A stretch of 61,346 nt of DNA from NCBI GenBank assembly GCA_016178625.1, contig JACOSX010000136.1, positions 1 through 61,346 of the forward strand, given 5' to 3'. Under the pieces are notes generated by a model, which saw nothing but the letters and a program-made list of their open reading frames with translations, did no database searches and was not told where the DNA came from. Positions within the stretch are counted from its first letter, which is position 1, and every line of letters starts with the position of its first letter. The position numbers were made by a program, and so were the translations under genes. Of the stretch, positions 1 through 61,346 are shown in pieces. This DNA is from Ignavibacteria bacterium. Its GTDB lineage: Bacteria > Bacteroidota > Ignavibacteria > UBA10030 > SZUA-254.

Positions 1-63
1 AAGTAAATTATCGAATCCGGGGGCATCCCGCATTCCCCAAGTACTGTCAGCCTTTCGCACGTA

Positions 64-1590
64 CTACTGATCTCCTCTGAAAAAAGCATCCGATAACGCT
101 TTTGACGCGTTTGTATAAACAAGTTTTGCTAATCGCCTAACTTCAAACCAATCTAGGTTTGCCAAATACCACATCGTCCCTGTTGCAATCATCTCACATC
201 GCTCAAGTTCCACAGGATCGACCTTACCGGGAGTGTCCTCCGAAGTGTGGTGTGTGTAATCGGGATCGTGCGAGAACATGATGCCGGGAATTTTTCGGTC
301 AATGAACATCATGTGGTCACTGCCGCCGCTGTAGGGAGTGACGCGATAATTGAACATCGAATGACCACCACGAAGTGTCGTGATATCCATATTGTCTACC
401 ATCTCTGCCATATTCTCGACGACGTCGTTGACGCACGATGGAAGTGAGGCCGGTGTGCGAGTGAGGATTAACTTCGAGTGCAGCAACTCAAGGTTTTCTC
501 CCACCATATCCATGTTCATGTTGGCGAGAAATTTTCCGCCAAGCTCAGGTCCGACCATCTCCGGGTGCTTGTCAATGTATGCCATTGTGCCGTTCCATTC
601 CGGCACCCAGAGGAAGCGAAGGGAGCGTTTCGGTTTTGGTATGTGTCCGTTATCGATAAGTTCTTTCAACGTGCGAGCGATATCGAGAATCGCGCCCGAA
701 CCGCTGGCATTATCGTTGGCAGATTCTTTGGGATGATCGAGATGCGCGCTGAAGACGAGCTCCTCGTCCGGCTTCTCCGTCCCGCGGATGTGCGCGACCA
801 CAACGTCCATGAAATAGGGCTCAAGTCCGATTCCTTTCACCCACCCATGCAGCACGACGTTCTTCCCTGCAAGCAGCATGTTTTTCAATTTCTCTCCCTG
901 CCGATTCGTGAGATTGAAGCCAAAGGTAACCTTTGGCAATTCCTCAGTGCGGGGCCACATGCCGGTATATTGCAGCATGTCGGGATAGAACTTCGCGCGG
1001 TCATCATCAAGGTAACAAACAATTGCCTTTGCTCCGTACTTAAGCACGGCGAGACGATGGACTTCTCCGCCGTAGCCTGTGGCAAGGACAAACTTTCCCT
1101 TCACATCTTTTCCTTTGTAATCATCATCGCTCGTGCCCGCGCCGACCCACACAAGCTCGGCGGTGACATCTCCGGCATTTGAGTACGTCATCACGCTCAT
1201 TGCGATCTCCGGATAGCCGACGATCCGTTCATCATACGGCTCGGCCATCCTCAACTCTGCCGACGTGATGTCCCACCCCGATGGCGATTGCCACGTTTGA
1301 TATTGCACTTTCCCATCCGACTTGAACGACTCGATGTATGCGTCTTTCTCCGAGAAACCGTACTCACGCAGTTTGCCCAAGACGTAATGCGCGGCATCCC
1401 GATAACCACGTGAGCCCTGTATGCGGTGATGCCGCGTGATAGCGATGACGTGTTCCTTCGCCAGCTCACCGCTCAGCGCCTCATGAAAGAGGTCGCGAAG
1501 TTTGGGATCGAGAAGGTCGCGTCGGGGTTGAGCTGACGCCTGATCTGAAATGGAAAATATTATGAGGAGGATGGTCAAAAAGTTCTTCAT
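64..1590 (-). CDS. Secreted M28-family zinc metallopeptidase
   Basis: Predicted exported zinc-dependent peptidase of 508 residues. The start at 1590 follows AAAGGA by about 7 bases and opens straight into a signal peptide (MKNFLTILLIIFS...ASAQ); an in-frame ATG at 1611 would only add seven residues before it. A protease-associated insert lies in the middle (KGKFVLATGYGG region). The M28 catalytic half follows, with the ligand motifs SAHLDHP, NDNASGSG, VPEWNGT (catalytic Glu), NMDMVGE and, near the end, DPDYTHHTSEDT (last His). This is the usual architecture of exported M28 aminopeptidases. The actual substrate cannot be told from sequence, and no clear promoter was found upstream. Confidence 0.88.
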   Translation of the reverse strand: MKNFLTILLIIFSISDQASAQPRRDLLDPKLRDLFHEALSGELAKEHVIAITRHHRIQGSRGYRDAAHYVLGKLREYGFSEKDAYIESFKSDGKVQYQTWQSPSGWDITSAELRMAEPYDERIVGYPEIAMSVMTYSNAGDVTAELVWVGAGTSDDDYKGKDVKGKFVLATGYGGEVHRLAVLKYGAKAIVCYLDDDRAKFYPDMLQYTGMWPRTEELPKVTFGFNLTNRQGEKLKNMLLAGKNVVLHGWVKGIGLEPYFMDVVVAHIRGTEKPDEELVFSAHLDHPKESANDNASGSGAILDIARTLKELIDNGHIPKPKRSLRFLWVPEWNGTMAYIDKHPEMVGPELGGKFLANMNMDMVGENLELLHSKLILTRTPASLPSCVNDVVENMAEMVDNMDITTLRGGHSMFNYRVTPYSGGSDHMMFIDRKIPGIMFSHDPDYTHHTSEDTPGKVDPVELERCEMIATGTMWYLANLDWFEVRRLAKLVYTNASKALSDAFFRGDQ

Positions 1591-1733
1591 GACGGTTTCC
1601 TTTGTGAACAATTTAGGATTTCTCTTTTTTGGTTCTTTGTAGTTGTTGTTTCAGGTACGGAGATTCAGACGCACCAAGAAATAAGTTCGAAGGTTAGACA
1701 ATGTTCTGGGATCGCAAACGATCTTTGCCGTAG

Positions 1734-2495
1734 TTACCCAGCCTCATCCACGACCCCCTCCTCCACCTTCCGCCGTCTCTTCCCATACAAGAAACCGAAC
1801 ACCGTGCGAATGGGTCCGATGGCGAAGTACATCAGACCGGCAAGAGAGAGTTTTGCTTCTCCGCCAATGATAACAATCAGAAGAGACGTCGTTCCCACAC
1901 ATACCATTGAAAGGTTTGCCCAAATGTGCGCACGCGTATCTAATGTCTCTAAGGCATTCAACCCCAAGCTATCTCGCCGGTGATATGCGTGCCAGTAGAG
2001 AAGAATGAACACGATGAACACTGCGATGAACCCGAGATCATAAATGATCATCAATGTGCTACCCTGACCCTGTCCGATCATATTCTCGACGATACCATTC
2101 GGTCGCCGGACAGTGGCATTGCCCATAATCAGTTGGCTGACGAGGAGCGTCGCGAGAAATTTCAGAGGATAGACATAGAACAAAATCACGAACAGGAGCG
2201 CTGCGTTGAGCACGATTGTATAACGATCTTGTAGGCCGTAACGCCGGAAGAACACATAGTGACTATACCAGATCCAGATCAGCCAAGAAAAGCACAGCGC
2301 GAAGGCAATAAAACCGCTCATCGCTTCGAGCAGTTCACTGAACGTTTTCGGCACTTCGAGGGAGACGACCAACAACGTAACGGCGAAGGCAAACACCGCA
2401 TCGCTGAAACCTTCGATGCGGGTGACTTCGTGTCCGCGCCACCGGAAGCCCCGCTCGATGCCCAACCCTTTTGCAACTACATGCTGTCGATTCAA
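1734..2495 (-). CDS. TMEM175-like (DUF1211) potassium channel family protein
   Basis: Integral membrane protein of 253 residues with about six hydrophobic segments. The first carries the family hallmark R-x-x-x-FSDAVFAFAVTLL (here TRIEGFSDAVFAFAVTLL), the selectivity-filter region in bacterial TMEM175 proteins, which are K+-selective leak channels. The start is a TTG at 2495; no ATG lies ahead of the FSDAVFA motif in frame. It lies 40 bp downstream of the RDD-family gene on the same strand and probably shares its promoter at 3141-3169. Transport activity is inferred from the family only. Confidence 0.85.
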   Translation of the reverse strand: MNRQHVVAKGLGIERGFRWRGHEVTRIEGFSDAVFAFAVTLLVVSLEVPKTFSELLEAMSGFIAFALCFSWLIWIWYSHYVFFRRYGLQDRYTIVLNAALLFVILFYVYPLKFLATLLVSQLIMGNATVRRPNGIVENMIGQGQGSTLMIIYDLGFIAVFIVFILLYWHAYHRRDSLGLNALETLDTRAHIWANLSMVCVGTTSLLIVIIGGEAKLSLAGLMYFAIGPIRTVFGFLYGKRRRKVEEGVVDEAG

Positions 2496-2535
2496 CGACG
2501 TTCTTTCTTAAGGATATCGGAGTGACGCAGTCTCT

Positions 2536-3039
2536 TTACTTGTTCACCACCAATGTTCCCGCCAGGATATCATGGAGGGCTTGTTTCTGTTGAGTGAAAC
2601 CAGCCATGATGTATCCAACGCAGAAGATCAGTCCGGAGAGTATCTTTCCAAAATACCTCCCGGTTGCCCTACCGAAAGAAATCTGGCTGCCGTTTGTATC
2701 GGTGACGGTGATGTTCAGGACCATCTTTCCAAGCGTCGCACCTTTCTTCGATTCCATCAGAGCGAAGTAAAGCCAATCAGCAACGATGATCAGAACGATT
2801 GCCATTGCGTAAGCGCCGATAAACGCAATGAGAAATCCCACAGAATCGTCAACATCTTCATGCGCGAGCGCGCCGATCCCCAGCAAACCCAGCACGGGGA
2901 TAAAAAGGATAAACGTAACGACCGAAAGAATAAGCTTGTCGATGAGGTATGCGACGAACCGCTTCCAGAATCCAGCGTAGGACGCGATCGACGTCCGTCC
3001 TATAGGTGACTGCATCGGTTGTTGAACTATCTGTTCCAT
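2536..3039 (-). CDS. RDD family membrane protein
   Basis: A 167-residue membrane protein with the RDD signature: Arg in WKRFVAYLIDKLIL, where Asp sits in the first transmembrane helix, followed by further hydrophobic segments and the GATLGKMVLNITV stretch typical of the family. The start is well supported by AGGAGG six bases before the ATG. RDD proteins are poorly characterised; some act in ion transport or antiport. The gene is first in a two-gene unit with the TMEM175-like gene, so a role in ion handling is plausible but inferred. Confidence 0.87.
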   Translation of the reverse strand: MEQIVQQPMQSPIGRTSIASYAGFWKRFVAYLIDKLILSVVTFILFIPVLGLLGIGALAHEDVDDSVGFLIAFIGAYAMAIVLIIVADWLYFALMESKKGATLGKMVLNITVTDTNGSQISFGRATGRYFGKILSGLIFCVGYIMAGFTQQKQALHDILAGTLVVNK

Positions 3040-3140
3040 AAATCCTCCTGATGATGAAAGGAATATTGTTGAGTAGCTTTGCCGAGCGTTGTCGTTGGAA
3101 AGGACGGAAACAGACTGATATTCATTGTATGCACGGCAGG

Positions 3141-3169
3141 ATTGTACAAAAAATAAATGAGTGAGTCAA
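3141..3169 (-). promoter_or_regulatory. Promoter for RDD/TMEM175 genes
   Basis: Read on the minus strand: TTGACT (3164-3169), 17-bp spacer, TACAAT (3141-3146). This is a near-consensus housekeeping promoter about 100 bp before the RDD gene start. Confidence 0.72.
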
Positions 3170-3185
3170 GCAGACTAATGGTTAC

Positions 3186-3722
3186 TCATCTACGCTTGAC
3201 CGTCGTATTGAGAATGTTCACGCACTCTCCCGGTGATTTCACTACGGTAACAAATGTTGTCACGTCGTCGCGTCCTTCGTGTGTCAGTTCTTCTCCGAGT
3301 GAATTCACCACCGGTGTCCAGAAGTTTCCGACGACAACGATTGGTTTGCTGTGGATGATGTTCTTATTCATGAATTCCCACACCGCAGCGAGTTCGAACA
3401 ATGTACCTGTGCTTCCTTTGAGAACGACGTACGCGTCACCAAGCTCGATCAATTTCATGAGGCGATCGGTCAATGTCGTTGTGACGAATTTATGCACGAT
3501 GTAAGGATTTGCTTCGAGGCTGAAATACTTTGCGACAACGCCGATCGTTTTTCCGCCGGCCTCGCGCGCGCCTTGCGCAGTTGCTTCCATCGTTCCACCA
3601 TAACCACCATTGCAAATGTCGTATCCCGAGTTGGCAAGAAGCCCACCAAGTTCGCGCGCCGTTTCATACTCGGGTTCGCCGGAATGGGGACGGGAACTAC
3701 CGAAGATAGTAATCACCGACAT
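3186..3722 (-). CDS. LOG-family (lysine decarboxylase-like fold) protein
   Basis: A 178-residue Rossmann-like protein of the LOG/TIGR00730 superfamily. It has the N-terminal ITIFGSS motif, the CNGGYGGTMEA motif and a late GTLFE motif. LOG enzymes are nucleotide 5'-monophosphate phosphoribohydrolases that release cytokinin-type bases. The canonical active-site loop PGGxGTxxE reads KGSTGTLFE here: the Pro-Gly-Gly is replaced while the GT and the catalytic Glu are kept. An Arg is retained upstream in DRLMKL. The function could therefore be altered. It lies 18 bp downstream of the TonB receptor gene on the same strand, so the two may be co-transcribed. Confidence 0.82.
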   Translation of the reverse strand: MSVITIFGSSRPHSGEPEYETARELGGLLANSGYDICNGGYGGTMEATAQGAREAGGKTIGVVAKYFSLEANPYIVHKFVTTTLTDRLMKLIELGDAYVVLKGSTGTLFELAAVWEFMNKNIIHSKPIVVVGNFWTPVVNSLGEELTHEGRDDVTTFVTVVKSPGECVNILNTTVKRR

Positions 3723-3740
3723 GGAATAGCCTCAATACGA

Positions 3741-5753
3741 TTAATTGGTAAACTCCCAACTTACACCAAACCGCAGTTGTCGCTCGGGCATGGGGTAGAA
3801 CGACGTCATGATATACTTTCGATCAAGCAGATTATCCCAAATGAAGTGCACATACGCGTCGCCGAGATGAGCGATGATGACGAGATCAATGGTGCCGTTA
3901 GTAGGAATGGTGTACGAGAAACCGAGTGGGATGTACACCTGTGCCTGCTGATTGAATTCTTTTCCACTGTAAGAACTAAACACCCGTCCGCGGACCCCAG
4001 CTTTGAGATTGAGATGACCGTTAAACAGTTTGTCCCAAAAATACAAACCGCCATTTGCACTCCATTTGGGAAAATCGACACTGTCCACCCGATCATCAAC
4101 TCTATGATCAAGATATTGTGCATTTCCTTCCACAAAGAGACTACCGATGTGGGCAGAGACTCTTGTACTTGCACCGCTAAAAATCTCCTCATCGTCTCTG
4201 GCAAATCTAAAGACAGGATTTTGACCGCCGAGGTCCGTCCGCGTGTCGACAAGAATGGCATCTTTGATTGTTCTGTGGAAGAAGTTGAATTCAAACGACG
4301 AATTTCCCCCTGTGAACCGGAGACCTGCTTCGAAAAGATGATGATGTTCTGGTGAACTATCGATCGGGTCGGAGACTATTGGAGGGAACGCCCCTCCGTC
4401 ACGTTCCAACAATGTTGGAAACCGGTTCGAACGAGAGTATCCACCGAAGAGTTCAAGATTAGAAGCCGGTGAGAAGACGGCGTCGCCTCCATACGAGAGC
4501 TGATTTTCGTCCTCTAAATTGTCGAAGCGTGTGTACGGGGATAAAGATAGGAATTCTAAAAGTCGTACCTGCAATTTGCCAAAGACGCTTGCAAGGGTTG
4601 CGCGTCGTTCGGCAGTTGCTGGTGAAACAAGTGCACGCTGCGATTCGAGGGTAGCTCCAAGGTCGATGATCTGTCGATCAAATTCCTGATGATGCGAAAG
4701 TTTTAACCCCATCCACTGAGAACGTTGATCCTGCTGGATAAAAATACCGTTGGGATTGGAACGGTTCTCTTCGTCGCGATATTCACGCAAGTTTGATGAG
4801 AGATAGAGTGTAAGTGTGCTGACCGCATTTGAATCTCCGGGGAACCGTGCAGCCACGCCGAGCTGTACATCGTGGCGGGTAATCTTTTCGTACGCATCGG
4901 GATTGCGCACGACTGCCTGGATTTTATCAAACCGCAATGTACCAGGGGTGGTTGAAACGTTTATGCCACCATTGAGTCCCAATTGTGTTTGATTGTACAT
5001 CTCGGAGGCAAAAACATTCACTGTGTTGCTAACATTGTATCTGAGCTTCACGCGGGCATTCCATCCATCGTAGTCGTCGTTAGTGAATCGTGGACCGAAC
5101 GTGGTATGCTGAAACCCTGTCGTGACATTCAATCCTCGCATGACGTCCTGACTCACCATTCCGTCGACTGACCCGAAGCCGAATGCCGATTCAGTGTAAC
5201 GGAGATGTGAATAAGGGCGAAGCGCTTTCTTACTCTTGCTGATGAAATTAATCGCACCTCCCGTGCTATTGAGTCCATAGAGAAAAGCTCGCGTCCCTCG
5301 AACGAGCTCGAGCCGTTCGATCTGCTCAGTAGGATATACATTGAGGTTAACCATTCCTGAGAGGGGATCATTTAAACGGATTCCATCGCTCATGATCGAG
5401 ATATTCCTCAAGTCAAGACCCTGGATTGTGAGATCGTTTAACTGGTTGGGGCTTCCGAATTCTCTAATGTAAACGCCAGGCATCTGTTCCAGCAAATCGC
5501 CAGGATAACGATAGCTGGCAAAGTTGATTGTTGAGTCATTGATAATGTCACGAGGATTGAGAGATCGATCGATCGAACCGACAAGCGGAATGGGTTTCGT
5601 CAGTGTTGGCATGAGAGAATCCGACTTCTCTGCGTGCAGTGTGTCGGCTGCTGTACTGTCTGCAAAAACACCCTGAGGATACCCCTTCTGCGGCAGGGTG
5701 AAGAGCAGAATACACGGAAGAAGTATCAGGTACGCGCGCGAAGAGATGATCAT
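3741..5753 (-). CDS. TonB-dependent outer-membrane receptor
   Basis: A 670-residue outer-membrane receptor. A signal peptide (LILLPCILLFTLPQKGYPQG) is followed by a plug domain with YPGDLLEQMPGVYIREFG, then NQLNDLTIQGLD, SDGIRLNDPLSG and ERLELVRGTRAFLYG. A 22-strand-type beta-barrel follows, ending in RQLRFGVSWEFTN with the expected terminal aromatic. It resembles vitamin-B12/siderophore-type receptors (BtuB/CirA class), but no substrate can be assigned. It lies 63 bp downstream of ispE in the same orientation. Confidence 0.9.
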   Translation of the reverse strand: MIISSRAYLILLPCILLFTLPQKGYPQGVFADSTAADTLHAEKSDSLMPTLTKPIPLVGSIDRSLNPRDIINDSTINFASYRYPGDLLEQMPGVYIREFGSPNQLNDLTIQGLDLRNISIMSDGIRLNDPLSGMVNLNVYPTEQIERLELVRGTRAFLYGLNSTGGAINFISKSKKALRPYSHLRYTESAFGFGSVDGMVSQDVMRGLNVTTGFQHTTFGPRFTNDDYDGWNARVKLRYNVSNTVNVFASEMYNQTQLGLNGGINVSTTPGTLRFDKIQAVVRNPDAYEKITRHDVQLGVAARFPGDSNAVSTLTLYLSSNLREYRDEENRSNPNGIFIQQDQRSQWMGLKLSHHQEFDRQIIDLGATLESQRALVSPATAERRATLASVFGKLQVRLLEFLSLSPYTRFDNLEDENQLSYGGDAVFSPASNLELFGGYSRSNRFPTLLERDGGAFPPIVSDPIDSSPEHHHLFEAGLRFTGGNSSFEFNFFHRTIKDAILVDTRTDLGGQNPVFRFARDDEEIFSGASTRVSAHIGSLFVEGNAQYLDHRVDDRVDSVDFPKWSANGGLYFWDKLFNGHLNLKAGVRGRVFSSYSGKEFNQQAQVYIPLGFSYTIPTNGTIDLVIIAHLGDAYVHFIWDNLLDRKYIMTSFYPMPERQLRFGVSWEFTN

Positions 5754-5816
5754 GAGGGCAAAAAATTTTCAGAAAATATAGAGAAACGCGTCACGAGAAG
5801 CAATTGCATCCGGATG

Positions 5817-6665
5817 TCATGCCGGTATGAAATGCGGTGGCGTGATGAACACGCTATAGGCTTTATCCATGTTCCCCGCAGCCTCGCGGGCATCTGATTC
5901 TTTTGCGAAGAAGCCATACACGGCTGAGCCGCTTCCGGACATTTGTACAAACTCCGCGCGGGAATCGTACAGATTTTTCTTGACGCGGACAACTGCTCCA
6001 TGCGATCGAAGAACAAGTGGCTCAAAGTCGTTAGGTATATGAGCGACGAGAAGGCGGGGATCGCTGATATTCTCCTGTACGATCTGTTTGAGAGGGATGG
6101 CGGGTTTCTGGTTCTCGGTGAGAACTTGTTGGTACGCCCACGCGGTCGAAATATGAATGTTAGGGTATACGAGCACAATCCAGTATGGAATGTCCAGATC
6201 GAAATATTCGAGAACTTCACCGCGACCGGTTGCGTATGCTGTCCCTTCCTTCAAGAAATAGGGGACATCTGATCCGAGCTGAAGCGCGATCGCATTGAGT
6301 CGTTCGTGACTGATGTTGATATTCCACCACTTCACCAGTGCGAGGAGAGTAGCAGCTGCGTCTGAGCTTCCGCCCCCGAGCCCGGCGCCGACAGGGATGT
6401 TCTTCTTCAACGAGATCTGTACTCCCTGTTTGATGTTGCACTCGCGTTGGAGGAGACGTACGGCTCGAATGCAGAGATTGCGCTTGTCTATCGGGAGAGC
6501 TGGGTCGCTGCAAGCCAATGAGATTACTGATGCCAGCTCGATCTCAATCTCATCGAACACATTCACGCGGTGAAAGATGGTCTCAATTTCGTGGTATCCG
6601 TCCTTCCGCTTGCCGAGGATTCGTAGTCCGAGATTGATTTTGGCGTAGGCTTTGAGGCTAATCAT
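5817..6665 (-). CDS. ispE: 4-diphosphocytidyl-2-C-methyl-D-erythritol kinase
   Basis: GHMP-family kinase of 282 residues. It phosphorylates the 2-hydroxyl of CDP-methylerythritol in the MEP route to isoprenoids, in the cytosol. The start AYAKINLGLRILGKRKDGYHE, the ATP-binding PVGAGLGGGSSDAAATL loop and the C-terminal MSGSGSAVYGFF are diagnostic for IspE. Length matches the family. It starts at an ATG without a Shine-Dalgarno and diverges from the kds/lpt operon; a cruciform repeat occupies the shared intergenic region. Confidence 0.95.
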   Translation of the reverse strand: MISLKAYAKINLGLRILGKRKDGYHEIETIFHRVNVFDEIEIELASVISLACSDPALPIDKRNLCIRAVRLLQRECNIKQGVQISLKKNIPVGAGLGGGSSDAAATLLALVKWWNINISHERLNAIALQLGSDVPYFLKEGTAYATGRGEVLEYFDLDIPYWIVLVYPNIHISTAWAYQQVLTENQKPAIPLKQIVQENISDPRLLVAHIPNDFEPLVLRSHGAVVRVKKNLYDSRAEFVQMSGSGSAVYGFFAKESDAREAAGNMDKAYSVFITPPHFIPA

Positions 6666-6758
6666 GAGTGAATAGAAAATACCTTAAATGGGCGAGAGAA
6701 GCAATTGAACACCTGTGGTGGGGACGTTCTTGTTCGCAATCAAGTCTGGCCGAACCAT

Positions 6759-6891
6759 GGTGCTGGCTTACTTTGAGAAATCACGGCGGTCACGGACCAT
6801 TCCGTGACCGAATTCTGTGCTTGTGTCACGGTGTGGACTCCCGCTTTTCAGCGGGACAGGCTGTGACACCTGTGAAACTGAGCCACCACCC
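6759..6891. repeat. Cruciform palindromic element, family A copy 1
   Basis: A 133-bp element that is nearly identical to 21592-21701. The ends form an imperfect inverted repeat (GGTGCTGGCTTA... / ...TGAGCCACCACC). Inside are two hairpins: GGTCACGGA/TCCGTGACC, and a second stem whose loop carries an extra 23-bp hairpin (TCCCGC...GCGGGA) that copy 2 lacks. It sits in the divergent ispE/kdsA intergenic region, just before the kdsA promoter. It has no coding capacity. It looks like a small non-autonomous mobile element; that origin is inferred from the two dispersed copies. Confidence 0.8.
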
Positions 6892-6899
6892 GAACCCTT

Positions 6900-6927
6900 T
6901 TGATATTGGTTTGATTTTTCGTACTTT
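6900..6927 (+). promoter_or_regulatory. Promoter for kds/lpt operon
   Basis: TTGATA (6900-6905), 16-bp spacer, TACTTT (6922-6927), placing transcription start about 25 bp before the kdsA ATG. Match to consensus is moderate. Confidence 0.5.
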
Positions 6928-6959
6928 TATCACGACAAATTCTCACACGAAAGCCTTTC

Positions 6960-7784
6960 ATGGTCAGAGTCGGGAATATCAATATTGGCGATGGGAGCCC
7001 GCTGGTACTCATCGCTGGTCCGTGTGTTGTAGAGGGTCGAGAGATCACGCTTCAAACAGCGGAATACATCCAGAAGATCACCAGCAAATACCATGTACCT
7101 CTCATCTTTAAAGCGTCGTATAAGAAAGCAAACCGCACGAGTGGAGTCTCGTTTATGGGACTGGAGATGGGTGAGGCGCTGAAGATTCTCGCTGAAGTGA
7201 AACGAGACCTCGGCATTCCAGTGCTCACCGATATCCATTCAGAACTGGAAGCAGCGCCCGCCTCGGAAGTGGTTGATGTCCTTCAAGTGCCTGCATTCCT
7301 TTCACGACAGACAGAAATCTTGCAGGCGGCCGGACGAACGGGGAAAGCAGTGAATATCAAAAAAGGTCAATTCCTCGCCCCGCAGGATATGGAGCACCAA
7401 GCGCATAAGGTCACGATGACCGGCAACAAGAACGTGATGCTCACCGAGCGAGGAACAACGTTCGGTTATCATAATCTCGTCGTCGATATGCGGGCACTCA
7501 GCATCATGCGACAGTTCGGGCATCCGGTGATTCTCGATGCGACGCACTCCGTGCAATTACCGGGAGGGGCGAAAAACCATTCCAGTGGACAGCCCGAGTT
7601 TATTTTTCCGATTGCCCGAGCAGGGGTAGCTGTGGGTATCGATGGGTTGTTTGTCGAAACGCATCCCAATCCAGAACGCGCGCTCAGTGACGCAAGTAGT
7701 CAGTTAAAATTAGAGTTGTTGGAAGACCTCATTAAACAGGTGAAAGCCATCGATTCATTAGTGAAAGAACAATTTGCCATCTAA
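6960..7784 (+). CDS. kdsA: 3-deoxy-8-phosphooctulonate (Kdo-8-P) synthase
   Basis: A 274-residue class I DAHP-synthase-like enzyme that condenses phosphoenolpyruvate with D-arabinose 5-phosphate to Kdo 8-phosphate for lipopolysaccharide. Family motifs run through the protein: LIAGPCVVE, FKASYKKANRTS, PVLTDIH, LQVPAFLSRQT, NIKKGQFLAP, DATHSVQLPGG and FVETHPNPERALSDA. Length is normal. It is the first gene of a tight operon with kdsC, kdsD and the lpt genes. The reading frame overlaps kdsC by 11 bp. Confidence 0.96.
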   Translation: MVRVGNINIGDGSPLVLIAGPCVVEGREITLQTAEYIQKITSKYHVPLIFKASYKKANRTSGVSFMGLEMGEALKILAEVKRDLGIPVLTDIHSELEAAPASEVVDVLQVPAFLSRQTEILQAAGRTGKAVNIKKGQFLAPQDMEHQAHKVTMTGNKNVMLTERGTTFGYHNLVVDMRALSIMRQFGHPVILDATHSVQLPGGAKNHSSGQPEFIFPIARAGVAVGIDGLFVETHPNPERALSDASSQLKLELLEDLIKQVKAIDSLVKEQFAI

Positions 7785-8301
7785 TCGTATCACACGTTCA
7801 ACGCTGATTGACAAACTCAAGCGGATCCGCATGGTCGTTCTCGATGTCGATGGTGTTCTCACCGATGGTCGCATCATGTATGATGATCGCGGAACTGAAT
7901 ATAAAATGTTCAATGCACACGATGGCTTCGGGATCGAGCGTGCGCAGAAAAATGGCTTGAAGCTTGCCCTCATCACCGGGAGAGCTTCGCCGATTGTAAC
8001 CCTCAGAGCGAAGGAATTGGGTATCCGCGAAGTTCACCAGGGAGCGAAAGATAAGCTGAGGGTGTTCAAGCAGCTTACATCGAAATACAGGTTGCACCCC
8101 GACGAACTTTGCTATATGGGAGATGATGAACTTGATCTCCCGATTCTCCAGGCAGCTGGCGTGAGCGCCGCACCAGCGACTGCAATGCGCATAGTAACCG
8201 ACGCAGTTGATATCGTGACTATCCAAGACGGAGGTCGTGGTGCCGTGCGCGAACTTCTCGACGCGATCCTGAACGCGAAAAAAGTGATCCGGCTTCCATG
8301 A
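7774..8301 (+). CDS. kdsC: Kdo-8-phosphate phosphatase
   Basis: HAD-superfamily phosphatase of 175 residues that removes phosphate from Kdo 8-phosphate. Motif I is DVDGVLTDG, motif II ALITGRAS, the conserved Lys sits in HQGAKDKL, and motif III/IV is YMGDDELDLPIL. It lacks a cap domain, as KdsC proteins do. The likely start is TTG at 7774, inside the end of kdsA, because the next in-frame Met is already in strand 1 of the HAD fold. It overlaps the next gene by 4 bp (ATGA), implying translational coupling. Confidence 0.94.
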   Translation: MPSNRITRSTLIDKLKRIRMVVLDVDGVLTDGRIMYDDRGTEYKMFNAHDGFGIERAQKNGLKLALITGRASPIVTLRAKELGIREVHQGAKDKLRVFKQLTSKYRLHPDELCYMGDDELDLPILQAAGVSAAPATAMRIVTDAVDIVTIQDGGRGAVRELLDAILNAKKVIRLP

Positions 8302-9077
8302 CCCCTTCTCTCAACGATGACGTGTATCCGAGACCACTCTCCACACGAGAACGCGAATGGATCGAATGGGTGCTTCCCGCGAACCGCGCGGGATATCGAG
8401 GCTATCGCGAAATGATTCAATCGATGAAGGTGCTTGGTGAGGGACGTCGCGGCAATGGTGAGATCATCCTCGGAGGTGAAGGGGTGCAACCTGACCTCAG
8501 CGCACCGCTGCCGGCAGTGTTCGCGTACGGCGCGATTGAAACAACCTTCGGCACGATTTCCATCACCGTGAGAGAGGTGGCTGACGACCAGATCTCTGTT
8601 GAGATTGTCGGTCATCGGATGGAAGAAATTCCTCCCGATGTTGAAGAATCGAGACGCTGGACATATTCAATGTGGAGCCCTCGTGAATCATGCCCGCAGT
8701 GTAAACGGCAAGTACGGGAAGTTGCCATGCACACAGTCATTGGAAGGGGTGGTAGTCTCACCCTCGCGATATGTATCCATGACAAACGGTTGTGGGTATT
8801 TGATTCTGTATCAGAAGTAAACCACCTAATCCCTGTGACGAATTTCTACAACGAGCTGATGCTGCACAAAAATATCCGGGATCCTGAGATCGCACTCCAA
8901 TCGAAACGGTTCTTCGAAGAGCTCTCGCAGTATTCCGACGCAGATCTCACGTACGCATTTCTCACATATAATAAGATCAAAACGAAAGTCCACCTCCAAG
9001 GGATCGTGGAGCCGGATCGATGGGAAGAACCATCGTTTCTTAAACGATTGGCAAATGTTTTCCGGAAAGAATCGTGA
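8298..9077 (+). CDS. Conserved-looking protein of unknown function in Kdo operon
   Basis: A 259-residue protein I do not recognise. It has no signal peptide or transmembrane segment, so it is probably cytosolic. The N-terminal part (to about 85) is charged with LSTREREWIEWVLPANRAGYRGYREM. A beta-rich middle part follows, with a single CPQC pair near residue 133. The C-terminal part is mostly helical (NFYNELMLHKN...LQSKRFFEELSQYS). It starts within the kdsC stop (ATGA overlap) and ends 22 bp before kdsD, so expression is tied to Kdo synthesis. A role in LPS assembly or its control is inference from position alone. Confidence 0.7.
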   Translation: MTPSLNDDVYPRPLSTREREWIEWVLPANRAGYRGYREMIQSMKVLGEGRRGNGEIILGGEGVQPDLSAPLPAVFAYGAIETTFGTISITVREVADDQISVEIVGHRMEEIPPDVEESRRWTYSMWSPRESCPQCKRQVREVAMHTVIGRGGSLTLAICIHDKRLWVFDSVSEVNHLIPVTNFYNELMLHKNIRDPEIALQSKRFFEELSQYSDADLTYAFLTYNKIKTKVHLQGIVEPDRWEEPSFLKRLANVFRKES

Positions 9078-9099
9078 AAAGGGGAGTATCGAATCGATA

Positions 9100-10077
9100 A
9101 TGAAATCGTCAATCGAAAAAGGTAAACAGGTGATCCGCATTGAAGCGGAAGCAGTCGCAGCACTTGAGCAGCGCATCGGGGAGAGTTTTGCCAACGCGGT
9201 TGAGGCGATGTATCAGTGTAAAGGTCGGATCGTCGTGACGGGCATGGGAAAGTCGGGCATCGTTGCGCGAAAAATTGTTGCTACACTAAATTCCACAGGG
9301 ACACCATCCCTTTTTCTTCACCCCTCGGACGCGGTTCACGGGGATCTTGGGATGGTACGAAAGGGGGATGTTGTCATCTGTGTCTCGAAGAGTGGCGATA
9401 CTGCTGAGCTTCATAATTTAATCCCTTTGATAAAACGCATGGGGGTGCCAGTGATCTCAATGGTAGGAAATCCCACCTCCAAGCTCGCACAGTCCTCCGA
9501 CGTTGTCTTGGACATCAGCGTAAAGGAGGAAGCCTGCCCGTACGATCTCGCGCCGACATCCTCAACAACAGCAACGCTTGTGCTTGGTGATGCGCTTGCG
9601 ATGGCGCTCTTGGAAAAGCGAAATTTCACCATCGAAGAATTTGCCTTGTATCATCCAGGTGGCAATCTCGGTAAACGACTCCTCTTGAAGGTCGAAGAGT
9701 TAATGGCACAAGGAAATGCAGTGCCGAAGGTGAAACGCGATGCTCCGGTGCGTGATACGATTTTGGAAATGACGTCCAAGCGTCTTGGGGCGACATGTGT
9801 GGTCGATGGGGATGGAAAACTCATTGGCATTGTCACCGATGGTGACCTTCGTCGGTTATTGCAGAAGACAACCGATGTCACCCTTATTACCGCCGAGATG
9901 ATGATGACAACACATCCAAAGACGATCACGAGTGATATCCTTGCGGCAGTCGCCCTGCAGGAAATGGAGGCACATAACATCACACAGCTTATTGTCGTGG
10001 ATAGCGGGCATCGACCCATCGGTATGATTCACCTTCATGAACTCGTCAAGGCGGGATTGGGAGGGGAAAACCAGTAA
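9100..10077 (+). CDS. kdsD: Arabinose-5-phosphate isomerase
   Basis: Interconverts ribulose 5-phosphate and arabinose 5-phosphate, supplying KdsA. A SIS domain comes first (GRIVVTGMGKSGIVARKIV, HPSDAVHGDLGM, VICVSKSGDTAEL, PTSSTTATLVLGDALA) and a tandem CBS pair follows (CVVDGDGKLIGIVTDGDLRR; DSGHRPIGMIHLHELVKAG). This is the KdsD/KpsF layout. The start chosen at 9100 follows GGGGAG by 13 bases. An in-frame ATG at 9055 inside the preceding gene would add 15 residues and has no ribosome binding site. Spacing to lptC is 3 bp. Confidence 0.94.
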   Translation: MKSSIEKGKQVIRIEAEAVAALEQRIGESFANAVEAMYQCKGRIVVTGMGKSGIVARKIVATLNSTGTPSLFLHPSDAVHGDLGMVRKGDVVICVSKSGDTAELHNLIPLIKRMGVPVISMVGNPTSKLAQSSDVVLDISVKEEACPYDLAPTSSTTATLVLGDALAMALLEKRNFTIEEFALYHPGGNLGKRLLLKVEELMAQGNAVPKVKRDAPVRDTILEMTSKRLGATCVVDGDGKLIGIVTDGDLRRLLQKTTDVTLITAEMMMTTHPKTITSDILAAVALQEMEAHNITQLIVVDSGHRPIGMIHLHELVKAGLGGENQ

Positions 10078-10080
10078 TCG

Positions 10081-10668
10081 ATGCCAAATGCAAAAGTAAA
10101 AAATCAAAGTGTTCCTCGCTTCCGTCCTCTCTCAGTTTTACACCCACTGTTCTTTGTTCTCAGCTTCGTGCTGCTTCTCGGCTGCGAAGAAAAGATCAAA
10201 CCCTCAGTTGCTTCGACGGGTCTTGGGCAGGACGTTCCGACGCAGGAAAGCTGGAGCGCTACGATTACCTTCACCGACTCGGGGAGAGTGACCGCCATTC
10301 TCCGAGCGGGACATATTGCAATGTTTGCTGAGAAAAGGTACACCCGCTTGGACTCCAACATCGTCGTGGATTTCTTCGATGAGCATGAGCGCCATACCTC
10401 TATTCTCACGGCAGCTCGCGGACAAGTCAATGATGTCACACATGACTTTGAAGCCCACGAAAATGTGGTTGTAGTTTCCGACAGCGGTACGACACTCAAG
10501 ACAGAAGATCTCTACTGGACGAACATCACGCAGAAAGTCCATACACCATCCTATGTTGATATTACCTCACCGACGGAACACATCAACGGCCAAGGGTTTG
10601 AATCCGACCAGGGATTGAAGCATTACACGATTTTTAAGGTGACTGGTCAAGCAAAGCCGAATGAGTAA
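10081..10668 (+). CDS. lptC: LPS export periplasmic protein LptC
   Basis: A 195-residue LptC-like protein that would pass LPS from the LptBFG transporter to LptA. An N-terminal hydrophobic segment ends in LLLGCEEK, which looks like a lipobox (Cys about residue 35), so it may be a lipoprotein rather than a bitopic protein. The beta-jellyroll part has the LptC flow DSGRVTAILRAGH, DSNIVVDFFDE, LTAARGQVND, FEAHENVVVVSDSG, LKTEDLYWTN and INGQGFESDQGLKHYTI. The first codons come from an A-rich low-complexity tract (10087-10108), so the true start could be slightly downstream. Confidence 0.9.
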   Translation: MPNAKVKNQSVPRFRPLSVLHPLFFVLSFVLLLGCEEKIKPSVASTGLGQDVPTQESWSATITFTDSGRVTAILRAGHIAMFAEKRYTRLDSNIVVDFFDEHERHTSILTAARGQVNDVTHDFEAHENVVVVSDSGTTLKTEDLYWTNITQKVHTPSYVDITSPTEHINGQGFESDQGLKHYTIFKVTGQAKPNE

Positions 10669-11968
10669 CAGGTCGTTCATCGCCATGCATCAGTGCGAGC
10701 GGGTTGCCTATCAGCTTATTTTGCTGATGATGCTCTCGGTGCCGACGTTTGGCCAGCGGGATAAAGATGTTATTGTGCTCGAACATGCCGATAGTCTCGT
10801 GGGCATGGAGATCAACGGTGAGCGCGCTCGTGAATTGATCGGACATGTGCGGTTCAGACAAGGAACGACGATGGTAAACTGTGAGCGCGCCACCCAATAC
10901 CTCACAAGCAACAAGGTATCCTTTGATGGCGTAGTCGAGGTGCATGACGATACGCTGAGAATGGTCGGGCAGCGAGGGATGTATTATGGAGACACGAAAG
11001 TTGCAGAAGCATTTGATCGTGTGATGTTGGAAGACCGCACAACAGTTCTCCGGGCAGCATATGGAAAATATTTCATCAAGGAGAAGAAGGCATATTTCAA
11101 GACAAATGTCTTCGTCGAGGACACAACATCGGAGTTGACGGCAGACGAGCTAACCTATTTCCGTGAGGAGGAGAAGTCGATTGCCATAGGGCATGTGAAG
11201 GTTGTCAATGCCAAAAACAATATCACCATCCTCGGAAACCATTTTGAAAATTTCAAGAAAGAGAAATACAGTAAAGTCACCGAACAACCCAAAGTTATCC
11301 AAATCGACACGAGCGGAGGAAAGAGCGACACGTTACTCGTCACCAGCGTCATTATGGAATCGTACCAGGATTCCCTTGAACGTCTCGTTGCGACCGACAG
11401 TGTTAAGATCATCCGCAGCGGACTTGCTGCCGAAGCTGGGGTGAGTATCTACTTGACAAACCGCGATAGCATCGTTCTCAACCGCTCGCCGATCGTGTGG
11501 TATACAACTGAGAAGCTGGAAGACAACCAGGTGTCGGGCGATTCCATCGCCATCAAGCTCAAGAAACGAAAGCTGGAAACGGTGTATGTCCGCGGAAGAG
11601 CATTCGCCATTTCTAACACCGATACGGCGTACCCAAAGCGATTCAACCAGATGTCGGGGCGAGAGATCATCCTTCATTTTGCAAACGACAAGATTCAGCA
11701 GATCAGGGTCAATACTACTGCCACAAGTCTCTATTATTTATTCGAGAAGAGAAAAGGGAATGGAATGAACAAGACGACAGGTGATCGTGTTGTCATGTCG
11801 TTCGTTGACGGAAAAATGGATAAGATCAATGTGATCGCAGGAGTGGAAGGACAGTACTTCCCTGAAAAACTCGTTAAAGGAAGGGAGAGCGAATATAACC
11901 TGCAGGGTTTTAACTGGCGCGAGAACAGACCGGGAAGAGAGCAACAACAAGTCGAAAGTAAAAAGTAA
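10661..11968 (+). CDS. lptA: OstA/LptA-like LPS transport protein
   Basis: A 435-residue periplasmic OstA-domain protein of the enlarged type seen in Bacteroidota and relatives. A signal peptide (LILLMMLSVPTFGQ) is followed by repeated LptA-type strands: GERARELIGHVRFRQG, VNCERATQYLTSNKVSFDG, VEVHDDTLRMVGQRGMYYGD and LTADELTYFREEEKSIAIGHV. A later second block carries VSGDSIAIKLKKRKLETVYVRG. It would bridge LPS across the periplasm between LptC and LptD. It overlaps lptC by 8 bp. The last codons (QQQVESKK) lie in an A-rich repeat tract that continues past the stop. Confidence 0.85.
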   Translation: MSNRSFIAMHQCERVAYQLILLMMLSVPTFGQRDKDVIVLEHADSLVGMEINGERARELIGHVRFRQGTTMVNCERATQYLTSNKVSFDGVVEVHDDTLRMVGQRGMYYGDTKVAEAFDRVMLEDRTTVLRAAYGKYFIKEKKAYFKTNVFVEDTTSELTADELTYFREEEKSIAIGHVKVVNAKNNITILGNHFENFKKEKYSKVTEQPKVIQIDTSGGKSDTLLVTSVIMESYQDSLERLVATDSVKIIRSGLAAEAGVSIYLTNRDSIVLNRSPIVWYTTEKLEDNQVSGDSIAIKLKKRKLETVYVRGRAFAISNTDTAYPKRFNQMSGREIILHFANDKIQQIRVNTTATSLYYLFEKRKGNGMNKTTGDRVVMSFVDGKMDKINVIAGVEGQYFPEKLVKGRESEYNLQGFNWRENRPGREQQQVESKK

Positions 11969-12050
11969 AAAATTTAAAAAGATATCGTACTCAATCTTTT
12001 CCCCACCAAACTTTTATTAGTGGCGTTAAAATAGTATATTGCTTTCACCA

Positions 12051-12851
12051 ATGAACGATCGAACGGAACAGCATTCCCAGACTGAAGCGACTCCTCGGTC
12101 CTCTGCACTAATGGGGCAAGGAGTTCTCCGCTCTGAGGGTTTGCAGAAGAAGTATAAGAAACGACTCGTGGTGAACAATGTCACCGTCGATGTTCGGCAG
12201 GGTGAGGTTGTGGGATTGCTCGGTCCGAACGGAGCAGGGAAAACGACGACGTTCTACATGATTGTGGGCATGATCCGACCGAACGGAGGGAGAGTGTATC
12301 TCAATGATACCGAGATCACGAAAGAACCGATGTTCAAGCGTGCAAGGATGGGGATCGGTTATCTTTCACAAGAGGCATCCGTGTTCCGGAAATTGACGGT
12401 GAGGGAAAACATCCTCGCAGTCCTCGAGATGATGAAGCTGTCGCGCACTGATCGCGAGGTGCGCTGTGAGCAGTTGATGAAAGACTTCGGCATTACACAG
12501 ATCGCAGACAGCAAAGGCTACATGCTCTCGGGCGGTGAGCGCCGGCGGACGGAGATTGCTCGCTCTCTTGCCACCCAGCCGAAGTTTATTTTGCTCGATG
12601 AGCCGTTCGCCGGCATCGACCCGATCGCCGTTGAAGACATCATGCGCATCGTGCACGATCTGAAGAACCGCGGCATCGGAGTGCTCGTCACCGACCACAA
12701 TGTGCACGAGACACTTTCCATCACCGACCGCTCCTACTTGCTTTTCGAAGGGAAGATCATTAAATCCGGCTCAGCTGAATATCTTGCCAACGACCCCGAA
12801 GCGCGGCGGTTGTATTTGGGTGAGAAATTTAAGCTTGATAGGTACGAGTGA
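12051..12851 (+). CDS. lptB: LPS export ABC transporter ATPase LptB
   Basis: A 266-residue ABC ATPase powering LPS extraction from the inner membrane with LptF/LptG, which are not in this window. Walker A is [11 protein letters not shown]-loop [14 protein letters not shown], signature [16 protein letters not shown], Walker [17 protein letters not shown] and H-loop [17 protein letters not shown] with EPFAGIDP is characteristic of LptB. The ATG at 12051 is preferred over an in-frame TTG at 12039. A TATATT at 12035-12040 would give a nearly leaderless transcript; it lies 82 bp after lptA, so this may be an internal promoter. Confidence 0.94.
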
Positions 12852-12919
12852 CATCATCCTAAAAGAGTCCGTACCCATTTAAGGTATCGGTCAGTTCAAC
12901 ATGTTATTGCAAGATATCT

Positions 12920-13714
12920 TCATTCCTTCTCCATCTCATCAAACATCTTCGACTTCACCTTCTTGTATCCCGCTGGCACCTCGAACTCGCTTGCCGGTGT
13001 TGATCGTTTCTCGATTTTGGTGACGGTTGATGTCAAACCTTGTCCAAACTGAGTTTGAATGGGGAAGCCTTGAAGGTCTTTCATCCCTTCAGCTAATCCT
13101 TTGCCGCCCATCGGGTTGAGCGCCGCCATCCGGCTCTTGAATTCCTCTAAGTCTTTCCTCATGTCATCAAATGCTTTCACGTCTTTCGATGTCCAGAGCG
13201 TCATAAGTTCTTTGCCGTCTTGTTTCACGAGATACTCTTCGCAAACATAGCCGCTGATCGTTTTCTTCTCACCTGTGGCTGAGATTTCAACTTTTGTATC
13301 CTTTCCCTTGCCGGGCATTTTGTTGCCCATCATCTGCTCGACCATCTTCCGTTGCTCTTCGGGCATGTCCTTAAGTTTCTCTTCCATCTCTGCCATCTTT
13401 TCGTCCATCTTGCCGACGGCTTTCTTCATGGTGGCTTCGAGCTCAGTGAATGTCATCTCGGAATACGTCTTGTCTTTATTGTTCACGGTGATCATGAGCT
13501 GCTTATCGAGGCGAACGATCGTCGTTCCGTCCGATCCTTCGCGAACTTCTTTGAACATTTTCGGCATGTAGAACGATTTGGAGGTTCTTTCTTTTCCTCC
13601 CATCATAGAACCGGTCATCGTGCTTTCCCAATACAACCCCTGGCCGTAGACGGTTACAGAGATGAGGATGGATAAACACCATACCGCAGCGTACTGTACA
13701 ATGGTAAGCTTCAT
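12920..13714 (-). CDS. Exported DUF4412-type protein
   Basis: A 264-residue secreted protein with a signal peptide (QYAAVWCLSILISVTVYGQ) and the DUF4412-like pattern: GLYWESTMTGSMMGGKERTS at the mature N-terminus, then a charged Met-rich helical stretch (MKKAVGKMDEKMAEMEEKLK...PEEQRKMVEQMMG). A beta part follows with ISGYVCEEYLVKQDGKELMTLWTSKDV. The start at 13714 has AAAGGA six bases upstream; longer in-frame versions to 13792 would run into the neighbouring gene. Function is unknown; the family is found in periplasmic proteins of FCB bacteria. It lies 68 bp downstream of the YfiT-like gene. Confidence 0.75.
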   Translation of the reverse strand: MKLTIVQYAAVWCLSILISVTVYGQGLYWESTMTGSMMGGKERTSKSFYMPKMFKEVREGSDGTTIVRLDKQLMITVNNKDKTYSEMTFTELEATMKKAVGKMDEKMAEMEEKLKDMPEEQRKMVEQMMGNKMPGKGKDTKVEISATGEKKTISGYVCEEYLVKQDGKELMTLWTSKDVKAFDDMRKDLEEFKSRMAALNPMGGKGLAEGMKDLQGFPIQTQFGQGLTSTVTKIEKRSTPASEFEVPAGYKKVKSKMFDEMEKE

Positions 13715-13782
13715 AAGAAATCCTTTCATCAATGTGATGTGTTGAGGTGATACATACGTCCGTTGAAACAACTTGGTAATAG

Positions 13783-14310
13783 TTACTTCCAACCCATTCT
13801 GTCTTTGAGAGAGGTAATGTGTGCAACATGGTGCCTGCCATGCCAGGCGTACAACTGAAGGAGCGTGTGAACCTTCATGATGCCGTACTCAGGATGGTTA
13901 AGCGTTCGGTCAAAGTCTGACGGTTTCAGCGACTTGAGAAACATGACCCAGCGTGTGTGAAGTGGCTCCAACAGCGTGAGGGAAGTTTCAATTGGTGCGT
14001 CGCGCGCATCGTGCAGCTCAGCCCACAAATTTTCGTGATAGGTCTTGATGTTCGGCTGCTCCTCGGTCAGTGCGAGCTTGAAGCGGATGTACGCGTTCAA
14101 ATGACTGTCAGGAAGATGATGCACAACTTGCCTCACCGTCCAACCGGCATCACGGTACGGTGTGTTAAGCTGGTCTTCCGATAATCCTGTGACTGCTGAT
14201 CGAAGCTTCATCGGTGCTTCTGCAATTTCACGGATACATTGCTCGCGTTGCCCATCGGTGATTGATTCTTGTGGTTGAAATTTCCCCACCGGATAACGAA
14301 GATCAGTCAT
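13783..14310 (-). CDS. YfiT/DinB-fold metal-dependent hydrolase-like (putative thiol transferase)
   Basis: A 175-residue DinB/YfiT four-helix-bundle protein. YfiT signature elements: DLRYPVGKF at the N-terminus, WTVRQVVHHLPDSHLNAYIRFK, and C-terminal LYAWHGRHHVAHI. Together these supply the three metal-binding His residues (one in VVHHLPDSH, two in HGRHHVAH). Family members include bacillithiol S-transferases (BstA). Its promoter (14553-14581) is separated from the gene by a palindromic element of about 190 bp at 14353-14542. The catalytic role here is inferred. Confidence 0.85.
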   Translation of the reverse strand: MTDLRYPVGKFQPQESITDGQREQCIREIAEAPMKLRSAVTGLSEDQLNTPYRDAGWTVRQVVHHLPDSHLNAYIRFKLALTEEQPNIKTYHENLWAELHDARDAPIETSLTLLEPLHTRWVMFLKSLKPSDFDRTLNHPEYGIMKVHTLLQLYAWHGRHHVAHITSLKDRMGWK

Positions 14311-14352
14311 CTCGTTTCCCTTAATGATGTTGAAGTGAATGGTCTTTGCATG

Positions 14353-14542
14353 GGGTAGTGCATCAATTCAAGAAAAACATTTCAGTGGGACAGGCATTCT
14401 CTACGAGTCCCCACGGGTCTATCGACCCGAAGGGTCGTAGACTTCGACTCGATAGAGTCGTAGACTTGCCTGTCAGACAGGTCCCGAAGGGATGGCTTCG
14501 CCAAATGTCTGACCTACCAAGAACCAAACTGATGCACTACCC
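14353..14542. repeat. Composite palindromic element, family B (with 13-bp terminal inverted repeats)
   Basis: GGGTAGTGCATCA (14353-14365) and TGATGCACTACCC (14530-14542) are perfect inverted repeats bounding a region that is itself an imperfect palindrome. The core (14383-14518) matches 57249-57380 in opposite orientation: GGGACAGGCATTCTCTACG..., ...GACTCGATAGAGTCGTAGAC, CTTGCCTGTC and ATGTCTG. Inside this copy lies an extra hairpin module (ACGGGTCTATCGACCC, then GGGTCGTAGAC) that is absent from the 57249 copy but occurs alone at 40029-40066. This points to modules nested within one another. No coding capacity. Confidence 0.8.
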
Positions 14543-14552
14543 TGAATGTCAT

Positions 14553-14581
14553 AGTGTAGCAATAATGATGTACATTGTCAA
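14553..14581 (-). promoter_or_regulatory. Promoter for YfiT-like gene
   Basis: Minus strand TTGACA (14576-14581), 17-bp spacer, TACACT (14553-14558). No gene other than the YfiT-like one (start 14310) lies downstream, so the transcript would run through the whole palindromic element. Confidence 0.65.
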
Positions 14582-14890
14582 ACGTGGCGCGGTTCATAGA
14601 GTAGGTCACCGATCGATCGTTACACCCCCGCTGGAAGCCTGGGTCGTCATCAATGAAGTGACTTCTTCTTTGTTTCCGATTCGCAAGAGATTGATATTGC
14701 GAGATTTTCCTGCGTGGGTTCTGATATGATGATCGTGCTCATCAAACTATTCCTGTGACTGATGAGATGGATAATGGCAAGAATGTAATAATAACGCGGT
14801 AAATTACCAATGAGAAGTGAGAGAAAATCTGATATATACCGTGGAATCAAAACTCTGCAACGTGTTTGGCAACTGCGTTGGCAAAGAGTT
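14582..14890. other. Intergenic stretch, nothing recognised
   Basis: About 310 bp between the YfiT promoter and the small gene at 14891. Short open frames on both strands lack ribosome binding sites and family features. No repeat or terminator was seen. Confidence 0.5.
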
Positions 14891-15085
14891 CTACAAGGGA
14901 ATATGGCTCTCCTCTTTTTCGAGACTTTCAATGACTCGCTTGAGGAACTGTCCTTTCTCCTTCAGTTTCTCACGGTAGTTCATCAGTTCCGTTCCCGCGA
15001 TCTCCATCCGTAGGTCGGAAAAATCGTTCAGAAGAATTTCACGAAGTGTCTGGGATTCTTCTTTCGTTAGCGTAAGTTGAATCAT
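14891..15085 (-). CDS. Small helical protein, 64 residues
   Basis: A short gene with good translation signals: GAGGAGA six bases before the ATG. The product (MIQLTLTKEESQTLREILLN...) is highly charged and predicted all-helical, with the repeating pattern of a short coiled coil (YREKLKEKGQFLKRVIESLEKEE). It has no signal peptide or Cys. I do not recognise the family; small proteins with LTxEExxxLREIL starts occur widely as hypothetical proteins. It stands alone on the minus strand, 170 bp upstream of the large sigma-coupled protein's stop codon. Confidence 0.65.
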   Translation of the reverse strand: MIQLTLTKEESQTLREILLNDFSDLRMEIAGTELMNYREKLKEKGQFLKRVIESLEKEESHIPL

Positions 15086-15255
15086 GGTTGTCTCCTCTGA
15101 ATATGGTTATCATTGCCAGATGATCAGGTGTTTATGTGTCTGGCTCTCTATGCAACAGAACAACATACGGGAGGTTCTTGTTCCGAGGGAGGACTGTGGA
15201 CGGATGAATAATGACGGAGGTCAAGCCCATCGCCCGACCTTCGCTCGGTACTCAT

Positions 15256-17904
15256 TCACTTGTTTTTGGAAAGGAGCTTGCATGCTTCAACGAGCCTGAT
15301 GAACTCCGCTCGATAACCTTGAAGGTCCGTCCCTGTGGAATTCTTTGCCGAGGTGATCACGTGCTCGTACGTCGATGTCCCTTTGAACTTTGAATCCCTC
15401 AAGAGCATACCGAACTCTGCGACAGAGGCGGCGAAGCGCAAGTTCTCGGACGCTCTCTCAAGGTCTTCTGTGTTATCCTTGAGAGCGTTTACCATGAGCT
15501 TGCTTGTGGTGTCGGTCGGTGGTTTGTACCGCAGCTTCACTGTAAGCATTTCATTCGATCGCTCTGCATCGGACGTGATCTGAACATTCTGATATTTCAG
15601 TGAGTCGATTGTCGGAAGATCCACCGTGCCGTCGGCAGGCACGATCTCATACAGTGCGGTCACAGTATGACCCGATCCTAACTCTCCGGCGTCTTTCTTG
15701 TCATCATTGAAGTCCTCCTTGGCAAGCAGACGATCTTCGTAACCGATCAATCGATATGCCTTCACCTTCGAGGGATTAAATTCGATCTGAATCTTAACGT
15801 CCTTTGCAATGGTATAGAGCGTACCAGCCATCTGTCCGACGAACACTTTCTTGGCTTCCTGGATATTGTCGATGTACGCGTAGTTGCCGTTCCCTTTATC
15901 GGCAAGCTTCTCCATCTTCGAATCTTTGTAGTTGCCCATGCCGAACCCGAGGACGGAAAGGTAAACGCCTTCGTTGCGTTGTTCTTCGATGATGCGAACG
16001 AGTTCGCCATCGCTGGAGACGCCGACGTTGAAATCACCATCGGTCGCGAGGATTACCCGGTTGTTACCGTCCTTTTTGAAATTCTCCTTGGCGACCTTGT
16101 ACGCAAGCTTGATACCCGCCCCTCCGGCAGTCGAACCACCCGCTTCAAGATTATCAATCGCCTGCATAATGGTTGCCTTCTCGCTCCCCGACGTTGAGGG
16201 AAGAACGAGTCCGGGGCTACCCGCATACACGACAATCGAGACTCTATCTCTGTCTCGCAGTTGATCGACGAGGAGGCGGAATGCAGACTTCACGAGCGGC
16301 AACTTGTTCGGCTCATTCATCGATCCGGAGACATCGATCAGGAAGACAAGATTACTGGGAGGCAGATTCTCCAACGGGATCTTCTTTCCCTGCAAACCGA
16401 TAAGCAGCAGCTTGTCGGAGGTATTCCACGGGCACGTTGTCACTTCCGTCGTGATCGAGAACGGATGCTTATCTTTCGGCTGAGGATAATCGTATGTGAA
16501 ATAATTGATCATCTCCTCGATCCTCACGGCGTCCTTTGGTGGGAACTGACCATTGTTGATGAACCGTCGAATGTTGCTGTACGATGCCGCGTCAACATCA
16601 ATAGAGAACGTTGATAGTGGATTCTTCAGTGCGTCGAGGAATTCATTTTCGTAGATGCGGTCGTACTGCTCGGTGTTGAACTCTTGCTCACCACCAAGAC
16701 CGATATTGTGGCCTTGCTGATTTTTCTCTCCTGGTTTTCCTTGTATACTATAAGTAGGTATTCCGTCGACAAGGTACTGAACCCCATTCGTTCTTCCTTT
16801 GCGAAGGAAAAGGTTATTCCCTTGTTTGACGATTCCCGCCTGTAGTTTCAACACATCCTGAACACCCTTGGCGGATGGAATAGCTTCGATTGATCTCCCG
16901 GTGGCCTGGAGTGCTGAAATGGACATCTGGTTTACCACCGGCTTCTGTGCACTGACCGTCACGCCCATGATTGCGACCTCGCTTGTGTTCAGAGAAAAAT
17001 TTAGCGAAGTGTTCTCATTCTGCGCGACCTTGACATCTCTTGTTTCAGTCTGTGTATAGCCCACCTGAGATGCACGAATACTATACGATCCTGGAGGGAC
17101 ACCGATAATAGTATACTTCCCATCAATGTCAGTTACAGAGCCGCGTGTGGTACCAACGACAAGCACGTTCACGCCGACCAGCGGAACACCTGTCGATTTA
17201 TCGGTTATTCTGCCAACAATTTTCCCTGTTCCAATTGGACCGATCGCAGGTGGAATATTTTGCTGTAGTTGAGTAATCAACGTAAGGCTGTCGTTAGGGG
17301 TAGCTGGTGCCACAGGTTGTTCTCTCTTTGGTTGTATACCGAGAGGTTTCTTACCATGCGGGGTTTCTCTGGAAGCCAAGTACTCCGATGGTTGCCCAGG
17401 AGTTTGAACGATCTTCGGCGGAGGAAATATCTGCTGTCTCGAAGTATCTTGAGTGATCCTTGGCGAAGTTGCCTCGGTTCCCTTCCGAGTCACAATTTGT
17501 TGTTCGGGCGCTGATCGATGCAACATTATCCAGAGCACACTGGCAGTCGCCAGGAGAAGAACAATAGCAGCCGCGCGAATATACCAGGTCGACATCCGAA
17601 TTCCTTGCAGTGGTAAGCTCGGCAACGAGAAAAGTTTTCCGTTTCTCCTGTTTGCTAACCCACCTTCCACAAGCGGCTTCTCTGGTGTGCGGAGGCGTGA
17701 CTCGATGCCTGTCCATAAGTCACGTTCCGGTTGAATGCTTTGAGGCAACGAAGAGATCTTCTCTCGTAGAGCGTTAAACATCTGGAGCTCTTGCTGGCAC
17801 ATGGTGCAGCTCTGGAGATGTTGCTCGAAGGCTTTGTGCTTGTCGGGCGGAAGTTGTCCGTCGACATAGTCATCAAGCTGGTCGTGTATATGCGTGTTGT
17901 TCAT
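15256..17904 (-). CDS. Anti-sigma zinc finger / CarboxypepD-plug / von Willebrand A fusion protein
   Basis: An 882-residue membrane-anchored multidomain protein. Residues 1-70 form a zinc-finger anti-sigma domain (H29, C33, C36 as HLQSCTMC). One transmembrane helix spans about 108-129. A carboxypeptidase-regulatory-like domain (about 228-305, GRITDKSTGVPLVGVNVLVVG) is followed by a TonB-plug-like segment (about 335-390, VQDVLKLQAGIVK...VDGIPTYS). A YfbK-type vWA module follows: the N-part at about 415-515, MIDAS DVSGSMN at 524-530 with a later ATDGD, then a DUF3520-like tail. It starts inside the sigma-factor stop (ATGA), so sigma and anti-sigma are coupled. A likely role is surface or periplasmic sensing linked to sigma release; that role is inferred. 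Confidence 0.88.
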   Translation of the reverse strand: MNNTHIHDQLDDYVDGQLPPDKHKAFEQHLQSCTMCQQELQMFNALREKISSLPQSIQPERDLWTGIESRLRTPEKPLVEGGLANRRNGKLFSLPSLPLQGIRMSTWYIRAAAIVLLLATASVLWIMLHRSAPEQQIVTRKGTEATSPRITQDTSRQQIFPPPKIVQTPGQPSEYLASRETPHGKKPLGIQPKREQPVAPATPNDSLTLITQLQQNIPPAIGPIGTGKIVGRITDKSTGVPLVGVNVLVVGTTRGSVTDIDGKYTIIGVPPGSYSIRASQVGYTQTETRDVKVAQNENTSLNFSLNTSEVAIMGVTVSAQKPVVNQMSISALQATGRSIEAIPSAKGVQDVLKLQAGIVKQGNNLFLRKGRTNGVQYLVDGIPTYSIQGKPGEKNQQGHNIGLGGEQEFNTEQYDRIYENEFLDALKNPLSTFSIDVDAASYSNIRRFINNGQFPPKDAVRIEEMINYFTYDYPQPKDKHPFSITTEVTTCPWNTSDKLLLIGLQGKKIPLENLPPSNLVFLIDVSGSMNEPNKLPLVKSAFRLLVDQLRDRDRVSIVVYAGSPGLVLPSTSGSEKATIMQAIDNLEAGGSTAGGAGIKLAYKVAKENFKKDGNNRVILATDGDFNVGVSSDGELVRIIEEQRNEGVYLSVLGFGMGNYKDSKMEKLADKGNGNYAYIDNIQEAKKVFVGQMAGTLYTIAKDVKIQIEFNPSKVKAYRLIGYEDRLLAKEDFNDDKKDAGELGSGHTVTALYEIVPADGTVDLPTIDSLKYQNVQITSDAERSNEMLTVKLRYKPPTDTTSKLMVNALKDNTEDLERASENLRFAASVAEFGMLLRDSKFKGTSTYEHVITSAKNSTGTDLQGYRAEFIRLVEACKLLSKNK

Positions 17905-18458
17905 CGTTGTAATCGCTCCTTCAAAAGTTTGCGCGCCCTGTGAAGCTGCGCCTTCGATGTGCCCGTCGCAAGTCCCATCATCTCAGCGATCTCGTTGTGC
18001 TGATATCCTTCGATGTCATGCAGAACGAAGATCGCCCTTGCTTGCGGTGGCAGAGAGGCAATCGCATCCTCAAGATCGATGCCTGTTGAGGGAGGTGTCG
18101 TGTGTTCGATGCTATCATAAAAATCCAGATCATCGGTAGACTCGACTCGAGCAGTGCGGCGTCGCTGTGTTCGTAGGTCAAGCAACACGACGTTCACGGC
18201 AATGCGATGAAGCCATGAAGAGAAAGCGCTTTCTCCTCTGAAGCTCCCCAACATTTCCCATGCGCGGATGAAGGCTACTTGCGTAAGCTCTTCAGCCCGT
18301 TCCGTGTTGCTGAGGATTCTCAGGCACACCGCATACACTCGCCCGACATGCTGACGGTATAGAATCTCAAAAGCTCCCTTGTCACCTGCCTGTGCACGGG
18401 AAACGATGTCTTGGTCGTCGGTCGTTATTGCACTATGTGGTTCCAACATAAGCTCCAC
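17901..18458 (-). CDS. ECF-family RNA polymerase sigma factor
   Basis: A 185-residue sigma-70-family factor of the extracytoplasmic-function type. Region 2 is FEILYRQHVGRVYAVCLRIL...AEELTQVAFIRAWEML with FSSWLHRIAVN. Region 4 is IASLPPQARAIFVLHDIEGYQHNEIAEMM followed by GTSKAQLHRARKLL. The start is either GTG 18458 or ATG 18449; a GTGGAG lies very close to the second. It is transcribed from the promoter at 18581-18609 with a leader of about 115 nt and is coupled by a 4-bp overlap to its presumed anti-sigma partner. Confidence 0.93.
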   Translation of the reverse strand: MELMLEPHSAITTDDQDIVSRAQAGDKGAFEILYRQHVGRVYAVCLRILSNTERAEELTQVAFIRAWEMLGSFRGESAFSSWLHRIAVNVVLLDLRTQRRRTARVESTDDLDFYDSIEHTTPPSTGIDLEDAIASLPPQARAIFVLHDIEGYQHNEIAEMMGLATGTSKAQLHRARKLLKERLQR

Positions 18459-18580
18459 TGTTGCACGCGTTAAGTGTGTGTTGTGTCTTTATTGATAGGA
18501 TTCCGTCACGCATAAGAAGGTTTGAAAGGGAAAGGATGACTGTTCGGAAGTTCATCTGGATATCTTCCTGTTCTTAGAAG

Positions 18581-18609
18581 AATGTACCAAGAAAGCCTCC
18601 AACTGTCAA
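18581..18609 (-). promoter_or_regulatory. Housekeeping-type promoter for ECF sigma operon
   Basis: Minus strand TTGACA (18604-18609), 17-bp spacer, TACATT (18581-18586). The -35, -10 and 13 of 17 spacer bases match the promoter at 28102-28130, so 25 of 29 positions are shared. No distinct ECF-type (AAC...CGTC) promoter was recognised. Confidence 0.75.
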
Positions 18610-18652
18610 TACAAAGCAGGTTTGGAGTTTAATCCTATGCTCAGTGAACGAA

Positions 18653-18688
18653 AAACCCGCCCATGTCTCTTCATGCATGAGCGGGTTT
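18653..18688 (-). terminator. Hairpin terminator downstream of MOSC gene
   Basis: AAACCCGCxCATG (18653-18665) pairs with CATGxGCGGGTTT (18676-18688), with one mismatch, around a 10-nt loop. On the minus strand it is followed by TTTTTCG, which fits intrinsic termination of transcripts from the MOSC direction before the sigma promoter. The stretch 18690-18872 contains only a GTGAGACT/AGTCTCAC hairpin (18739-18766) and no gene. Confidence 0.6.
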
Positions 18689-18872
18689 GGTATTAGTTTA
18701 TGAGTTTTGTAAATCTGATGAAAGGTAGGATCGAACGTGAGACTGAAGGGTGATGAGTCTCACTACTCCGGCTTTCAAAGAGAAAAAAGAGAGGAAATCG
18801 TGGAGTGGAACTTCGCCTTGTTCGCAATGCATTTCTTCCCGTGCGGCCAACTAAGAGGTGGTGAAAACAATC

Positions 18873-19601
18873 TTAGTCCTCATCCAGAAATACTCGATCA
18901 CCTGCCGAGACGGTACCAACCTTCATCATAGAGGCATACACCCCCGCGCAATTCTTTTGGGAGCGGGCGATCGTCTTGAGCACACGAGGCTCTGCGACAG
19001 CAGTCTCAGGGTCGAGATTCACCATCACGCATCGCACATCCTGTATCGTGATGCGGACCGCAGGCGATTGAGCATGATCGCCCAGCACAAGCGTCTTGCC
19101 GATCCATGTAGCTTCCAGTACGGGCGCGTTATTGATTGACTCGATGAGGAGATTGGGGCGAAACCGGCGCGCATCCAAGCTGCAGCCCGATTCCGTTTCG
19201 AGATTCTTGATGGTTGTCGTGCTGATCAGGGAAACGGGCGAGTCGTCAAAGATGCCGTTGTCCACGCGGATCAACGTGATGTCTGTGCCATACGCCGCGA
19301 TGAGTTGTTGACGCAATGACTCGCTTTCCACCTCGACATCAATGCCGTCCGGAGTACGCACGCGCACGGATGGAGACAATGCATCGCCGGCATCAGTGTG
19401 GTAGGCTTTATACCGGATGAGTTCCGGCATCTTGCTGGCAGTGAGCCACGGAAAACCGCTCATGTTTCCTGCCCGCACGAACGCAAAGCGGCGATCGCCG
19501 TTGATGCCATGCCAGCCGAGTTCGGCTGATGTGAGCTGCTCACCCGCCATCGATTTGACAGGATAACGGAAGATGGATTTGATGGTGCCGACTTGGTGCA
19601 T
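18873..19601 (-). CDS. MOSC-domain protein (molybdenum cofactor sulfurase C-terminal-like)
   Basis: A 242-residue protein with the MOSC N-terminal beta-barrel (VGTIKSIFRYPVKSMAGEQL, GINGDRRFAFV) and the MOSC domain (SLISTTTIKNLE, DARRFRPNLLIE, WIGKTLVLGD). The conserved sulfur-carrying Cys is in VRCVMVNLDPETAV. MOSC proteins bind molybdenum cofactor and transfer sulfur or reduce N-hydroxylated compounds (YcbX/mARC type). It is cytosolic. It follows the DUF3224 gene by 69 bp in the same direction. The degenerate CTTGCCCTGAGCGAAGTCGA stretch in that gap resembles a widespread palindromic repeat. Confidence 0.88.
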   Translation of the reverse strand: MHQVGTIKSIFRYPVKSMAGEQLTSAELGWHGINGDRRFAFVRAGNMSGFPWLTASKMPELIRYKAYHTDAGDALSPSVRVRTPDGIDVEVESESLRQQLIAAYGTDITLIRVDNGIFDDSPVSLISTTTIKNLETESGCSLDARRFRPNLLIESINNAPVLEATWIGKTLVLGDHAQSPAVRITIQDVRCVMVNLDPETAVAEPRVLKTIARSQKNCAGVYASMMKVGTVSAGDRVFLDED

Positions 19602-19670
19602 GAGATTTATGGATGATGAGATGTTAGGTTAGCTTGCCCTGAGCGAAGTCGACAAACATTCGGCTGGATT

Positions 19671-20219
19671 TCAATGGGGTTCGGCAAGCGTGTACCCGAA
19701 CTCGTAGAAGTGCTTCCCGTCGACGATGTTGATCGTCATTTTGCCGGCGAGCCCAACGAGCTGATCGGTGCCGGAATCGGGCACGACAGTGATAATGAGT
19801 TGCGGGGTACCGCGCGTCATGGTGCCACTGTGCTGCAGTGCGAAGGTGCCTCTGCGACCATGCAGCGTTCCGATGACCCGCTCCATCGCGACGTAACCGC
19901 CCGACGAGCCTTTTACGCCCGTGCCGACGTCCAGCATCTGGCCTTTGCTGGTACCTTCCAGATCGCCGTGGAACTGCTTATCGATCGACATCCTGCCCAC
20001 GGTCGGGTCTCCGACTTTGTCGTCCTGCACCTGAGGATTCAATTTCACTTCAAACGTTCCGCTTGCATGATTCGTCACGACCGACTCCTTTTGGACTGTA
20101 TTTGGAACTGGTGAATGGGTTTGTGTGTGTGCGAAGGAGCCAAAGCCAAGGAATAGGCAGAGACCCACGATGACACCAGCCCCACCGCGAGATTTGTTTT
20201 TCATACTAGCTTTGTGCAT
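19671..20219 (-). CDS. Exported DUF3224 protein
   Basis: A 182-residue protein with a signal peptide (GVIVGLCLFLGFGSFAHTQ) and a DUF3224 domain: ASGTFEVKLNPQ, GRMSIDKQFHGDLEGTSKGQML, GSSGGYVAMERVIGTLHGRRGTFALQHSGTM and GTDQLVGLAGKMTINI. The domain is an allene-oxide-cyclase-like small beta-barrel of unknown function; most family members are cytosolic, so the signal peptide is notable. The start at 20219 has GAGGT seven bases upstream. It is translated just 11 bp after the DinB gene stop, probably as one operon. Confidence 0.85.
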   Translation of the reverse strand: MHKASMKNKSRGGAGVIVGLCLFLGFGSFAHTQTHSPVPNTVQKESVVTNHASGTFEVKLNPQVQDDKVGDPTVGRMSIDKQFHGDLEGTSKGQMLDVGTGVKGSSGGYVAMERVIGTLHGRRGTFALQHSGTMTRGTPQLIITVVPDSGTDQLVGLAGKMTINIVDGKHFYEFGYTLAEPH

Positions 20220-20230
20220 TCCAGTTACCT

Positions 20231-20755
20231 CTATACGTACCGCGTCTTCAAGATTTCCAAATGATGTCGTTCGTGTCCAACAAGAATATACGCAAGCGAA
20301 CGAACCGTGAATTCACAATCGCTCGCAATGCCGCGACGCTTCCATGCCTCTTCGGTCAATTGCCGGAAGAAGCACAGATTTGATCTCCGAACGAGCTCGA
20401 ATTCGGTGACTACATCTTCGAGCCGTTGAGTTCCAAATGTAGCAGCTTTCATCCAATCGTCCTGTTCCATGCTGGGCAGTGCCCCTGGGGTGCTGCGAGC
20501 AAAGAATAAAGCGCGGTGTGCAAAGACCCGTTCGGCATCACTCACATGCCCAATCACTTCCTTGACACTCCACTTGCCCGGCGCATAGCGTTTGTCACCG
20601 GCGGAATTCGGCAGAGAGCGGAGAAACCCAAGCGTCTGTTCTATCTGAAGAGCCATTGCCTGGATAATATCGTTCTCGGGTACAAGTTGAATGTATTTCC
20701 CATAATAGGGAGCGTGCTCTGATGAGTCAGGTCTTCCGGTTGCAAAGTGCGACAT
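20231..20755 (-). CDS. DinB-superfamily protein
   Basis: A 174-residue DinB-fold protein. Motifs: DKRYAPGKWSVKEVIGHVSDAERVFAHRAL near the middle and LVGHERHHLEILKTRYV at the C-terminus, supplying the three His metal ligands of DinB-like proteins. Many act as thiol-dependent transferases or detoxification enzymes. The ATG at 20755 (MSHFATGRP) is chosen because the promoter -10 at 20778-20783 lies inside the longer reading frame. It heads an apparent operon with DUF3224 and MOSC genes. Confidence 0.87.
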   Translation of the reverse strand: MSHFATGRPDSSEHAPYYGKYIQLVPENDIIQAMALQIEQTLGFLRSLPNSAGDKRYAPGKWSVKEVIGHVSDAERVFAHRALFFARSTPGALPSMEQDDWMKAATFGTQRLEDVVTEFELVRRSNLCFFRQLTEEAWKRRGIASDCEFTVRSLAYILVGHERHHLEILKTRYV

Positions 20756-20777
20756 TGGTTCTCTCTTTCTTTGAAGA

Positions 20778-20806
20778 AATGTAGGAAGAAAGGTGGATAG
20801 TGTCAA
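20778..20806 (-). promoter_or_regulatory. Promoter for DinB-DUF3224-MOSC genes
   Basis: Minus strand TTGACA (20801-20806), 17-bp spacer, TACATT (20778-20783), about 25 bp from the chosen DinB start. Confidence 0.72.
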
Positions 20807-20816
20807 CTATCGAAAG

Positions 20817-20849
20817 AAGAGCGACGCACCTTCGAGGTGCGTCGCTCTT
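20817..20849 (-). terminator. Perfect 15-bp stem hairpin, probable terminator
   Basis: AAGAGCGACGCACCT (20817-20831) and AGGTGCGTCGCTCTT (20835-20849) form a perfect stem with a 3-nt loop, followed on the minus strand by TTCTTTC. It begins 3 nt after the stop of the permease remnant, so it was probably that gene's terminator. The core GTGCGTCGC also appears in palindromes at 32730-32774 and 41427-41461. Confidence 0.6.
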
Positions 20850-20852
20850 AGG

Positions 20853-20957
20853 CTACTCATATCGCAACGATTCCACCGGATCAACGCCCTCCGCTTTCCG
20901 AGCTGGAGATAATCCGGCAAGCAGACCGACACCGACGTCGATGAACACGGGTATCAA
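20853..20957 (-). pseudogene. C-terminal remnant of a MacB/FtsX-type ABC permease
   Basis: In frame on the minus strand, 34 residues ending in GLLAGLSPARKAEGVDPVESLRYE and a TAG stop. This is the exact C-terminal signature of MacB-type permeases and compares with LDPIESLRYE at the ends of the permeases at 50556-51815 and 51831-53090. The frame is closed upstream by a stop just before 20957 and nothing else of the gene remains between it and purE. It is best explained as the relic of a deleted permease gene. Confidence 0.75.
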
Positions 20958-20983
20958 CTAAATGACTTGGAACGCTAGTGGAG

Positions 20984-21502
20984 TTATTTCTTGGAAGAAG
21001 TTTTATATCCCTCCTGCTCGAGCTTCATTGCTGCTTCTTCAACTTTTGTTTGAAGTTTGCGCTTGAAGTCCTGGAGTTTCTTTTCAATGTTCTTATCCGA
21101 CGTCCCAATAATTTGCGCGGCGAGGATTCCGGCATTCTCTGCACCGTTTAAGGCAACGGTTGCCACGGGAATGCCTGCTGGCATCTGGAGCATCGAGAGG
21201 ATGGAATCCCATCCATCCAGCGAGTTGCTTGATTTGATCGGGACGCCGATCACCGGAAGGGTCGTGAGAGAGGCAACGACACCCGGAAGGTGCGCCGCCC
21301 CGCCGGCTCCAGCAATGATCGCCAGTAATCCTCGTTCTCTCGCGGTCGAAGCGTACTTGAATGCTCGATCCGGTGTTCGGTGTGCCGAGACGATTGTCAT
21401 CTCAAAGGGAATGCCGAACGATTCGAGAATCCCCGCTGCTTCCGACATAATTGGGAGATCCGATTTACTTCCCATGATGATGCCGACCAAGGGTTTTTTC
21501 AT
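20984..21502 (-). CDS. purE: N5-carboxyaminoimidazole ribonucleotide mutase
   Basis: Class I PurE of 172 residues, which converts N5-CAIR to CAIR in purine biosynthesis in the cytosol as an octamer. Motifs: [50 protein letters not shown] and [19 protein letters not shown]. The SAHRT His and [10 protein letters not shown] loop are the catalytic elements. The C-terminus carries a charged tail after the usual end. purK is not adjacent. Expressed from the promoter at 21558-21586. Confidence 0.96.
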
Positions 21503-21557
21503 GCAACGACTTTCAGGTTATGTCTAACAGAGAACGATTATTGCTTGAGAGAGGAAC

Positions 21558-21586
21558 AATATAGAAAGGAAAACAATGCGATACAA
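21558..21586 (-). promoter_or_regulatory. purE promoter
   Basis: Minus strand TTGTAT (21581-21586), 17-bp spacer, TATATT (21558-21563). The cruciform element copy 2 begins six bases upstream of the -35. Confidence 0.6.
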
Positions 21587-21591
21587 CTTTT

Positions 21592-21701
21592 GGTGCTGGC
21601 TCACTTTGAGAAATCACAGCGGTCACGGACCATTCCGTGACCGAATTCTGTGCTTGTGTCACGGTGTGGACCGTGACACCTGTGAAACTGAGCCACCACC
21701 C
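21592..21701. repeat. Cruciform palindromic element, family A copy 2
   Basis: A 110-bp copy of the element at 6759-6891, same orientation. Outer arms GGTGCTGGCTCAC / CTGAGCCACCACC; inner hairpins GGTCACGGA-CCAT-TCCGTGACC and TGTCACGGT-GTGG-ACCGTGACA. It is more compact than copy 1, lacking the nested hairpin. It lies between purE (promoter side) and the RidA stop codon. Confidence 0.82.
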
Positions 21702-21711
21702 AACTTTTCGA

Positions 21712-22107
21712 TCACAACTCTGCTGTAATCACTGCATCTGCTTCGATTTCTACCAGCATGTCCGGGTGAATCAGTCTGCTGATTTCTACCATTGTTGTTG
21801 CCGGGCGGATCGCTCCGAAGAATTCTGCGTGCGCTTTACCGATGTTCTCCCAATCGTCGATATTCTTCACATACATCCTCGTGCGGACAACATCCTTCAA
21901 CGCAGCACCCGCCTTGTTGAGTGCGGCTTCAATGTTCCGGATCGCCTGTACCGTCTGTGTATATGGGTCGCCGACTCCGACAACAATCCCGCCAGCATCG
22001 GTAGCAGCTGTCCCGGTAACGAAGATGTGTTGTCCAACCCGGACTGCGCGCGAATATCCTACAATTGGCTCCCAACGCGTTCCGGAGGAGATGTTGATCC
22101 TTTGCAT
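21712..22107 (-). CDS. RidA/YjgF-family protein
   Basis: A 131-residue member of the RidA superfamily, which hydrolyses reactive enamine/imine intermediates or related substrates. Motifs: [48 protein letters not shown], and [19 protein letters not shown] with a late Glu in EIEADAVI. The Arg in the FG-IRPATT motif corresponds to the substrate-contacting Arg of the family. The ATG at 22107 is preferred over a TTG four codons earlier. It is cytosolic. It stands alone, followed by the cruciform repeat. Confidence 0.88.
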
Positions 22108-22265
22108 GTTGGCGTTCAATGACAGATGAATTTTAGAACACTCCTGAACTACATGAAGGAACGCGGCGTGAATGCTCTTCGCTTCGTAACCGCATCAACG
22201 TACGATACCCCACGGTACCGCATTGATGAGGTGCATAGTGTCCATCGTCATCGGGCATGAAGTCG

Positions 22266-22658
22266 TTAGTTCGCCATCGCACGGAGCGTGAACCGTGGGA
22301 TCGCCACCCGATAATATTCTCCCTTCCCTCGCTGCATCAGATATGTGCCTTCCATGGTGCCTTCAAAAGTTTCGAGAATGCAGAAGCTATTGTACTCGTG
22401 CGCTTCTCCCGGTGCAATCACGGGCTGCTTGCCCACCACGCCTTCGCCTTCAACTTCTTCCACGCGTCCGCCGGCATGATTGATAAACCAGTGTCGCCTG
22501 AGGAGCTGTACGTTCTCGGTGCCATGGTTTTCAATACGGACGAAGTAAGCGAACACAAACTTCCGAGCTAAGACGTCGGATTGACCATCGAGATAGACAG
22601 GTCGTACCCTGATGGTAATATCTGCCGTTGTTGCTGAGTATGTGTTTGTAGTGTTCAT
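22266..22658 (-). CDS. apaG: ApaG-family protein
   Basis: A 130-residue ApaG domain protein with a fibronectin-III-like beta fold. Diagnostic stretches: ADITIRVRPVYLDGQS, VFAYFVRIENHGTENVQLLRRHWFI, VEEVEGEGVVGKQPVIAPGEAHEYNSF and GTMEGTYLM. In proteobacteria ApaG is linked to Co2+/Mg2+ resistance and Ap4A levels; its biochemical role is still unclear. Length is normal. It is a single gene between RidA and the GNAT gene; the 145 bp between RidA and apaG holds no recognisable feature. Confidence 0.93.
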   Translation of the reverse strand: MNTTNTYSATTADITIRVRPVYLDGQSDVLARKFVFAYFVRIENHGTENVQLLRRHWFINHAGGRVEEVEGEGVVGKQPVIAPGEAHEYNSFCILETFEGTMEGTYLMQRGKGEYYRVAIPRFTLRAMAN

Positions 22659-22737
22659 ATCTCACTAGATTCTATAGCCGACAGGGAAACCACCCAATTG
22701 TACAAATTTTCTTGGTCAAATGGAAATCATCTCGTGC

Positions 22738-23373
22738 CTACAGTTTCGATGTGTCTGATGAATAAATTTTTTTCTCCAAGTGTCGCTTCACTGTGGGCCA
22801 TTCCGTATCGATGATGCTGTAATACACCGAGTGCCTGATCCGTCCATTGGGAGCAATCATGTGGTTTCGTAGGATGCCCTCTTCCTTTGCCCCAATCCGC
22901 ACGAGCGCGTTGCGCGATTGATGGTTCAATGAGTCGGTTTTGAACTCTACACGGATGCAACCGAGAGTCTCAAATGCATGCTTCAATAAAAGGTACTTTG
23001 TTTCGGTGTTTACAATAGTTCGCTGCCACGTTCGCGCAACCCATGTCCAGCCGATCTCCAGTCGGCGATTTGCGCTATCAATATTTCCGTAACGCGTGCT
23101 GCCGACGGCTTCGCCGGATGATTTCTCGATGATGACGAAGGGCAGTGCTGTTCCCTCCGCCTGCCACGTAAGAGCGGTCTCGATATACTGGCGCATATCG
23201 TCGGGTGTGCGGATGAGCGTCATGGTAACTTTCCATAGCCCTGGATCGAGACCGACTTGACAAAGCGCAGCGTGGTGGCTGAGGGAGAGCGGCTCGAGTC
23301 GAACGTGAGTTCCATCGAGTGTCAGCGGATGAATGAGCGTCGTACCGCTCATCTGTGTTTTCAGCTCAGGCAT
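22738..23373 (-). CDS. GNAT-family N-acetyltransferase (RimJ/RimL-like)
   Basis: A 211-residue acetyltransferase of the RimJ/RimL type. GTHVRLEPLSLSHHAAL opens the fold, EAVGSTRYGNIDSANRRLEIGWTWV is the beta4/acceptor region, and the acetyl-CoA pyrophosphate loop lies around ARTWQRTIVNTETKYLLLKHAFE. The C-terminal part is NALVRIGAKEEGILRNHM. Substrate is unknown. The start at 23373 has GGAAG five bases upstream and overlaps the end of the permease gene by 8 bp, so it is probably translated from the same mRNA. Confidence 0.87.
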   Translation of the reverse strand: MPELKTQMSGTTLIHPLTLDGTHVRLEPLSLSHHAALCQVGLDPGLWKVTMTLIRTPDDMRQYIETALTWQAEGTALPFVIIEKSSGEAVGSTRYGNIDSANRRLEIGWTWVARTWQRTIVNTETKYLLLKHAFETLGCIRVEFKTDSLNHQSRNALVRIGAKEEGILRNHMIAPNGRIRHSVYYSIIDTEWPTVKRHLEKKIYSSDTSKL

Positions 23374-24703
23374 TTTTCTTCCAATAGAGATATGCAGGCA
23401 CGCCAAGAAGAATGATTCCTACCCCAATGAGCGCATCCCGAGGATCTTCTATGATAGTGGTGACAACAAGATAGAGTGAAAAGATGATGAAGATGAGCGG
23501 TGTGATCGGATAGCCCCATGTCTTGTATGACCGATGCACATTCGGGGATTTTTTTCGCAGTAGGAATACCGCCCCGCATGACATCGCGTAGAAAATCCAA
23601 GACGCAAACACGACGTACGTTGTAAGTTGGTCGAACGTTCCTGTAAGGATAAGCATACACGCCAGAAGCGCTTGCACGAGGAGCGATGGGATCGGTGTGC
23701 GATATGTGGGATGGGTGTTGCCTAACCATCGGAAGAACATCCCTTCCTTTGCCATCGCATAATAAATGCGCGGACAGGTAAAGATAAACCCGTTGTTTGC
23801 TCCGAACGTTGAGACGATCACCGCGACGGCGACCAGCGAAGCACCAATCGGTCCCATGATTTTCGTCGCGCTATCCGATGCCACAAGCTCCGAATGCGAC
23901 ATGTGATTGAGCGATAGGACGAACATATATGCACAGTTAATGAGCACATAGCTGAGGATGACGATCATTGTCGCAATGATCAATGAGCGAGGGAGAACTC
24001 GCTGGGGATCTTTTACTTCTCCGGCAACGTATGTGATTTCGATCCATCCATCATAGGACCAGAGCACCGCGACCATTGCCAATCCGAGCGGACCAGTGAG
24101 TGTCGACAATTGTACTGTCGGGAATACGGGGGAAAAATTTGAGATGGAACCGCCGCTGAGAATGAAACTCAAGCCGGCAAGGAGCGTGAGCGCGCCGATT
24201 TTTGCAAGTGTAAAGCCATTTTGCACGAGCGCGCCCAATTTGATGCCGTAACAGTTGATTGCTGTGAGCAAGAGAATGGAGGCAATGGCAACAATTCGTA
24301 TCCCCGTTGGACTCAATGGGAAAAAATATCCGAGATACGCGGCGCACGTAACAGCCACTGCCGCAATAGATGCAGTGTTGATCACGGCAAAGGCGGACCA
24401 TCCATACAGAAATCCCCACAAAGGACTGTACGCTTCGCGAAGATACACGTACTGACCGCCCGCTCGAGGCATGAGCGCTCCCAATTCTGCTACAGACAGC
24501 GCTCCGAAGAGACTCACAACGCCACCAACAATCCAGACGAAAATGATTAACGAAGATGACTGGAGATACATAGCGATCACTGCCGGCACAATGAAAATGC
24601 CCGAGCCGATCATACTGCCGACGTTGATCATCGTTGAATCGAGGAGAGAGAGCTCTCGGCGAAGGTCGGGGTCTGGTCCGGTATCGTGCACCTGCTGATT
24701 CAT
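23366..24703 (-). CDS. APC-family amino-acid permease (LAT-like)
   Basis: A 445-residue inner-membrane transporter with 12 predicted helices. The first unwound helix carries NVGSMIGSGIFIVPAVI (GSGIF), followed by GALSVAELGALMPRAGGQYVYLREAYSPLWGFLYGW, both typical of the APC superfamily and the LAT/glycoprotein-associated group. Helix 6 region is LWSYDGWIEITYVAGEVKDPQRVLPRSL. Substrate is probably a neutral amino acid, by family only. It lies downstream of the Rieske oxygenase gene (164-bp gap) and overlaps the GNAT gene. Confidence 0.9.
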   Translation of the reverse strand: MNQQVHDTGPDPDLRRELSLLDSTMINVGSMIGSGIFIVPAVIAMYLQSSSLIIFVWIVGGVVSLFGALSVAELGALMPRAGGQYVYLREAYSPLWGFLYGWSAFAVINTASIAAVAVTCAAYLGYFFPLSPTGIRIVAIASILLLTAINCYGIKLGALVQNGFTLAKIGALTLLAGLSFILSGGSISNFSPVFPTVQLSTLTGPLGLAMVAVLWSYDGWIEITYVAGEVKDPQRVLPRSLIIATMIVILSYVLINCAYMFVLSLNHMSHSELVASDSATKIMGPIGASLVAVAVIVSTFGANNGFIFTCPRIYYAMAKEGMFFRWLGNTHPTYRTPIPSLLVQALLACMLILTGTFDQLTTYVVFASWIFYAMSCGAVFLLRKKSPNVHRSYKTWGYPITPLIFIIFSLYLVVTTIIEDPRDALIGVGIILLGVPAYLYWKKNA

Positions 24704-24795
24704 TCGTGTCTGATCTTTGTATGTCTTCGAGTCTTAGTGTATTCGTGACAAACTTCCAACATCCTCTTCACGCTGGGAGAGTGGCTTGAATCCGG

Positions 24796-24830
24796 CTTGG
24801 TGATTCTTTGTGTCTCGGCGACTTTGTGGT
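24796..24830. repeat. CACAAAG-type tandem low-complexity repeat
   Basis: On the minus strand the stretch reads as short ACCACAAAG / ACACAAAG / ATCACCAAG units in tandem. Tracts of this kind recur in intergenic DNA of many environmental bacterial genomes. It lies between the Rieske and permease genes. Confidence 0.45.
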
Positions 24831-24867
24831 ATTTCTTTTTCCTCCCTGCGATTGCCTGCAACACTCC

Positions 24868-25980
24868 TCAACGATCCATGATTGCGCGGTACGCCTTCTT
24901 TAACAGGCATTGGAAATGATACACACCTCTCTCCATTTCAACGGAGAACCGTCCCTTGTCGTATGCCATCGACTCCAAACCTTGCTGGACATGTTCACAG
25001 ATCTGCATGTCTTCATGTTGGACATGGTCGCTGTACTTGATATCTTCTTCGGCCATTTTGCGAGCGTGAGGTGACGTAATATCATCATAATAATAATCGA
25101 AGATGACCCTTGTCGTATTATGACTCAGTGGAACAACGAGATTGGTTTGAAGTCGACCGGGGAGAATATTCAGCATGAAGTTGGGGAAGATAAAATAATA
25201 CAATGCTGCACCGCCGTCTTTCCCGTAGAGAGTGTCGGTGCCGGTTAAGGGGCTATGCTGGAGCGAATAGTATTCAAAGATTTCGGTGATATAGTTCTGA
25301 TAATCCAATAGGGTGCACAGCTCAGGATGGACATACGGGAGATGGTACCCCTCGAGGTAGTTATCGACGTACACCTTCCAGTTACATCTGACCTCATAGT
25401 TGATACGGCGAAAGAACTTCGTATCTGCCAACCGTCGTGGAGCAATCCTTTCTGAAATTCCGTTAACGACCGATTGCAGGGTGGGCGAATTTGCTTTTCT
25501 CTTCGAGAGATTTACGAAGATCAAGCCATCCCATATTTCGAGTTGCACAGGAATCAATCCGTAGTCCTTCCGATCAAACAACTCAACACGATCGAACTGT
25601 GGAACACCTCGCAGGCTGCCATCGAGCAAATATGTCCAGCCGTGATACTTGCACTGGAGTGCGTTACAGCTCCCATGGTCATCAATGGCGAGAGGTCCGC
25701 CGCGGTGGCGGCAAACGTTGAAGAACGCCCGAAGGAGGTTATCCTTTCCTCGTACAATGATCACCGGATTATCAGCGACAGTACCAGCCAAATAATCTCC
25801 ATGGTTCTGGACGCGCGACACGTGCCCGACATATTGCCACGTCTCGGGAAAAAGATGTTGCTTATCGAAATCATGATAGCGCGGTTCTGTGTACAAGCGC
25901 GAGGGAATCGTCTCAGAGCGTTCTATGGGAACGATCATAAGATCGGATTCAACAAAGCTCGGCGTAGAGTTGTTATTCAT
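24868..25980 (-). CDS. Rieske-type ring-hydroxylating oxygenase, alpha subunit
   Basis: A 370-residue non-heme iron oxygenase. The Rieske [2Fe-2S] ligands are C90, H92 (CRHRGG) and C110, H113 (CKYHGW). The catalytic domain has NWKVYVDNYLEGYHLPYVHPE, giving His 213 and 218 with Glu 210 before them, and a late EDMQICE whose Asp fits the third iron ligand. It is closest in pattern to the choline/carnitine monooxygenase-like group rather than classical aromatic dioxygenases, and no beta subunit is adjacent. Its reductase is not in the window. ATG 25980 is chosen; a GTG lies two codons earlier. Confidence 0.9.
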   Translation of the reverse strand: MNNNSTPSFVESDLMIVPIERSETIPSRLYTEPRYHDFDKQHLFPETWQYVGHVSRVQNHGDYLAGTVADNPVIIVRGKDNLLRAFFNVCRHRGGPLAIDDHGSCNALQCKYHGWTYLLDGSLRGVPQFDRVELFDRKDYGLIPVQLEIWDGLIFVNLSKRKANSPTLQSVVNGISERIAPRRLADTKFFRRINYEVRCNWKVYVDNYLEGYHLPYVHPELCTLLDYQNYITEIFEYYSLQHSPLTGTDTLYGKDGGAALYYFIFPNFMLNILPGRLQTNLVVPLSHNTTRVIFDYYYDDITSPHARKMAEEDIKYSDHVQHEDMQICEHVQQGLESMAYDKGRFSVEMERGVYHFQCLLKKAYRAIMDR

Positions 25981-26025
25981 TACCACATGTCTCCAGATCG
26001 TTGGAAATACAATGATTTCACAGCA

Positions 26026-26627
26026 TTAGTGTTTAAATTTTATCAATCGACCCCGCAGGGTTTTCTTTTCTTTCACACTTGTCTCAGTCTTGGTGCTCGA
26101 TTTCACTTTGTCGTCTTTCAATTTCGTCTCACTGTTGGTTGCAGTCTCTTCGCCGGTGACGCGCCGCTCAAGTCCGCTGAGGATGATGCCATCGGCGCCC
26201 TTCTGTTTTGCCTCGTCGATCATTTTGTTCTGCATCTTCTCGGCGTTGGTGAAGATATTGTCCTCGGTTTCGGCGGTGAGCTCCCCCATCACTTCATAAT
26301 CGCCCTTGATATCATTTTCTGAAAAATAAAGCATCCCCGCAGCAAGCTGCGGGGTATTAAGGGCGTAGCCCAAATTCTCCGTCATTCCGAAATGTTTCTG
26401 TTCGGAATCTAAACGCAGGGCTACGCTGATTGGCAACACTTGGATGCTGAACAAAAGCATTTCAGCATGACGAGGCCAAAAAGAACGAAGCAAGCTTCGG
26501 GGTATTAAACCCGAAGGGAATAAATCTCCACATGGTTTGTTGACGGATACGACTTTCCAACATAATCCGTACTGACGCATGAGGTCAGAAAAAGAAAGAA
26601 TACTGCTACAACTGTCGATCGGTTCAT
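26026..26627 (-). pseudogene. Small lipoprotein gene interrupted by a palindromic insertion
   Basis: The gene starts at 26627 (AGGAGG five bases upstream) with a lipoprotein signal peptide, MNRSTVVAVFFLFLTSC, and reads to HVEIY, where a 188-bp element (26331-26518) interrupts it. The element brings an in-frame TAA and a frameshift. Deleting it together with one copy of the flanking AATAAA duplication restores one uninterrupted 135-codon frame through FSENDIKGDYEVMGELTAE to the stop at 26026. The C-terminal half (NAEKMQNKMIDEAKQKGADGI) resembles small lipoproteins common in FCB bacteria. The start of the frame that reads through the insert (26580) is not a real gene start. Confidence 0.82.
26331..26518. 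mobile_element. 188-bp palindromic insertion with 6-bp target duplication
   Basis: It is flanked by AATAAA at 26325-26330 and 26519-26524. It contains two similar direct repeats near its ends (GCAGCAAGCTGCGGGGTATT and GAAGCAAGCTTCGGGGTATT). Several hairpins lie between them, including CATTCCGAA...TTCGGAATC, a GGGCGTAGCCC/GGGCTACGC pair and GCTGAA...TTCAGC. There is no reading frame of its own. It behaves like a MITE-type element; the family responsible for moving it is unknown. Confidence 0.75.
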
Positions 26628-26667
26628 GAAGTCCTCCTAAGGAGTTTTGACGAACGAAGCATACACA

Positions 26668-27957
26668 TTAAAGTTGTGTTTTCATGATGATCACGTCGTG
26701 GCGCTTCTCGACGGGGAATATTGTGCCGTCAGGACTGAAACTATCGTATTGACTGTTAGCAATGTAATAAAACGTGTTGCCAACAACAACCCCTGTTGTG
26801 GGTTGATCGAAGAGGGGATTATACGATTCGATGATGAATGAACTGTCGACTCGATCCAATGTCGAATTCAAATAGTATCGGGCAACGCGGTGTGCACCTG
26901 TCTGGATCGTGATCAAGCTGTTCTTGTAGAAATACATTCCATCGATACCAAGCATCGTTGTCGTTTCAGGTCGCTTGAGCTGAGCATCCGCCGTTGCGCT
27001 CAGGTCGATGACGGAGACTCCTTCGTCGTGTGCGACGAAGAGATGCTTCTCGTCGCTCAATAGTGCGACGCCGTTCGCTCCGGGGAATGCGCCGGGCTTT
27101 CCGAAGAGTTCAAGAATGTCCTTCCGGTGATCGATCAAATATACTTCGCCAGCCTGTGTGTCGGAAATATACACATCTCCTGCGGCGTTAAGGACGAGAT
27201 CGTTGAAGAGATGATGCTGTGGCTTGTTGGGAAGGAGATATTTTTTAATGAGCTTCCGGGACGTGAGATCATACTTGAAGATGCCGGTAAGCCCGCGCTC
27301 GTCTTCGTTGAATCCCTTCATCCGTACCTCCCAACTGCTTGCAGCCCACAGGATTCTGCGCTTCGCATCCACCTTCATGCCGATGACGCTCCACAGTCCA
27401 TCCTGTTTTTCGGTTGTGAAGTCGCTGAATGTCCCATCCTTTGCGATGCTGATGATCTTGCACAGGTACAAGCTTCCAGCGTAGAAGGTTTCTGTTATCG
27501 GATCGTACGCAATGTTTTCGGGGATGAGATCCTTCTGATGAATCGTAAATGCTACTTCGCTGTGACTAATGGGGATCCGACGCTTCTCGATCTTTGTGCG
27601 GATGTTTTTGTACTCTTCCGTACCTCTGAGCGACTGGAAATCCGGTTCATCGTCCATGTTGAAGTCGAGACCCATGTCTGCGATGCCCTTGATCAATGTG
27701 AGCGCTTCCTGCTTTTCTCCGATCAACGCATCGGCACACGCCATATTGTATATTGCCGCAGGGTTTTTCGGCGCGAGCGTGACCGCCTGTTTGCAATGCT
27801 CGACGAACCTTACAGTATCATGGGTATCGTACGCCTTGCGCGCCCCTCGCAAGTAGTAGCTGAGATTTTTGGTGGTGTCTTGCTGGGCATGGCAATAGGA
27901 TGCAAGTGAGGTAGAGAGTACGCAGACGAAGATGATTATCTCGTAAGAGGTTTTCAT
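26668..27957 (-). CDS. Exported TPR plus SMP-30/beta-propeller protein
   Basis: A 429-residue secreted protein. A signal peptide (IIIFVCVLSTSLASYCHAQ) is followed by a tetratricopeptide-like segment (about 30-115, RGARKAYDTHDTVRFVEHCKQAVTLAPKNPAAIYNMACADAL) and a six-bladed beta-propeller resembling SMP-30/gluconolactonase proteins: LIPENIAYDPITETFYAGSLYLCKI, FNDLVLNAAGDVYISDTQAGEVYLI and GANGVALLSDEKHLFVAHDEGVSVI. The acidic/Asn metal-site residues (PENIAYD, NDLVLN, GANGVAL) are partly visible. It is 41 bp upstream of the disrupted lipoprotein gene in the same unit. Substrate is unknown. Confidence 0.83.
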   Translation of the reverse strand: MKTSYEIIIFVCVLSTSLASYCHAQQDTTKNLSYYLRGARKAYDTHDTVRFVEHCKQAVTLAPKNPAAIYNMACADALIGEKQEALTLIKGIADMGLDFNMDDEPDFQSLRGTEEYKNIRTKIEKRRIPISHSEVAFTIHQKDLIPENIAYDPITETFYAGSLYLCKIISIAKDGTFSDFTTEKQDGLWSVIGMKVDAKRRILWAASSWEVRMKGFNEDERGLTGIFKYDLTSRKLIKKYLLPNKPQHHLFNDLVLNAAGDVYISDTQAGEVYLIDHRKDILELFGKPGAFPGANGVALLSDEKHLFVAHDEGVSVIDLSATADAQLKRPETTTMLGIDGMYFYKNSLITIQTGAHRVARYYLNSTLDRVDSSFIIESYNPLFDQPTTGVVVGNTFYYIANSQYDSFSPDGTIFPVEKRHDVIIMKTQL

Positions 27958-28101
27958 TTGAATGTTAAAAATATAGGTCGAAAGTGACGTTGAGATGTCT
28001 TTCAGGCTGAAACATTGGTTAGACTACATTTGTATCGCGCATCTGGAGAAACAGTTTTCCAAAAGAAGCAGCACGTAGGGTTAATAATTCCGGAATTTGA
28101 A

Positions 28102-28130
28102 AATGTACCAATAATACCTTCAACTGTCAA
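28102..28130 (-). promoter_or_regulatory. Promoter for SMP-30-like/lipoprotein unit
   Basis: Minus strand TTGACA (28125-28130), 17-bp spacer, TACATT (28102-28107). The leader to the gene start at 27957 is about 140 nt. It is strikingly similar in spacer to 18581-18609. Confidence 0.72.
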
Positions 28131-28138
28131 ACACGTCT

Positions 28139-28185
28139 GGTAGGACGGGACTCCCGTCCGGTCGGAACAGGAGTTCCGACCTACC
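28139..28185. repeat. Double-hairpin palindromic element, family B related
   Basis: GGTAGG...CCTACC ends enclose two hairpins: GGACGGGA-C-TCCCGTCC and GGTCGGAAC-AGGA-GTTCCGACC. GGTAGGACGGGA also opens the sequence at 57390-57430. It lies between the -35 of the minus-strand promoter and the divergent carB gene. Confidence 0.65.
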
Positions 28186-28240
28186 ATGAAGTCTGGCAAC
28201 TCTCCACAAAATTTCCTATATTTTTAAAACCTCAAAGCAA

Positions 28241-29785
28241 ATGCCCAAACGTACAGACCTCCATTCCATTCTCATCATAGGCGCGGGACCGATTGTGATC
28301 GGCCAGGCGTGTGAGTTTGATTATTCAGGCACTCAGGCGTGCAAAGTGTTGCGCGAAGAAGGCTACCGTGTCATTCTTGTCAACAGTAATCCGGCAACGA
28401 TCATGACCGATCCGGAATTTGCCGATCGGACATATATCGAGCCCATCACTCCATATTTTGTCGGGAAGATTATCGAGCGGGAGAGACCGGATGCACTGTT
28501 GCCCACGATGGGCGGTCAGACGGCGCTGAACACAGCCGTCGCACTGGCTGAGGATGGTGTGCTCGATACCTATGGTGTCGAATTGATCGGAGCAAAGCTT
28601 GAGGCGATCAAGAAAGCAGAGAATCGTGAGCTCTTCCAGAAGACAATGCGAGAGATTGGGCTGGAGACTCCGAGAGGAAATTTCGTTCGCTCCGTTGATG
28701 AGGCAGCGGCGTTTGCTGAGAAGGTTGGCTTCCCGATCATCATCCGACCGTCGTTTACACTTGGTGGAACAGGCGGAGGAACGGTATTCAGTGCAGAGGA
28801 ATACCACGCCAAAGTCGGTCACGCACTTGCGGCAAGCCCAATTCACGAGACGTTGGTGGAAGAATCCGTCATTGGCTGGAAGGAATTCGAGCTTGAAGTG
28901 ATGCGCGACTTGAAAGACAATGTAGTTATCATCTGCTCGATAGAGAACGTTGATCCGATGGGTGTGCACACAGGCGATTCGATCACAGTCGCGCCGGCCC
29001 AGACACTCACCGATAAAGAATACCAATTCATGCGTGATGCCGCCAAGAGAATCATCCGCGCCATTGGTGTAGAGACCGGCGGATCGAACATCCAGTTTGC
29101 TGTGAATCCTGATGACGGCCGCATGCTCATCATCGAAATGAATCCACGCGTCTCTCGCTCATCGGCGCTTGCATCCAAAGCAACTGGATTCCCGATCGCG
29201 AAGATCGCGGCGAAACTCTCGGTTGGGTATACCCTCGATGAGATTCCCAATGACATCACCAAGAAAACGCCGGCATCGTTTGAGCCGACGATTGATTACT
29301 GCGTCGTAAAAATCCCCCGCTGGGACTTCGAGAAGTTCAAAGGCGTCGATGATACGCTCGGGGTGCAGATGAAATCGGTTGGCGAGGCGATGGCGTTTGG
29401 CAGGACATTCAAAGAAGCATTGCAGAAGGCGCTCCGCTCACTGGAACAGGGGCGTTACGGCTTGGGTGCGGACGGGAAGGATGAGTTCGAGATTGCGTTG
29501 CTCGACGACGAAAGCAAACGGCGGTGGAGAGAACGCGTTGTCAATCGATTGCGACAACCGAAAGCAGATAACATTTTTTATTTGCGGTATGCAATCCAAC
29601 TCGGGATGACAGTCGACGAGCTGTTTGAGATTACAAAGATAGATCGATGGTTCCTCTATAATGTTCAGCAAATTGTGGAGATGGAAGAGGAGCTAAAGGA
29701 ATATGAGTTACCAAGTCAAAAGTATCCCGAGGGGATACCTTCGGCAAAAATTCAAGGTTCAAAAACATTCCCGGATATGGAGTGA
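28241..29785 (+). CDS. carB: Carbamoyl-phosphate synthase large chain, N-terminal half (split carB)
   Basis: 514 residues covering the first ATP-grasp (carboxyphosphate) half of CarB and the first part of the oligomerisation domain. Motifs: [83 protein letters not shown] and [20 protein letters not shown]. Homology to E. coli-type CarB runs to [21 protein letters not shown]. The last 20 or so residues ([14 protein letters not shown]) come from A-rich and palindromic repeat DNA. The second half is at 30336-32129. carA is not in the window. Confidence 0.93.
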
Positions 29786-29787
29786 TC

Positions 29788-30282
29788 ATGAATCGATCAA
29801 TGTTCCTTTTCTCTTTATACTTTTGCTTTTTGAATTTTGCATTAGCTCAGATTCCTCTTGATCGTGATGGACTCTTACATGCAGAGGGAATGGGTCAGGC
29901 GACGTATGCAGAAATGAACGGTTATCCCGGTCCGAAGCACGTCCTTGATTTCGCAAAGGAGCTTCACATGACCGATGCTCAGAAGAAGTCAGTGCAAGAA
30001 ATCTACAACGAGATGAAAACTCGAGCGACGGAATTAGGAGAGCGCATTATACGAATAGAGGAAGAACTTCAGAACGCTTTTAAAACCGGGATGGTCGCTG
30101 AGAACTCCGTTCGAGATGATGCAGAACAAATCGGGAAATTGCGCGGTCGCCTCCGCTCGGTGCATCTTATCGCGCATCTCAAAACGAAAAAAATCTTAAC
30201 GCTTCCGCAGATAGAGCAATACAAGAAGCTCAGAGCGGTGAGTAGTCGGCAGAAGAGCACAGATAGCGAGCATAAGCACTGA
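29788..30282 (+). CDS. Spy/CpxP-like periplasmic protein between the carB halves
   Basis: A 164-residue exported protein: signal peptide MFLFSLYFCFLNFALAQ, then an all-helical mature part. It has HMTDAQKKSVQEIYNEMKTRATELGERI, a long amphipathic helix, and a terminal LTLPQIEQYKKLR that fits the LTxxQ motifs of Spy/CpxP-family chaperone or metal-sensing proteins. The ATG at 29788 has GGAG five bases upstream, overlapping the stop of the carB N-half, so it is probably translationally linked. A periplasmic protein in the middle of carB has no obvious metabolic logic; it most likely arrived by insertion. Confidence 0.8.
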   Translation: MNRSMFLFSLYFCFLNFALAQIPLDRDGLLHAEGMGQATYAEMNGYPGPKHVLDFAKELHMTDAQKKSVQEIYNEMKTRATELGERIIRIEEELQNAFKTGMVAENSVRDDAEQIGKLRGRLRSVHLIAHLKTKKILTLPQIEQYKKLRAVSSRQKSTDSEHKH

Positions 30283-30335
30283 CTTAATGAAAAATGCAAA
30301 ATTCAAAAAATTTTCCCTAATCCACCCTTAAATTC

Positions 30336-32129
30336 GTGAAAGCGATTACGCGAGATATACTCCTCAAGGCAAAGCAGTTCGGCTTTTCGGATCGTCAGCT
30401 TGCGCGATTGTGGAAGACAGATGAAGCGTCGATTCGTCGTCTGCGACACGAGCGTGACGTTCTTCCGGTCTTCAAGACTGTCGATACGTGCGCGGCAGAA
30501 TTTGAGGCGAACACGCCATATCATTATTCCACGTACGAGATCGATAGTGAGGTGACGATCACGTCACGCAAGAAAGTGATTATTCTCGGCGGTGGACCAA
30601 ACCGCATCGGACAAGGGATTGAGTTTGATTACTGCTGTGTGCATGGCGTCTTTGCGCTGGAGGAAGAAGGGTACGAAACGATCATGATCAACTGTAACCC
30701 CGAAACTGTTTCCACCGATTATGATCAGACCGACAAGCTTTACTTCGAGCCGTTGACACTCGAACATGTGTTGGACATCTGCGAAATCGAAAAGCCCGAA
30801 GGTGTCATTGTGAGTTTTGGTGGTCAGACCCCCCTCAAACTTGCCAAGTCACTCGAAGCGAACGGCGTGAAGATCCTCGGCACCTCTCCTGATAATATCG
30901 ACGTCGCAGAGGATCGCAAACGCTTCGGCGATTTGTTGAAGAAACTTCATGTTCCTCACCCTAAGGATGGAACGGCGACATCGCTCGACGAAGCGAAAAC
31001 CATTGCGGCGTCCATTGGTTATCCCGTTCTTGTTCGTCCTTCATACGTTCTTGGAGGAAGGGCGATGGAGATTGTCTATAATCCTGAGGCACTTGTTGGA
31101 TACATGAAAGCCGCCGTGAACGTCTCGCCAGATCATCCGATCCTCGTCGATAAGTTTCTTGAAGATGCGAAAGAGTTTGACGTCGATGCGGTCTGCGACG
31201 GAACGGACGTCTTGATCGGTGGTGTGCTGCAGCATATTGAGGAGGCGGGAATTCACTCCGGCGACAGTGCGTGTGTGCTCATGCCGCAAGCTGAAAGCGT
31301 GCAGGTGATCGAGCAGTTAAAAGATTTCACACGAAAGCTTGCCCTTGCACTCGACGTCCGGGGACTTATCAATGTGCAATGTGCGGAGAAGAACGGCATC
31401 GTCTACGTGCTTGAGGTCAATCCTCGCGCGTCTCGTACAGTACCGTTCGTCAGCAAGGCAATGGGGGTTCCGCTTGCGAAGATCGCTGCGAAAGTGATGG
31501 TGGGACGGACGTTGAAAGAACTCGGTGTGCCGCTTGATCAGGCGCCCAAACAGATAGCAGTGAAAGAGCCCGTGTTTCCCTTTGGTAAATTCCCGAAGGC
31601 GAAAGTGTTCCTCGGACCCGAAATGCGCTCGACGGGTGAAGTGATGTCAATCGCCGATACCTTTGGGGAAGCCATCGCCAAGGCATTTATCGGGGCAGGA
31701 GGAAACCTCCCGGTGCGAGGCAGCGTCTTCATCAGCGTGAATAACAATGATAAGAATTATGACTTGATCGAGGTGGCGAAAGGATTTCGCCTGCTTGGAT
31801 TCACGATCGTTGCCACTGGAGGAACGTCAGCGTTTCTCAAAGAACACAACATCGAGAATACGAAAGTGTTCAAGGTGAATGAAGGCACGCCAAGCGTTGT
31901 TGATTTCATTAAAAGAGGAGATATTCATCTTCTCATCAACACACCATTGGGTGAAGTCTCCCGGTTCGACGAGCTAGCGATCGGCAGCGCGGCGCTCGAG
32001 GCGAAGCTTCCCATCATTACCACCATCTCTGCTGCGGCAGCGGCGGTGAAAGGGATTCAATGGATTCGAGATCAAAAGTCTGGAGTCAAAAGTTTGCAAG
32101 AATATCACCTGGAAGTGTCATCTCAATAA
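30336..32129 (+). CDS. carB: Carbamoyl-phosphate synthase large chain, C-terminal half (split carB)
   Basis: 597 residues. It begins in the oligomerisation domain exactly where the N-half leaves off (ITRDILLKAKQFGFSDRQLARL, then HPV-equivalent VLPVFKTVDTCAAEFEANTPYHYSTYE). The second ATP-grasp domain follows (VIILGGGPNRIGQGIEFDYC, VSFGGQTPLKLA, VRPSYVLGGRAMEIVY, EVNPRASRTVPFVSKA) and then the MGS-like allosteric domain (LLGFTIVATGGTSAFLKEHNI). The start is GTG with no Shine-Dalgarno; a stop codon closes the frame shortly upstream. The two halves together account for a complete CarB. Confidence 0.93.
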   Translation: MKAITRDILLKAKQFGFSDRQLARLWKTDEASIRRLRHERDVLPVFKTVDTCAAEFEANTPYHYSTYEIDSEVTITSRKKVIILGGGPNRIGQGIEFDYCCVHGVFALEEEGYETIMINCNPETVSTDYDQTDKLYFEPLTLEHVLDICEIEKPEGVIVSFGGQTPLKLAKSLEANGVKILGTSPDNIDVAEDRKRFGDLLKKLHVPHPKDGTATSLDEAKTIAASIGYPVLVRPSYVLGGRAMEIVYNPEALVGYMKAAVNVSPDHPILVDKFLEDAKEFDVDAVCDGTDVLIGGVLQHIEEAGIHSGDSACVLMPQAESVQVIEQLKDFTRKLALALDVRGLINVQCAEKNGIVYVLEVNPRASRTVPFVSKAMGVPLAKIAAKVMVGRTLKELGVPLDQAPKQIAVKEPVFPFGKFPKAKVFLGPEMRSTGEVMSIADTFGEAIAKAFIGAGGNLPVRGSVFISVNNNDKNYDLIEVAKGFRLLGFTIVATGGTSAFLKEHNIENTKVFKVNEGTPSVVDFIKRGDIHLLINTPLGEVSRFDELAIGSAALEAKLPIITTISAAAAAVKGIQWIRDQKSGVKSLQEYHLEVSSQ

Positions 32130-32155
32130 TAATACATCAAAGGAGAATCCATTTC

Positions 32156-32716
32156 ATGAAACGAATTGCAATGGTTATACTGATTATAAGTTGCGTCGCC
32201 GTTAGAAATGGTATTGCGCAAGTTCCGGGGGTCGGACTGCCTGTCACGCTCGATCTTGGCGTCGGAGGCGGTGTATCCCTCCCGATAGGGACATTAAGCG
32301 ATAATGTTAATACCGGCTGGCATGCCGGGGCAACAGCAAGGATTTCGGGATTAATTCCGATCAATATTGTCGGTTCCGCATACTATAACCGCTTGCCGTT
32401 TAAAGTCGGCAGTGATGCAAGCACGGCATGGATGATTGGGGCAGGTATCGAGTATCCTATTCCGGGTATCATCGTTAAACCGTACCTCGGTCTTGACGGG
32501 TTAGTTAATGTTATTTCAAGTACGGCTTCCGGTGCCCAATCGATAACCCGCGAAGGGCTGGGGATCGGCGGCGGTCTCCAATTTTCTGTTCCGGCATTCG
32601 GAAGCTTCGATGCATCGGTGAAATATCAGATCTTCAACATGCTTGGGAAGGAATCGAACGAGGAGACACTCTCGCAGGTAACGGCAAGCGTGGCTGTGAT
32701 GTTCAGCGTGTTGTAA
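32156..32716 (+). CDS. Small outer-membrane beta-barrel protein
   Basis: A 186-residue exported protein. The start at 32156 follows AAAGGAGA and gives a signal peptide (MVILIISCVAVRNGIAQ). The mature part alternates Gly/aromatic and polar residues in OmpW/OmpX-like strands (LDLGVGGGVSLPIGTLSD, GATARISGLIPINIVGSAYYN, IVKPYLGLDGLVNVIS, ASVKYQIFNMLG) and ends in SVAVMFSVL. An eight-stranded barrel is likely. It follows the carB C-half by 26 bp. Specific function is unknown. Confidence 0.75.
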   Translation: MKRIAMVILIISCVAVRNGIAQVPGVGLPVTLDLGVGGGVSLPIGTLSDNVNTGWHAGATARISGLIPINIVGSAYYNRLPFKVGSDASTAWMIGAGIEYPIPGIIVKPYLGLDGLVNVISSTASGAQSITREGLGIGGGLQFSVPAFGSFDASVKYQIFNMLGKESNEETLSQVTASVAVMFSVL

Positions 32717-32729
32717 ACTCCTTCGGTAG

Positions 32730-32774
32730 GTGCGACGCACTAAGCTCGGCTGAGTCAGGCTAAGTGCGTCGCAC
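32730..32774. repeat. GTGCGTCGCAC palindrome, family C
   Basis: GTGCGACGCACT (32730-32741) and AGTGCGTCGCAC (32763-32774) form a 12-bp perfect stem with a 21-nt loop, 14 bp after the beta-barrel stop. It could terminate transcription, although no strong U-tract follows directly (TTGCTGACTTTTC). Confidence 0.55.
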
Positions 32775-32900
32775 TTGCTGACTTTTCTTTGTCGTTCCGT
32801 ATTGACAACTCTGCTCAGGCATGAGAGTCAGACTTCTTGGAAAATCCCCCAAAGTTCTTAAATTGTAGTATTCCAGTCTGCAATCTATTTCGAATTCATC

Positions 32901-35762
32901 GTGAGTAAGGTTAACACCAGGAAGCCACGAGCAACCTCGCAAGTTTCTGTTGGACAGAGTGTTGAGCCTACCAACGGTAACCGCAAGTCCAACATTATTA
33001 TCCGCGGTGCTCGCGTCCACAACCTCAAGAACATTTCACTTGAGCTTCCAAGAAATAAACTGATCGTCTTCACGGGTGTCAGCGGTTCCGGGAAATCCAG
33101 TCTTGCGTTCGACACGATCTACGCTGAGGGGCAACGGCGGTTTGTCGAAAGCCTCTCAGCGTATGCACGTCAGTTCCTCGAACGCATGGACAAACCTGAC
33201 GTCGATTTCATCCAGGGAATCAGTCCGGCGATTGCCATTGAACAGAAAACCACCGCGCGCAACCCTCGTTCGACGGTCGGAACCACAACCGAGATCTACG
33301 ATTATCTCCGCCTCTTGTTCGGTCGCATCGGCAAAACGTACTGCAGCAAGTGCGGTCGGTTAGTGCAACGCGATTCGGTAAAGACGGTCTTGGAGAAACT
33401 CAAGGAGGAATGCAAAGGCAGCGGAGAAACAAAATTGTATGTCCTCTTTCCGCTACGTGAGCATAAAGATGCGACCCTCCAGCAAGAGTTGGTGAACCTG
33501 CGGAAGCAGGGATTTTTCCGAGTTCTATACAAGGGTGAAATCATCGATCTCACCGAGCGTTCTCTTCCATCGAAAGTGCAGAAAAGGGATGTGCGTATCC
33601 TTGTTGATCGACTTGTTTTCCGACCGACCGACGGCGATACGAGACTCGTTGATTCTATTGAGACTGCCTTCTCATCCGGAGATGGTTATGCCATCATCAA
33701 ACTCTTGGAGAGTGGAACCGAGATCCGCTTCAATCAACATTTCGAATGCTCTGCGTGCGGCATTCGATATGAAGAACCTGACCCGCGCCTATTCTCATTC
33801 AACAATCCGTTTGGCGCATGCCCAAAGTGTCAGGGGTTCGGGCGAGCAGTCGGTGTTGATATGGATCTCGTCGTCCCTGATAAAGAGAAGTCCATCCGCG
33901 ATGGGGCAATCCAGGTGTGGACAACACCGAAGTGGCATGACTGGCTGCGAAGCCTCTTGCGAGTCGCGTACGATGCAAAGCTCCGCGTTGATGTACCGTT
34001 CAAGGATTTAACGGGCAGTGAGGTGGATGTCGTCATGAACGGCGTTGATGGATATGAGGGAATCCATGGATTCTTCAGGATGGCAGAACGCAAGACGTAT
34101 AAGATTTACTATCGGATTTTGCTCAGCCGATACCGAGGATACACAACATGCGATGTTTGTGGTGGTGCGCGACTGAGGCCTGCTGCGCTGAACATCCGTA
34201 TCGCCGATAAGACAATCTTTGATATTGTGCAGATGACAATTGACAATGCACATGCCTTCTTCAAAACGCTCGAGCTATCTGATTTCGACAAAGAGATCAG
34301 CAAGAGAATCATGGAGGAGCTCAAGCGCCGACTGGGGTATCTCGTTGACGTCGGCATTGGGTATCTCACTCTCGATCGCTTATCGAACACACTTTCCGGT
34401 GGGGAATCGCAGCGAATCAATCTCGCAACGGCATTAGGCTCATCGCTTGTCGGTTCGCTGTACGTTCTTGATGAACCCAGCATCGGGCTTCATCCGCGAG
34501 ATAATTCCAAGTTAATTTCTATTCTCAAGTCATTACGAGATGTCGGTAACACGGTGATCGTTGTAGAACATGATGCGGAGATGATACAGGCAGCTGACGT
34601 TATTGTCGATCTTGGCCCGCGAGCGGGAGAAGGTGGAGGAGAAATCGTACTCCAAGGTGGCATAGCCACGTTAATGAAAGAAACGTCTTCTCTTACAGGG
34701 CAATATCTGAGCGGGGCGAAATCAATCCCTGTCCCGTCAAAGCGCAGGAAGGGATCCGGAAAGACCCTTGTTATTCGAGGCGCGTCGGAACATAATTTGA
34801 AATCGATCGATGTTGAAATCCCGTTGAACATGGTTGTGGTGATTACCGGCGTAAGTGGATCTGGGAAGAGCACATTGGTGCATGAAATTCTCTATGCCGG
34901 TCTTAAGCGAATGAAGTCGACGTACACCGAAACGATTGGAGCGCACAAAGAAATCGTCGGTGCCGGGTCCATCGATGACGTCGAGCTCGTCGATCAGTCA
35001 CCCATCGGTCGTACGCCGCGATCGAATCCCATCACGTACATCAAGGTATTTGATCTGATCCGAGATGTGTTCGCGGCAACGCAAGCATCGAAACTCCGCG
35101 GCTATACACCCGGATATTTTTCCTTTAACGTTCCGGGTGGACGTTGTGAAACGTGCGAGGGGAGCGGCATTCAAACCATCGAGATGCAATTCCTCGCCGA
35201 CCTTGAGCTCACGTGCGAAATGTGTAAAGGGAAACGTTTTAAGAAAGAGGTGCTCGATGTTCGTTACCGCGAAAAGAACATCGACGAGATTCTCAACATG
35301 ACCGTGACGGAAGCGATCCGCTTTTTCAGCGCGCATGCAACGGGACGGCGTATCGCCAGGCGGTTGCAGGTGTTGGACGATGTCGGGATGGGATACATCC
35401 GTCTCGGCCAGTCAGCGACGACGCTCTCCGGTGGAGAAGCCCAGCGCGTGAAACTTGCATCCCACCTTGCCAATCACGAAGAAGGAAAACACACGCTCTT
35501 TATCTTCGATGAGCCAACAACGGGATTGCATTTCGATGATGTCGCAAAATTGTTTAAGTGTTTTGATGCATTGATCGACAACGGTAATTCGGTGTTGATT
35601 ATCGAACATAATATGGATGTGGTCAAGTGCGCGGATTGGATCATTGATCTCGGCCCGGAAGCTGGCGACGGAGGAGGGAAAATTGTTGTGACTGGGAGGC
35701 CATCGGATATTGCCAACTGCACGAAATCGTATACAGGTGAGTCTCTCAGAAAGTATCTCTGA
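32901..35762 (+). CDS. uvrA: Excinuclease ABC subunit A
   Basis: A 953-residue UvrA, the DNA-damage recognition ATPase of nucleotide excision repair. First nucleotide-binding domain: Walker [28 protein letters not shown], signature [14 protein letters not shown], Walker [16 protein letters not shown]. Second domain: [42 protein letters not shown]. Zinc modules are visible as CSKC..., CSAC...CPKC and CETC...CEMC. It starts at GTG 32901 without an evident ribosome binding site; the first 30 or so residues are a non-conserved basic tail. Confidence 0.97.
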
Positions 35763-35774
35763 GGGGGGCGTTTG

Positions 35775-36476
35775 CTACCACGCACTCCCGAAATTCAGCG
35801 TGATATAGAATCCACCGAACTGTTTTTTCGGCGGTACATTCTCCAGACTCTCGAGCCCCCCGGGAAAAGGAATGAAATAATACCGAATGTTCATTCCAAG
35901 CAAGCTCGATCGCTCCGAACCAAAATAAGCCCCCAGGCCGATGTAACCGCCGACGGTATATTTTGGACGTCCTTTCCCCAGAGCACTAAAGTATTCCTCT
36001 TGATATGGGAAGACAAAGATCATCGTCGGACCAACGGCGGCGTTCACATACGGTCTGAAGTTGTCGACGATCTCATCGCTGAACAATCGCTGCTGAACTC
36101 CGACGTATAGCGGCAGCACCAAGAATCGGTTTATCTTCCCCGGAGTAAACGTGTTCCCAAAATAGTCGATGAATTCCTTTTCATCATCATCTTTTGCTTC
36201 TGAGATCGAGAAGTCCAAATATCCTGAAAGGTTTTCCGTGTATTCATGCCGGTAGAATGTTCCCATGCCGAAGCCGTTTGTGGAGACGAGGAGATCTATT
36301 CCCCAAGAGTTTCTTGGGATTGTTGTTTGGGTTTGCATCATTGGTTGTTTCAAGGTACCGAACACGATGGTGCTATCGGCTTTGGGGGGAACTGACTGTT
36401 GAACAGGAACTTGCGCTACCGCCGCGAAGACCAACAAAAGTGAAGCCATCAGTATCAACGCTAATCTCACACTCAT
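35775..36476 (-). CDS. Outer-membrane beta-barrel protein
   Basis: A 233-residue exported protein: signal peptide SVRLALILMASLLLVFAAVAQ, a short Pro-rich linker, then barrel-like strands (SWGIDLLVSTNGFGMGTFYRHEY, LSGYLDFSISEAKDDDEKEF, NRFLVLPLYVGVQQRLF, FRPYVNAAVGPTMIFVF, YTVGGYIGLGAYFG). It ends in GGFYITLNFGSAW with a terminal aromatic. The start is 36476 or the Met at 36497; longer versions are excluded because they run into the promoter at 36520-36548. The DDDEKEF segment suggests a divalent-ion-binding loop, which is speculative. It converges on uvrA with a 12-bp gap. Confidence 0.75.
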   Translation of the reverse strand: MSVRLALILMASLLLVFAAVAQVPVQQSVPPKADSTIVFGTLKQPMMQTQTTIPRNSWGIDLLVSTNGFGMGTFYRHEYTENLSGYLDFSISEAKDDDEKEFIDYFGNTFTPGKINRFLVLPLYVGVQQRLFSDEIVDNFRPYVNAAVGPTMIFVFPYQEEYFSALGKGRPKYTVGGYIGLGAYFGSERSSLLGMNIRYYFIPFPGGLESLENVPPKKQFGGFYITLNFGSAW

Positions 36477-36519
36477 ACCTCTCAATAAAAGACTCATATC
36501 AGGCGCTGTTTCTACTTGC

Positions 36520-36548
36520 AATATACGTCCGAGAAGTTCGAAAGTCAA
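36520..36548 (-). promoter_or_regulatory. Promoter for the beta-barrel gene
   Basis: Minus strand TTGACT (36543-36548), 17-bp spacer, TATATT (36520-36525). It fixes the gene start downstream of about 36513. Confidence 0.72.
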
Positions 36549-36569
36549 CCACACTCGGGAAAATTTTAC

Positions 36570-37739
36570 TCAATCTACCTTAAATATAGCAAATTTCAGG
36601 TAACGTGTTTCAGGCATTGCCGGAAGAATGGGATGATCGGGCGCTGCGCTGCGCCATTCCAGCAGACTGATATTGCGGTTCGCCGCGCGGGCGCATTGGC
36701 TGACGATCTCCAGAAACGTCTCTTCGTAGATGTGATGCGAGCAGGAGGCAGTTGCAATAATGCCGCTTGGTGCAAGAAGTTGGAAGGCAAGCTGATGAAT
36801 CTCTTTGTATCCTCGTTTTGCTCGGACCAGCGCTTTCTTGCTCTTTGCGAACGACGGCGGATCGAGGATGATGAGATCGAATTTCTCAGAGGCAGTCGAA
36901 GCTTCTTTGAGATACTCAAATCCATCGCGGGCGATGAAGTGAGTCGTCTGGCTCAAACTATTCATTACGGCGTTGCTCGAAGCACGTTGGATGGCTGATT
37001 CTGAGATATCAACGGCAATCACTTCCGTAGCTTCTGCGAAGGCGGCATTGAGCGCAAACCCGCCATCGTTACAGAAACAATCGAGAACGCGCGCGCCCTT
37101 TGCATACCGGCGAATGCTCTTGCGGTTTTCCCGCTGATCGAGAAAAAAGCCTGTCTTCTGTCCTTCCATCAGGTCAAGCGAATACTTGATGCCGTATTCT
37201 GTTATTGTCACTGGCTCCATCGTGCCTCTCAAGATTCCTTTCTTCAGTTCCAGCCCTTCAAGCGAGCGGATCGGCGCTTCGTTTCGCTCGATGATCCCTT
37301 TCGGATGGAGAATTGATTCCAGGACATCGCAGATAAGCGTCAATCGTTTGTCCATTCCATAGGAAAAGGTTTGGATGGAGAGATAGTCGTTGTATTTATC
37401 AACGATCAAGCCGGGAAGAAAATCGCTCTCCCCATGAACGAGGCGGCACGTCTCAGAAGAGGGAAAGAGTTTTTGTCTGAGTGTGAGCGCCGCGTCGATC
37501 CGTTTTCGGAAAAAGTGGAAATCGATCGTTTCGACCTGCCGTGTCAGAAGCCTGCAGGAGATGAGCGAGTGTGGATTGTAGAACGCGATGCCAAGAAGCC
37601 GTCCGGCATGATTGTGCAGTTCAACGATGTCACCTGCCTGTGGCTCATCCTCGATTTTTTCGATCTCGTTGCTGAACGCCCACAGGTGACCGTTGGCGAT
37701 ACGTCGGTCTTCGTTCTTCTTGAGGGTGATTGTTTTCAA
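36570..37739 (-). CDS. rlmI: 23S rRNA (cytosine-1962-C5)-methyltransferase-like
   Basis: A 389-residue class I SAM-dependent methyltransferase of the RlmI/YccW type. An N-terminal PUA domain (LKKNEDRRIANGHLWAFSNEI, GDIVELHNHAGRLLGIAFYNPHSLISCRLL) and an EEHEAD-like middle (LDLMEGQKTGFFLDQRENR) precede the Rossmann domain (VLDCFCNDGGFALNAAF for SAM, FDLIILDPPSFAKSKKAL as the catalytic DPPSF motif, IATASCSHHI carrying the second Cys). Length is typical. Starts at TTG 37739; a stop lies four codons upstream. It has its own promoter, so it is not part of the neighbouring MNIO operon. Confidence 0.92.
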   Translation of the reverse strand: MKTITLKKNEDRRIANGHLWAFSNEIEKIEDEPQAGDIVELHNHAGRLLGIAFYNPHSLISCRLLTRQVETIDFHFFRKRIDAALTLRQKLFPSSETCRLVHGESDFLPGLIVDKYNDYLSIQTFSYGMDKRLTLICDVLESILHPKGIIERNEAPIRSLEGLELKKGILRGTMEPVTITEYGIKYSLDLMEGQKTGFFLDQRENRKSIRRYAKGARVLDCFCNDGGFALNAAFAEATEVIAVDISESAIQRASSNAVMNSLSQTTHFIARDGFEYLKEASTASEKFDLIILDPPSFAKSKKALVRAKRGYKEIHQLAFQLLAPSGIIATASCSHHIYEETFLEIVSQCARAANRNISLLEWRSAAPDHPILPAMPETRYLKFAIFKVD

Positions 37740-37780
37740 GACTGCACATCAATAGGGTGAATAATGTTTTAATTCTCCTC

Positions 37781-37808
37781 AGTATACAATAAAATAGATC
37801 TGAACCAA
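37781..37808 (-). promoter_or_regulatory. Promoter for rlmI
   Basis: Minus strand TTGGTT (37803-37808), 16-bp spacer, TATACT (37781-37786), about 40 bp from the TTG start. It separates rlmI from the upstream MNIO cluster. Confidence 0.55.
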
Positions 37809-37883
37809 AATACTTTTATATTGAAAATCGTGGGATACCAGTCAGACTAGAGGTGTGTCTTACGAGTTGAAATTCAATGCAGG

Positions 37884-38432
37884 TTAGTGTGTTCCTATTG
37901 CTGCTTCTTGGTGAATTGTTTGAACCTCAAATAGATGTGGATAGCGGGCAGAGATAATAGTTCGATACAGTCCACGAGTGTAATGAGCATGATCAGGGTT
38001 GGAAGTGAGAATGTTATTCAAGACGAGGTGAGGATGATATTCCCAATCGACGGTATAGCATGCACTGTCACCGAGCTTTACTTTGATTAATGCGCGCTCG
38101 AATTGTGCTGTTGCAGCAATCAGGGTATTTTGATGACAGCTTAATTCATCAAGAAATGCAATTCCAAGGGTTTCAATGAATGGGGAAATCGCATGATTAT
38201 TGAAATATTCTTTCACAATTTCATCAAAGAGATGTTGTTGTTTGAGCAGCGATGAAGTGAGAGGGCAGTATTGTTCGATACCTAACATTCTCCACCACAC
38301 GGCGATTTCCTTCACGAGTCCCAAGTGAATAGACTGTGCTATTGATCGGATATAGGCATCATCCTCCGCCGTAACTTCATAACGGGATTTTAATAAATGA
38401 AGTAATTTCTTTTGAAGAGCTGCGAGGACCAA
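37884..38432 (-). CDS. MNIO partner protein (DUF2063-like), putative precursor-recognition subunit
   Basis: A 182-residue mainly helical protein without signal peptide. It has the layout of the partner proteins that accompany DUF692/MNIO enzymes in RiPP pathways: a helical N-terminal half and a C-terminal part with TAQFERALIKVKLGD and VDWEYHPHLVLNNIL, matching the pattern of the DUF2063-type fold. Such partners bind the precursor leader and present it to the MNIO. It starts at TTG 38432, three bases after the MNIO stop, with GGAGAA (the end of the MNIO gene) serving as ribosome binding site. Assignment rests largely on context. Confidence 0.65.
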   Translation of the reverse strand: MVLAALQKKLLHLLKSRYEVTAEDDAYIRSIAQSIHLGLVKEIAVWWRMLGIEQYCPLTSSLLKQQHLFDEIVKEYFNNHAISPFIETLGIAFLDELSCHQNTLIAATAQFERALIKVKLGDSACYTVDWEYHPHLVLNNILTSNPDHAHYTRGLYRTIISARYPHLFEVQTIHQEAAIGTH

Positions 38433-38435
38433 TTG

Positions 38436-39332
38436 TTATTCTCCGAACGCTGTGTTGAGGTTTTTCAGCTCGCTGATGATAGTTTCATAACCGAGTGAAG
38501 GGATCGCCTCTCGAAGAAATTCGAATGTGACCACATCGATCGTTCCTTCAGCTCGATCCACGACATGCTGTGCAAGAGTGAGTGTCGACTGTTCGAGTTG
38601 TCGTGAATGAATATCAACTTTCATACCGCGATATTCGGTGCCGCCGGCTACATGCACTTCTCGAACTGCCTTGAGATGAAGTTCAGCGAGAAACTCCTTA
38701 ATGTCAAAATGATGATTGTGAGCGTCGCATTCCATATTATAAACATCGAGTATCAAACCACAGCCGGTTCTCTCAGTAAGAGCATTTAAAAATTGAGCGT
38801 CGGTATAATCGCTCTCATCATCAGGGAGGAGATGAACAACGTTCTCAAGAAGGAATGGGATTTTATATCGTTCATGAATTTGGAAGACCCTTTCACAGAT
38901 CATGTCGAGAGCTTCATTGGTTTTTGGCAATGTAAGCATAGTACCGAGTGACTCACCGTCGACCATCGTGTAACCAAGATGTTCGCTGTGCCAGGGAACG
39001 TCGATTTGTTCCAAAAAATCGTCGAGGAGGCGGAGATAGTTCTCAGAATACCCATCATATGAGCCGATCGATAGCCCAATACCGTGAACGATGATGTTAA
39101 CAGCATGTTGGGCGTTTTTTAACTCTGCCATGATTTCTTTGTTGAGCGTTATTGTATCACCATTGGTTTCTGCAATACTGTCTGGGGTTACTTCAATATA
39201 CTCAACATGAGGAAGCATCCGCTCAAGCAAGAAAGGGTCGTGTCCCTCGTAGGTTGCACCTATTGCTGGGCGGATGCTTCGACGTCTCGATGGTAGTTGA
39301 GAGGCTACCGTGCCGAGCGATGCGTTGTTCAT
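38436..39332 (-). CDS. DUF692 / MNIO multinuclear non-heme iron oxidative enzyme
   Basis: A 298-residue TIM-barrel protein of the DUF692 (MbnB/TglH-like) family, which use two or three iron ions to modify Cys or other residues in ribosomally made peptides. Candidate ligands are all present: H83 (VHGIGLS), H118 (HSEHLGY), E163-N164 (LLENVVH), D196 and N199 (LDVYN), H227 (VHVAGG), D240 and H242 (DIHSRQ) and E271 (FEFL). It lies 10 bp downstream of the small CPSC peptide gene and 3 bp upstream of the partner gene, as one transcript. The product of the reaction is unknown. Confidence 0.9.
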   Translation of the reverse strand: MNNASLGTVASQLPSRRRSIRPAIGATYEGHDPFLLERMLPHVEYIEVTPDSIAETNGDTITLNKEIMAELKNAQHAVNIIVHGIGLSIGSYDGYSENYLRLLDDFLEQIDVPWHSEHLGYTMVDGESLGTMLTLPKTNEALDMICERVFQIHERYKIPFLLENVVHLLPDDESDYTDAQFLNALTERTGCGLILDVYNMECDAHNHHFDIKEFLAELHLKAVREVHVAGGTEYRGMKVDIHSRQLEQSTLTLAQHVVDRAEGTIDVVTFEFLREAIPSLGYETIISELKNLNTAFGE

Positions 39333-39342
39333 AACGGCAGAG

Positions 39343-39624
39343 TTAGAACTCGCGCTGGACGCTGATGTCTCTTACTTCCCGGATATCCTGGAATTTTTCG
39401 GCTAACATTTTATCCTGAACCCTTATCCGGAAATCAAGTCCCGCGAGGCCGCATGATGGGCAGCCGTGGAGTTTGAACACCCTGTCAAGACTGGCGTGGA
39501 GACCTTTAGGTGTGATTCGTTCATCTACAACCAGTTGTATTGTGCCGGGACGAAGCGCTCCTACTCCTGTAAGAGGGGAAGCTATCTCGCTTCCAAGATT
39601 CATAGCGGTTGGTTTAATTGGCAT
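39343..39624 (-). CDS. Putative RiPP precursor peptide with CPSCGLAGLD core
   Basis: A 93-residue protein, first gene of the MNIO operon, with a strong ribosome binding site (CGGAGG six bases before ATG). It contains only two Cys, C55 and C58, in HGCPSCGLAGLDFRIRV, followed by a charged tail. There is no signal peptide. Position and size fit an MNIO substrate, but the Cys pair lies mid-chain rather than at the C-terminus. Alternatively it is a small metal- or Fe-S-binding helper: the CPSC region faintly resembles the NifU C-terminal motif, though the rest of that domain is missing. Precursor status is inferred. Confidence 0.7.
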   Translation of the reverse strand: MPIKPTAMNLGSEIASPLTGVGALRPGTIQLVVDERITPKGLHASLDRVFKLHGCPSCGLAGLDFRIRVQDKMLAEKFQDIREVRDISVQREF

Positions 39625-39828
39625 ACATCCTCCGATAGAAATGTGAATGGAATATGTTAGTTAGATGACGCAAGATTTGAAATTGTCCGAAGAAAAGAAA
39701 TGGGGAGGCGAAGAACCGTCGATCAACCTTACAAGGGGTGACCTGAAGAATTTGACTTCGCTCATCGTTAAGAACGTTGGGGCTAGAAGGTCCCATGGCT
39801 TACTCCCGATATCATGGTATGAAACTAT
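39625..39828 (-). promoter_or_regulatory. About 200-nt 5' leader of the MNIO operon
   Basis: Between the predicted transcription start near 39828 and the peptide ATG. It contains a possible 60-codon upstream frame (39614-39796) whose ATG has GGGAG six bases ahead and whose stop overlaps the precursor start by 11 bp. It also contains a CCATG...CATGG hairpin near its 5' end. No known riboswitch was recognised. The upstream frame's composition (Phe-rich, no family) does not look like a normal protein, so any role would be regulatory. Confidence 0.45.
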
Positions 39829-39834
39829 AAGGAG

Positions 39835-39863
39835 AGTATACAAAAATAAAAGGCATTTGTCAA
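39835..39863 (-). promoter_or_regulatory. Strong promoter for the MNIO cluster
   Basis: Minus strand TTGACA (39858-39863), 17-bp spacer, TATACT (39835-39840). This is one of the best promoter matches in the window. The stretch 39864-40021 upstream holds nothing recognised. Confidence 0.8.
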
Positions 39864-40021
39864 TGGTTTTATTCTGATATTTCGATAATTTTTTCCTTGC
39901 GATAAGGATATTATATTTATAGTGGTTAGAAATCTCCGCTCAAGCCGAATATCCGCTATGAGTTCGGAAATGAAAAATGACGGGATGTTTTTTAGGAAGG
40001 TTCTTAATGAAAAAATCCACA

Positions 40022-40078
40022 GGTCGACGACTCCCGACGGGTCTATCGACCCATCGGGTCGTAGACGACTTGTCGAGG
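40022..40078. repeat. Palindromic module, family B (stand-alone)
   Basis: The core 40029-40066 (GACTCCC-GACGGGTCTATCGACCC, then GGGTCGTAGAC) matches the hairpin nested inside the element at 14353-14542. GGTCGAC / GTCGAGGT flanks extend the stem. Confidence 0.65.
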
Positions 40079-40103
40079 TGAGTTCCCCTTGATGGCATCC
40101 TAA

Positions 40104-40141
40104 TAAAAAAACGTCAGCCCATCGTCCCATAGGCTGACGTC
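40104..40141 (-). terminator. Intrinsic terminator of aldolase gene
   Basis: On the minus strand ACGTCAGCC (40132-40140) pairs with GGCTGACGT (40111-40119), followed by a run of T (40105-40110). It lies 22 bp after the aldolase stop. A classic rho-independent terminator. Confidence 0.88.
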
Positions 40142-40162
40142 ATTTCTACCCAACGTTTGATC

Positions 40163-41221
40163 TTACGCTACCGTCACTTCTTTGCAAAGATACACGTCCT
40201 GAATCGCGTTCAGGATTTGGACGCCTTCCTTCATCGGACGCTGGAACGCTTTCCGTCCTGAGATCAGACCCATCCCACCGGCACGCTTGTTAATGACGGC
40301 GGTGCGGACAGCGTCGGCGAGATCGGAAGTGCCCTTCGATTCGCCTCCCGAGTTGATCAATCCTGCGCGACCCATATAACAGTTTGCAACCTGATAGCGG
40401 CAGAGATCGATGGGATTGGAGCTTGTGAGATCGGAGTAGACTTTCTTGCTCGTCTTTCCGAATTTGAGTGTCTCGAAGCCGCCATTGTTCTCCGGCAATT
40501 TCTGTTTGATGATGTCTGCTTCGATCGTGACGCCGAGGTGATTCGCTTGTCCGGTGAGATCGGCGGCGAGGTGAAAATCTTTCTCAGGTGTTTTGAATGC
40601 CGAGTTGCGAAGATAGCACCACAGAATCGTTGTCATGCCGAGCTCATGTGCCTGCTGGAACGCGAGCCCTACCTCCTGAATCTGCCGCTTCGACTCCGCC
40701 GAGCCGAAATAGATAGTCGCCCCGACTGCAACTGCGCCCATATCGAATGCCTGCTTCACCCGCGCGAACGTGATCTGGTCGTAACTGTTGGGGTAAGAGA
40801 GAAACTCGTTGTGGTTGAACTTCAGGATGAATGGTATCTTGTGCGAATACTTCCGCGCTATTGCGCCGAGCACGCCGAGCGTTGAGGCAACCGCATTGCA
40901 TCCGCCTTCGATTGCAAGCTTCACGATATTTTCGGGATCGAAGTAGAGCGGATTCGGTGAGAACGACGCGCCTGCAGAATGCTCGATGCCTTGATCGACG
41001 GGAAGGATCGAGAGATAACCGGTATGTGCCAGCCTTCCCTGGTGGATCAGCCAGTTCAAGCTTTTCAGAACCGGTGTTGGTCTGTCGGATAGTGCATACA
41101 CTCTGTCGACATAGTCCGGACCCGGAAGGTGAAGTGACTCTTTGGGGATCCCCGCGCACTTGTGTTTGAGCAAACTGTCTGCATCGACACCTAAGGTTTT
41201 TTCAATATCATTGAAATTCAT
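40163..41221 (-). CDS. fbaB: Class I fructose-bisphosphate aldolase (DhnA/FbaB type)
   Basis: A 352-residue Schiff-base aldolase of the bacterial/archaeal class I type. It cleaves fructose 1,6-bisphosphate to two triose phosphates in glycolysis and gluconeogenesis. Motifs: [77 protein letters not shown] and the C-terminal phosphate-binding [13 protein letters not shown] plus [15 protein letters not shown]. The start has GGAG about seven bases upstream. It is a single gene with its own terminator. Confidence 0.95.
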
Positions 41222-41426
41222 AATAACTCCATTGGTGGAAGTGATAAAATCTTTCTGTTCGCTGGGTTATCGCTGCGAAGTAGGCACAATATACGAAAAA
41301 GAGGTTAAAAGAGGAAATGAATGAACCCATTGGGTGCCCAGACTAATCCAGCGGATTTAATGTCTTAACGATCTTGGCCGTCTCGGGATTTGCGGTAATT
41401 ACTTTCCTGGTAGGTCGGCCGTGAGC

Positions 41427-41461
41427 AATGTGCGACGAACTTCGAAAGTGCGTCGCACATT
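41427..41461. repeat. GTGCGTCGCAC palindrome, family C
   Basis: AATGTGCGACG (41427-41437) pairs perfectly with CGTCGCACATT (41451-41461); the ACTTCGAAAGT loop can extend the stem. It lies in the 345-bp gap between the divergent aldolase and HAD genes, which otherwise holds only the HAD promoter. Confidence 0.55.
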
Positions 41462-41529
41462 AATAGCATTTGATGTCAATCCTATCAATACACTGGTCTG
41501 TGTGAGAGGATCGGGGACGGGCACCTTCT

Positions 41530-41558
41530 TTGTAACTGCCTCTCCTTTTTGGTATATT
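41530..41558 (+). promoter_or_regulatory. Promoter for HAD gene, nearly leaderless
   Basis: TTGTAA (41530-41535), 17-bp spacer, TATATT (41553-41558). The predicted transcription start is within a few bases of the ATG at 41567, consistent with no visible ribosome binding site. Confidence 0.58.
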
Positions 41559-41566
41559 TCATCATC

Positions 41567-42238
41567 ATGAAACACATTTCCTGCATCATCTTCGATCTCG
41601 ATGGCACGCTTACGCAGACCAACGAGCTGATCTTTGCCACGTTCAACCACGTCGCCCGGAAATACACCGATCGTACTTACACACCGCAGGAAATTGTTGC
41701 CATGTTCGGTCCGCCGGAAGAGGTGGCGGTTGAGAATATAGTTGGGAAGGATCGTGTGGATGAGGCGATGGATGATTTCCTCGGGTTCTATGGCGAGCAC
41801 CATCCCCGGATGGCGAGCGCATATGAAGGCATCCGTGAGATGTTGGAATTCCTGAAAAACCGCGGGATTCTCCTGGCAATCTTCACGGGAAAGGGAAAAC
41901 GCACGGCGCTCATCACGCTGGAAAAGATCGGCATCAAGAGTTATTTCGATATCGTTGTAACCGGGAGCGACGTACGGAACCATAAGCCGTCAGCCGAAGG
42001 CATCCGAAAGGTGATGGAGAGATTTGGGTTAGAACCCAATCAGGTTCTGATGGTTGGAGATGCCGTTTCCGATGTGAGAGCCGCGCATGAAGCTGGTGTG
42101 CACATCGCGGCAGTGCTGTGGGATTCCTACGGGAAGGAAAACGTGCTGAAGATGGATGTTGATTACTTTTTTCATAGCGTGGCGGAGTTTGTAGGATGGC
42201 TGGAATCTGCCGTTCCGAGCAATGGAGCAAGCCGTTGA
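41567..42238 (+). CDS. HAD-family phosphatase (phosphoglycolate phosphatase-like)
   Basis: A 223-residue HAD hydrolase with a C1 helical cap. Motif I is IIFDLDGTLTQTNE, motif II LLAIFTGKGKRTA, motif III Lys in NHKPSAEGI and motif IV MVGDAVSDVRAAHEAG. This matches the Gph/PpaX group that acts on phosphoglycolate or pyrophosphate; the substrate is not fixed by sequence. ATG 41567 is chosen over a TTG at 41549 that would overlap the promoter. It overlaps the next gene by 43 bp. Confidence 0.87.
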   Translation: MKHISCIIFDLDGTLTQTNELIFATFNHVARKYTDRTYTPQEIVAMFGPPEEVAVENIVGKDRVDEAMDDFLGFYGEHHPRMASAYEGIREMLEFLKNRGILLAIFTGKGKRTALITLEKIGIKSYFDIVVTGSDVRNHKPSAEGIRKVMERFGLEPNQVLMVGDAVSDVRAAHEAGVHIAAVLWDSYGKENVLKMDVDYFFHSVAEFVGWLESAVPSNGASR

Positions 42239-43368
42239 TTAACGATCGATGGAGCCGGGTACTTCCACTCTTCATACTGCCCGCAGTCGTTTTAACCTTC
42301 TACATCACTGCGAGCACGCACTTTGATTATACTCCCCGTGAAGCATACACGCCCATACACGCGGCAGAGAGTTTTGTTCATGGAGAGGGGTTCTTGGTGG
42401 ATACTCACTCTCCGACGAGTGAGGTTGCGTCTCCACTCTGGGTACTCATTATTTCTCTGGGTGGGAAGCTCGGCATGGATCTTTCCATCACTGCGAAGGG
42501 GATCGATCTCGTGTTCGCGAGTCTGTCGCTGATTGTTTTCTATTTCTTCGCGTATGAAGTGATCCGTGATGTCGCGGTCTCGCTCAGTGCGACGCTTGCG
42601 TTTTCTGTGAGCGCTCGCTTTCTACAGTCGACTGGGACTGGATCGGAAATCTCTCTCGCGGTTTTGCTTCTGCTTATCGCTATGAGGTCATGCTTGTGCA
42701 ATGAGTATTTCCTCGCAATGGTCATGACGGTGTTGTTAAGCTTGGTTCGCCCGGAAGGGTTCCTGTTGATGATTCTCATCCTCGTCGATGTGTTTGTTAA
42801 CTCGTTCGATATGGTGCGGGCAGTGAAAGTAAGTGTTGCATTGCTTCTGATCTATTGCATCGGTATGGCTCCCTGGTTGTTCTACGCATACCGCGCGGCT
42901 GTGCCTGTTCTTCCTCATGACTTTGGTGCATCCGCAGGCGGTATGGAAATTCTCACCTCGTTATTGATGTCGGACGGGATCGCCATCATCGTGCTTATCG
43001 TTTCAACTGTTGCACTGATTTTGCAGATAAGAAGATCAGGACGAGACTCCAGTTGGAATGAAGATGAGCGGTTCTATCTCTTCCGGCAATCGACGCTTGG
43101 AATCGGCTGGATAGTTCTAGTATTGTTGACGGGAGTTGTAAGTGGGTGGAAAGCCGCACCGCATGATATGGTTCTCGTAATCCCTATCGTGATTGTCTAC
43201 GCTTCATTATTCCTTTATTATGTAGTGCGGCAGTCGAGGTGGAGACCAGTCGCATATGTAACTATATTTATTTTCGTCGCGTTGGTCGTGATGCAAAATC
43301 AAATCGTCTATCGATTATTCATCGTGCCCAATCTCACATCGCTGAAACTAATTCGGGCACTCAAGTAA
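42196..43368 (+). CDS. GT-C-like polytopic membrane protein (putative glycosyltransferase)
   Basis: A 390-residue inner-membrane protein with about ten hydrophobic segments. The first helix is followed by a large periplasmic loop, STHFDYTPREAYTPIHAAESF, with acidic residues where GT-C (ArnT/PMT-like) glycosyltransferases hold their catalytic Asp. Later LSLVRPEGFLLMILIL and APHDMVLVIPIVIVYA resemble GT-C helices too. No exact family was recognised. It starts inside the HAD gene with GGAG eight bases upstream, so expression is coupled. A role in glycan modification is inferred from architecture. Confidence 0.6.
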   Translation: MAGICRSEQWSKPLINDRWSRVLPLFILPAVVLTFYITASTHFDYTPREAYTPIHAAESFVHGEGFLVDTHSPTSEVASPLWVLIISLGGKLGMDLSITAKGIDLVFASLSLIVFYFFAYEVIRDVAVSLSATLAFSVSARFLQSTGTGSEISLAVLLLLIAMRSCLCNEYFLAMVMTVLLSLVRPEGFLLMILILVDVFVNSFDMVRAVKVSVALLLIYCIGMAPWLFYAYRAAVPVLPHDFGASAGGMEILTSLLMSDGIAIIVLIVSTVALILQIRRSGRDSSWNEDERFYLFRQSTLGIGWIVLVLLTGVVSGWKAAPHDMVLVIPIVIVYASLFLYYVVRQSRWRPVAYVTIFIFVALVVMQNQIVYRLFIVPNLTSLKLIRALK

Positions 43369-43394
43369 TCCCTTATTGTTAGGTGAAGAATCAT

Positions 43395-44387
43395 ATGGAT
43401 AAACTCTCTGTCGGTGTTATCGGAGTAGGGCACCTCGGCTCGCTGCATGCAAAGATGTATTCCGAGATTTCGTCGGCTCACCTGGTCGGTGTCACTGATA
43501 CGGATGCTGCGCGAGCCGAGAAAGTCGCTCGTGAATGCTCAACTACTGCGTTCAATTCTGCTTCTGACCTCCTCCAGCATGTCCGCGCCGTGAGCATTGC
43601 CACACCGACGAGCACGCACTTTGAGATTGCACAACAGACGATCGCGTGTGGGGTTCACGCTTTCATCGAAAAGCCGATCACGACCACCGTGCAGGAGGCA
43701 GAGACGCTTGCACGACTGGCAACCAAGAAACACATGAAAATTCAGGTCGGACATATCGAACGGTTCAATCCCGCACTTCTTGCGTTGGAGCGTTACCACC
43801 TGCAGCCGATGTTTGTTGAGTCGCATCGGCTTGCACAATTCAATCCGCGTGGCACCGATGTCGCAGTTGTATTGGATTTGATGATCCACGACATCGATAT
43901 CATCGTGAGCCTGGTTCGCTCGCCCATTCAGAAAGTCGACGCGAACGGTGTGGCGGTTGTCTCAGATACAATCGATATCGCTAACGCGCGGCTTCAGTTT
44001 GAGAATGGATGTGTCGCCAATGTCACTGCCAGCCGTATCTCACAGAAGAAAATGCGAAAGATGCGGCTTTTCCAGAGAGATGCCTATATCTCAATTGACT
44101 TCTCCGAAGGTCTTGCGGAGGTGTTCCATCTCATTGATGGTGATCAGTCGACAGCAGGCTCAACTATGATGTTAGGTGAGGTCGACATTGGAAAGGGAAA
44201 GAGAAAAATTGTCTATGAACAGCCAGAGATACGAGAAGTGAATGCGCTTCGGTACGAGCTTGAGATGTTCATTCACGCTGTTCAGAACGACGCTGAGCCG
44301 GTCGTGACGGCGGAGGATGGATTACGAGCCCTCCAGATTGCACATGAAATCATGGCAACGATAAATAAGCAACGACTTTCCATCTAA
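43395..44387 (+). CDS. Gfo/Idh/MocA-family NAD-dependent dehydrogenase
   Basis: A 330-residue oxidoreductase. The N-terminal Rossmann domain has VGVIGVGHLGSLHAKMYSE and SIATPTSTHFEIAQQTIACGVHAFIEKPIT (EKP motif Lys). The C-terminal domain has VGHIERFNPALLALE and DLMIHDIDIIVSLV. The VGHIERFNP and DLMIHDIDI signatures match the subgroup often found with lipid A genes (GnnA-like UDP-GlcNAc 3-dehydrogenase), although no lpx gene is adjacent here. ATG 43395 is preferred over GTG 43383. It lies 26 bp after the GT-C-like gene and 8 bp before the nucleotidyltransferase gene. Confidence 0.85.
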   Translation: MDKLSVGVIGVGHLGSLHAKMYSEISSAHLVGVTDTDAARAEKVARECSTTAFNSASDLLQHVRAVSIATPTSTHFEIAQQTIACGVHAFIEKPITTTVQEAETLARLATKKHMKIQVGHIERFNPALLALERYHLQPMFVESHRLAQFNPRGTDVAVVLDLMIHDIDIIVSLVRSPIQKVDANGVAVVSDTIDIANARLQFENGCVANVTASRISQKKMRKMRLFQRDAYISIDFSEGLAEVFHLIDGDQSTAGSTMMLGEVDIGKGKRKIVYEQPEIREVNALRYELEMFIHAVQNDAEPVVTAEDGLRALQIAHEIMATINKQRLSI

Positions 44388-44395
44388 CTCCGCCT

Positions 44396-45814
44396 GTGCT
44401 GAAATCGAAAACACATATTACGATCACACAAGAAATTCTAGTGCGCATTGGCACCATCGCTGATGAGCGAGGCGTCGAAGCATATGTTGTCGGAGGGTAT
44501 GTTCGCGACAAACTTCTAGGGAAAGAAGTCAAAGATATCGACATCGTTGTTGTTGGAGATGGGATAGGCTTCGCAAAAACGGTCGCGACACAACTTGGTT
44601 TCAAAGATATCGTTACTTATGAAAATTTCGGCACCGCCATGCTCCCGATGGATGGAGGAAAAATCGAGTTCGTTGCTGCGCGCACAGAACACTACAACCG
44701 CGACTCACGCAAGCCAACAGTAGTAAAGGCTTCTCTTGAGAGCGATCTTTCACGACGTGATTTCACCGTCAATGCTCTCGCTGTTTCCATCAATAACAAT
44801 CGGCTGGGTGAGATCGTCGATCCGCATGACGGGCAACATGATCTTCGGAAGAAAATTCTCCGCACGCCTCTTGAACCGCAAAGAACGTTTGATGATGACC
44901 CTCTCCGCATGATGCGCGCTGCGCGGTTCGCTTCTCAGCTCCAGTTTTCAATCGAACCGGAGGCAATCGAAGCAATCCGCACAATGGCGGAACGCATCAC
45001 GATCGTCTCAAAGGAGCGGGTGACGGATGAGTTCTTCAAGATCCTCTCTTCACCGAAACCTTCCATTGGATTGAAGCTTCTCCATGAAACCGGATTAGCA
45101 AAGCATGTTTTCCTCGAACTCGTCGATATGGTCGGCGTCGAGCAACGAAAAGATTATCACCATAAAGATGTTTTCCTTCATACTTTGAAGGTGGTCGACA
45201 ACATCTGTGAGTCGACCGACGATGTGTGGTTGAGATTTGTTGCTCTCGTGCACGACATTGCTAAACCACGAACAAAGGCATTTAAGGAAGGTATCGGGTG
45301 GACATTCCACGGGCATGAAGACCTTGGTGCCCGCATGATGAAGCCTGTCTTCCGACGCATGCGGTTGCCCATGGATAAGTTACCGTATGTTGAGAAACTT
45401 GTTCGCCTCCACCTCAGACCTATGGTTCTCGTGAGTGAAGAGATCACGGATTCGGCAATTCGTCGATTATTGTTTGAATCCGGTCAAGATATTGATGATT
45501 TGATGAAATTATGCCGGGCGGATATCACATCACAGAATCCTCAACGCGTTGCTCGTTATTTGAAAAATTACGATATTGTTATTGAAAAAATGAAAGAGGT
45601 GGAGGAGAAAGATCGCTTGAGGCATTGGCAGCCTCCCGTTCGTGGCGATGAAATCATGGAGGTGTGTGGACTCCAGCCGAGTCCACTTGTAGGCGTGCTG
45701 AAGAAAAAGATCGAGGAAGCGATCCTTGACGGCCAAATTCCCAATGAACACGATGCCGCCCTTCAGTATTTGCTGAGTGTAAAGGACGAGATCCTGAGTC
45801 AAAATCACTCGTAA
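44396..45814 (+). CDS. tRNA nucleotidyltransferase / poly(A) polymerase family with HD domain
   Basis: A 472-residue class II nucleotidyltransferase that adds or repairs the tRNA 3' CCA end. Catalytic region: EAYVVGGYVRDKLLGKEVKDIDIVV. Then TYENFGTAMLP, SLESDLSRRDFTVNALAVS, GQHDLRKKILRTPLEPQRTFDDDPLRMMRAARFA and EAIEAIRTMAERITIVSKERVTDEFFKIL. An HD phosphohydrolase domain follows (DVFLHTLKVVDNI, FVALVHDIAKP), as in bacterial-type CCA enzymes with 2',3'-phosphodiesterase activity. It could instead be a poly(A) polymerase; sequence alone does not separate them. Starts at GTG 44396. Confidence 0.92.
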   Translation: MLKSKTHITITQEILVRIGTIADERGVEAYVVGGYVRDKLLGKEVKDIDIVVVGDGIGFAKTVATQLGFKDIVTYENFGTAMLPMDGGKIEFVAARTEHYNRDSRKPTVVKASLESDLSRRDFTVNALAVSINNNRLGEIVDPHDGQHDLRKKILRTPLEPQRTFDDDPLRMMRAARFASQLQFSIEPEAIEAIRTMAERITIVSKERVTDEFFKILSSPKPSIGLKLLHETGLAKHVFLELVDMVGVEQRKDYHHKDVFLHTLKVVDNICESTDDVWLRFVALVHDIAKPRTKAFKEGIGWTFHGHEDLGARMMKPVFRRMRLPMDKLPYVEKLVRLHLRPMVLVSEEITDSAIRRLLFESGQDIDDLMKLCRADITSQNPQRVARYLKNYDIVIEKMKEVEEKDRLRHWQPPVRGDEIMEVCGLQPSPLVGVLKKKIEEAILDGQIPNEHDAALQYLLSVKDEILSQNHS

Positions 45815-45922
45815 TTCTGTTGGAGTCGTTCTGTAACATTTTCATCCATAATCCGTTTACTAAGGTTAGTTTTCTCGAGCCAGAATCCTTGCCCACATCA
45901 TATTACCAGAGGAGTTGTAATA

Positions 45923-47251
45923 ATGAATAGATCGTACGGCATGATCGTGCTGTTATTCACATTCATAGCGAGTTCGGCGGCACAACCTGTTAAGTTAACA
46001 CTGGAAAAGGCTGTAGAGCTTGCGTTGGAGAAAAATACGTCGGTCATTCAGGCGCGAAACACCATCGGTGCGCGCCAAAGTTCCGTGACCGCCGCCTACG
46101 GAGCGTTGCTCCCAACTGTCGGTTTGAGTGGAGATTGGTCGCAAACCAAAAGTGATTTTACGTTTTTCAATGGCATCGAGATTCCCGGAGGCGGTTCGAC
46201 TACAAGAACGCAATACAGCACCGGCCTTGGAGCAAATCTCACGCTCTTCAATGGTTTCGCAAATACATCGTCGGTCAATGAGGCGAAAGCAAACGCCGCT
46301 GCATCAGAATATACATCGAAACGAACAGACCAAACTGTTATTTTTCAGACACACCAGTTCTTTTTAAATGTCGTTCGAACGTACCAACTGCTGAAAGTCA
46401 ACGAGGATAATTTGAAACGCAGTCAGCGTCAGCTTGAGCGGATTACCGAATCAAACAAAGTCGGTGCGGTCGCCCTCGCCGATGTGTATCGTCAGCGCGT
46501 TCAGGTTGGGAATGATGAACTTGGGCTCATCCAGGCTCAGAACAATTACGAAAAGGCAAAGGCAGACTTGCTCGCGCATCTCGCCGTTGAACCTGATAAG
46601 AACTACGAGTTGGATCTTGCCGGTATTCCCAGTGATATCGACACAAACGAATTTCATGCCGTCAATGCACAATACTCGAATTTCGATGAGCTTTCTCGCC
46701 AAGCGGTTTCCACCCGTCCCGATTACTTTGTTGCACTTGAAAATAAAAATAGCGCAGATGCATCGCTCTCGATCGCTCGGTCAGGATATTTCCCGACGAT
46801 TACGTCAAGCGCATCGTACGGATTCGATAATACGGAGTTAAGTCGTTTGACCGACAACAAAGCGCTGTCGCTTAGAGTATCATTAAGTTATAATCTCTTT
46901 AACGGCTTTGCGACGCAAGAGAGAACCGAACAGGCTGCCGTTTCACGAAATAACGCTGAGGAACAATTGAAGAAAACACAGCGTGATATCCAGGTAGATG
47001 TGAAAAAAGCGCTCCTCGATCTTGAGGCCTCAGAAAAACAAGTCAACGTCACTCAGACCAGCGTTGAATCAGCAGAAATGGATCGGAAGATTGCAGAAGA
47101 GAAATATAACCTTGGGGCAGGAACATTGCTTGATCTGCTGGTTGCCAATGCGAACTATACCAATGCGCTTAGCAATAAAGTTAACGCGGTCACGAACTAT
47201 CTTCTTGCTAAAAAACAAACAGAATATGTAGTAGGGACGATCTCAAAATAA
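45923..47251 (+). CDS. TolC-family outer-membrane efflux protein
   Basis: A 442-residue outer-membrane channel. A signal peptide (MIVLLFTFIASSAAQ) is followed by two OEP repeats: LEKAVELALEKNTSVIQARNTIGARQSSVTAAYGALLPTVGLSG with the second-half counterpart DASLSIARSGYFPTITSSASYG, and coiled-coil helices with YNLGAGTLLDLLVANANYTNALS. It starts with AGAGGAG eight bases upstream and is the first gene of a six-gene exporter operon. It would form the outer-membrane duct for the MacAB-like pump. Confidence 0.93.
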   Translation: MNRSYGMIVLLFTFIASSAAQPVKLTLEKAVELALEKNTSVIQARNTIGARQSSVTAAYGALLPTVGLSGDWSQTKSDFTFFNGIEIPGGGSTTRTQYSTGLGANLTLFNGFANTSSVNEAKANAAASEYTSKRTDQTVIFQTHQFFLNVVRTYQLLKVNEDNLKRSQRQLERITESNKVGAVALADVYRQRVQVGNDELGLIQAQNNYEKAKADLLAHLAVEPDKNYELDLAGIPSDIDTNEFHAVNAQYSNFDELSRQAVSTRPDYFVALENKNSADASLSIARSGYFPTITSSASYGFDNTELSRLTDNKALSLRVSLSYNLFNGFATQERTEQAAVSRNNAEEQLKKTQRDIQVDVKKALLDLEASEKQVNVTQTSVESAEMDRKIAEEKYNLGAGTLLDLLVANANYTNALSNKVNAVTNYLLAKKQTEYVVGTISK

Positions 47252-47277
47252 AAGGTTTTCCTCGGAAGGGACCAACT

Positions 47278-48543
47278 ATGGCTAACTCAAAAAAATCAAA
47301 AAAGAAAATCATTATTCTGTCCATTGCCGGAGCCCTGCTTGTCGTGATCACGCTGTTGGTGATCATGGGGAGCAAAAAAGAGCCGGTCTTTACCGTACAG
47401 ACGGAAAAAGTGCAACGACGGACGATAACGCAGGTGGTCACAGCGACGGGCAAGATCTATCCGGAAGTGCAAGTGATCATCACGCCGGAAGTAAGCGGTG
47501 AGATCACCGCTCTTCCTGTGAAGGAAGGCGTGCGGGTGAAGAAGGGCGACCTGCTGATGAAAATCAAGCCGGACACATACATTGCTCTCCGTGATCGCGC
47601 TGTTGCCGAACTTGCCTCAGCAAAAGCGAGCCTTCAGCGGAGCGAATCGGAATACAAGCGCGCGCGGGAACTGTTCGGCAAGGGCTTGATCTCCAGTTCG
47701 GAACTCGAACAGGCAAACACATCCTATGAAGTTGCGAAGGCGCAATACGACCAGGCTGAGGCGGCGCTGAAACAATCAACCGAAAATTTGAATAAGACAA
47801 CCATTTACTCTCCGATGGAGGGCACAATCAGTGAACTTAAGGTAGAGCTTGGCGAGCGTGTGTTGGGAACGAGCCAGTTTCAGGGAACAACGGTGATGAC
47901 AGTTGCGGATCTTTCGCGAATGGAGGGCCGCGTCGATGTCGGTGAAAACGACATCGTCTTGATCTCCGTGGGCGACACAGCCCGTATTGACGTGGATGCA
48001 ATCCCTGACAGGAAGCTCATCGGCGTGGTTTATGAAATCGGAAACTCAGCGAAGACAAAAGGTTTGGGTACGCAGGAGGAAGTGACCAACTTCCAGGTGA
48101 AAATCCGGGTCCTCGATAAGGACGTTATCTTGCGTCCGGGGATGTCGATGACGGCGATGATTGAAACCGAGACGAAGAAAAACGTTGTCGCCGTGCCTAT
48201 CCAAAGCGTGACAACTCGTTCGGCGAATAAGATGAAGGAAAAGGATAAGGAAAAGAAAGAGCCCGATGAAAGTGAGCAGATGGCTGCGAATGACGCCAAG
48301 ATCAAACCAAAGAACGAAAAGCCGAAGGAGGTTGTGTTCCTTATAGAGAACAATGTCGCTAAGTCAGTCGAAGTTAAACGAGGAATCTCCGATGATACCT
48401 ACATTGAGATCGTTTCGGGACTGGACGAGAACAAGGAAGTTGTCTCCGGGAGTTATAAAGCAATTAATCGTGAGCTCGACGATGGGGTCAAAGTCAAGGT
48501 CGATAACGCGAAAAAGAAAACGGGCGAGACAGGATCCAAATAA
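47278..48543 (+). CDS. MacA-like periplasmic adaptor (HlyD family)
   Basis: A 421-residue membrane-fusion protein. A cytosolic Lys-rich N-tip (NSKKSKKKIIIL) and one transmembrane helix precede the lipoyl half-motifs (GKIYPEVQVIITPEVSGEITALPVKEGVRVKKGDLLMKI; TTIYSPMEGTISELKVELGERV). These flank a coiled-coil hairpin (SAKASLQRSESEYKRARELFGKGLISSSELEQA). Beta-barrel and membrane-proximal domains follow, with a charged low-complexity insert (KMKEKDKEKKEPDESEQ) about residue 320-350 that is unusual for MacA. It links the ABC permeases to TolC. Confidence 0.92.
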   Translation: MANSKKSKKKIIILSIAGALLVVITLLVIMGSKKEPVFTVQTEKVQRRTITQVVTATGKIYPEVQVIITPEVSGEITALPVKEGVRVKKGDLLMKIKPDTYIALRDRAVAELASAKASLQRSESEYKRARELFGKGLISSSELEQANTSYEVAKAQYDQAEAALKQSTENLNKTTIYSPMEGTISELKVELGERVLGTSQFQGTTVMTVADLSRMEGRVDVGENDIVLISVGDTARIDVDAIPDRKLIGVVYEIGNSAKTKGLGTQEEVTNFQVKIRVLDKDVILRPGMSMTAMIETETKKNVVAVPIQSVTTRSANKMKEKDKEKKEPDESEQMAANDAKIKPKNEKPKEVVFLIENNVAKSVEVKRGISDDTYIEIVSGLDENKEVVSGSYKAINRELDDGVKVKVDNAKKKTGETGSK

Positions 48544-48567
48544 GTTACAGACAGTGAAGGAGTGTGC

Positions 48568-49293
48568 ATGAATAATTCGGTCGTTATTAATCTACAGCAG
48601 ATCAAAAAGTTTTATGACATGGGTGGAGCAGAAGAAGTGCATGCTCTTTGCGGTGTATCTCTCCAGATTCATAAGAATGAGTATGTCGCGATCATGGGTC
48701 CCTCCGGCTCCGGCAAGTCCACTCTCATGAACATCATTGGGTGTTTGGATACCCCGACGTCCGGTCTGTATGAATTCAATGGAGTCAACGTCAGTGAAAT
48801 GAACGACAATCAGCTTGCCAAGGTGCGCAATAAAGAAATCGGATTTGTCTTTCAGACGTTTAATCTGCTTGCCCGCTCCAATGCATTGCATAATGTTGAG
48901 CTTCCGTTAATCTATGGTGGTGTCTCGTCATCGGACCGGAAGCGTTTGGCACGCGAGGCTCTTGAACAGGTTGGCTTAGGAGATCGACAGAACCACAAGC
49001 CGAATGAGTTATCCGGTGGTCAGCGACAGCGTGTGGCAATTGCTCGCGCGCTGGTGAACAAGCCGTCTATCCTTCTCGCCGATGAGCCAACGGGCAACTT
49101 GGATTCGAAGACAGGTGATGAAATCATGATTCTCTTCGAAGAATTGCACCGTCTTGGAAACACGATCATCCTGGTCACACACGAAGAGTACATCGCCGAG
49201 CATGCTCATCGCATCATCCGCATCCGTGATGGTGTGGTGGAGAGCGACGAGAATGTCACAAATCGAAAAATCATTAACGCAACTGTCTCTTAG
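48568..49293 (+). CDS. MacB/LolD-type ABC transporter ATPase
   Basis: A 241-residue stand-alone ABC ATPase. Walker A is [16 protein letters not shown]-loop [11 protein letters not shown], signature [15 protein letters not shown], Walker [16 protein letters not shown] and H-loop [16 protein letters not shown]. The EPTGNLD and CLDTPTSG motifs place it in the MacB/LolD group. The ATG at 48568 has AAGGAG seven bases upstream; a GTG two codons earlier is less likely. It is followed by three permease genes but no second ATPase, so one ATPase must serve all three. Confidence 0.94.
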
Positions 49294-49301
49294 CGCTTTC
49301 C

Positions 49302-50525
49302 ATGTACTTCATATTTGAAATAAAAGAAGGTCTGCTCATTGCGTTCCGCGCTATCCGTGCAAACAAAATGCGCTCCGTCTTGACGACACTTGGTATTGTC
49401 ATCGGTATCGTCTCGGTTACACTCATGGCGACGGCAATCGAGGGTGTGAATCGCGCATTCGAGAAAAGTGCCTCTGCCTTCGGCTCGAAGGTGCTCTACA
49501 TCCAAAAGTTTCCGTGGGTCAGTGGTGAAGATTGGTGGAAGTACCGGAACAGGAAAGATCTTAAGGTCGAATTTGCCGACTACGTAACGCGCCAGGCAAC
49601 CCTTGTCGACGCTGTCGCACCCGCAGTGAGTACTGTGAAGGACGCACGCTATGGTTCTCGGTCCGTGTTGAACGCATGGATTACCGGAACGACGCATGCG
49701 TACCAGGAAGCCTCAGGGACGACGATACAGGAAGGAAGATTTTTTTCTCAAGAGGAGTCCGATGGTGGGCGACCTGTCTGCGGGATTGGAGCCAATGTTG
49801 CCGAAAAACTATTTCCTTCGGTGGATCCAATTGGTCAGACAATCAAAGTCGGCGGGTACCCATACAGAGTTCTTACGGTCTTTGAGAAACAGGGAGGACT
49901 CTTCGGTGCCTTCACGTCCGATAATCGCATCTATGTGCCGATCAAGTCGTTCATGACACAATTTGGGTCTCATCGCGACGTTACGCTGAATGTCCGCGTC
50001 GCGAAAAATGCTGATATTGAAGATGCGAAAGAAGAGTTGCGAGGAATTATGCGCAAAGTCCGCCAACTCAAACCGGCGCAGGAAGATGACTTCAATATTA
50101 ATGAGCAGGACTTGCTTACTCGAGTCTTTGGAGCAATCACGGGTATCATTGCCGGAGTTGGATTCTTTATCACCGGTCTGTCGTTATTCGTCGGCGGAAT
50201 AGGGATTATGAACATCATGTATGTCTCCGTCACCGAGCGCACCAAAGAGATCGGCGTCCGCAAAGCCATCGGTGCCAGACGCAGAACAATTCTGTTTCAA
50301 TTCCTGGTAGAAGCTGCAATCATTTGTCTGATAGGAGGGATCATCGGTCTGATGATCTCCTATCCTCTCAGCTTAATCGCCGATCAGGTGCTTCCCACTG
50401 CCATGCCACTGTCCGTTGTCTTTATCGCACTGCTGGTTTCGTTGTTGGTTGGAGTCGTCTCGGGTTTCCTTCCAGCTTACAGGGCCGCAAAGATGGACCC
50501 TGTTGATGCATTGCGATATGAATAA
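49302..50525 (+). CDS. MacB-type ABC permease 1
   Basis: A 407-residue permease with the MacB layout: one N-terminal helix (RAIRANKMRSVLTTLGIVIGIVSV), a large periplasmic domain with GRFFSQEESDGGRPVCGIGANVAEKLFPSVDPIGQTIKVGG, and three C-terminal helices (SLFVGGIGIMNIMYVSVTERTKEIGVRKAIGARRRTI). It ends in KMDPVDALRYE. It is the most divergent of the three permeases in the operon; the pairing partner could be either of the next two. The start lies 8 bp after the ATPase stop. Confidence 0.93.
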   Translation: MYFIFEIKEGLLIAFRAIRANKMRSVLTTLGIVIGIVSVTLMATAIEGVNRAFEKSASAFGSKVLYIQKFPWVSGEDWWKYRNRKDLKVEFADYVTRQATLVDAVAPAVSTVKDARYGSRSVLNAWITGTTHAYQEASGTTIQEGRFFSQEESDGGRPVCGIGANVAEKLFPSVDPIGQTIKVGGYPYRVLTVFEKQGGLFGAFTSDNRIYVPIKSFMTQFGSHRDVTLNVRVAKNADIEDAKEELRGIMRKVRQLKPAQEDDFNINEQDLLTRVFGAITGIIAGVGFFITGLSLFVGGIGIMNIMYVSVTERTKEIGVRKAIGARRRTILFQFLVEAAIICLIGGIIGLMISYPLSLIADQVLPTAMPLSVVFIALLVSLLVGVVSGFLPAYRAAKMDPVDALRYE

Positions 50526-50555
50526 TGAGGCAATCACCCCGTCGGGACTCTCATC

Positions 50556-51815
50556 ATGAACCGAACATTAGAAACAGCGATCCTCGAGGTGAAGGAGAGC
50601 TTCGTGATGGCTCTCGTCGCGATTCGCACCAATAAGTTGCGATCTGCCCTCACCCTTCTTGGCATTGCGGTTGGTGTTTTCTCTATTATCGGTGTGATGA
50701 CGGCGATGGGTGTCTTGCTGAATAGTATTCAAGGAGAGATGAGTTGGCTGGGAGCAAATACCTTCCAGGTTCAAAAATATCCCATGTTCGAATCCGACGA
50801 TCCAGAAGAGCTTCCCAAATTCCGGAACCGAAGGAATATCACCTATGAGCAAGCAGAGCGAGTCAAAGAACACACGACGTTAGCTTCAGCAGTTGGTGTG
50901 TTCTGCGCTGAATTCGGGAAGGTCATTGTCTCACCACGCGGAATGAAAACGAATCCCGACATCTTTCTCTCCGGAAGAGACATCGAGGGGTTCACTGCAA
51001 ACAGCTGGTCGATCGGAGATGGCAGACTCTTCAGTCCCGGCGAGCTTTCTTCGGCAAGTCACGTCATTATCCTGGGTACGGATGTGGCGAAGAAAGTATT
51101 TCCAAAGATGGATCCGATCGGGCAAACTGTCCGTGTCGATGGACAAGAATATCAGATCATCGGTGTTGTGCAACCGAGAGGCGCGATGCTTGGGGGGAGT
51201 AATGACAATTTTGCGGTCATCCCGATCACGACATTCTTTAACGTGTATGGAAAAGATCGACAAGTATCAATCAAGGTACAGTCAACGACTCCGGCGACGC
51301 TCGATGATTGTATGGAACAAGTACGCGGGGTGTTGCGCGCGGTTCGTCACGTTCCTCCTGGTGAAGAGGATGACTTCTACATCTGGACGAATGACTCACT
51401 CATTCAACAGTTTAATGATTTCACGAAGTATGTCAGGTTGGGGATCATGCTCGTGAGTGCAATTGCCCTCTTAGCTGCCGGCGTTGGGATCATGAACATT
51501 ATGCTTGTGTCTGTCACCGAGAGAACGCGAGAGATCGGGATTCGAAAAGCAATCGGCGCACGGAAAACCAACATTCTCAGCCAGTTCGTTCTCGAAGCAG
51601 TGCTTGTTAGCGAGCTCGGGGGAATCATCGGGATTATTCTTGGTGTTATCTGTGGTAATATCACAGCAATATTCATGGAGATTCCACCCATCATTCCGTA
51701 CGATTGGGTAGCGATAGGATTCATCTCATGCAGCATCATCGGTATTATCTTTGGCGTCTATCCTGCATGGAAAGCTGCTAACCTTGATCCGATAGAGTCC
51801 TTGCGGTATGAGTAG
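50556..51815 (+). CDS. MacB-type ABC permease 2
   Basis: A 419-residue permease, clearly a tandem duplicate with the next gene: same length and near-identical blocks such as ALRTNKLRS/AIRTNKLRS, LTLLGIAVGVFSII, FYIxxNDSLIQQF, AGVGIMNIMLVSVTERTREIGIRKAIGARK and the ending NLDPIESLRYE. It has a periplasmic MacB domain with ITYEQAERVKEHTTLASAVGV and SASHVIILGTDVAKKVFPKMDPIGQTVRVDG. With permease 1 or 3 it would form the dimer that binds substrate and drives it into MacA-TolC. Confidence 0.93.
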   Translation: MNRTLETAILEVKESFVMALVAIRTNKLRSALTLLGIAVGVFSIIGVMTAMGVLLNSIQGEMSWLGANTFQVQKYPMFESDDPEELPKFRNRRNITYEQAERVKEHTTLASAVGVFCAEFGKVIVSPRGMKTNPDIFLSGRDIEGFTANSWSIGDGRLFSPGELSSASHVIILGTDVAKKVFPKMDPIGQTVRVDGQEYQIIGVVQPRGAMLGGSNDNFAVIPITTFFNVYGKDRQVSIKVQSTTPATLDDCMEQVRGVLRAVRHVPPGEEDDFYIWTNDSLIQQFNDFTKYVRLGIMLVSAIALLAAGVGIMNIMLVSVTERTREIGIRKAIGARKTNILSQFVLEAVLVSELGGIIGIILGVICGNITAIFMEIPPIIPYDWVAIGFISCSIIGIIFGVYPAWKAANLDPIESLRYE

Positions 51816-51830
51816 GAATACCGAGCGAAT

Positions 51831-53090
51831 ATGAGTCAGCCCTTCGAAACCATAATGCACGAAATACGCGAGAGTCTCGTTATGGCACTCGTCGCACTAC
51901 GAACAAACAAACTCCGTTCCGTGCTCACACTGCTCGGTATCGCTGTTGGCGTATTCTCCATCATCGCCGTCATGACGGCGATGGGTGTCTTGGTGAACAG
52001 CATCGAAAATGGATTGAGCCAACTTGGAGCCAACACTTTCCAGATTCAGAAGAACCCGATGTTTAATTCTGGTGATCCACAGGAAAGGGCAAAGGTGCGC
52101 AATCGCAGGTCGCTCCGCTACCCGCAGGGGCTTGTCGTCAAAGAACGCACAACGCTCGCGAAAGCTGTCGGTCTGGAGGCGTGGGACTTCGGAAAGATCG
52201 TTGCAACGCCTCAGGGGCAAAAGACCAATCCAGGGGTCCAAATTGCAGGCGAGGACATCGATGGATTTACGACAAATAACTGGACGATCGGGGATGGTCG
52301 GCTATTCATGCCTGATGAGGTCTCCTCTGCAAGGCGAGTTGCCGTCCTTGGGATGGGTGTCGTAGAAAAAATATTCCCAAAATCAGATCCCATCGGTCAG
52401 ACAATTCGCGTGGATGGACAGGAGTATCAGGTCATCGGCGTGATTGAACGACAAGGAGGAATGCTTGGGGGCAACAACGATAATTTTGTGACTATTCCTC
52501 TGCCGACATTTTTCAATGTCTATGGTAACGAGCGAGAAATCCATATCATGGTCCAATCAACGTCGCGGGACACATACGAAGATTGCATCGAACAGGTACG
52601 AGGCATTCTGCGAGCAGCGCGTCAGGTTCCTCCTGGCTCTGAGGACGATTTCTACATCTTCTCTAACGATTCACTCATACAGCAGTTCAGTGAATTTACC
52701 AAGTACGCCCGGCTGGGAATTATGATCATCAGTGCTATTGCCCTCATTGCCGCAGGAGTCGGCATTATGAACATTATGCTTGTTTCGGTCACGGAGAGGA
52801 CAAGAGAGATTGGAATTCGGAAGGCAATCGGCGCGAGAAAAAATAACATCTTGACCCAATTTATCCTTGAAGCGGTGGTACTCAGTGAGCTTGGGGGAAT
52901 CATCGGCATCATCGCCGGTATTGGTGCGGGTAATCTCATTGCAATTTTCTTCGAGGTTCCTCCCGTTATTCCGTTTGACTGGGCTGCCATTGGTTTTATT
53001 GTTTGCTCTATCATCGGAATCATCTTTGGCGTTTATCCTGCATGGAAAGCGTCCAACCTCGATCCTATCGAATCCCTCAGGTTTGAATAG
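51831..53090 (+). CDS. MacB-type ABC permease 3
   Basis: A 419-residue paralogue of permease 2, aligned end to end without gaps. Differences concentrate in the periplasmic domain (LRYPQGLVVKERTTLAKAVGLEAWDFGKIVATPQG against ITYEQAERVKEHTTLASAVGVFCAEFGKVIVSPRG), suggesting divergence in substrate or partner contacts while the membrane helices stay fixed. Starts 15 bp after permease 2 and ends the operon; no terminator hairpin was seen within the next 60 bp. Confidence 0.93.
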   Translation: MSQPFETIMHEIRESLVMALVALRTNKLRSVLTLLGIAVGVFSIIAVMTAMGVLVNSIENGLSQLGANTFQIQKNPMFNSGDPQERAKVRNRRSLRYPQGLVVKERTTLAKAVGLEAWDFGKIVATPQGQKTNPGVQIAGEDIDGFTTNNWTIGDGRLFMPDEVSSARRVAVLGMGVVEKIFPKSDPIGQTIRVDGQEYQVIGVIERQGGMLGGNNDNFVTIPLPTFFNVYGNEREIHIMVQSTSRDTYEDCIEQVRGILRAARQVPPGSEDDFYIFSNDSLIQQFSEFTKYARLGIMIISAIALIAAGVGIMNIMLVSVTERTREIGIRKAIGARKNNILTQFILEAVVLSELGGIIGIIAGIGAGNLIAIFFEVPPVIPFDWAAIGFIVCSIIGIIFGVYPAWKASNLDPIESLRFE

Positions 53091-53156
53091 CATTCTTGCC
53101 AGATCCCCGATCAATTCTGCTGTTTTTCCATTAAAATAGTCTTAAAAAAAATTCAC

Positions 53157-53184
53157 TTGACTTTCCCGTTTGATGGAGTATATT
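53157..53184 (+). promoter_or_regulatory. Promoter for beta-barrel and T9SS cargo genes
   Basis: TTGACT (53157-53162), 16-bp spacer, TATATT (53179-53184). Transcription would start near 53191, leaving a leader of about 215 nt before the gene at 53408. The leader contains an AGCAAAC...GTTTGCT stem enclosing a GGGTC-TCTC-GACC hairpin (about 53267-53309). Confidence 0.68.
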
Positions 53185-53407
53185 TCTGATAAGGCTGTTG
53201 CGTTTGAAGATTTCATGACGAAGCTATAGAAGGGTTAATACCGTGAGGAAGCCAGTGATGAAAGATCAGCAAACAAGACAGCGAGGGTCTCTCGACCTCA
53301 CCGTTTGCTGAACGACGGACATCACGACTTCTCTCTCATTCGGGGGATGATTCCTTCAGCCTCAAGCGGTAACCCCGGATTACTCATAACATCAGAGGAG
53401 AAGAACA

Positions 53408-53905
53408 ATGAAACGATCAATGCTCTATCCAATACTCGTCCTTTGTGCGTTATCACTGGGACTTCACGATGCGACATATTCACAAGGTAAATTTGGTGCA
53501 GGATTTGTTTTCGGTGAGCCGACTGGTTTTGCTTGGAAGTATCGCCTCAGCCAGAATAATGCTCTTGACGGGGCGCTCGGATTCTCACCATTTGATCGAT
53601 ACCGGTTGCATGTCGATTACTTGTGGCAAGCTTATCCATTCCACGAGCAGCGGCTATCACTTCATTACGGTGTCGGTGCAGTGATCGGGTTTGGAAGAAC
53701 GCAATACGTTGTTGTGAACGGACGTTACAGCTACTTCCTTCGCGATCAGGAGATGGGTTTTGCCGCTCGCGTGCCTGTGGGTCTCTCATACGAAATCCCG
53801 CGGTCGCCAATCGACTTGTTCGTTGAAGTCGCACCCTTGATGATTTTCGCTCCTGGCACGGGCGTGGGGATCGATGCAGGACTTGGCGTGCGATTTTATC
53901 CGTGA
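53408..53905 (+). CDS. Small outer-membrane beta-barrel protein
   Basis: A 165-residue exported protein. The ATG follows GAGGAGAAGAAC, and a signal peptide (YPILVLCALSLGLHDATYSQ) leads into alternating strands: KFGAGFVFGEPTGFAWKYRL, NALDGALGFSPFDRYRLHVDYLW, LSLHYGVGAVIGFGRTQYVVV, GFAARVPVGLSYEIP, and a terminal GIDAGLGVRFYP. The pattern matches small eight-stranded barrels common in FCB genomes. Function is unknown. It is followed by the T9SS cargo gene after 59 bp. Confidence 0.75.
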   Translation: MKRSMLYPILVLCALSLGLHDATYSQGKFGAGFVFGEPTGFAWKYRLSQNNALDGALGFSPFDRYRLHVDYLWQAYPFHEQRLSLHYGVGAVIGFGRTQYVVVNGRYSYFLRDQEMGFAARVPVGLSYEIPRSPIDLFVEVAPLMIFAPGTGVGIDAGLGVRFYP

Positions 53906-53964
53906 GTCAATGTCTCTGGAACATTTAGCAACTTCACACCACATATCCTGAAAGGAGAAACGTT

Positions 53965-55344
53965 ATGAATCTTTCTGCGACATCTTATCATCGAATGCTG
54001 GTTGTGTCGGTTCTGGTAGTATTAGTGGGCGCCCTCGCTATTGCTCAACCAAAATATCGCACGTTCAATCAGGTTGATCTTGCCGAGAAGAAACAGAAGA
54101 AAGCGGGCAAGCAAGTTTCCAGTGATGCCTGCTTTCACTTCGTGAACACCACCGGCATTACCGTCAACAGCTTACATGCGAGGTTCAACGGACGCGTGCT
54201 TTCGATCCAAGATTCCGGCGGCTTCACGTCAATCGATTTCGATCACAAGCATAAAGCTATCGATGCGACAGGTCGCACGGTTGCGCCGGGTGATTCCGTT
54301 GTTTTCTGTGGAACCTTCGATAAGAAAGACTCAGCGATTCACGTTAACTTCTGGCGCTGGGATACGAACGGAGTTCCTGCTTCTCCCAAGTATGAGGACT
54401 TAGAACCTTGGAGTGTTCAAGGGAATCGAATTCAACCGAATGGCGGTACAGTACGCGAATATCTTTATAAGAAAGTCATTACTCGTCCTGCGGGACTTGT
54501 CATTGGGTTGCCAAATCCGACAACCGGTGGGTGGATTCGCTATAAGACTGCCGATCGGAAATACTTCCCACACACCGATAGCTCGCGCTGCTTCGACTTC
54601 ATTAAATCTGGCGAGGGTAATCAGCACCCGTTCATCGGAGAGCTCAAAAATCCGCATGTAAAGAAACACAACAATCATCTCTTGGGCGAGGTGCATGCAC
54701 TCAGGCTTGCCATTGTCGCGAATGATTCCGGTGTTACTTCTCCATTCGATGCGTCCACACGATTGGGCGATCTCCATTACAGCGGCGCCGGTGATGATCC
54801 GTGCAACGGGTTAACCGTTCGACAGATCACGCGCCTCGCGGATTCGGCATTGACCTATTGCAATTTCGACTCGGCATTCTACTTTAAGTTGGATTCCTGT
54901 GTCAGCAAGATCAACCACGCATTTGACGGTCCGTATATAGCCATCACATTCCATCCATTGACAATTGCAGGAACGAATGAGCTTCCGCCGTGGCTGACCC
55001 CAAGCAACGAGCCGGTCATCCCTCACTTCCAACGGTATTCTGCGATTGATGATCTGCCCATACAGTATGCCTTGCAGCAGAACTATCCCAATCCCTTCAA
55101 CCCGACGACGACAATCGAGTTCAACCTTGCAGAGCCGAGCATCGTTACATTGACGGTGTATAATCTCCTCGGTCAGGAGGTGGCGACGGTACTCGATCGA
55201 GAGGAGATGGAAGACGGTGAGCAATCGGTTGAGCTGGATGCAAGCAATCTCACATCGGGTGTCTACTTCTACAGGATTGTTGCTCAAGGAACCGAAGGAG
55301 GTGGACAGTTCCAAGCGGTGAAGCGGATGGTGCTGTTGAAGTAG
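53965..55344 (+). CDS. Secreted protein with type IX secretion (type A) sorting domain
   Basis: A 459-residue protein with a signal peptide (MLVVSVLVVLVGALAIAQ) and a C-terminal sorting domain of about 85 residues: QNYPNPFNPTTTIEF, then VTLTVYNLLGQEV, LDASNLTSGVYFYRI and QAVKRMVLLK. This domain directs export by the Por/T9SS machinery. The central 320 residues have no recognised enzyme motif; they are beta-rich (VNTTGITVNSLHARFNGRV, GDSVVFCGTFDKK) with several Cys. It may be a surface or extracellular binding protein. SD AAAGGAGA is present. Confidence 0.88.
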   Translation: MNLSATSYHRMLVVSVLVVLVGALAIAQPKYRTFNQVDLAEKKQKKAGKQVSSDACFHFVNTTGITVNSLHARFNGRVLSIQDSGGFTSIDFDHKHKAIDATGRTVAPGDSVVFCGTFDKKDSAIHVNFWRWDTNGVPASPKYEDLEPWSVQGNRIQPNGGTVREYLYKKVITRPAGLVIGLPNPTTGGWIRYKTADRKYFPHTDSSRCFDFIKSGEGNQHPFIGELKNPHVKKHNNHLLGEVHALRLAIVANDSGVTSPFDASTRLGDLHYSGAGDDPCNGLTVRQITRLADSALTYCNFDSAFYFKLDSCVSKINHAFDGPYIAITFHPLTIAGTNELPPWLTPSNEPVIPHFQRYSAIDDLPIQYALQQNYPNPFNPTTTIEFNLAEPSIVTLTVYNLLGQEVATVLDREEMEDGEQSVELDASNLTSGVYFYRIVAQGTEGGGQFQAVKRMVLLK

Positions 55345-55374
55345 AAGTGAACTACGAACATACAGTGTAAAGAC

Positions 55375-55412
55375 AAAGCCCCGGGCTAATCGCTTGGGGC
55401 TTTCAGTTTTTT
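55375..55412 (+). terminator. Intrinsic terminator after T9SS cargo gene
   Basis: AAAGCCCC (55375-55382) pairs with GGGGCTTT (55396-55403), followed by CAGTTTTTT. It lies 30 bp after the stop. Confidence 0.85.
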
Positions 55413-55511
55413 GGGATTCATCGGTGCTTTAACAGTTGTCGTTCATACTCCGTCGAAAAAAATCCTTCTAAAAGCGCTGAGCGTGTTAAAGGGATTTGAT
55501 GTCCGGAGTGA

Positions 55512-57221
55512 TCATGCTTTCATTCGCATGCCTTCTTCTTCATAGCTGAAGATCCATCCCGCGAGTTTTCCGGGGTCGATCTTCTTAAAATCGTCCCAGT
55601 ATTTGCTGTTGTTCATGTAGCGTGAGCTTGTGTCCATCACAGGAATTTCCCGTGCCATCCGAACGATCTTCTGGAATCGGGATTTCCATCGAGTCATGTT
55701 GGCAATGCGCAGGTCTACCCAGCCATCGTGTGCCCAAAGATCAATGTTTTTCTTCGAGATGGGAAGCTCGTTCTCGCCGAGGTTCGGTGGAATCTTGATT
55801 TCGTCTGCGCGCAGGAGAGTTATTCCGTCGGGCATGAGGATCGGGATACCGATGGAAATGATCGAGGAACGTAAGTTGCTATCCGACTCTATTCTTTTTC
55901 GGAGCTTCAGCGAGAGAACTGAAGGACGTGTCTTCATCACGCTGACCATATCGCCGAAGCATACTTTGAGAAGGTGCGCCTCATAAAGGAGTTTGGAGAG
56001 CCGCGGCGGACCGAGGATTTCGAACGCAACACTGCTGACCCTGTGTTCTTTCTCCAACGCCTCAATGTGTTTTTTCGCACTCTCGAACAAGAAGCCTGCA
56101 CGATACGTCGGCGAGAGTGTCGCATTATCCAACGCGTTGATGATGTCGTGTCCGGTGTTTCCCCCCTTGATTTCATAGATGACGGCTTCGGCGATCTCTT
56201 CCGGCGTGACGAACTCCATTTGCCCGGGCGTTGCGATCGCCTCGAACTCACCGCGCGAGAATAATCCGTTCTCGCCCGTATCGATGAAGACCGATTTCAA
56301 TGTCTTGCGCATCGGCTTTGCGACATTCTTCATCGAGAGGCGAAGGACAGAGTTCAAGCGCACGCCGCGCGATGGGGGACAATCGAACAATTCAATCGGC
56401 TTACCGCGTTTCTTGATTTCTCCATAGCCGATTCTTTTCCATGCGATCGCGGCGGTGGGTTTAATCTCTTTCGTGATCGGTGCATCCGGCGTACGACCCA
56501 TGAGGAACAGCAGCAATGTATGCGCTCCCGCAACTGACGATTTGCTCAGGAGAACGCTCGACGGTCGCTCTTCGCTGTGCGTGTACGGGATATTCAGTCC
56601 CATCCCCCCGGTGCCGCTTGTCCCAATCTTCACGTAAATTGTGGTCCCGGATGTGTGCATCGACCTATAGAGAAGTTGCACGTGGCGGATGAGTTGTGGC
56701 GTGTAGAGGGTGCACAAGAGTCGTTCAGCGGTATCAAAGAGGGAGACGCTCTTCCTTCCCGCCTTCGTCCGTTTGATGTCCTGCAGTAGTGCACGCGCGC
56801 TCTGGAAAATGTCTTGATAGGCGATCGCTGTCGCGGAATTGATGCAATCGATAATGACGTCCGGTTTGAATTTGTTGACAAGGTGAAAGATCGAGGAACG
56901 GTGCAACACGTCTTCCGTCAGTTCATCGAGAATATCCTCGATGAGCATGGCGCGGGTTTTCGGATTGTCAATGATCTCCTCACGGTTCAGGTCTTTCGAC
57001 GTGTAGCGGACAAAAATGTTTCCCCACCAGGGAACAAAAAAGGTCTTGCCGGCTCGAGGGAATTCTTTCCGTAGACTATGTACCGCCTCTTCCGCTTCAT
57101 GACGAAGGAGGGACGTCACGATGATTCTCTTCGGTCGTTCGACCATGAGTTTCCGGCAAATGGCAGTGCCGACCAATCCGCCGCCGCCGAGGACTAATAC
57201 CGCTCTATCTTTAATATCCAT
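55512..57221 (-). CDS. Large Rossmann-fold (short-chain dehydrogenase-like) protein of unknown function
   Basis: A 569-residue protein starting with a dinucleotide-binding motif, RAVLVLGGGGLVGTAICRKL, and a DVIIDCINSATA stretch typical of extended Rossmann enzymes. STTIYVKIGTSGTGGMGLNIPYTH follows where SDR proteins have the catalytic region. The second half (from about 330, EEIAEAVIYEIKGGN, FEILGPPRLSKLLYEAHLL) has no match I recognise, and ends in RYMNNSKYWDDFKKIDPGKLAGWIF. It is cytosolic, with no signal or membrane segment. It is a single gene on the minus strand, with the family B repeat immediately upstream. Confidence 0.65.
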   Translation of the reverse strand: MDIKDRAVLVLGGGGLVGTAICRKLMVERPKRIIVTSLLRHEAEEAVHSLRKEFPRAGKTFFVPWWGNIFVRYTSKDLNREEIIDNPKTRAMLIEDILDELTEDVLHRSSIFHLVNKFKPDVIIDCINSATAIAYQDIFQSARALLQDIKRTKAGRKSVSLFDTAERLLCTLYTPQLIRHVQLLYRSMHTSGTTIYVKIGTSGTGGMGLNIPYTHSEERPSSVLLSKSSVAGAHTLLLFLMGRTPDAPITKEIKPTAAIAWKRIGYGEIKKRGKPIELFDCPPSRGVRLNSVLRLSMKNVAKPMRKTLKSVFIDTGENGLFSRGEFEAIATPGQMEFVTPEEIAEAVIYEIKGGNTGHDIINALDNATLSPTYRAGFLFESAKKHIEALEKEHRVSSVAFEILGPPRLSKLLYEAHLLKVCFGDMVSVMKTRPSVLSLKLRKRIESDSNLRSSIISIGIPILMPDGITLLRADEIKIPPNLGENELPISKKNIDLWAHDGWVDLRIANMTRWKSRFQKIVRMAREIPVMDTSSRYMNNSKYWDDFKKIDPGKLAGWIFSYEEEGMRMKA

Positions 57222-57248
57222 AAGAGACTTTTAAAAAAATAAATTCTT

Positions 57249-57430
57249 CAGTGGGACAGACATTTGCCGAAGGCATCCCTTTGGAACCTGTCTGTTATTT
57301 TTAATCTGAATTGAATATTATTGACAGGCAAGTCTACGACTCTATCGAGTCGAAGACTCGTAGAGAATGCCTGTCCTACCTGATAGATTGGTAGGACGGG
57401 ATTCCTATCCCATCCACTGAGGTGGGACTC
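57249..57430. repeat. Composite palindromic element, family B (inverted copy plus second module)
   Basis: 57249-57380 is the reverse-complement relative of 14383-14518: CAGTGGGACAG at one end, GTCCTACC at the other, sharing GACTCTATCGAGTCG and GAGAATGCCTGTCC. An AT-rich stretch of about 27 bp interrupts it where the other copy has none. Immediately after, 57390-57430 resembles the 28139 element (GGTAGGACGGGATTCC). The remaining gap, 57431-57591, shows nothing recognisable. Confidence 0.75.
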
Positions 57431-57591
57431 TTTCAATGATTGTTTGGATTCGTTTGGCAACATGTTCATAGTTAGTTCAAAAAGGGGAATGAGGGCGGAA
57501 GTTCACGATCAGTGAAGCCAATGAGACTTTCGTGTCTGTGGGTCAACATCAAACAGGAATTCAATTTCACAAGTCGAGAATCCCCCTTAGA

Positions 57592-57921
57592 TCATACTTT
57601 CTCGACGACAACGGCCGTTCCGTACGCGAGCACTTCGGTGACACCGGAGGCGACTTCATTGGCGTCGTACCTCATCCCGATGATGGCGTTCGCGCCCATG
57701 TACTGTGCGTGCTGGATCATGATCTCGTACGCTTCCTGGCGGGCGCGTTCGCACAGTTCCTGATAGAGCGTAATGTTCCCACCAAAGAGCGTCTGGATCC
57801 CCGCGCCGATGTTGCCGATGATCGAGCGCGAGCGCACGGTTATGCCGCGGACAAGTCCCAGTTGTTTCACTACCTTATACCCGTCCAGCGCGAATGCGGT
57901 TGTTACCAATGAATGGTCCAT
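57592..57921 (-). CDS. YbjQ/UPF0145-family protein
   Basis: A 109-residue member of the YbjQ (UPF0145) family, a small pentameric/decameric protein with predicted heavy-metal-binding fold. Diagnostic stretches: GYKVVKQLGLVRGITVRSRSI, GGNITLYQELCERARQEAYEIMIQHAQYMGANAIIGMRYD and TEVLAYGTAVVV. Length is normal. AAGGAA precedes the ATG by six bases, and it lies 20 bp after the lipoprotein gene, so probably one operon. Biochemical role is unknown. Confidence 0.9.
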   Translation of the reverse strand: MDHSLVTTAFALDGYKVVKQLGLVRGITVRSRSIIGNIGAGIQTLFGGNITLYQELCERARQEAYEIMIQHAQYMGANAIIGMRYDANEVASGVTEVLAYGTAVVVEKV

Positions 57922-57941
57922 GGTTGTTCCTTATTTAAGCC

Positions 57942-58943
57942 CTATTTAAGTTTGAGAGACTTCACAATATATTCAAATACCGGGAAGTAAATGTCTTTCT
58001 GAGGGGCGAACCAGTTGATGGTTGTGCGGATCACCTTGTCGTTCTTCACGACGAAGTATGCGCGGCTATTGATGTCCTTGATCGGAGAATAGTCGACCCA
58101 GTACACAGTGTTGCCGTCAATTGTTGTCGTGCCGGTGTTTTTTGCCTTGTATCGTCCCTTGTTCTGATTCCACACCTTTTCCACCGTTAACCCCTTCGCG
58201 CCAAAGACATCAATGTGGATGCTGCAGTCGCGGCGATCGGCTCGCATTTCCATTGCGAAGTCGTTATTGCCTTTATTGACCGGAACGGATTCGAGATTAT
58301 CAGGGACCTGCATGGTGAAGAACGGCGACTTGAACGGCTCGATGTTTGTAGAAGGCGCCCACACATCCGATTTCTTTGCGACCACGACAGGCATCTCGAA
58401 CGATGCGATCATTTTATCGTAGATGTTTGCATTGACAATGACCTGATCTTCGCCAAAGCTGATCGTGGTCAGTTTGTACATTGCTGTGTCACCCGGGACA
58501 TAGAGATCGCTACCGACAATTTTTTTCTTCGAGGAGACCGGGATGGTATATCGAACGCCTGTCGCCTGCTTGCCCGCGACGGTAACAGGTATATCGGGCT
58601 GGAGTTCAACGTTCTGCCACGTCTGTTTGAGATTATCTTTGCCAGCCTGGACGATAGCGTCTGCAGTTTTGCCTTCGTACTTCAGTACTTCCGCGGTCAC
58701 CATGCCGCCTTCGATACCGGTCGTGGGATTCTGAAATTTATCGACGACATCCTGAGACGGTGCGAAAACCGCGTTGCCTGTTGTACCCATTTGCTTCCAG
58801 TCTTTCGGATATTTGACTTTGAAGCCATAGCCCGGGTCGCGGTACTCGTTCATCACGCCGACGGGGAGGGGTTCGACTTTTTTCTCTGCGCAGCCAACAA
58901 ATAAGATCGCCAGCAAGATGGTAAACATAACAAAGGATTTCAT
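57942..58943 (-). CDS. Lipoprotein with PsbP/DUF1795-like repeat
   Basis: A 333-residue lipoprotein: signal peptide MFTILLAILFVGC with the lipobox Cys at residue 18. Two similar halves follow. The first opens RDPGYGFKVKYPKDWKQMG and the second KSPFFTMQVPDNLESVP, each followed by strands ending in a K-x-IxxSF/SLK pattern, as in PsbP/DUF1795-type domains. The two-domain arrangement is inferred from this internal symmetry. The protein is expected to be anchored in the periplasmic or outer membrane; ligand is unknown. The start has GGAG 11 bases upstream. Confidence 0.72.
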   Translation of the reverse strand: MKSFVMFTILLAILFVGCAEKKVEPLPVGVMNEYRDPGYGFKVKYPKDWKQMGTTGNAVFAPSQDVVDKFQNPTTGIEGGMVTAEVLKYEGKTADAIVQAGKDNLKQTWQNVELQPDIPVTVAGKQATGVRYTIPVSSKKKIVGSDLYVPGDTAMYKLTTISFGEDQVIVNANIYDKMIASFEMPVVVAKKSDVWAPSTNIEPFKSPFFTMQVPDNLESVPVNKGNNDFAMEMRADRRDCSIHIDVFGAKGLTVEKVWNQNKGRYKAKNTGTTTIDGNTVYWVDYSPIKDINSRAYFVVKNDKVIRTTINWFAPQKDIYFPVFEYIVKSLKLK

Positions 58944-58957
58944 GGTGGTTCTACTCC

Positions 58958-58987
58958 GTATTAATGATGGCTAAATTATGATGACAA
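58958..58987 (-). promoter_or_regulatory. Promoter for lipoprotein-ybjQ unit
   Basis: Minus strand TTGTCA (58982-58987), 18-bp spacer, TAATAC (58958-58963). This gives a leader of only about 10 nt, so the assignment is tentative. Confidence 0.4.
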
Positions 58988-59105
58988 TTTCTTTTGCTCG
59001 GCGAATAACTCTGTTCAATTGACCTCTCCTGTGATTGTTCGACTGAACTCACGATGTAGAGAGGAGGATGTTAAAACACTCGCAGTACCCGACGGGTGAG
59101 GTCCG

Positions 59106-60608
59106 TTACTCCTTTGGAATAACCGTATCGTACCAGAATTTTTTCTCGCGTGTGCCTACTTCATCGATGTGCAGATGTTTTGTCTCTGTATACTCTCGCA
59201 ATCCTTCGATGCCGAACTCCCGCCCGATGCCGCTCTGTTTGTACCCGCCAAACGGCGCTTTCTCCGAGATCAGGTGCCACTCGTTGATCCAGACCGTTCC
59301 CGCGCGGAGTTGTCGGGCAACTGCCATGGCTTTCTCGTTGTCTTTCGACCACACGCCGCCGCCGAGACCGTACACGGTATCGTTCGCTTTCTGAATTGCT
59401 TCCTCAACTGTCTTGTACTTGATGACAGAGAGCACCGGACCAAAAATCTCTTCCTGAGCGATCTTCATGGTGTTCTCGACATTGGTGAAGATCGTCGGCT
59501 CGATAAAGAATCCATTCTTGAGATCAGGGGTCCGAGGCGCCGATCCTCCGACGACAAGCTTTGCACCTTGTTCGATTCCACTCTTGATATAACCCACGAC
59601 ACGATCTCGTTGTTTCGCGGAAATGACGGGACCCAGATCGGTTGTAACCGCTTTCGGGTCGCCGAGCCTCATCTTCTTTGTCTTCTCTACTATGCGGCTC
59701 AGAAAGTCATCGTGCAATTTCTCTGGCAGGAACAGCCTGGTGCCCGCTTCACAACATTGTCCCTGATGATAGAAGATCGCGTAGAGCGCACCATCAACGG
59801 CGATATCGAGATCAGCATCGTCAAGGACGATGTTTGCGGATTTCCCGCCGCACTCCAGCGTACATTTCTTGAGTGATTCGCTCGCGAGACTCATCACGCG
59901 TTTCCCGACGGCTGTTGATCCGGTGAACGAAACTTTGTCGACCATCGGATTCTTGGCAAGCTCTTCGCCGACGTCGTCGCCGAACCCGGGAATGATGTTC
60001 ACGACGCCGGGTGGAAATCCGACCGCATGAACAATCTTTGCAAGCTCCATTGCAGTCATGGGCGTCAATTCCGACGGCTTGAGAACCACCGTATTGCCCG
60101 CGGCAAGCGCCGGCCCGAGTTTCCAGATCGCCATCTTCAAGGGAAAATTCCACGGGATGATTGCGGCAACGACACCCACCGGCTCGCGTACGAGGAAGTT
60201 CTGACTGAAACCGGGCTTGGATAAGCCGTCGATAGGCTCCTTGAGCTCCATTACGGCGAGCTTCGAGAAATAACTCATTGCCCGAGCGCTCAAATAGAGA
60301 TCCTCTTTTACTTTGCGAATCGTTCCGCCGGAGTCTTCCACCTCGAGCTGCTCGAGATCAGCCTTCTGATCATTGATCTTATCGGAAACGCTTTTGAGAA
60401 GTGCGCTCCGTTCCTCGCGCGACATGCTTGGCCAGAGACCCTTGTCAAACGCTATCCGCGCAGCACCGATAGCGCGCTGCGCGTCTTCAATGCCGGCTCG
60501 CGCCACTCGCGCAACGACTTCCTGATTGAATGGATTGATCGACTCGAACGTCCTTTTCGATGCCGACTCTGTAAACTCTCCGTTACTATAGAGGAGGTAC
60601 TCGCGCAT
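59106..60608 (-). CDS. Aldehyde dehydrogenase family protein
   Basis: A 500-residue NAD(P)-dependent aldehyde dehydrogenase. NAD-binding motifs are IIPWNFPLKMAIWKLGPALAAGNTVVLKPSELTP and SFTGSTAVGKRV. The general-base Glu lies in LECGGKSANIVLDDAD and the catalytic Cys in HQGQCCEAGTRLF; the rest includes EEIFGPVLSVIKY and APFGGYKQSGIGREFG. The pattern is of the retinal/betaine-aldehyde-type class, with a conserved HQGQCC box; substrate is unknown. It starts two bases after the stop of the small membrane protein, indicating one mRNA. Confidence 0.94.
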   Translation of the reverse strand: MREYLLYSNGEFTESASKRTFESINPFNQEVVARVARAGIEDAQRAIGAARIAFDKGLWPSMSREERSALLKSVSDKINDQKADLEQLEVEDSGGTIRKVKEDLYLSARAMSYFSKLAVMELKEPIDGLSKPGFSQNFLVREPVGVVAAIIPWNFPLKMAIWKLGPALAAGNTVVLKPSELTPMTAMELAKIVHAVGFPPGVVNIIPGFGDDVGEELAKNPMVDKVSFTGSTAVGKRVMSLASESLKKCTLECGGKSANIVLDDADLDIAVDGALYAIFYHQGQCCEAGTRLFLPEKLHDDFLSRIVEKTKKMRLGDPKAVTTDLGPVISAKQRDRVVGYIKSGIEQGAKLVVGGSAPRTPDLKNGFFIEPTIFTNVENTMKIAQEEIFGPVLSVIKYKTVEEAIQKANDTVYGLGGGVWSKDNEKAMAVARQLRAGTVWINEWHLISEKAPFGGYKQSGIGREFGIEGLREYTETKHLHIDEVGTREKKFWYDTVIPKE

Positions 60609-60611
60609 TGC

Positions 60612-61079
60612 TTATGGTTTCCAGACAGAGAGAGCAAGGATGATCAGAAGGACGATCGGCATGACGACGTAAAAAAGGGTGAGCTGCTTCGTTTGAGTGT
60701 CGAGGAGTTCTTCGGCATTGGGAGGGGCCGATCCTTCCACCATGGATTTGACCAGCGCGCCCCGCTTGCGCGACTTCACGCCGAAAATGACGCCGCTGAT
60801 AACCGCGAACGCGTAGAAGATGATCTTCGCGGTGAGCCAGCCCGGGGCGAACAGCGTATACTGTCGCACCACCATGTTGCCGATGCCGGTCACCAGCAGA
60901 AGCAGCGATGCGATCGGGCTCAACAAGCCGATCGATCGCAAAGGACGGAGGATGATCGCCTTCGCCTGGAGGTCTTTCGCTTTCCGATATTGTATCTCGA
61001 GAAGGACGCCGGCGACTAAGGTTGTCATGAGCAATCCGAAGCCGAGGAGGTGCAGGAGCATTGAGAGCTGGTTTTCCAC
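60612..61079 (-). CDS. Four-helix integral membrane protein
   Basis: A 155-residue membrane protein with four hydrophobic segments (LLHLLGFGLLMTTLVAGVLLE, LLSPIASLLLLVTGIGNMVV, IIFYAFAVISGVIFGV, LFYVVMPIVLLIILALSVW). A short cytosolic loop carries SAPPNAEELL. A His in the first helix (LLHLLG) recalls DUF2269/CopD-like small membrane proteins. No firm family. Starts at GTG 61079. It is upstream of, and coupled to, the aldehyde dehydrogenase. Confidence 0.7.
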   Translation of the reverse strand: MENQLSMLLHLLGFGLLMTTLVAGVLLEIQYRKAKDLQAKAIILRPLRSIGLLSPIASLLLLVTGIGNMVVRQYTLFAPGWLTAKIIFYAFAVISGVIFGVKSRKRGALVKSMVEGSAPPNAEELLDTQTKQLTLFYVVMPIVLLIILALSVWKP

Positions 61080-61225
61080 GAAACTTTATGCCTTTCCGCG
61101 ATGAGATGTTGACGTTCTTGGCTCATTCCACATGGTGTGCATGGTGTGGAATGACGGGGAATAAGATACAAAAAGTTTCTGAGAGTCTCAAGGGAAGCTC
61201 TGAATGCGAATTGCCCTATAAAAAA

Positions 61226-61296
61226 GGTAACCGAAGGGCGTTGAAAACTGATTCGTTGCCTCATAATATAGGTAACCCAAATACTACGAGGTTACC
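61226..61296. mobile_element. Left end of an insertion sequence with GGTAACC motifs
   Basis: Three 7-mers, GGTAACC at 61226-61232 and 61271-61277 and inverted GGTTACC at 61290-61296, precede a transposase-like start. This fits multiple transposase-binding sites at an IS end. The true terminal base cannot be fixed from one end. A CATTCCACA/TGTGGAATG hairpin lies outside at 61124-61151. Confidence 0.45.
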
Positions 61297-61297
61297 G

Positions 61298-61346
61298 GTG
61301 ACGAAACAGTCAAAAAAAGAATATCTCAACGACATGCGACAGCGCT
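61298..61346 (+). CDS. Transposase/integrase N-terminus, cut by the window edge
   Basis: GTG at 61298 begins MTKQSKKEYLNDMRQR, which runs off the window. The basic start resembles the N-termini of IS transposases with an integrase core (TKxSKKEYL...R). Too short for family assignment; supported by the GGTAACC repeats directly upstream. Confidence 0.5.
   Translation, partial: MTKQSKKEYLNDMRQR

Follow-up and report, generated by a model that had tools for sequence, protein, structure and literature searches.

A three-gene unit of an Ignavibacteria bacterium probably forms a horizontally moving RiPP-like cassette, in which an MNIO enzyme with its partner would oxidise Cys58, next to Gly59, of a small protein that may then serve as an intracellular metal-binding product. 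The unit lies in the window, the whole stretch of DNA analysed (61,346 nucleotides, contig JACOSX010000136.1). The general reading of the trio, a substrate peptide modified by an MNIO together with a partner, is well supported by comparison with distant homologues; the peptide's role as substrate, the modified site, the chemistry, the cellular location and the metal role are what we infer from it. MNIOs perform varied, hard-to-predict iron chemistry, and small proteins without signal peptides are of interest as their substrates. Here, two natural insertions bound the functional unit at three genes, distant homologues fix the substrate motif, and one branch of the MNIO tree unites at least three related types of substrate (CxxCGLxGxD, CRPCLSGLD and CxxCxSGFD), so that substrate, partner role and chemistry are directly testable with a minimal three-gene set.

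The peptide, MNIO and partner genes stand in tandem, 10 and 3 bp apart (Table 1), which agrees with the first-pass annotation of this DNA, where a 93-residue two-cysteine protein, a DUF692/MNIO enzyme and a helical partner had been described as one operon. GGAGG is located 4 nt ahead of the peptide ATG. The strong promoter also claimed there survives as a match at 11 of 12 consensus bases, about 210 nt 5' of the start codon. The word "strong" does not, as this is a consensus match only, promoter-like sites are not in excess in the region (4 found against 5.6 expected), and the consensus may not be that of the host. Rfam elements were absent from the window.

Table 1. Features of the three-gene locus (window positions)
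Feature	Coordinates	Strand	Remarks
Peptide gene	39343..39624	minus	93-aa candidate substrate with C55 and C58, without signal peptide
MNIO (DUF692, PF05114) gene	38436..39332	minus	298 aa
TglI-like partner (PME-type 2) gene	37884..38432	minus	182 aa, TTG start
CPSCGLAGLD core motif (C55 to D64)	39433..39462	minus	From peptide alignments; consensus (G)CxxCGLxGxD
Predicted beta strand, residues 28-33 (TIQLVV region)	39526..39543	minus	Low-confidence model and alternating hydrophobics in the alignment
Sigma-70-like promoter match TTGACA-17-TATACT	39835..39863	minus	Consensus match only
Inserted cassette, interval from RlmI-like methyltransferase gene to aldolase gene	37740..40162		About 2.4 kb here against 47-146 bp in seven same-family genomes

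The two cysteines of the peptide, at positions 55 and 58 (HGCPSCGLAGLDFRIRV), are the only ones it has and lie 35-38 residues from the C-terminus, that is, mid-chain. Exactly two cysteines and no hydrophobic N-terminus were found in all 13 complete peptides of the family that were examined, which confirms both the cysteine count and the missing signal peptide noted at first pass. Across an alignment of 14 sequences, C58, G59 and G62 are invariant and G54, C55, L60 and D64 nearly so, while the remainder diverges. The Granulicella peptide (L033) is the sole member with a shifted first cysteine (GGCNCGLTG), having CxC instead of CxxC. The peptide gene of an Ignavibacteria MAG (L038:6419-6634) is situated 3' of the partner gene and encodes a motif shortened to CLACGFVG, without an aligned D64. 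Pairwise pN/pS values of 0.24-0.49 point to purifying selection and indicate a selected protein rather than a chance reading frame. Neither Pfam nor NCBIfam gave a credible match for the window peptide, and the 14 family peptides gave only chance-level, single-member matches there. Its structure model, a beta-alpha-CxxC loop-beta arrangement, is poor (pLDDT 61); a fold search with it found no match and is uninformative for that reason.

The enzyme is recognised by PF05114 with E=3.4e-54 (184 bits against a gathering score of 25). All ten metal ligands proposed from the sequence at first pass are present (H83, H118, E163, N164, D196, N199, H227, D240, H242 and E271), and nine of them never vary among 12 orthologues, while N164 hardly does. 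From H118 on, TglH has the same residues at the aligned positions, as does MbnB at most of them, H83 falling outside both alignments. The protein nevertheless scores far under the cut-off of every curated MNIO equivalog model: BufB (156 bits, cut-off 310), HvfB (131, cut-off 360), ApyH (75.7, cut-off 400), ChrH (58, cut-off 600) and MbnB (34.7, cut-off 325). A signature that is LDxNN in bufferin-type enzymes reads LDxYNxxC[DN] in enzymes of the window clade, with LDLHNLECD in L044. Within residues 198-202 (window 38727-38741), a clade-conserved Cys202 is found a few residues past the metal ligand N199.

The partner was modelled by AlphaFold2 from an 11-member alignment with a pLDDT of 87. Foldseek against the PDB ranks the TglI chain (268 residues) of the TglHI complex first and second, with probability 1.00 and TM 0.61 at formal E-values of only 0.01-0.02, and gives no other credible fold match; the MNIO chain of that PDB entry has 304 residues. 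A sequence-profile search against the PDB returned only weak helical-repeat matches, which were discarded. For the window protein, no Pfam or NCBIfam model gave a credible match, and none of the 11 family members matches Pfam, DUF2063 included. The partner profile also matches, end to end, the C-terminal extension (about 180 aa) of HSG-type MNIOs (164 columns, probability 94%, E=2e-7). This fusion of a partner domain to related MNIOs ties the third gene to an MNIO independently. By its modelled fold, the window partner is thus classed as TglI-like, PME-type 2. The earlier proposal of a precursor-MNIO-partner module is supported by a peptide conserved under purifying selection and by a partner that resembles TglI and occurs fused to related MNIOs.

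An alignment-based scan of 84,980 species yielded at least 590 candidate stretches and at least 550 relatives, the best 80 of which were kept. Among these best 80, a distinct set of 13 MNIO loci stands at 39-59% identity, and the next relative is at 33%. The set comprises Granulicella, Bryobacterales, Terracidiphilus, two Streptomyces, the Ignavibacteria MAG, three Dyadobacter, two Malikia, an actinobacterial MAG and an Acidimicrobiaceae fragment. Among the matches listed, orthologous MNIOs are rare but occur in Acidobacteriota, Actinomycetota, Pseudomonadota, Ignavibacteriota and Bacteroidota. All 13 loci contain a short ORF whose product carries a motif of the CxxCGLxGxD type; it lies directly 5' of the MNIO gene in twelve and 3' of the partner in the Ignavibacteria MAG; a motif scan of the best 80 loci found no match beyond this set and L022. 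A partner homologue lies 3' of the MNIO gene in eleven loci (E=1e-14 to 1e-38), with a weaker match (8e-6) in L044; L046 is cut off by a contig end. The full trio thus accompanies 11 MNIO orthologues from five phyla, and a twelfth (L044) with the weaker partner match, among the matches listed. In both Malikia loci (L041:6471-8357 and L042:6385-8376), a protein of 628-663 aa with a weak transthyretin-like match is encoded directly 3' of the partner; it is absent from the other loci.

Linkage was also assessed with a peptide HMM run over whole genomes irrespective of location. The 198 Lysobacteraceae genomes gave no true match (the two weak ones, in L123 and L124, were spurious: one is a frame on the antisense strand, the other part of a long coding frame without relation to the peptide). 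The 298 Streptomycetaceae genomes gave two true matches, both adjoining an MNIO and a partner, and the 349 genomes of the Granulicella class gave three, two of them known and one new (L212), with an MNIO (53% identity to the window) and a partner (37%) directly downstream of the peptide. None of these five true matches is an orphan copy. The single window peptide searched in 59 relatives gave no match, single-sequence searches found nothing outside its own genome, and searches of phage and viral contigs were likewise negative. Peptide homologues away from DUF692 genes, which would speak against the module proposed at first pass, were accordingly not found in any of these searches. Genomes of the family loci hold the peptide once each, and the cassette occurs in about 1% or less of the genome draws searched. 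Across the loci compared, no transporter or protease gene is shared near the trio, in keeping with the annotated lack of a transporter, and no other candidate substrate gene is common to them.

The boundaries of the unit are marked by two insertions. Seven genomes from the same family as the window have the aldolase gene and the RlmI-like gene 47-146 bp apart, whereas in the window they are separated by 2.4 kb that hold the trio and its upstream region; the operon described at first pass as isolated is indeed an insertion between two otherwise adjacent genes. GC content is 41% in the partner gene and 45% in the trio, compared with 51-53% in the neighbouring genes; along the interval it falls to 38-49%, with values of about 50-54% in the flanking genes. 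The Dyadobacter trio has a sigma-factor-like gene on one side and an M3 peptidase gene on the other, and in species of the genus without it these two genes are adjacent, about 145-330 bp apart in four loci and about 880 bp in a fifth. Clear flanking repeats were not seen at the insertion. As the two insertions are independent, they delimit the functional unit to exactly three genes. Judged from sequence comparison, the trio is a self-contained cassette that moves horizontally between distant bacteria.

Related MNIOs are preceded by other small CxxC peptides. GCRPCLSGLD peptides are encoded upstream of such enzymes in five Lysobacteraceae genomes (L125-L129), and (G)CxxCxSG(F/W)D peptides in L022, L158, L160 and L161; in a joint alignment of the three subtypes, C55, C58, G62 and D64 are invariant. 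The MNIO tree, which is midpoint-rooted, has long branches and is without TglH, ApyH, ChrH and MbnB, places the three CxxC-precursor types together beyond a 100/100 branch, apart from the bufferin, EGKCG and Cys-rich types. In it, the window enzyme and its 12 orthologues form their own monophyletic clade (support 100/98), and the Lysobacteraceae enzymes form a separate one. The MNIOs of L158, L159 (= L022), L160 and L161, about 470-490 aa long, have a C-terminal domain matching the window partner and represent a fused MNIO-partner subtype. In the Lysobacteraceae loci with CRPCLSGLD peptides no partner gene was recognised, and in L125-L128, L155, L156 and L164 a cysteine-dioxygenase-family gene (PF05995) lies just 5' of the peptide-MNIO pair. 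The nearest plasmid MNIOs belong to bufferin operons and the MNIOs in the window's order to EGKCG types; both were set aside as distant. Two genomes of that order (L003 and L005) hold EGKCG (oxazolin-type) precursor-MNIO operons instead of the cassette.

In the proposed mechanism, the MNIO and the TglI-like partner would form a complex, and the partner would bind the small cytoplasmic protein through that protein's N-terminal beta-strand region and present its CxxCGLxGxD loop to the iron site of the enzyme. The strand at residues 28-33 is a candidate for this recognition; since the peptide model is poor and gave no fold match, this part of the model is a guess. Known MNIO-partner pairs oxidise cysteine with O2, and Cys-modified products of MNIOs most often serve to bind metal. 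By analogy with such pairs, the MNIO and O2 may perform a four-electron oxidation of Cys58 beside Gly59 and perhaps of Cys55 too, which would act as a second ligand or be a second site. The product would most likely be a thiooxazole or an oxazolone/thioamide-type heterocycle, about -4 Da per modified cysteine; in EGKCG precursors, 4 H are lost for each cysteine of a Cys-Gly core (PMC13097082). Because neither a transporter nor a dedicated protease consistently accompanies the trio, the product is probably cytoplasmic, and the modified small protein may stay in the cell and bind a soft metal such as Cu(I). A bolder and more tentative idea is that a small folded cytoplasmic protein receives a yet-undescribed modification, for instance a Cys-Cys or Cys-backbone crosslink within CxxCGLxGxD, and that the cassette is a mobile intracellular metal/redox module, a cytoplasmic counterpart of bufferins.

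Oxidation of a single cysteine competes with several other readings. Chemistry of the ChrH/DybH kind, in which both cysteines of CPSCGLAG would be consumed in a macrocycle and a heterocycle rather than a single thiooxazole-type ring, appears rather unlikely. The window core is strikingly similar to CPxCGxG cores, including CPGCGLG (HymA) and CPACGMMM (PMC12636315), and two cysteines occur in every peptide of the family, yet the enzyme scores far below the ChrH cut-off, the proline between the cysteines is not conserved, one member has CxC, and the partner is TglI-like, not ChrI or the ChrH helical bundle. It is also improbable that the small protein is not the substrate at all and serves as a metal carrier, as a CxxC subunit of zinc-knuckle-like or redox type, or as a second partner, with the MNIO acting elsewhere. 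CPxCG does resemble a rubredoxin or zinc knuckle, the peptide looks partly folded in its poor model (beta-alpha-beta), unlike a classical leader-core peptide, and the surroundings contain no conserved protease or exporter; an accessory subunit would leave an identical picture of selection and gene linkage. However, a knuckle would not tolerate the CxC of L033, the loci share no other substrate candidate, and the gene order is usually the precursor-MNIO-partner order of bufferin-type operons (PMC12452194).

Little credence is given to a peptide that is cleaved and exported by housekeeping machinery to act extracellularly as a metallophore or antibacterial. The idea draws on the M3 oligopeptidase gene found 29 bp 3' of the partner in Dyadobacter koreensis, and most RiPPs are cleaved and exported. 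The M3 peptidase gene, however, is a core gene, present in 48/48 Dyadobacter genomes searched with most loci shown lacking the trio, and was therefore rejected as a maturation protease; the peptides also have no signal peptide and share no transporter or protease gene.

Among known systems, TglHI (3-thiaglutamate/pearlin) has the same ligand set downstream of H118 and a partner of the same fold, but TglA is modified at an added C-terminal cysteine whereas the window pair is mid-chain, the window genes on either side encode an aldolase and an RNA methyltransferase, and enzyme similarity to TglH is weak (E=1.9e-10). ChrH, DybH and HymA (chryseobasin and lipidated macrocycles; PMC10214503, PMC12636315) combine a CPxCGxG-like core, two cysteines and an MNIO, but their cores are usually C-terminal, their partners differ and their precursors are often exported; the window core CPSCGLAG is similar, and the family consensus is a mid-chain CxxCGLxGxD. 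Bufferins and oxazolins/captophorins (BufABC, HvfABC; PMC12452194, PMC13097082) share the three-gene logic and, in EGKCG cores, Cys-Gly, yet they have a Sec signal, a DUF2063 partner (PME-type 1) and other cysteine patterns, none of which is present in the window, where the peptide has two cysteines only and no Pfam or NCBIfam match; a 100/100 branch separates their enzymes from the window MNIO. A close precedent is the prediction in 2025 of signal-less CxxC precursors ("adjamnio-7", MNIO cluster 7, representative from Novilysobacter) by Antoine et al. (PMC12452194), who found PME-type 2 partners, the type seen in the window, to accompany precursors that lack a signal peptide; the window peptide likewise has no signal peptide, carries CxxC and adjoins an MNIO gene. 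Loci L125-L129 are probably of the adjamnio-7 type, as the published representative comes from Novilysobacter, and they share C, C, G and D with the window peptide but differ in core (CRPCLSGLD) and enzyme clade. The first-pass view that the locus fits no known class therefore holds only in part: signal-less CxxC precursors had been predicted (PMC12452194) and CPxCGxG cores, some of them mid-chain as in an embedded CPACGMMM, are known from the ChrH subfamily (PMC12636315). The window clade, which no Pfam or NCBIfam model covers, is by its own motif, enzyme signature, predicted partner and apparent mobility a distinct, undescribed clade of the predicted kind.
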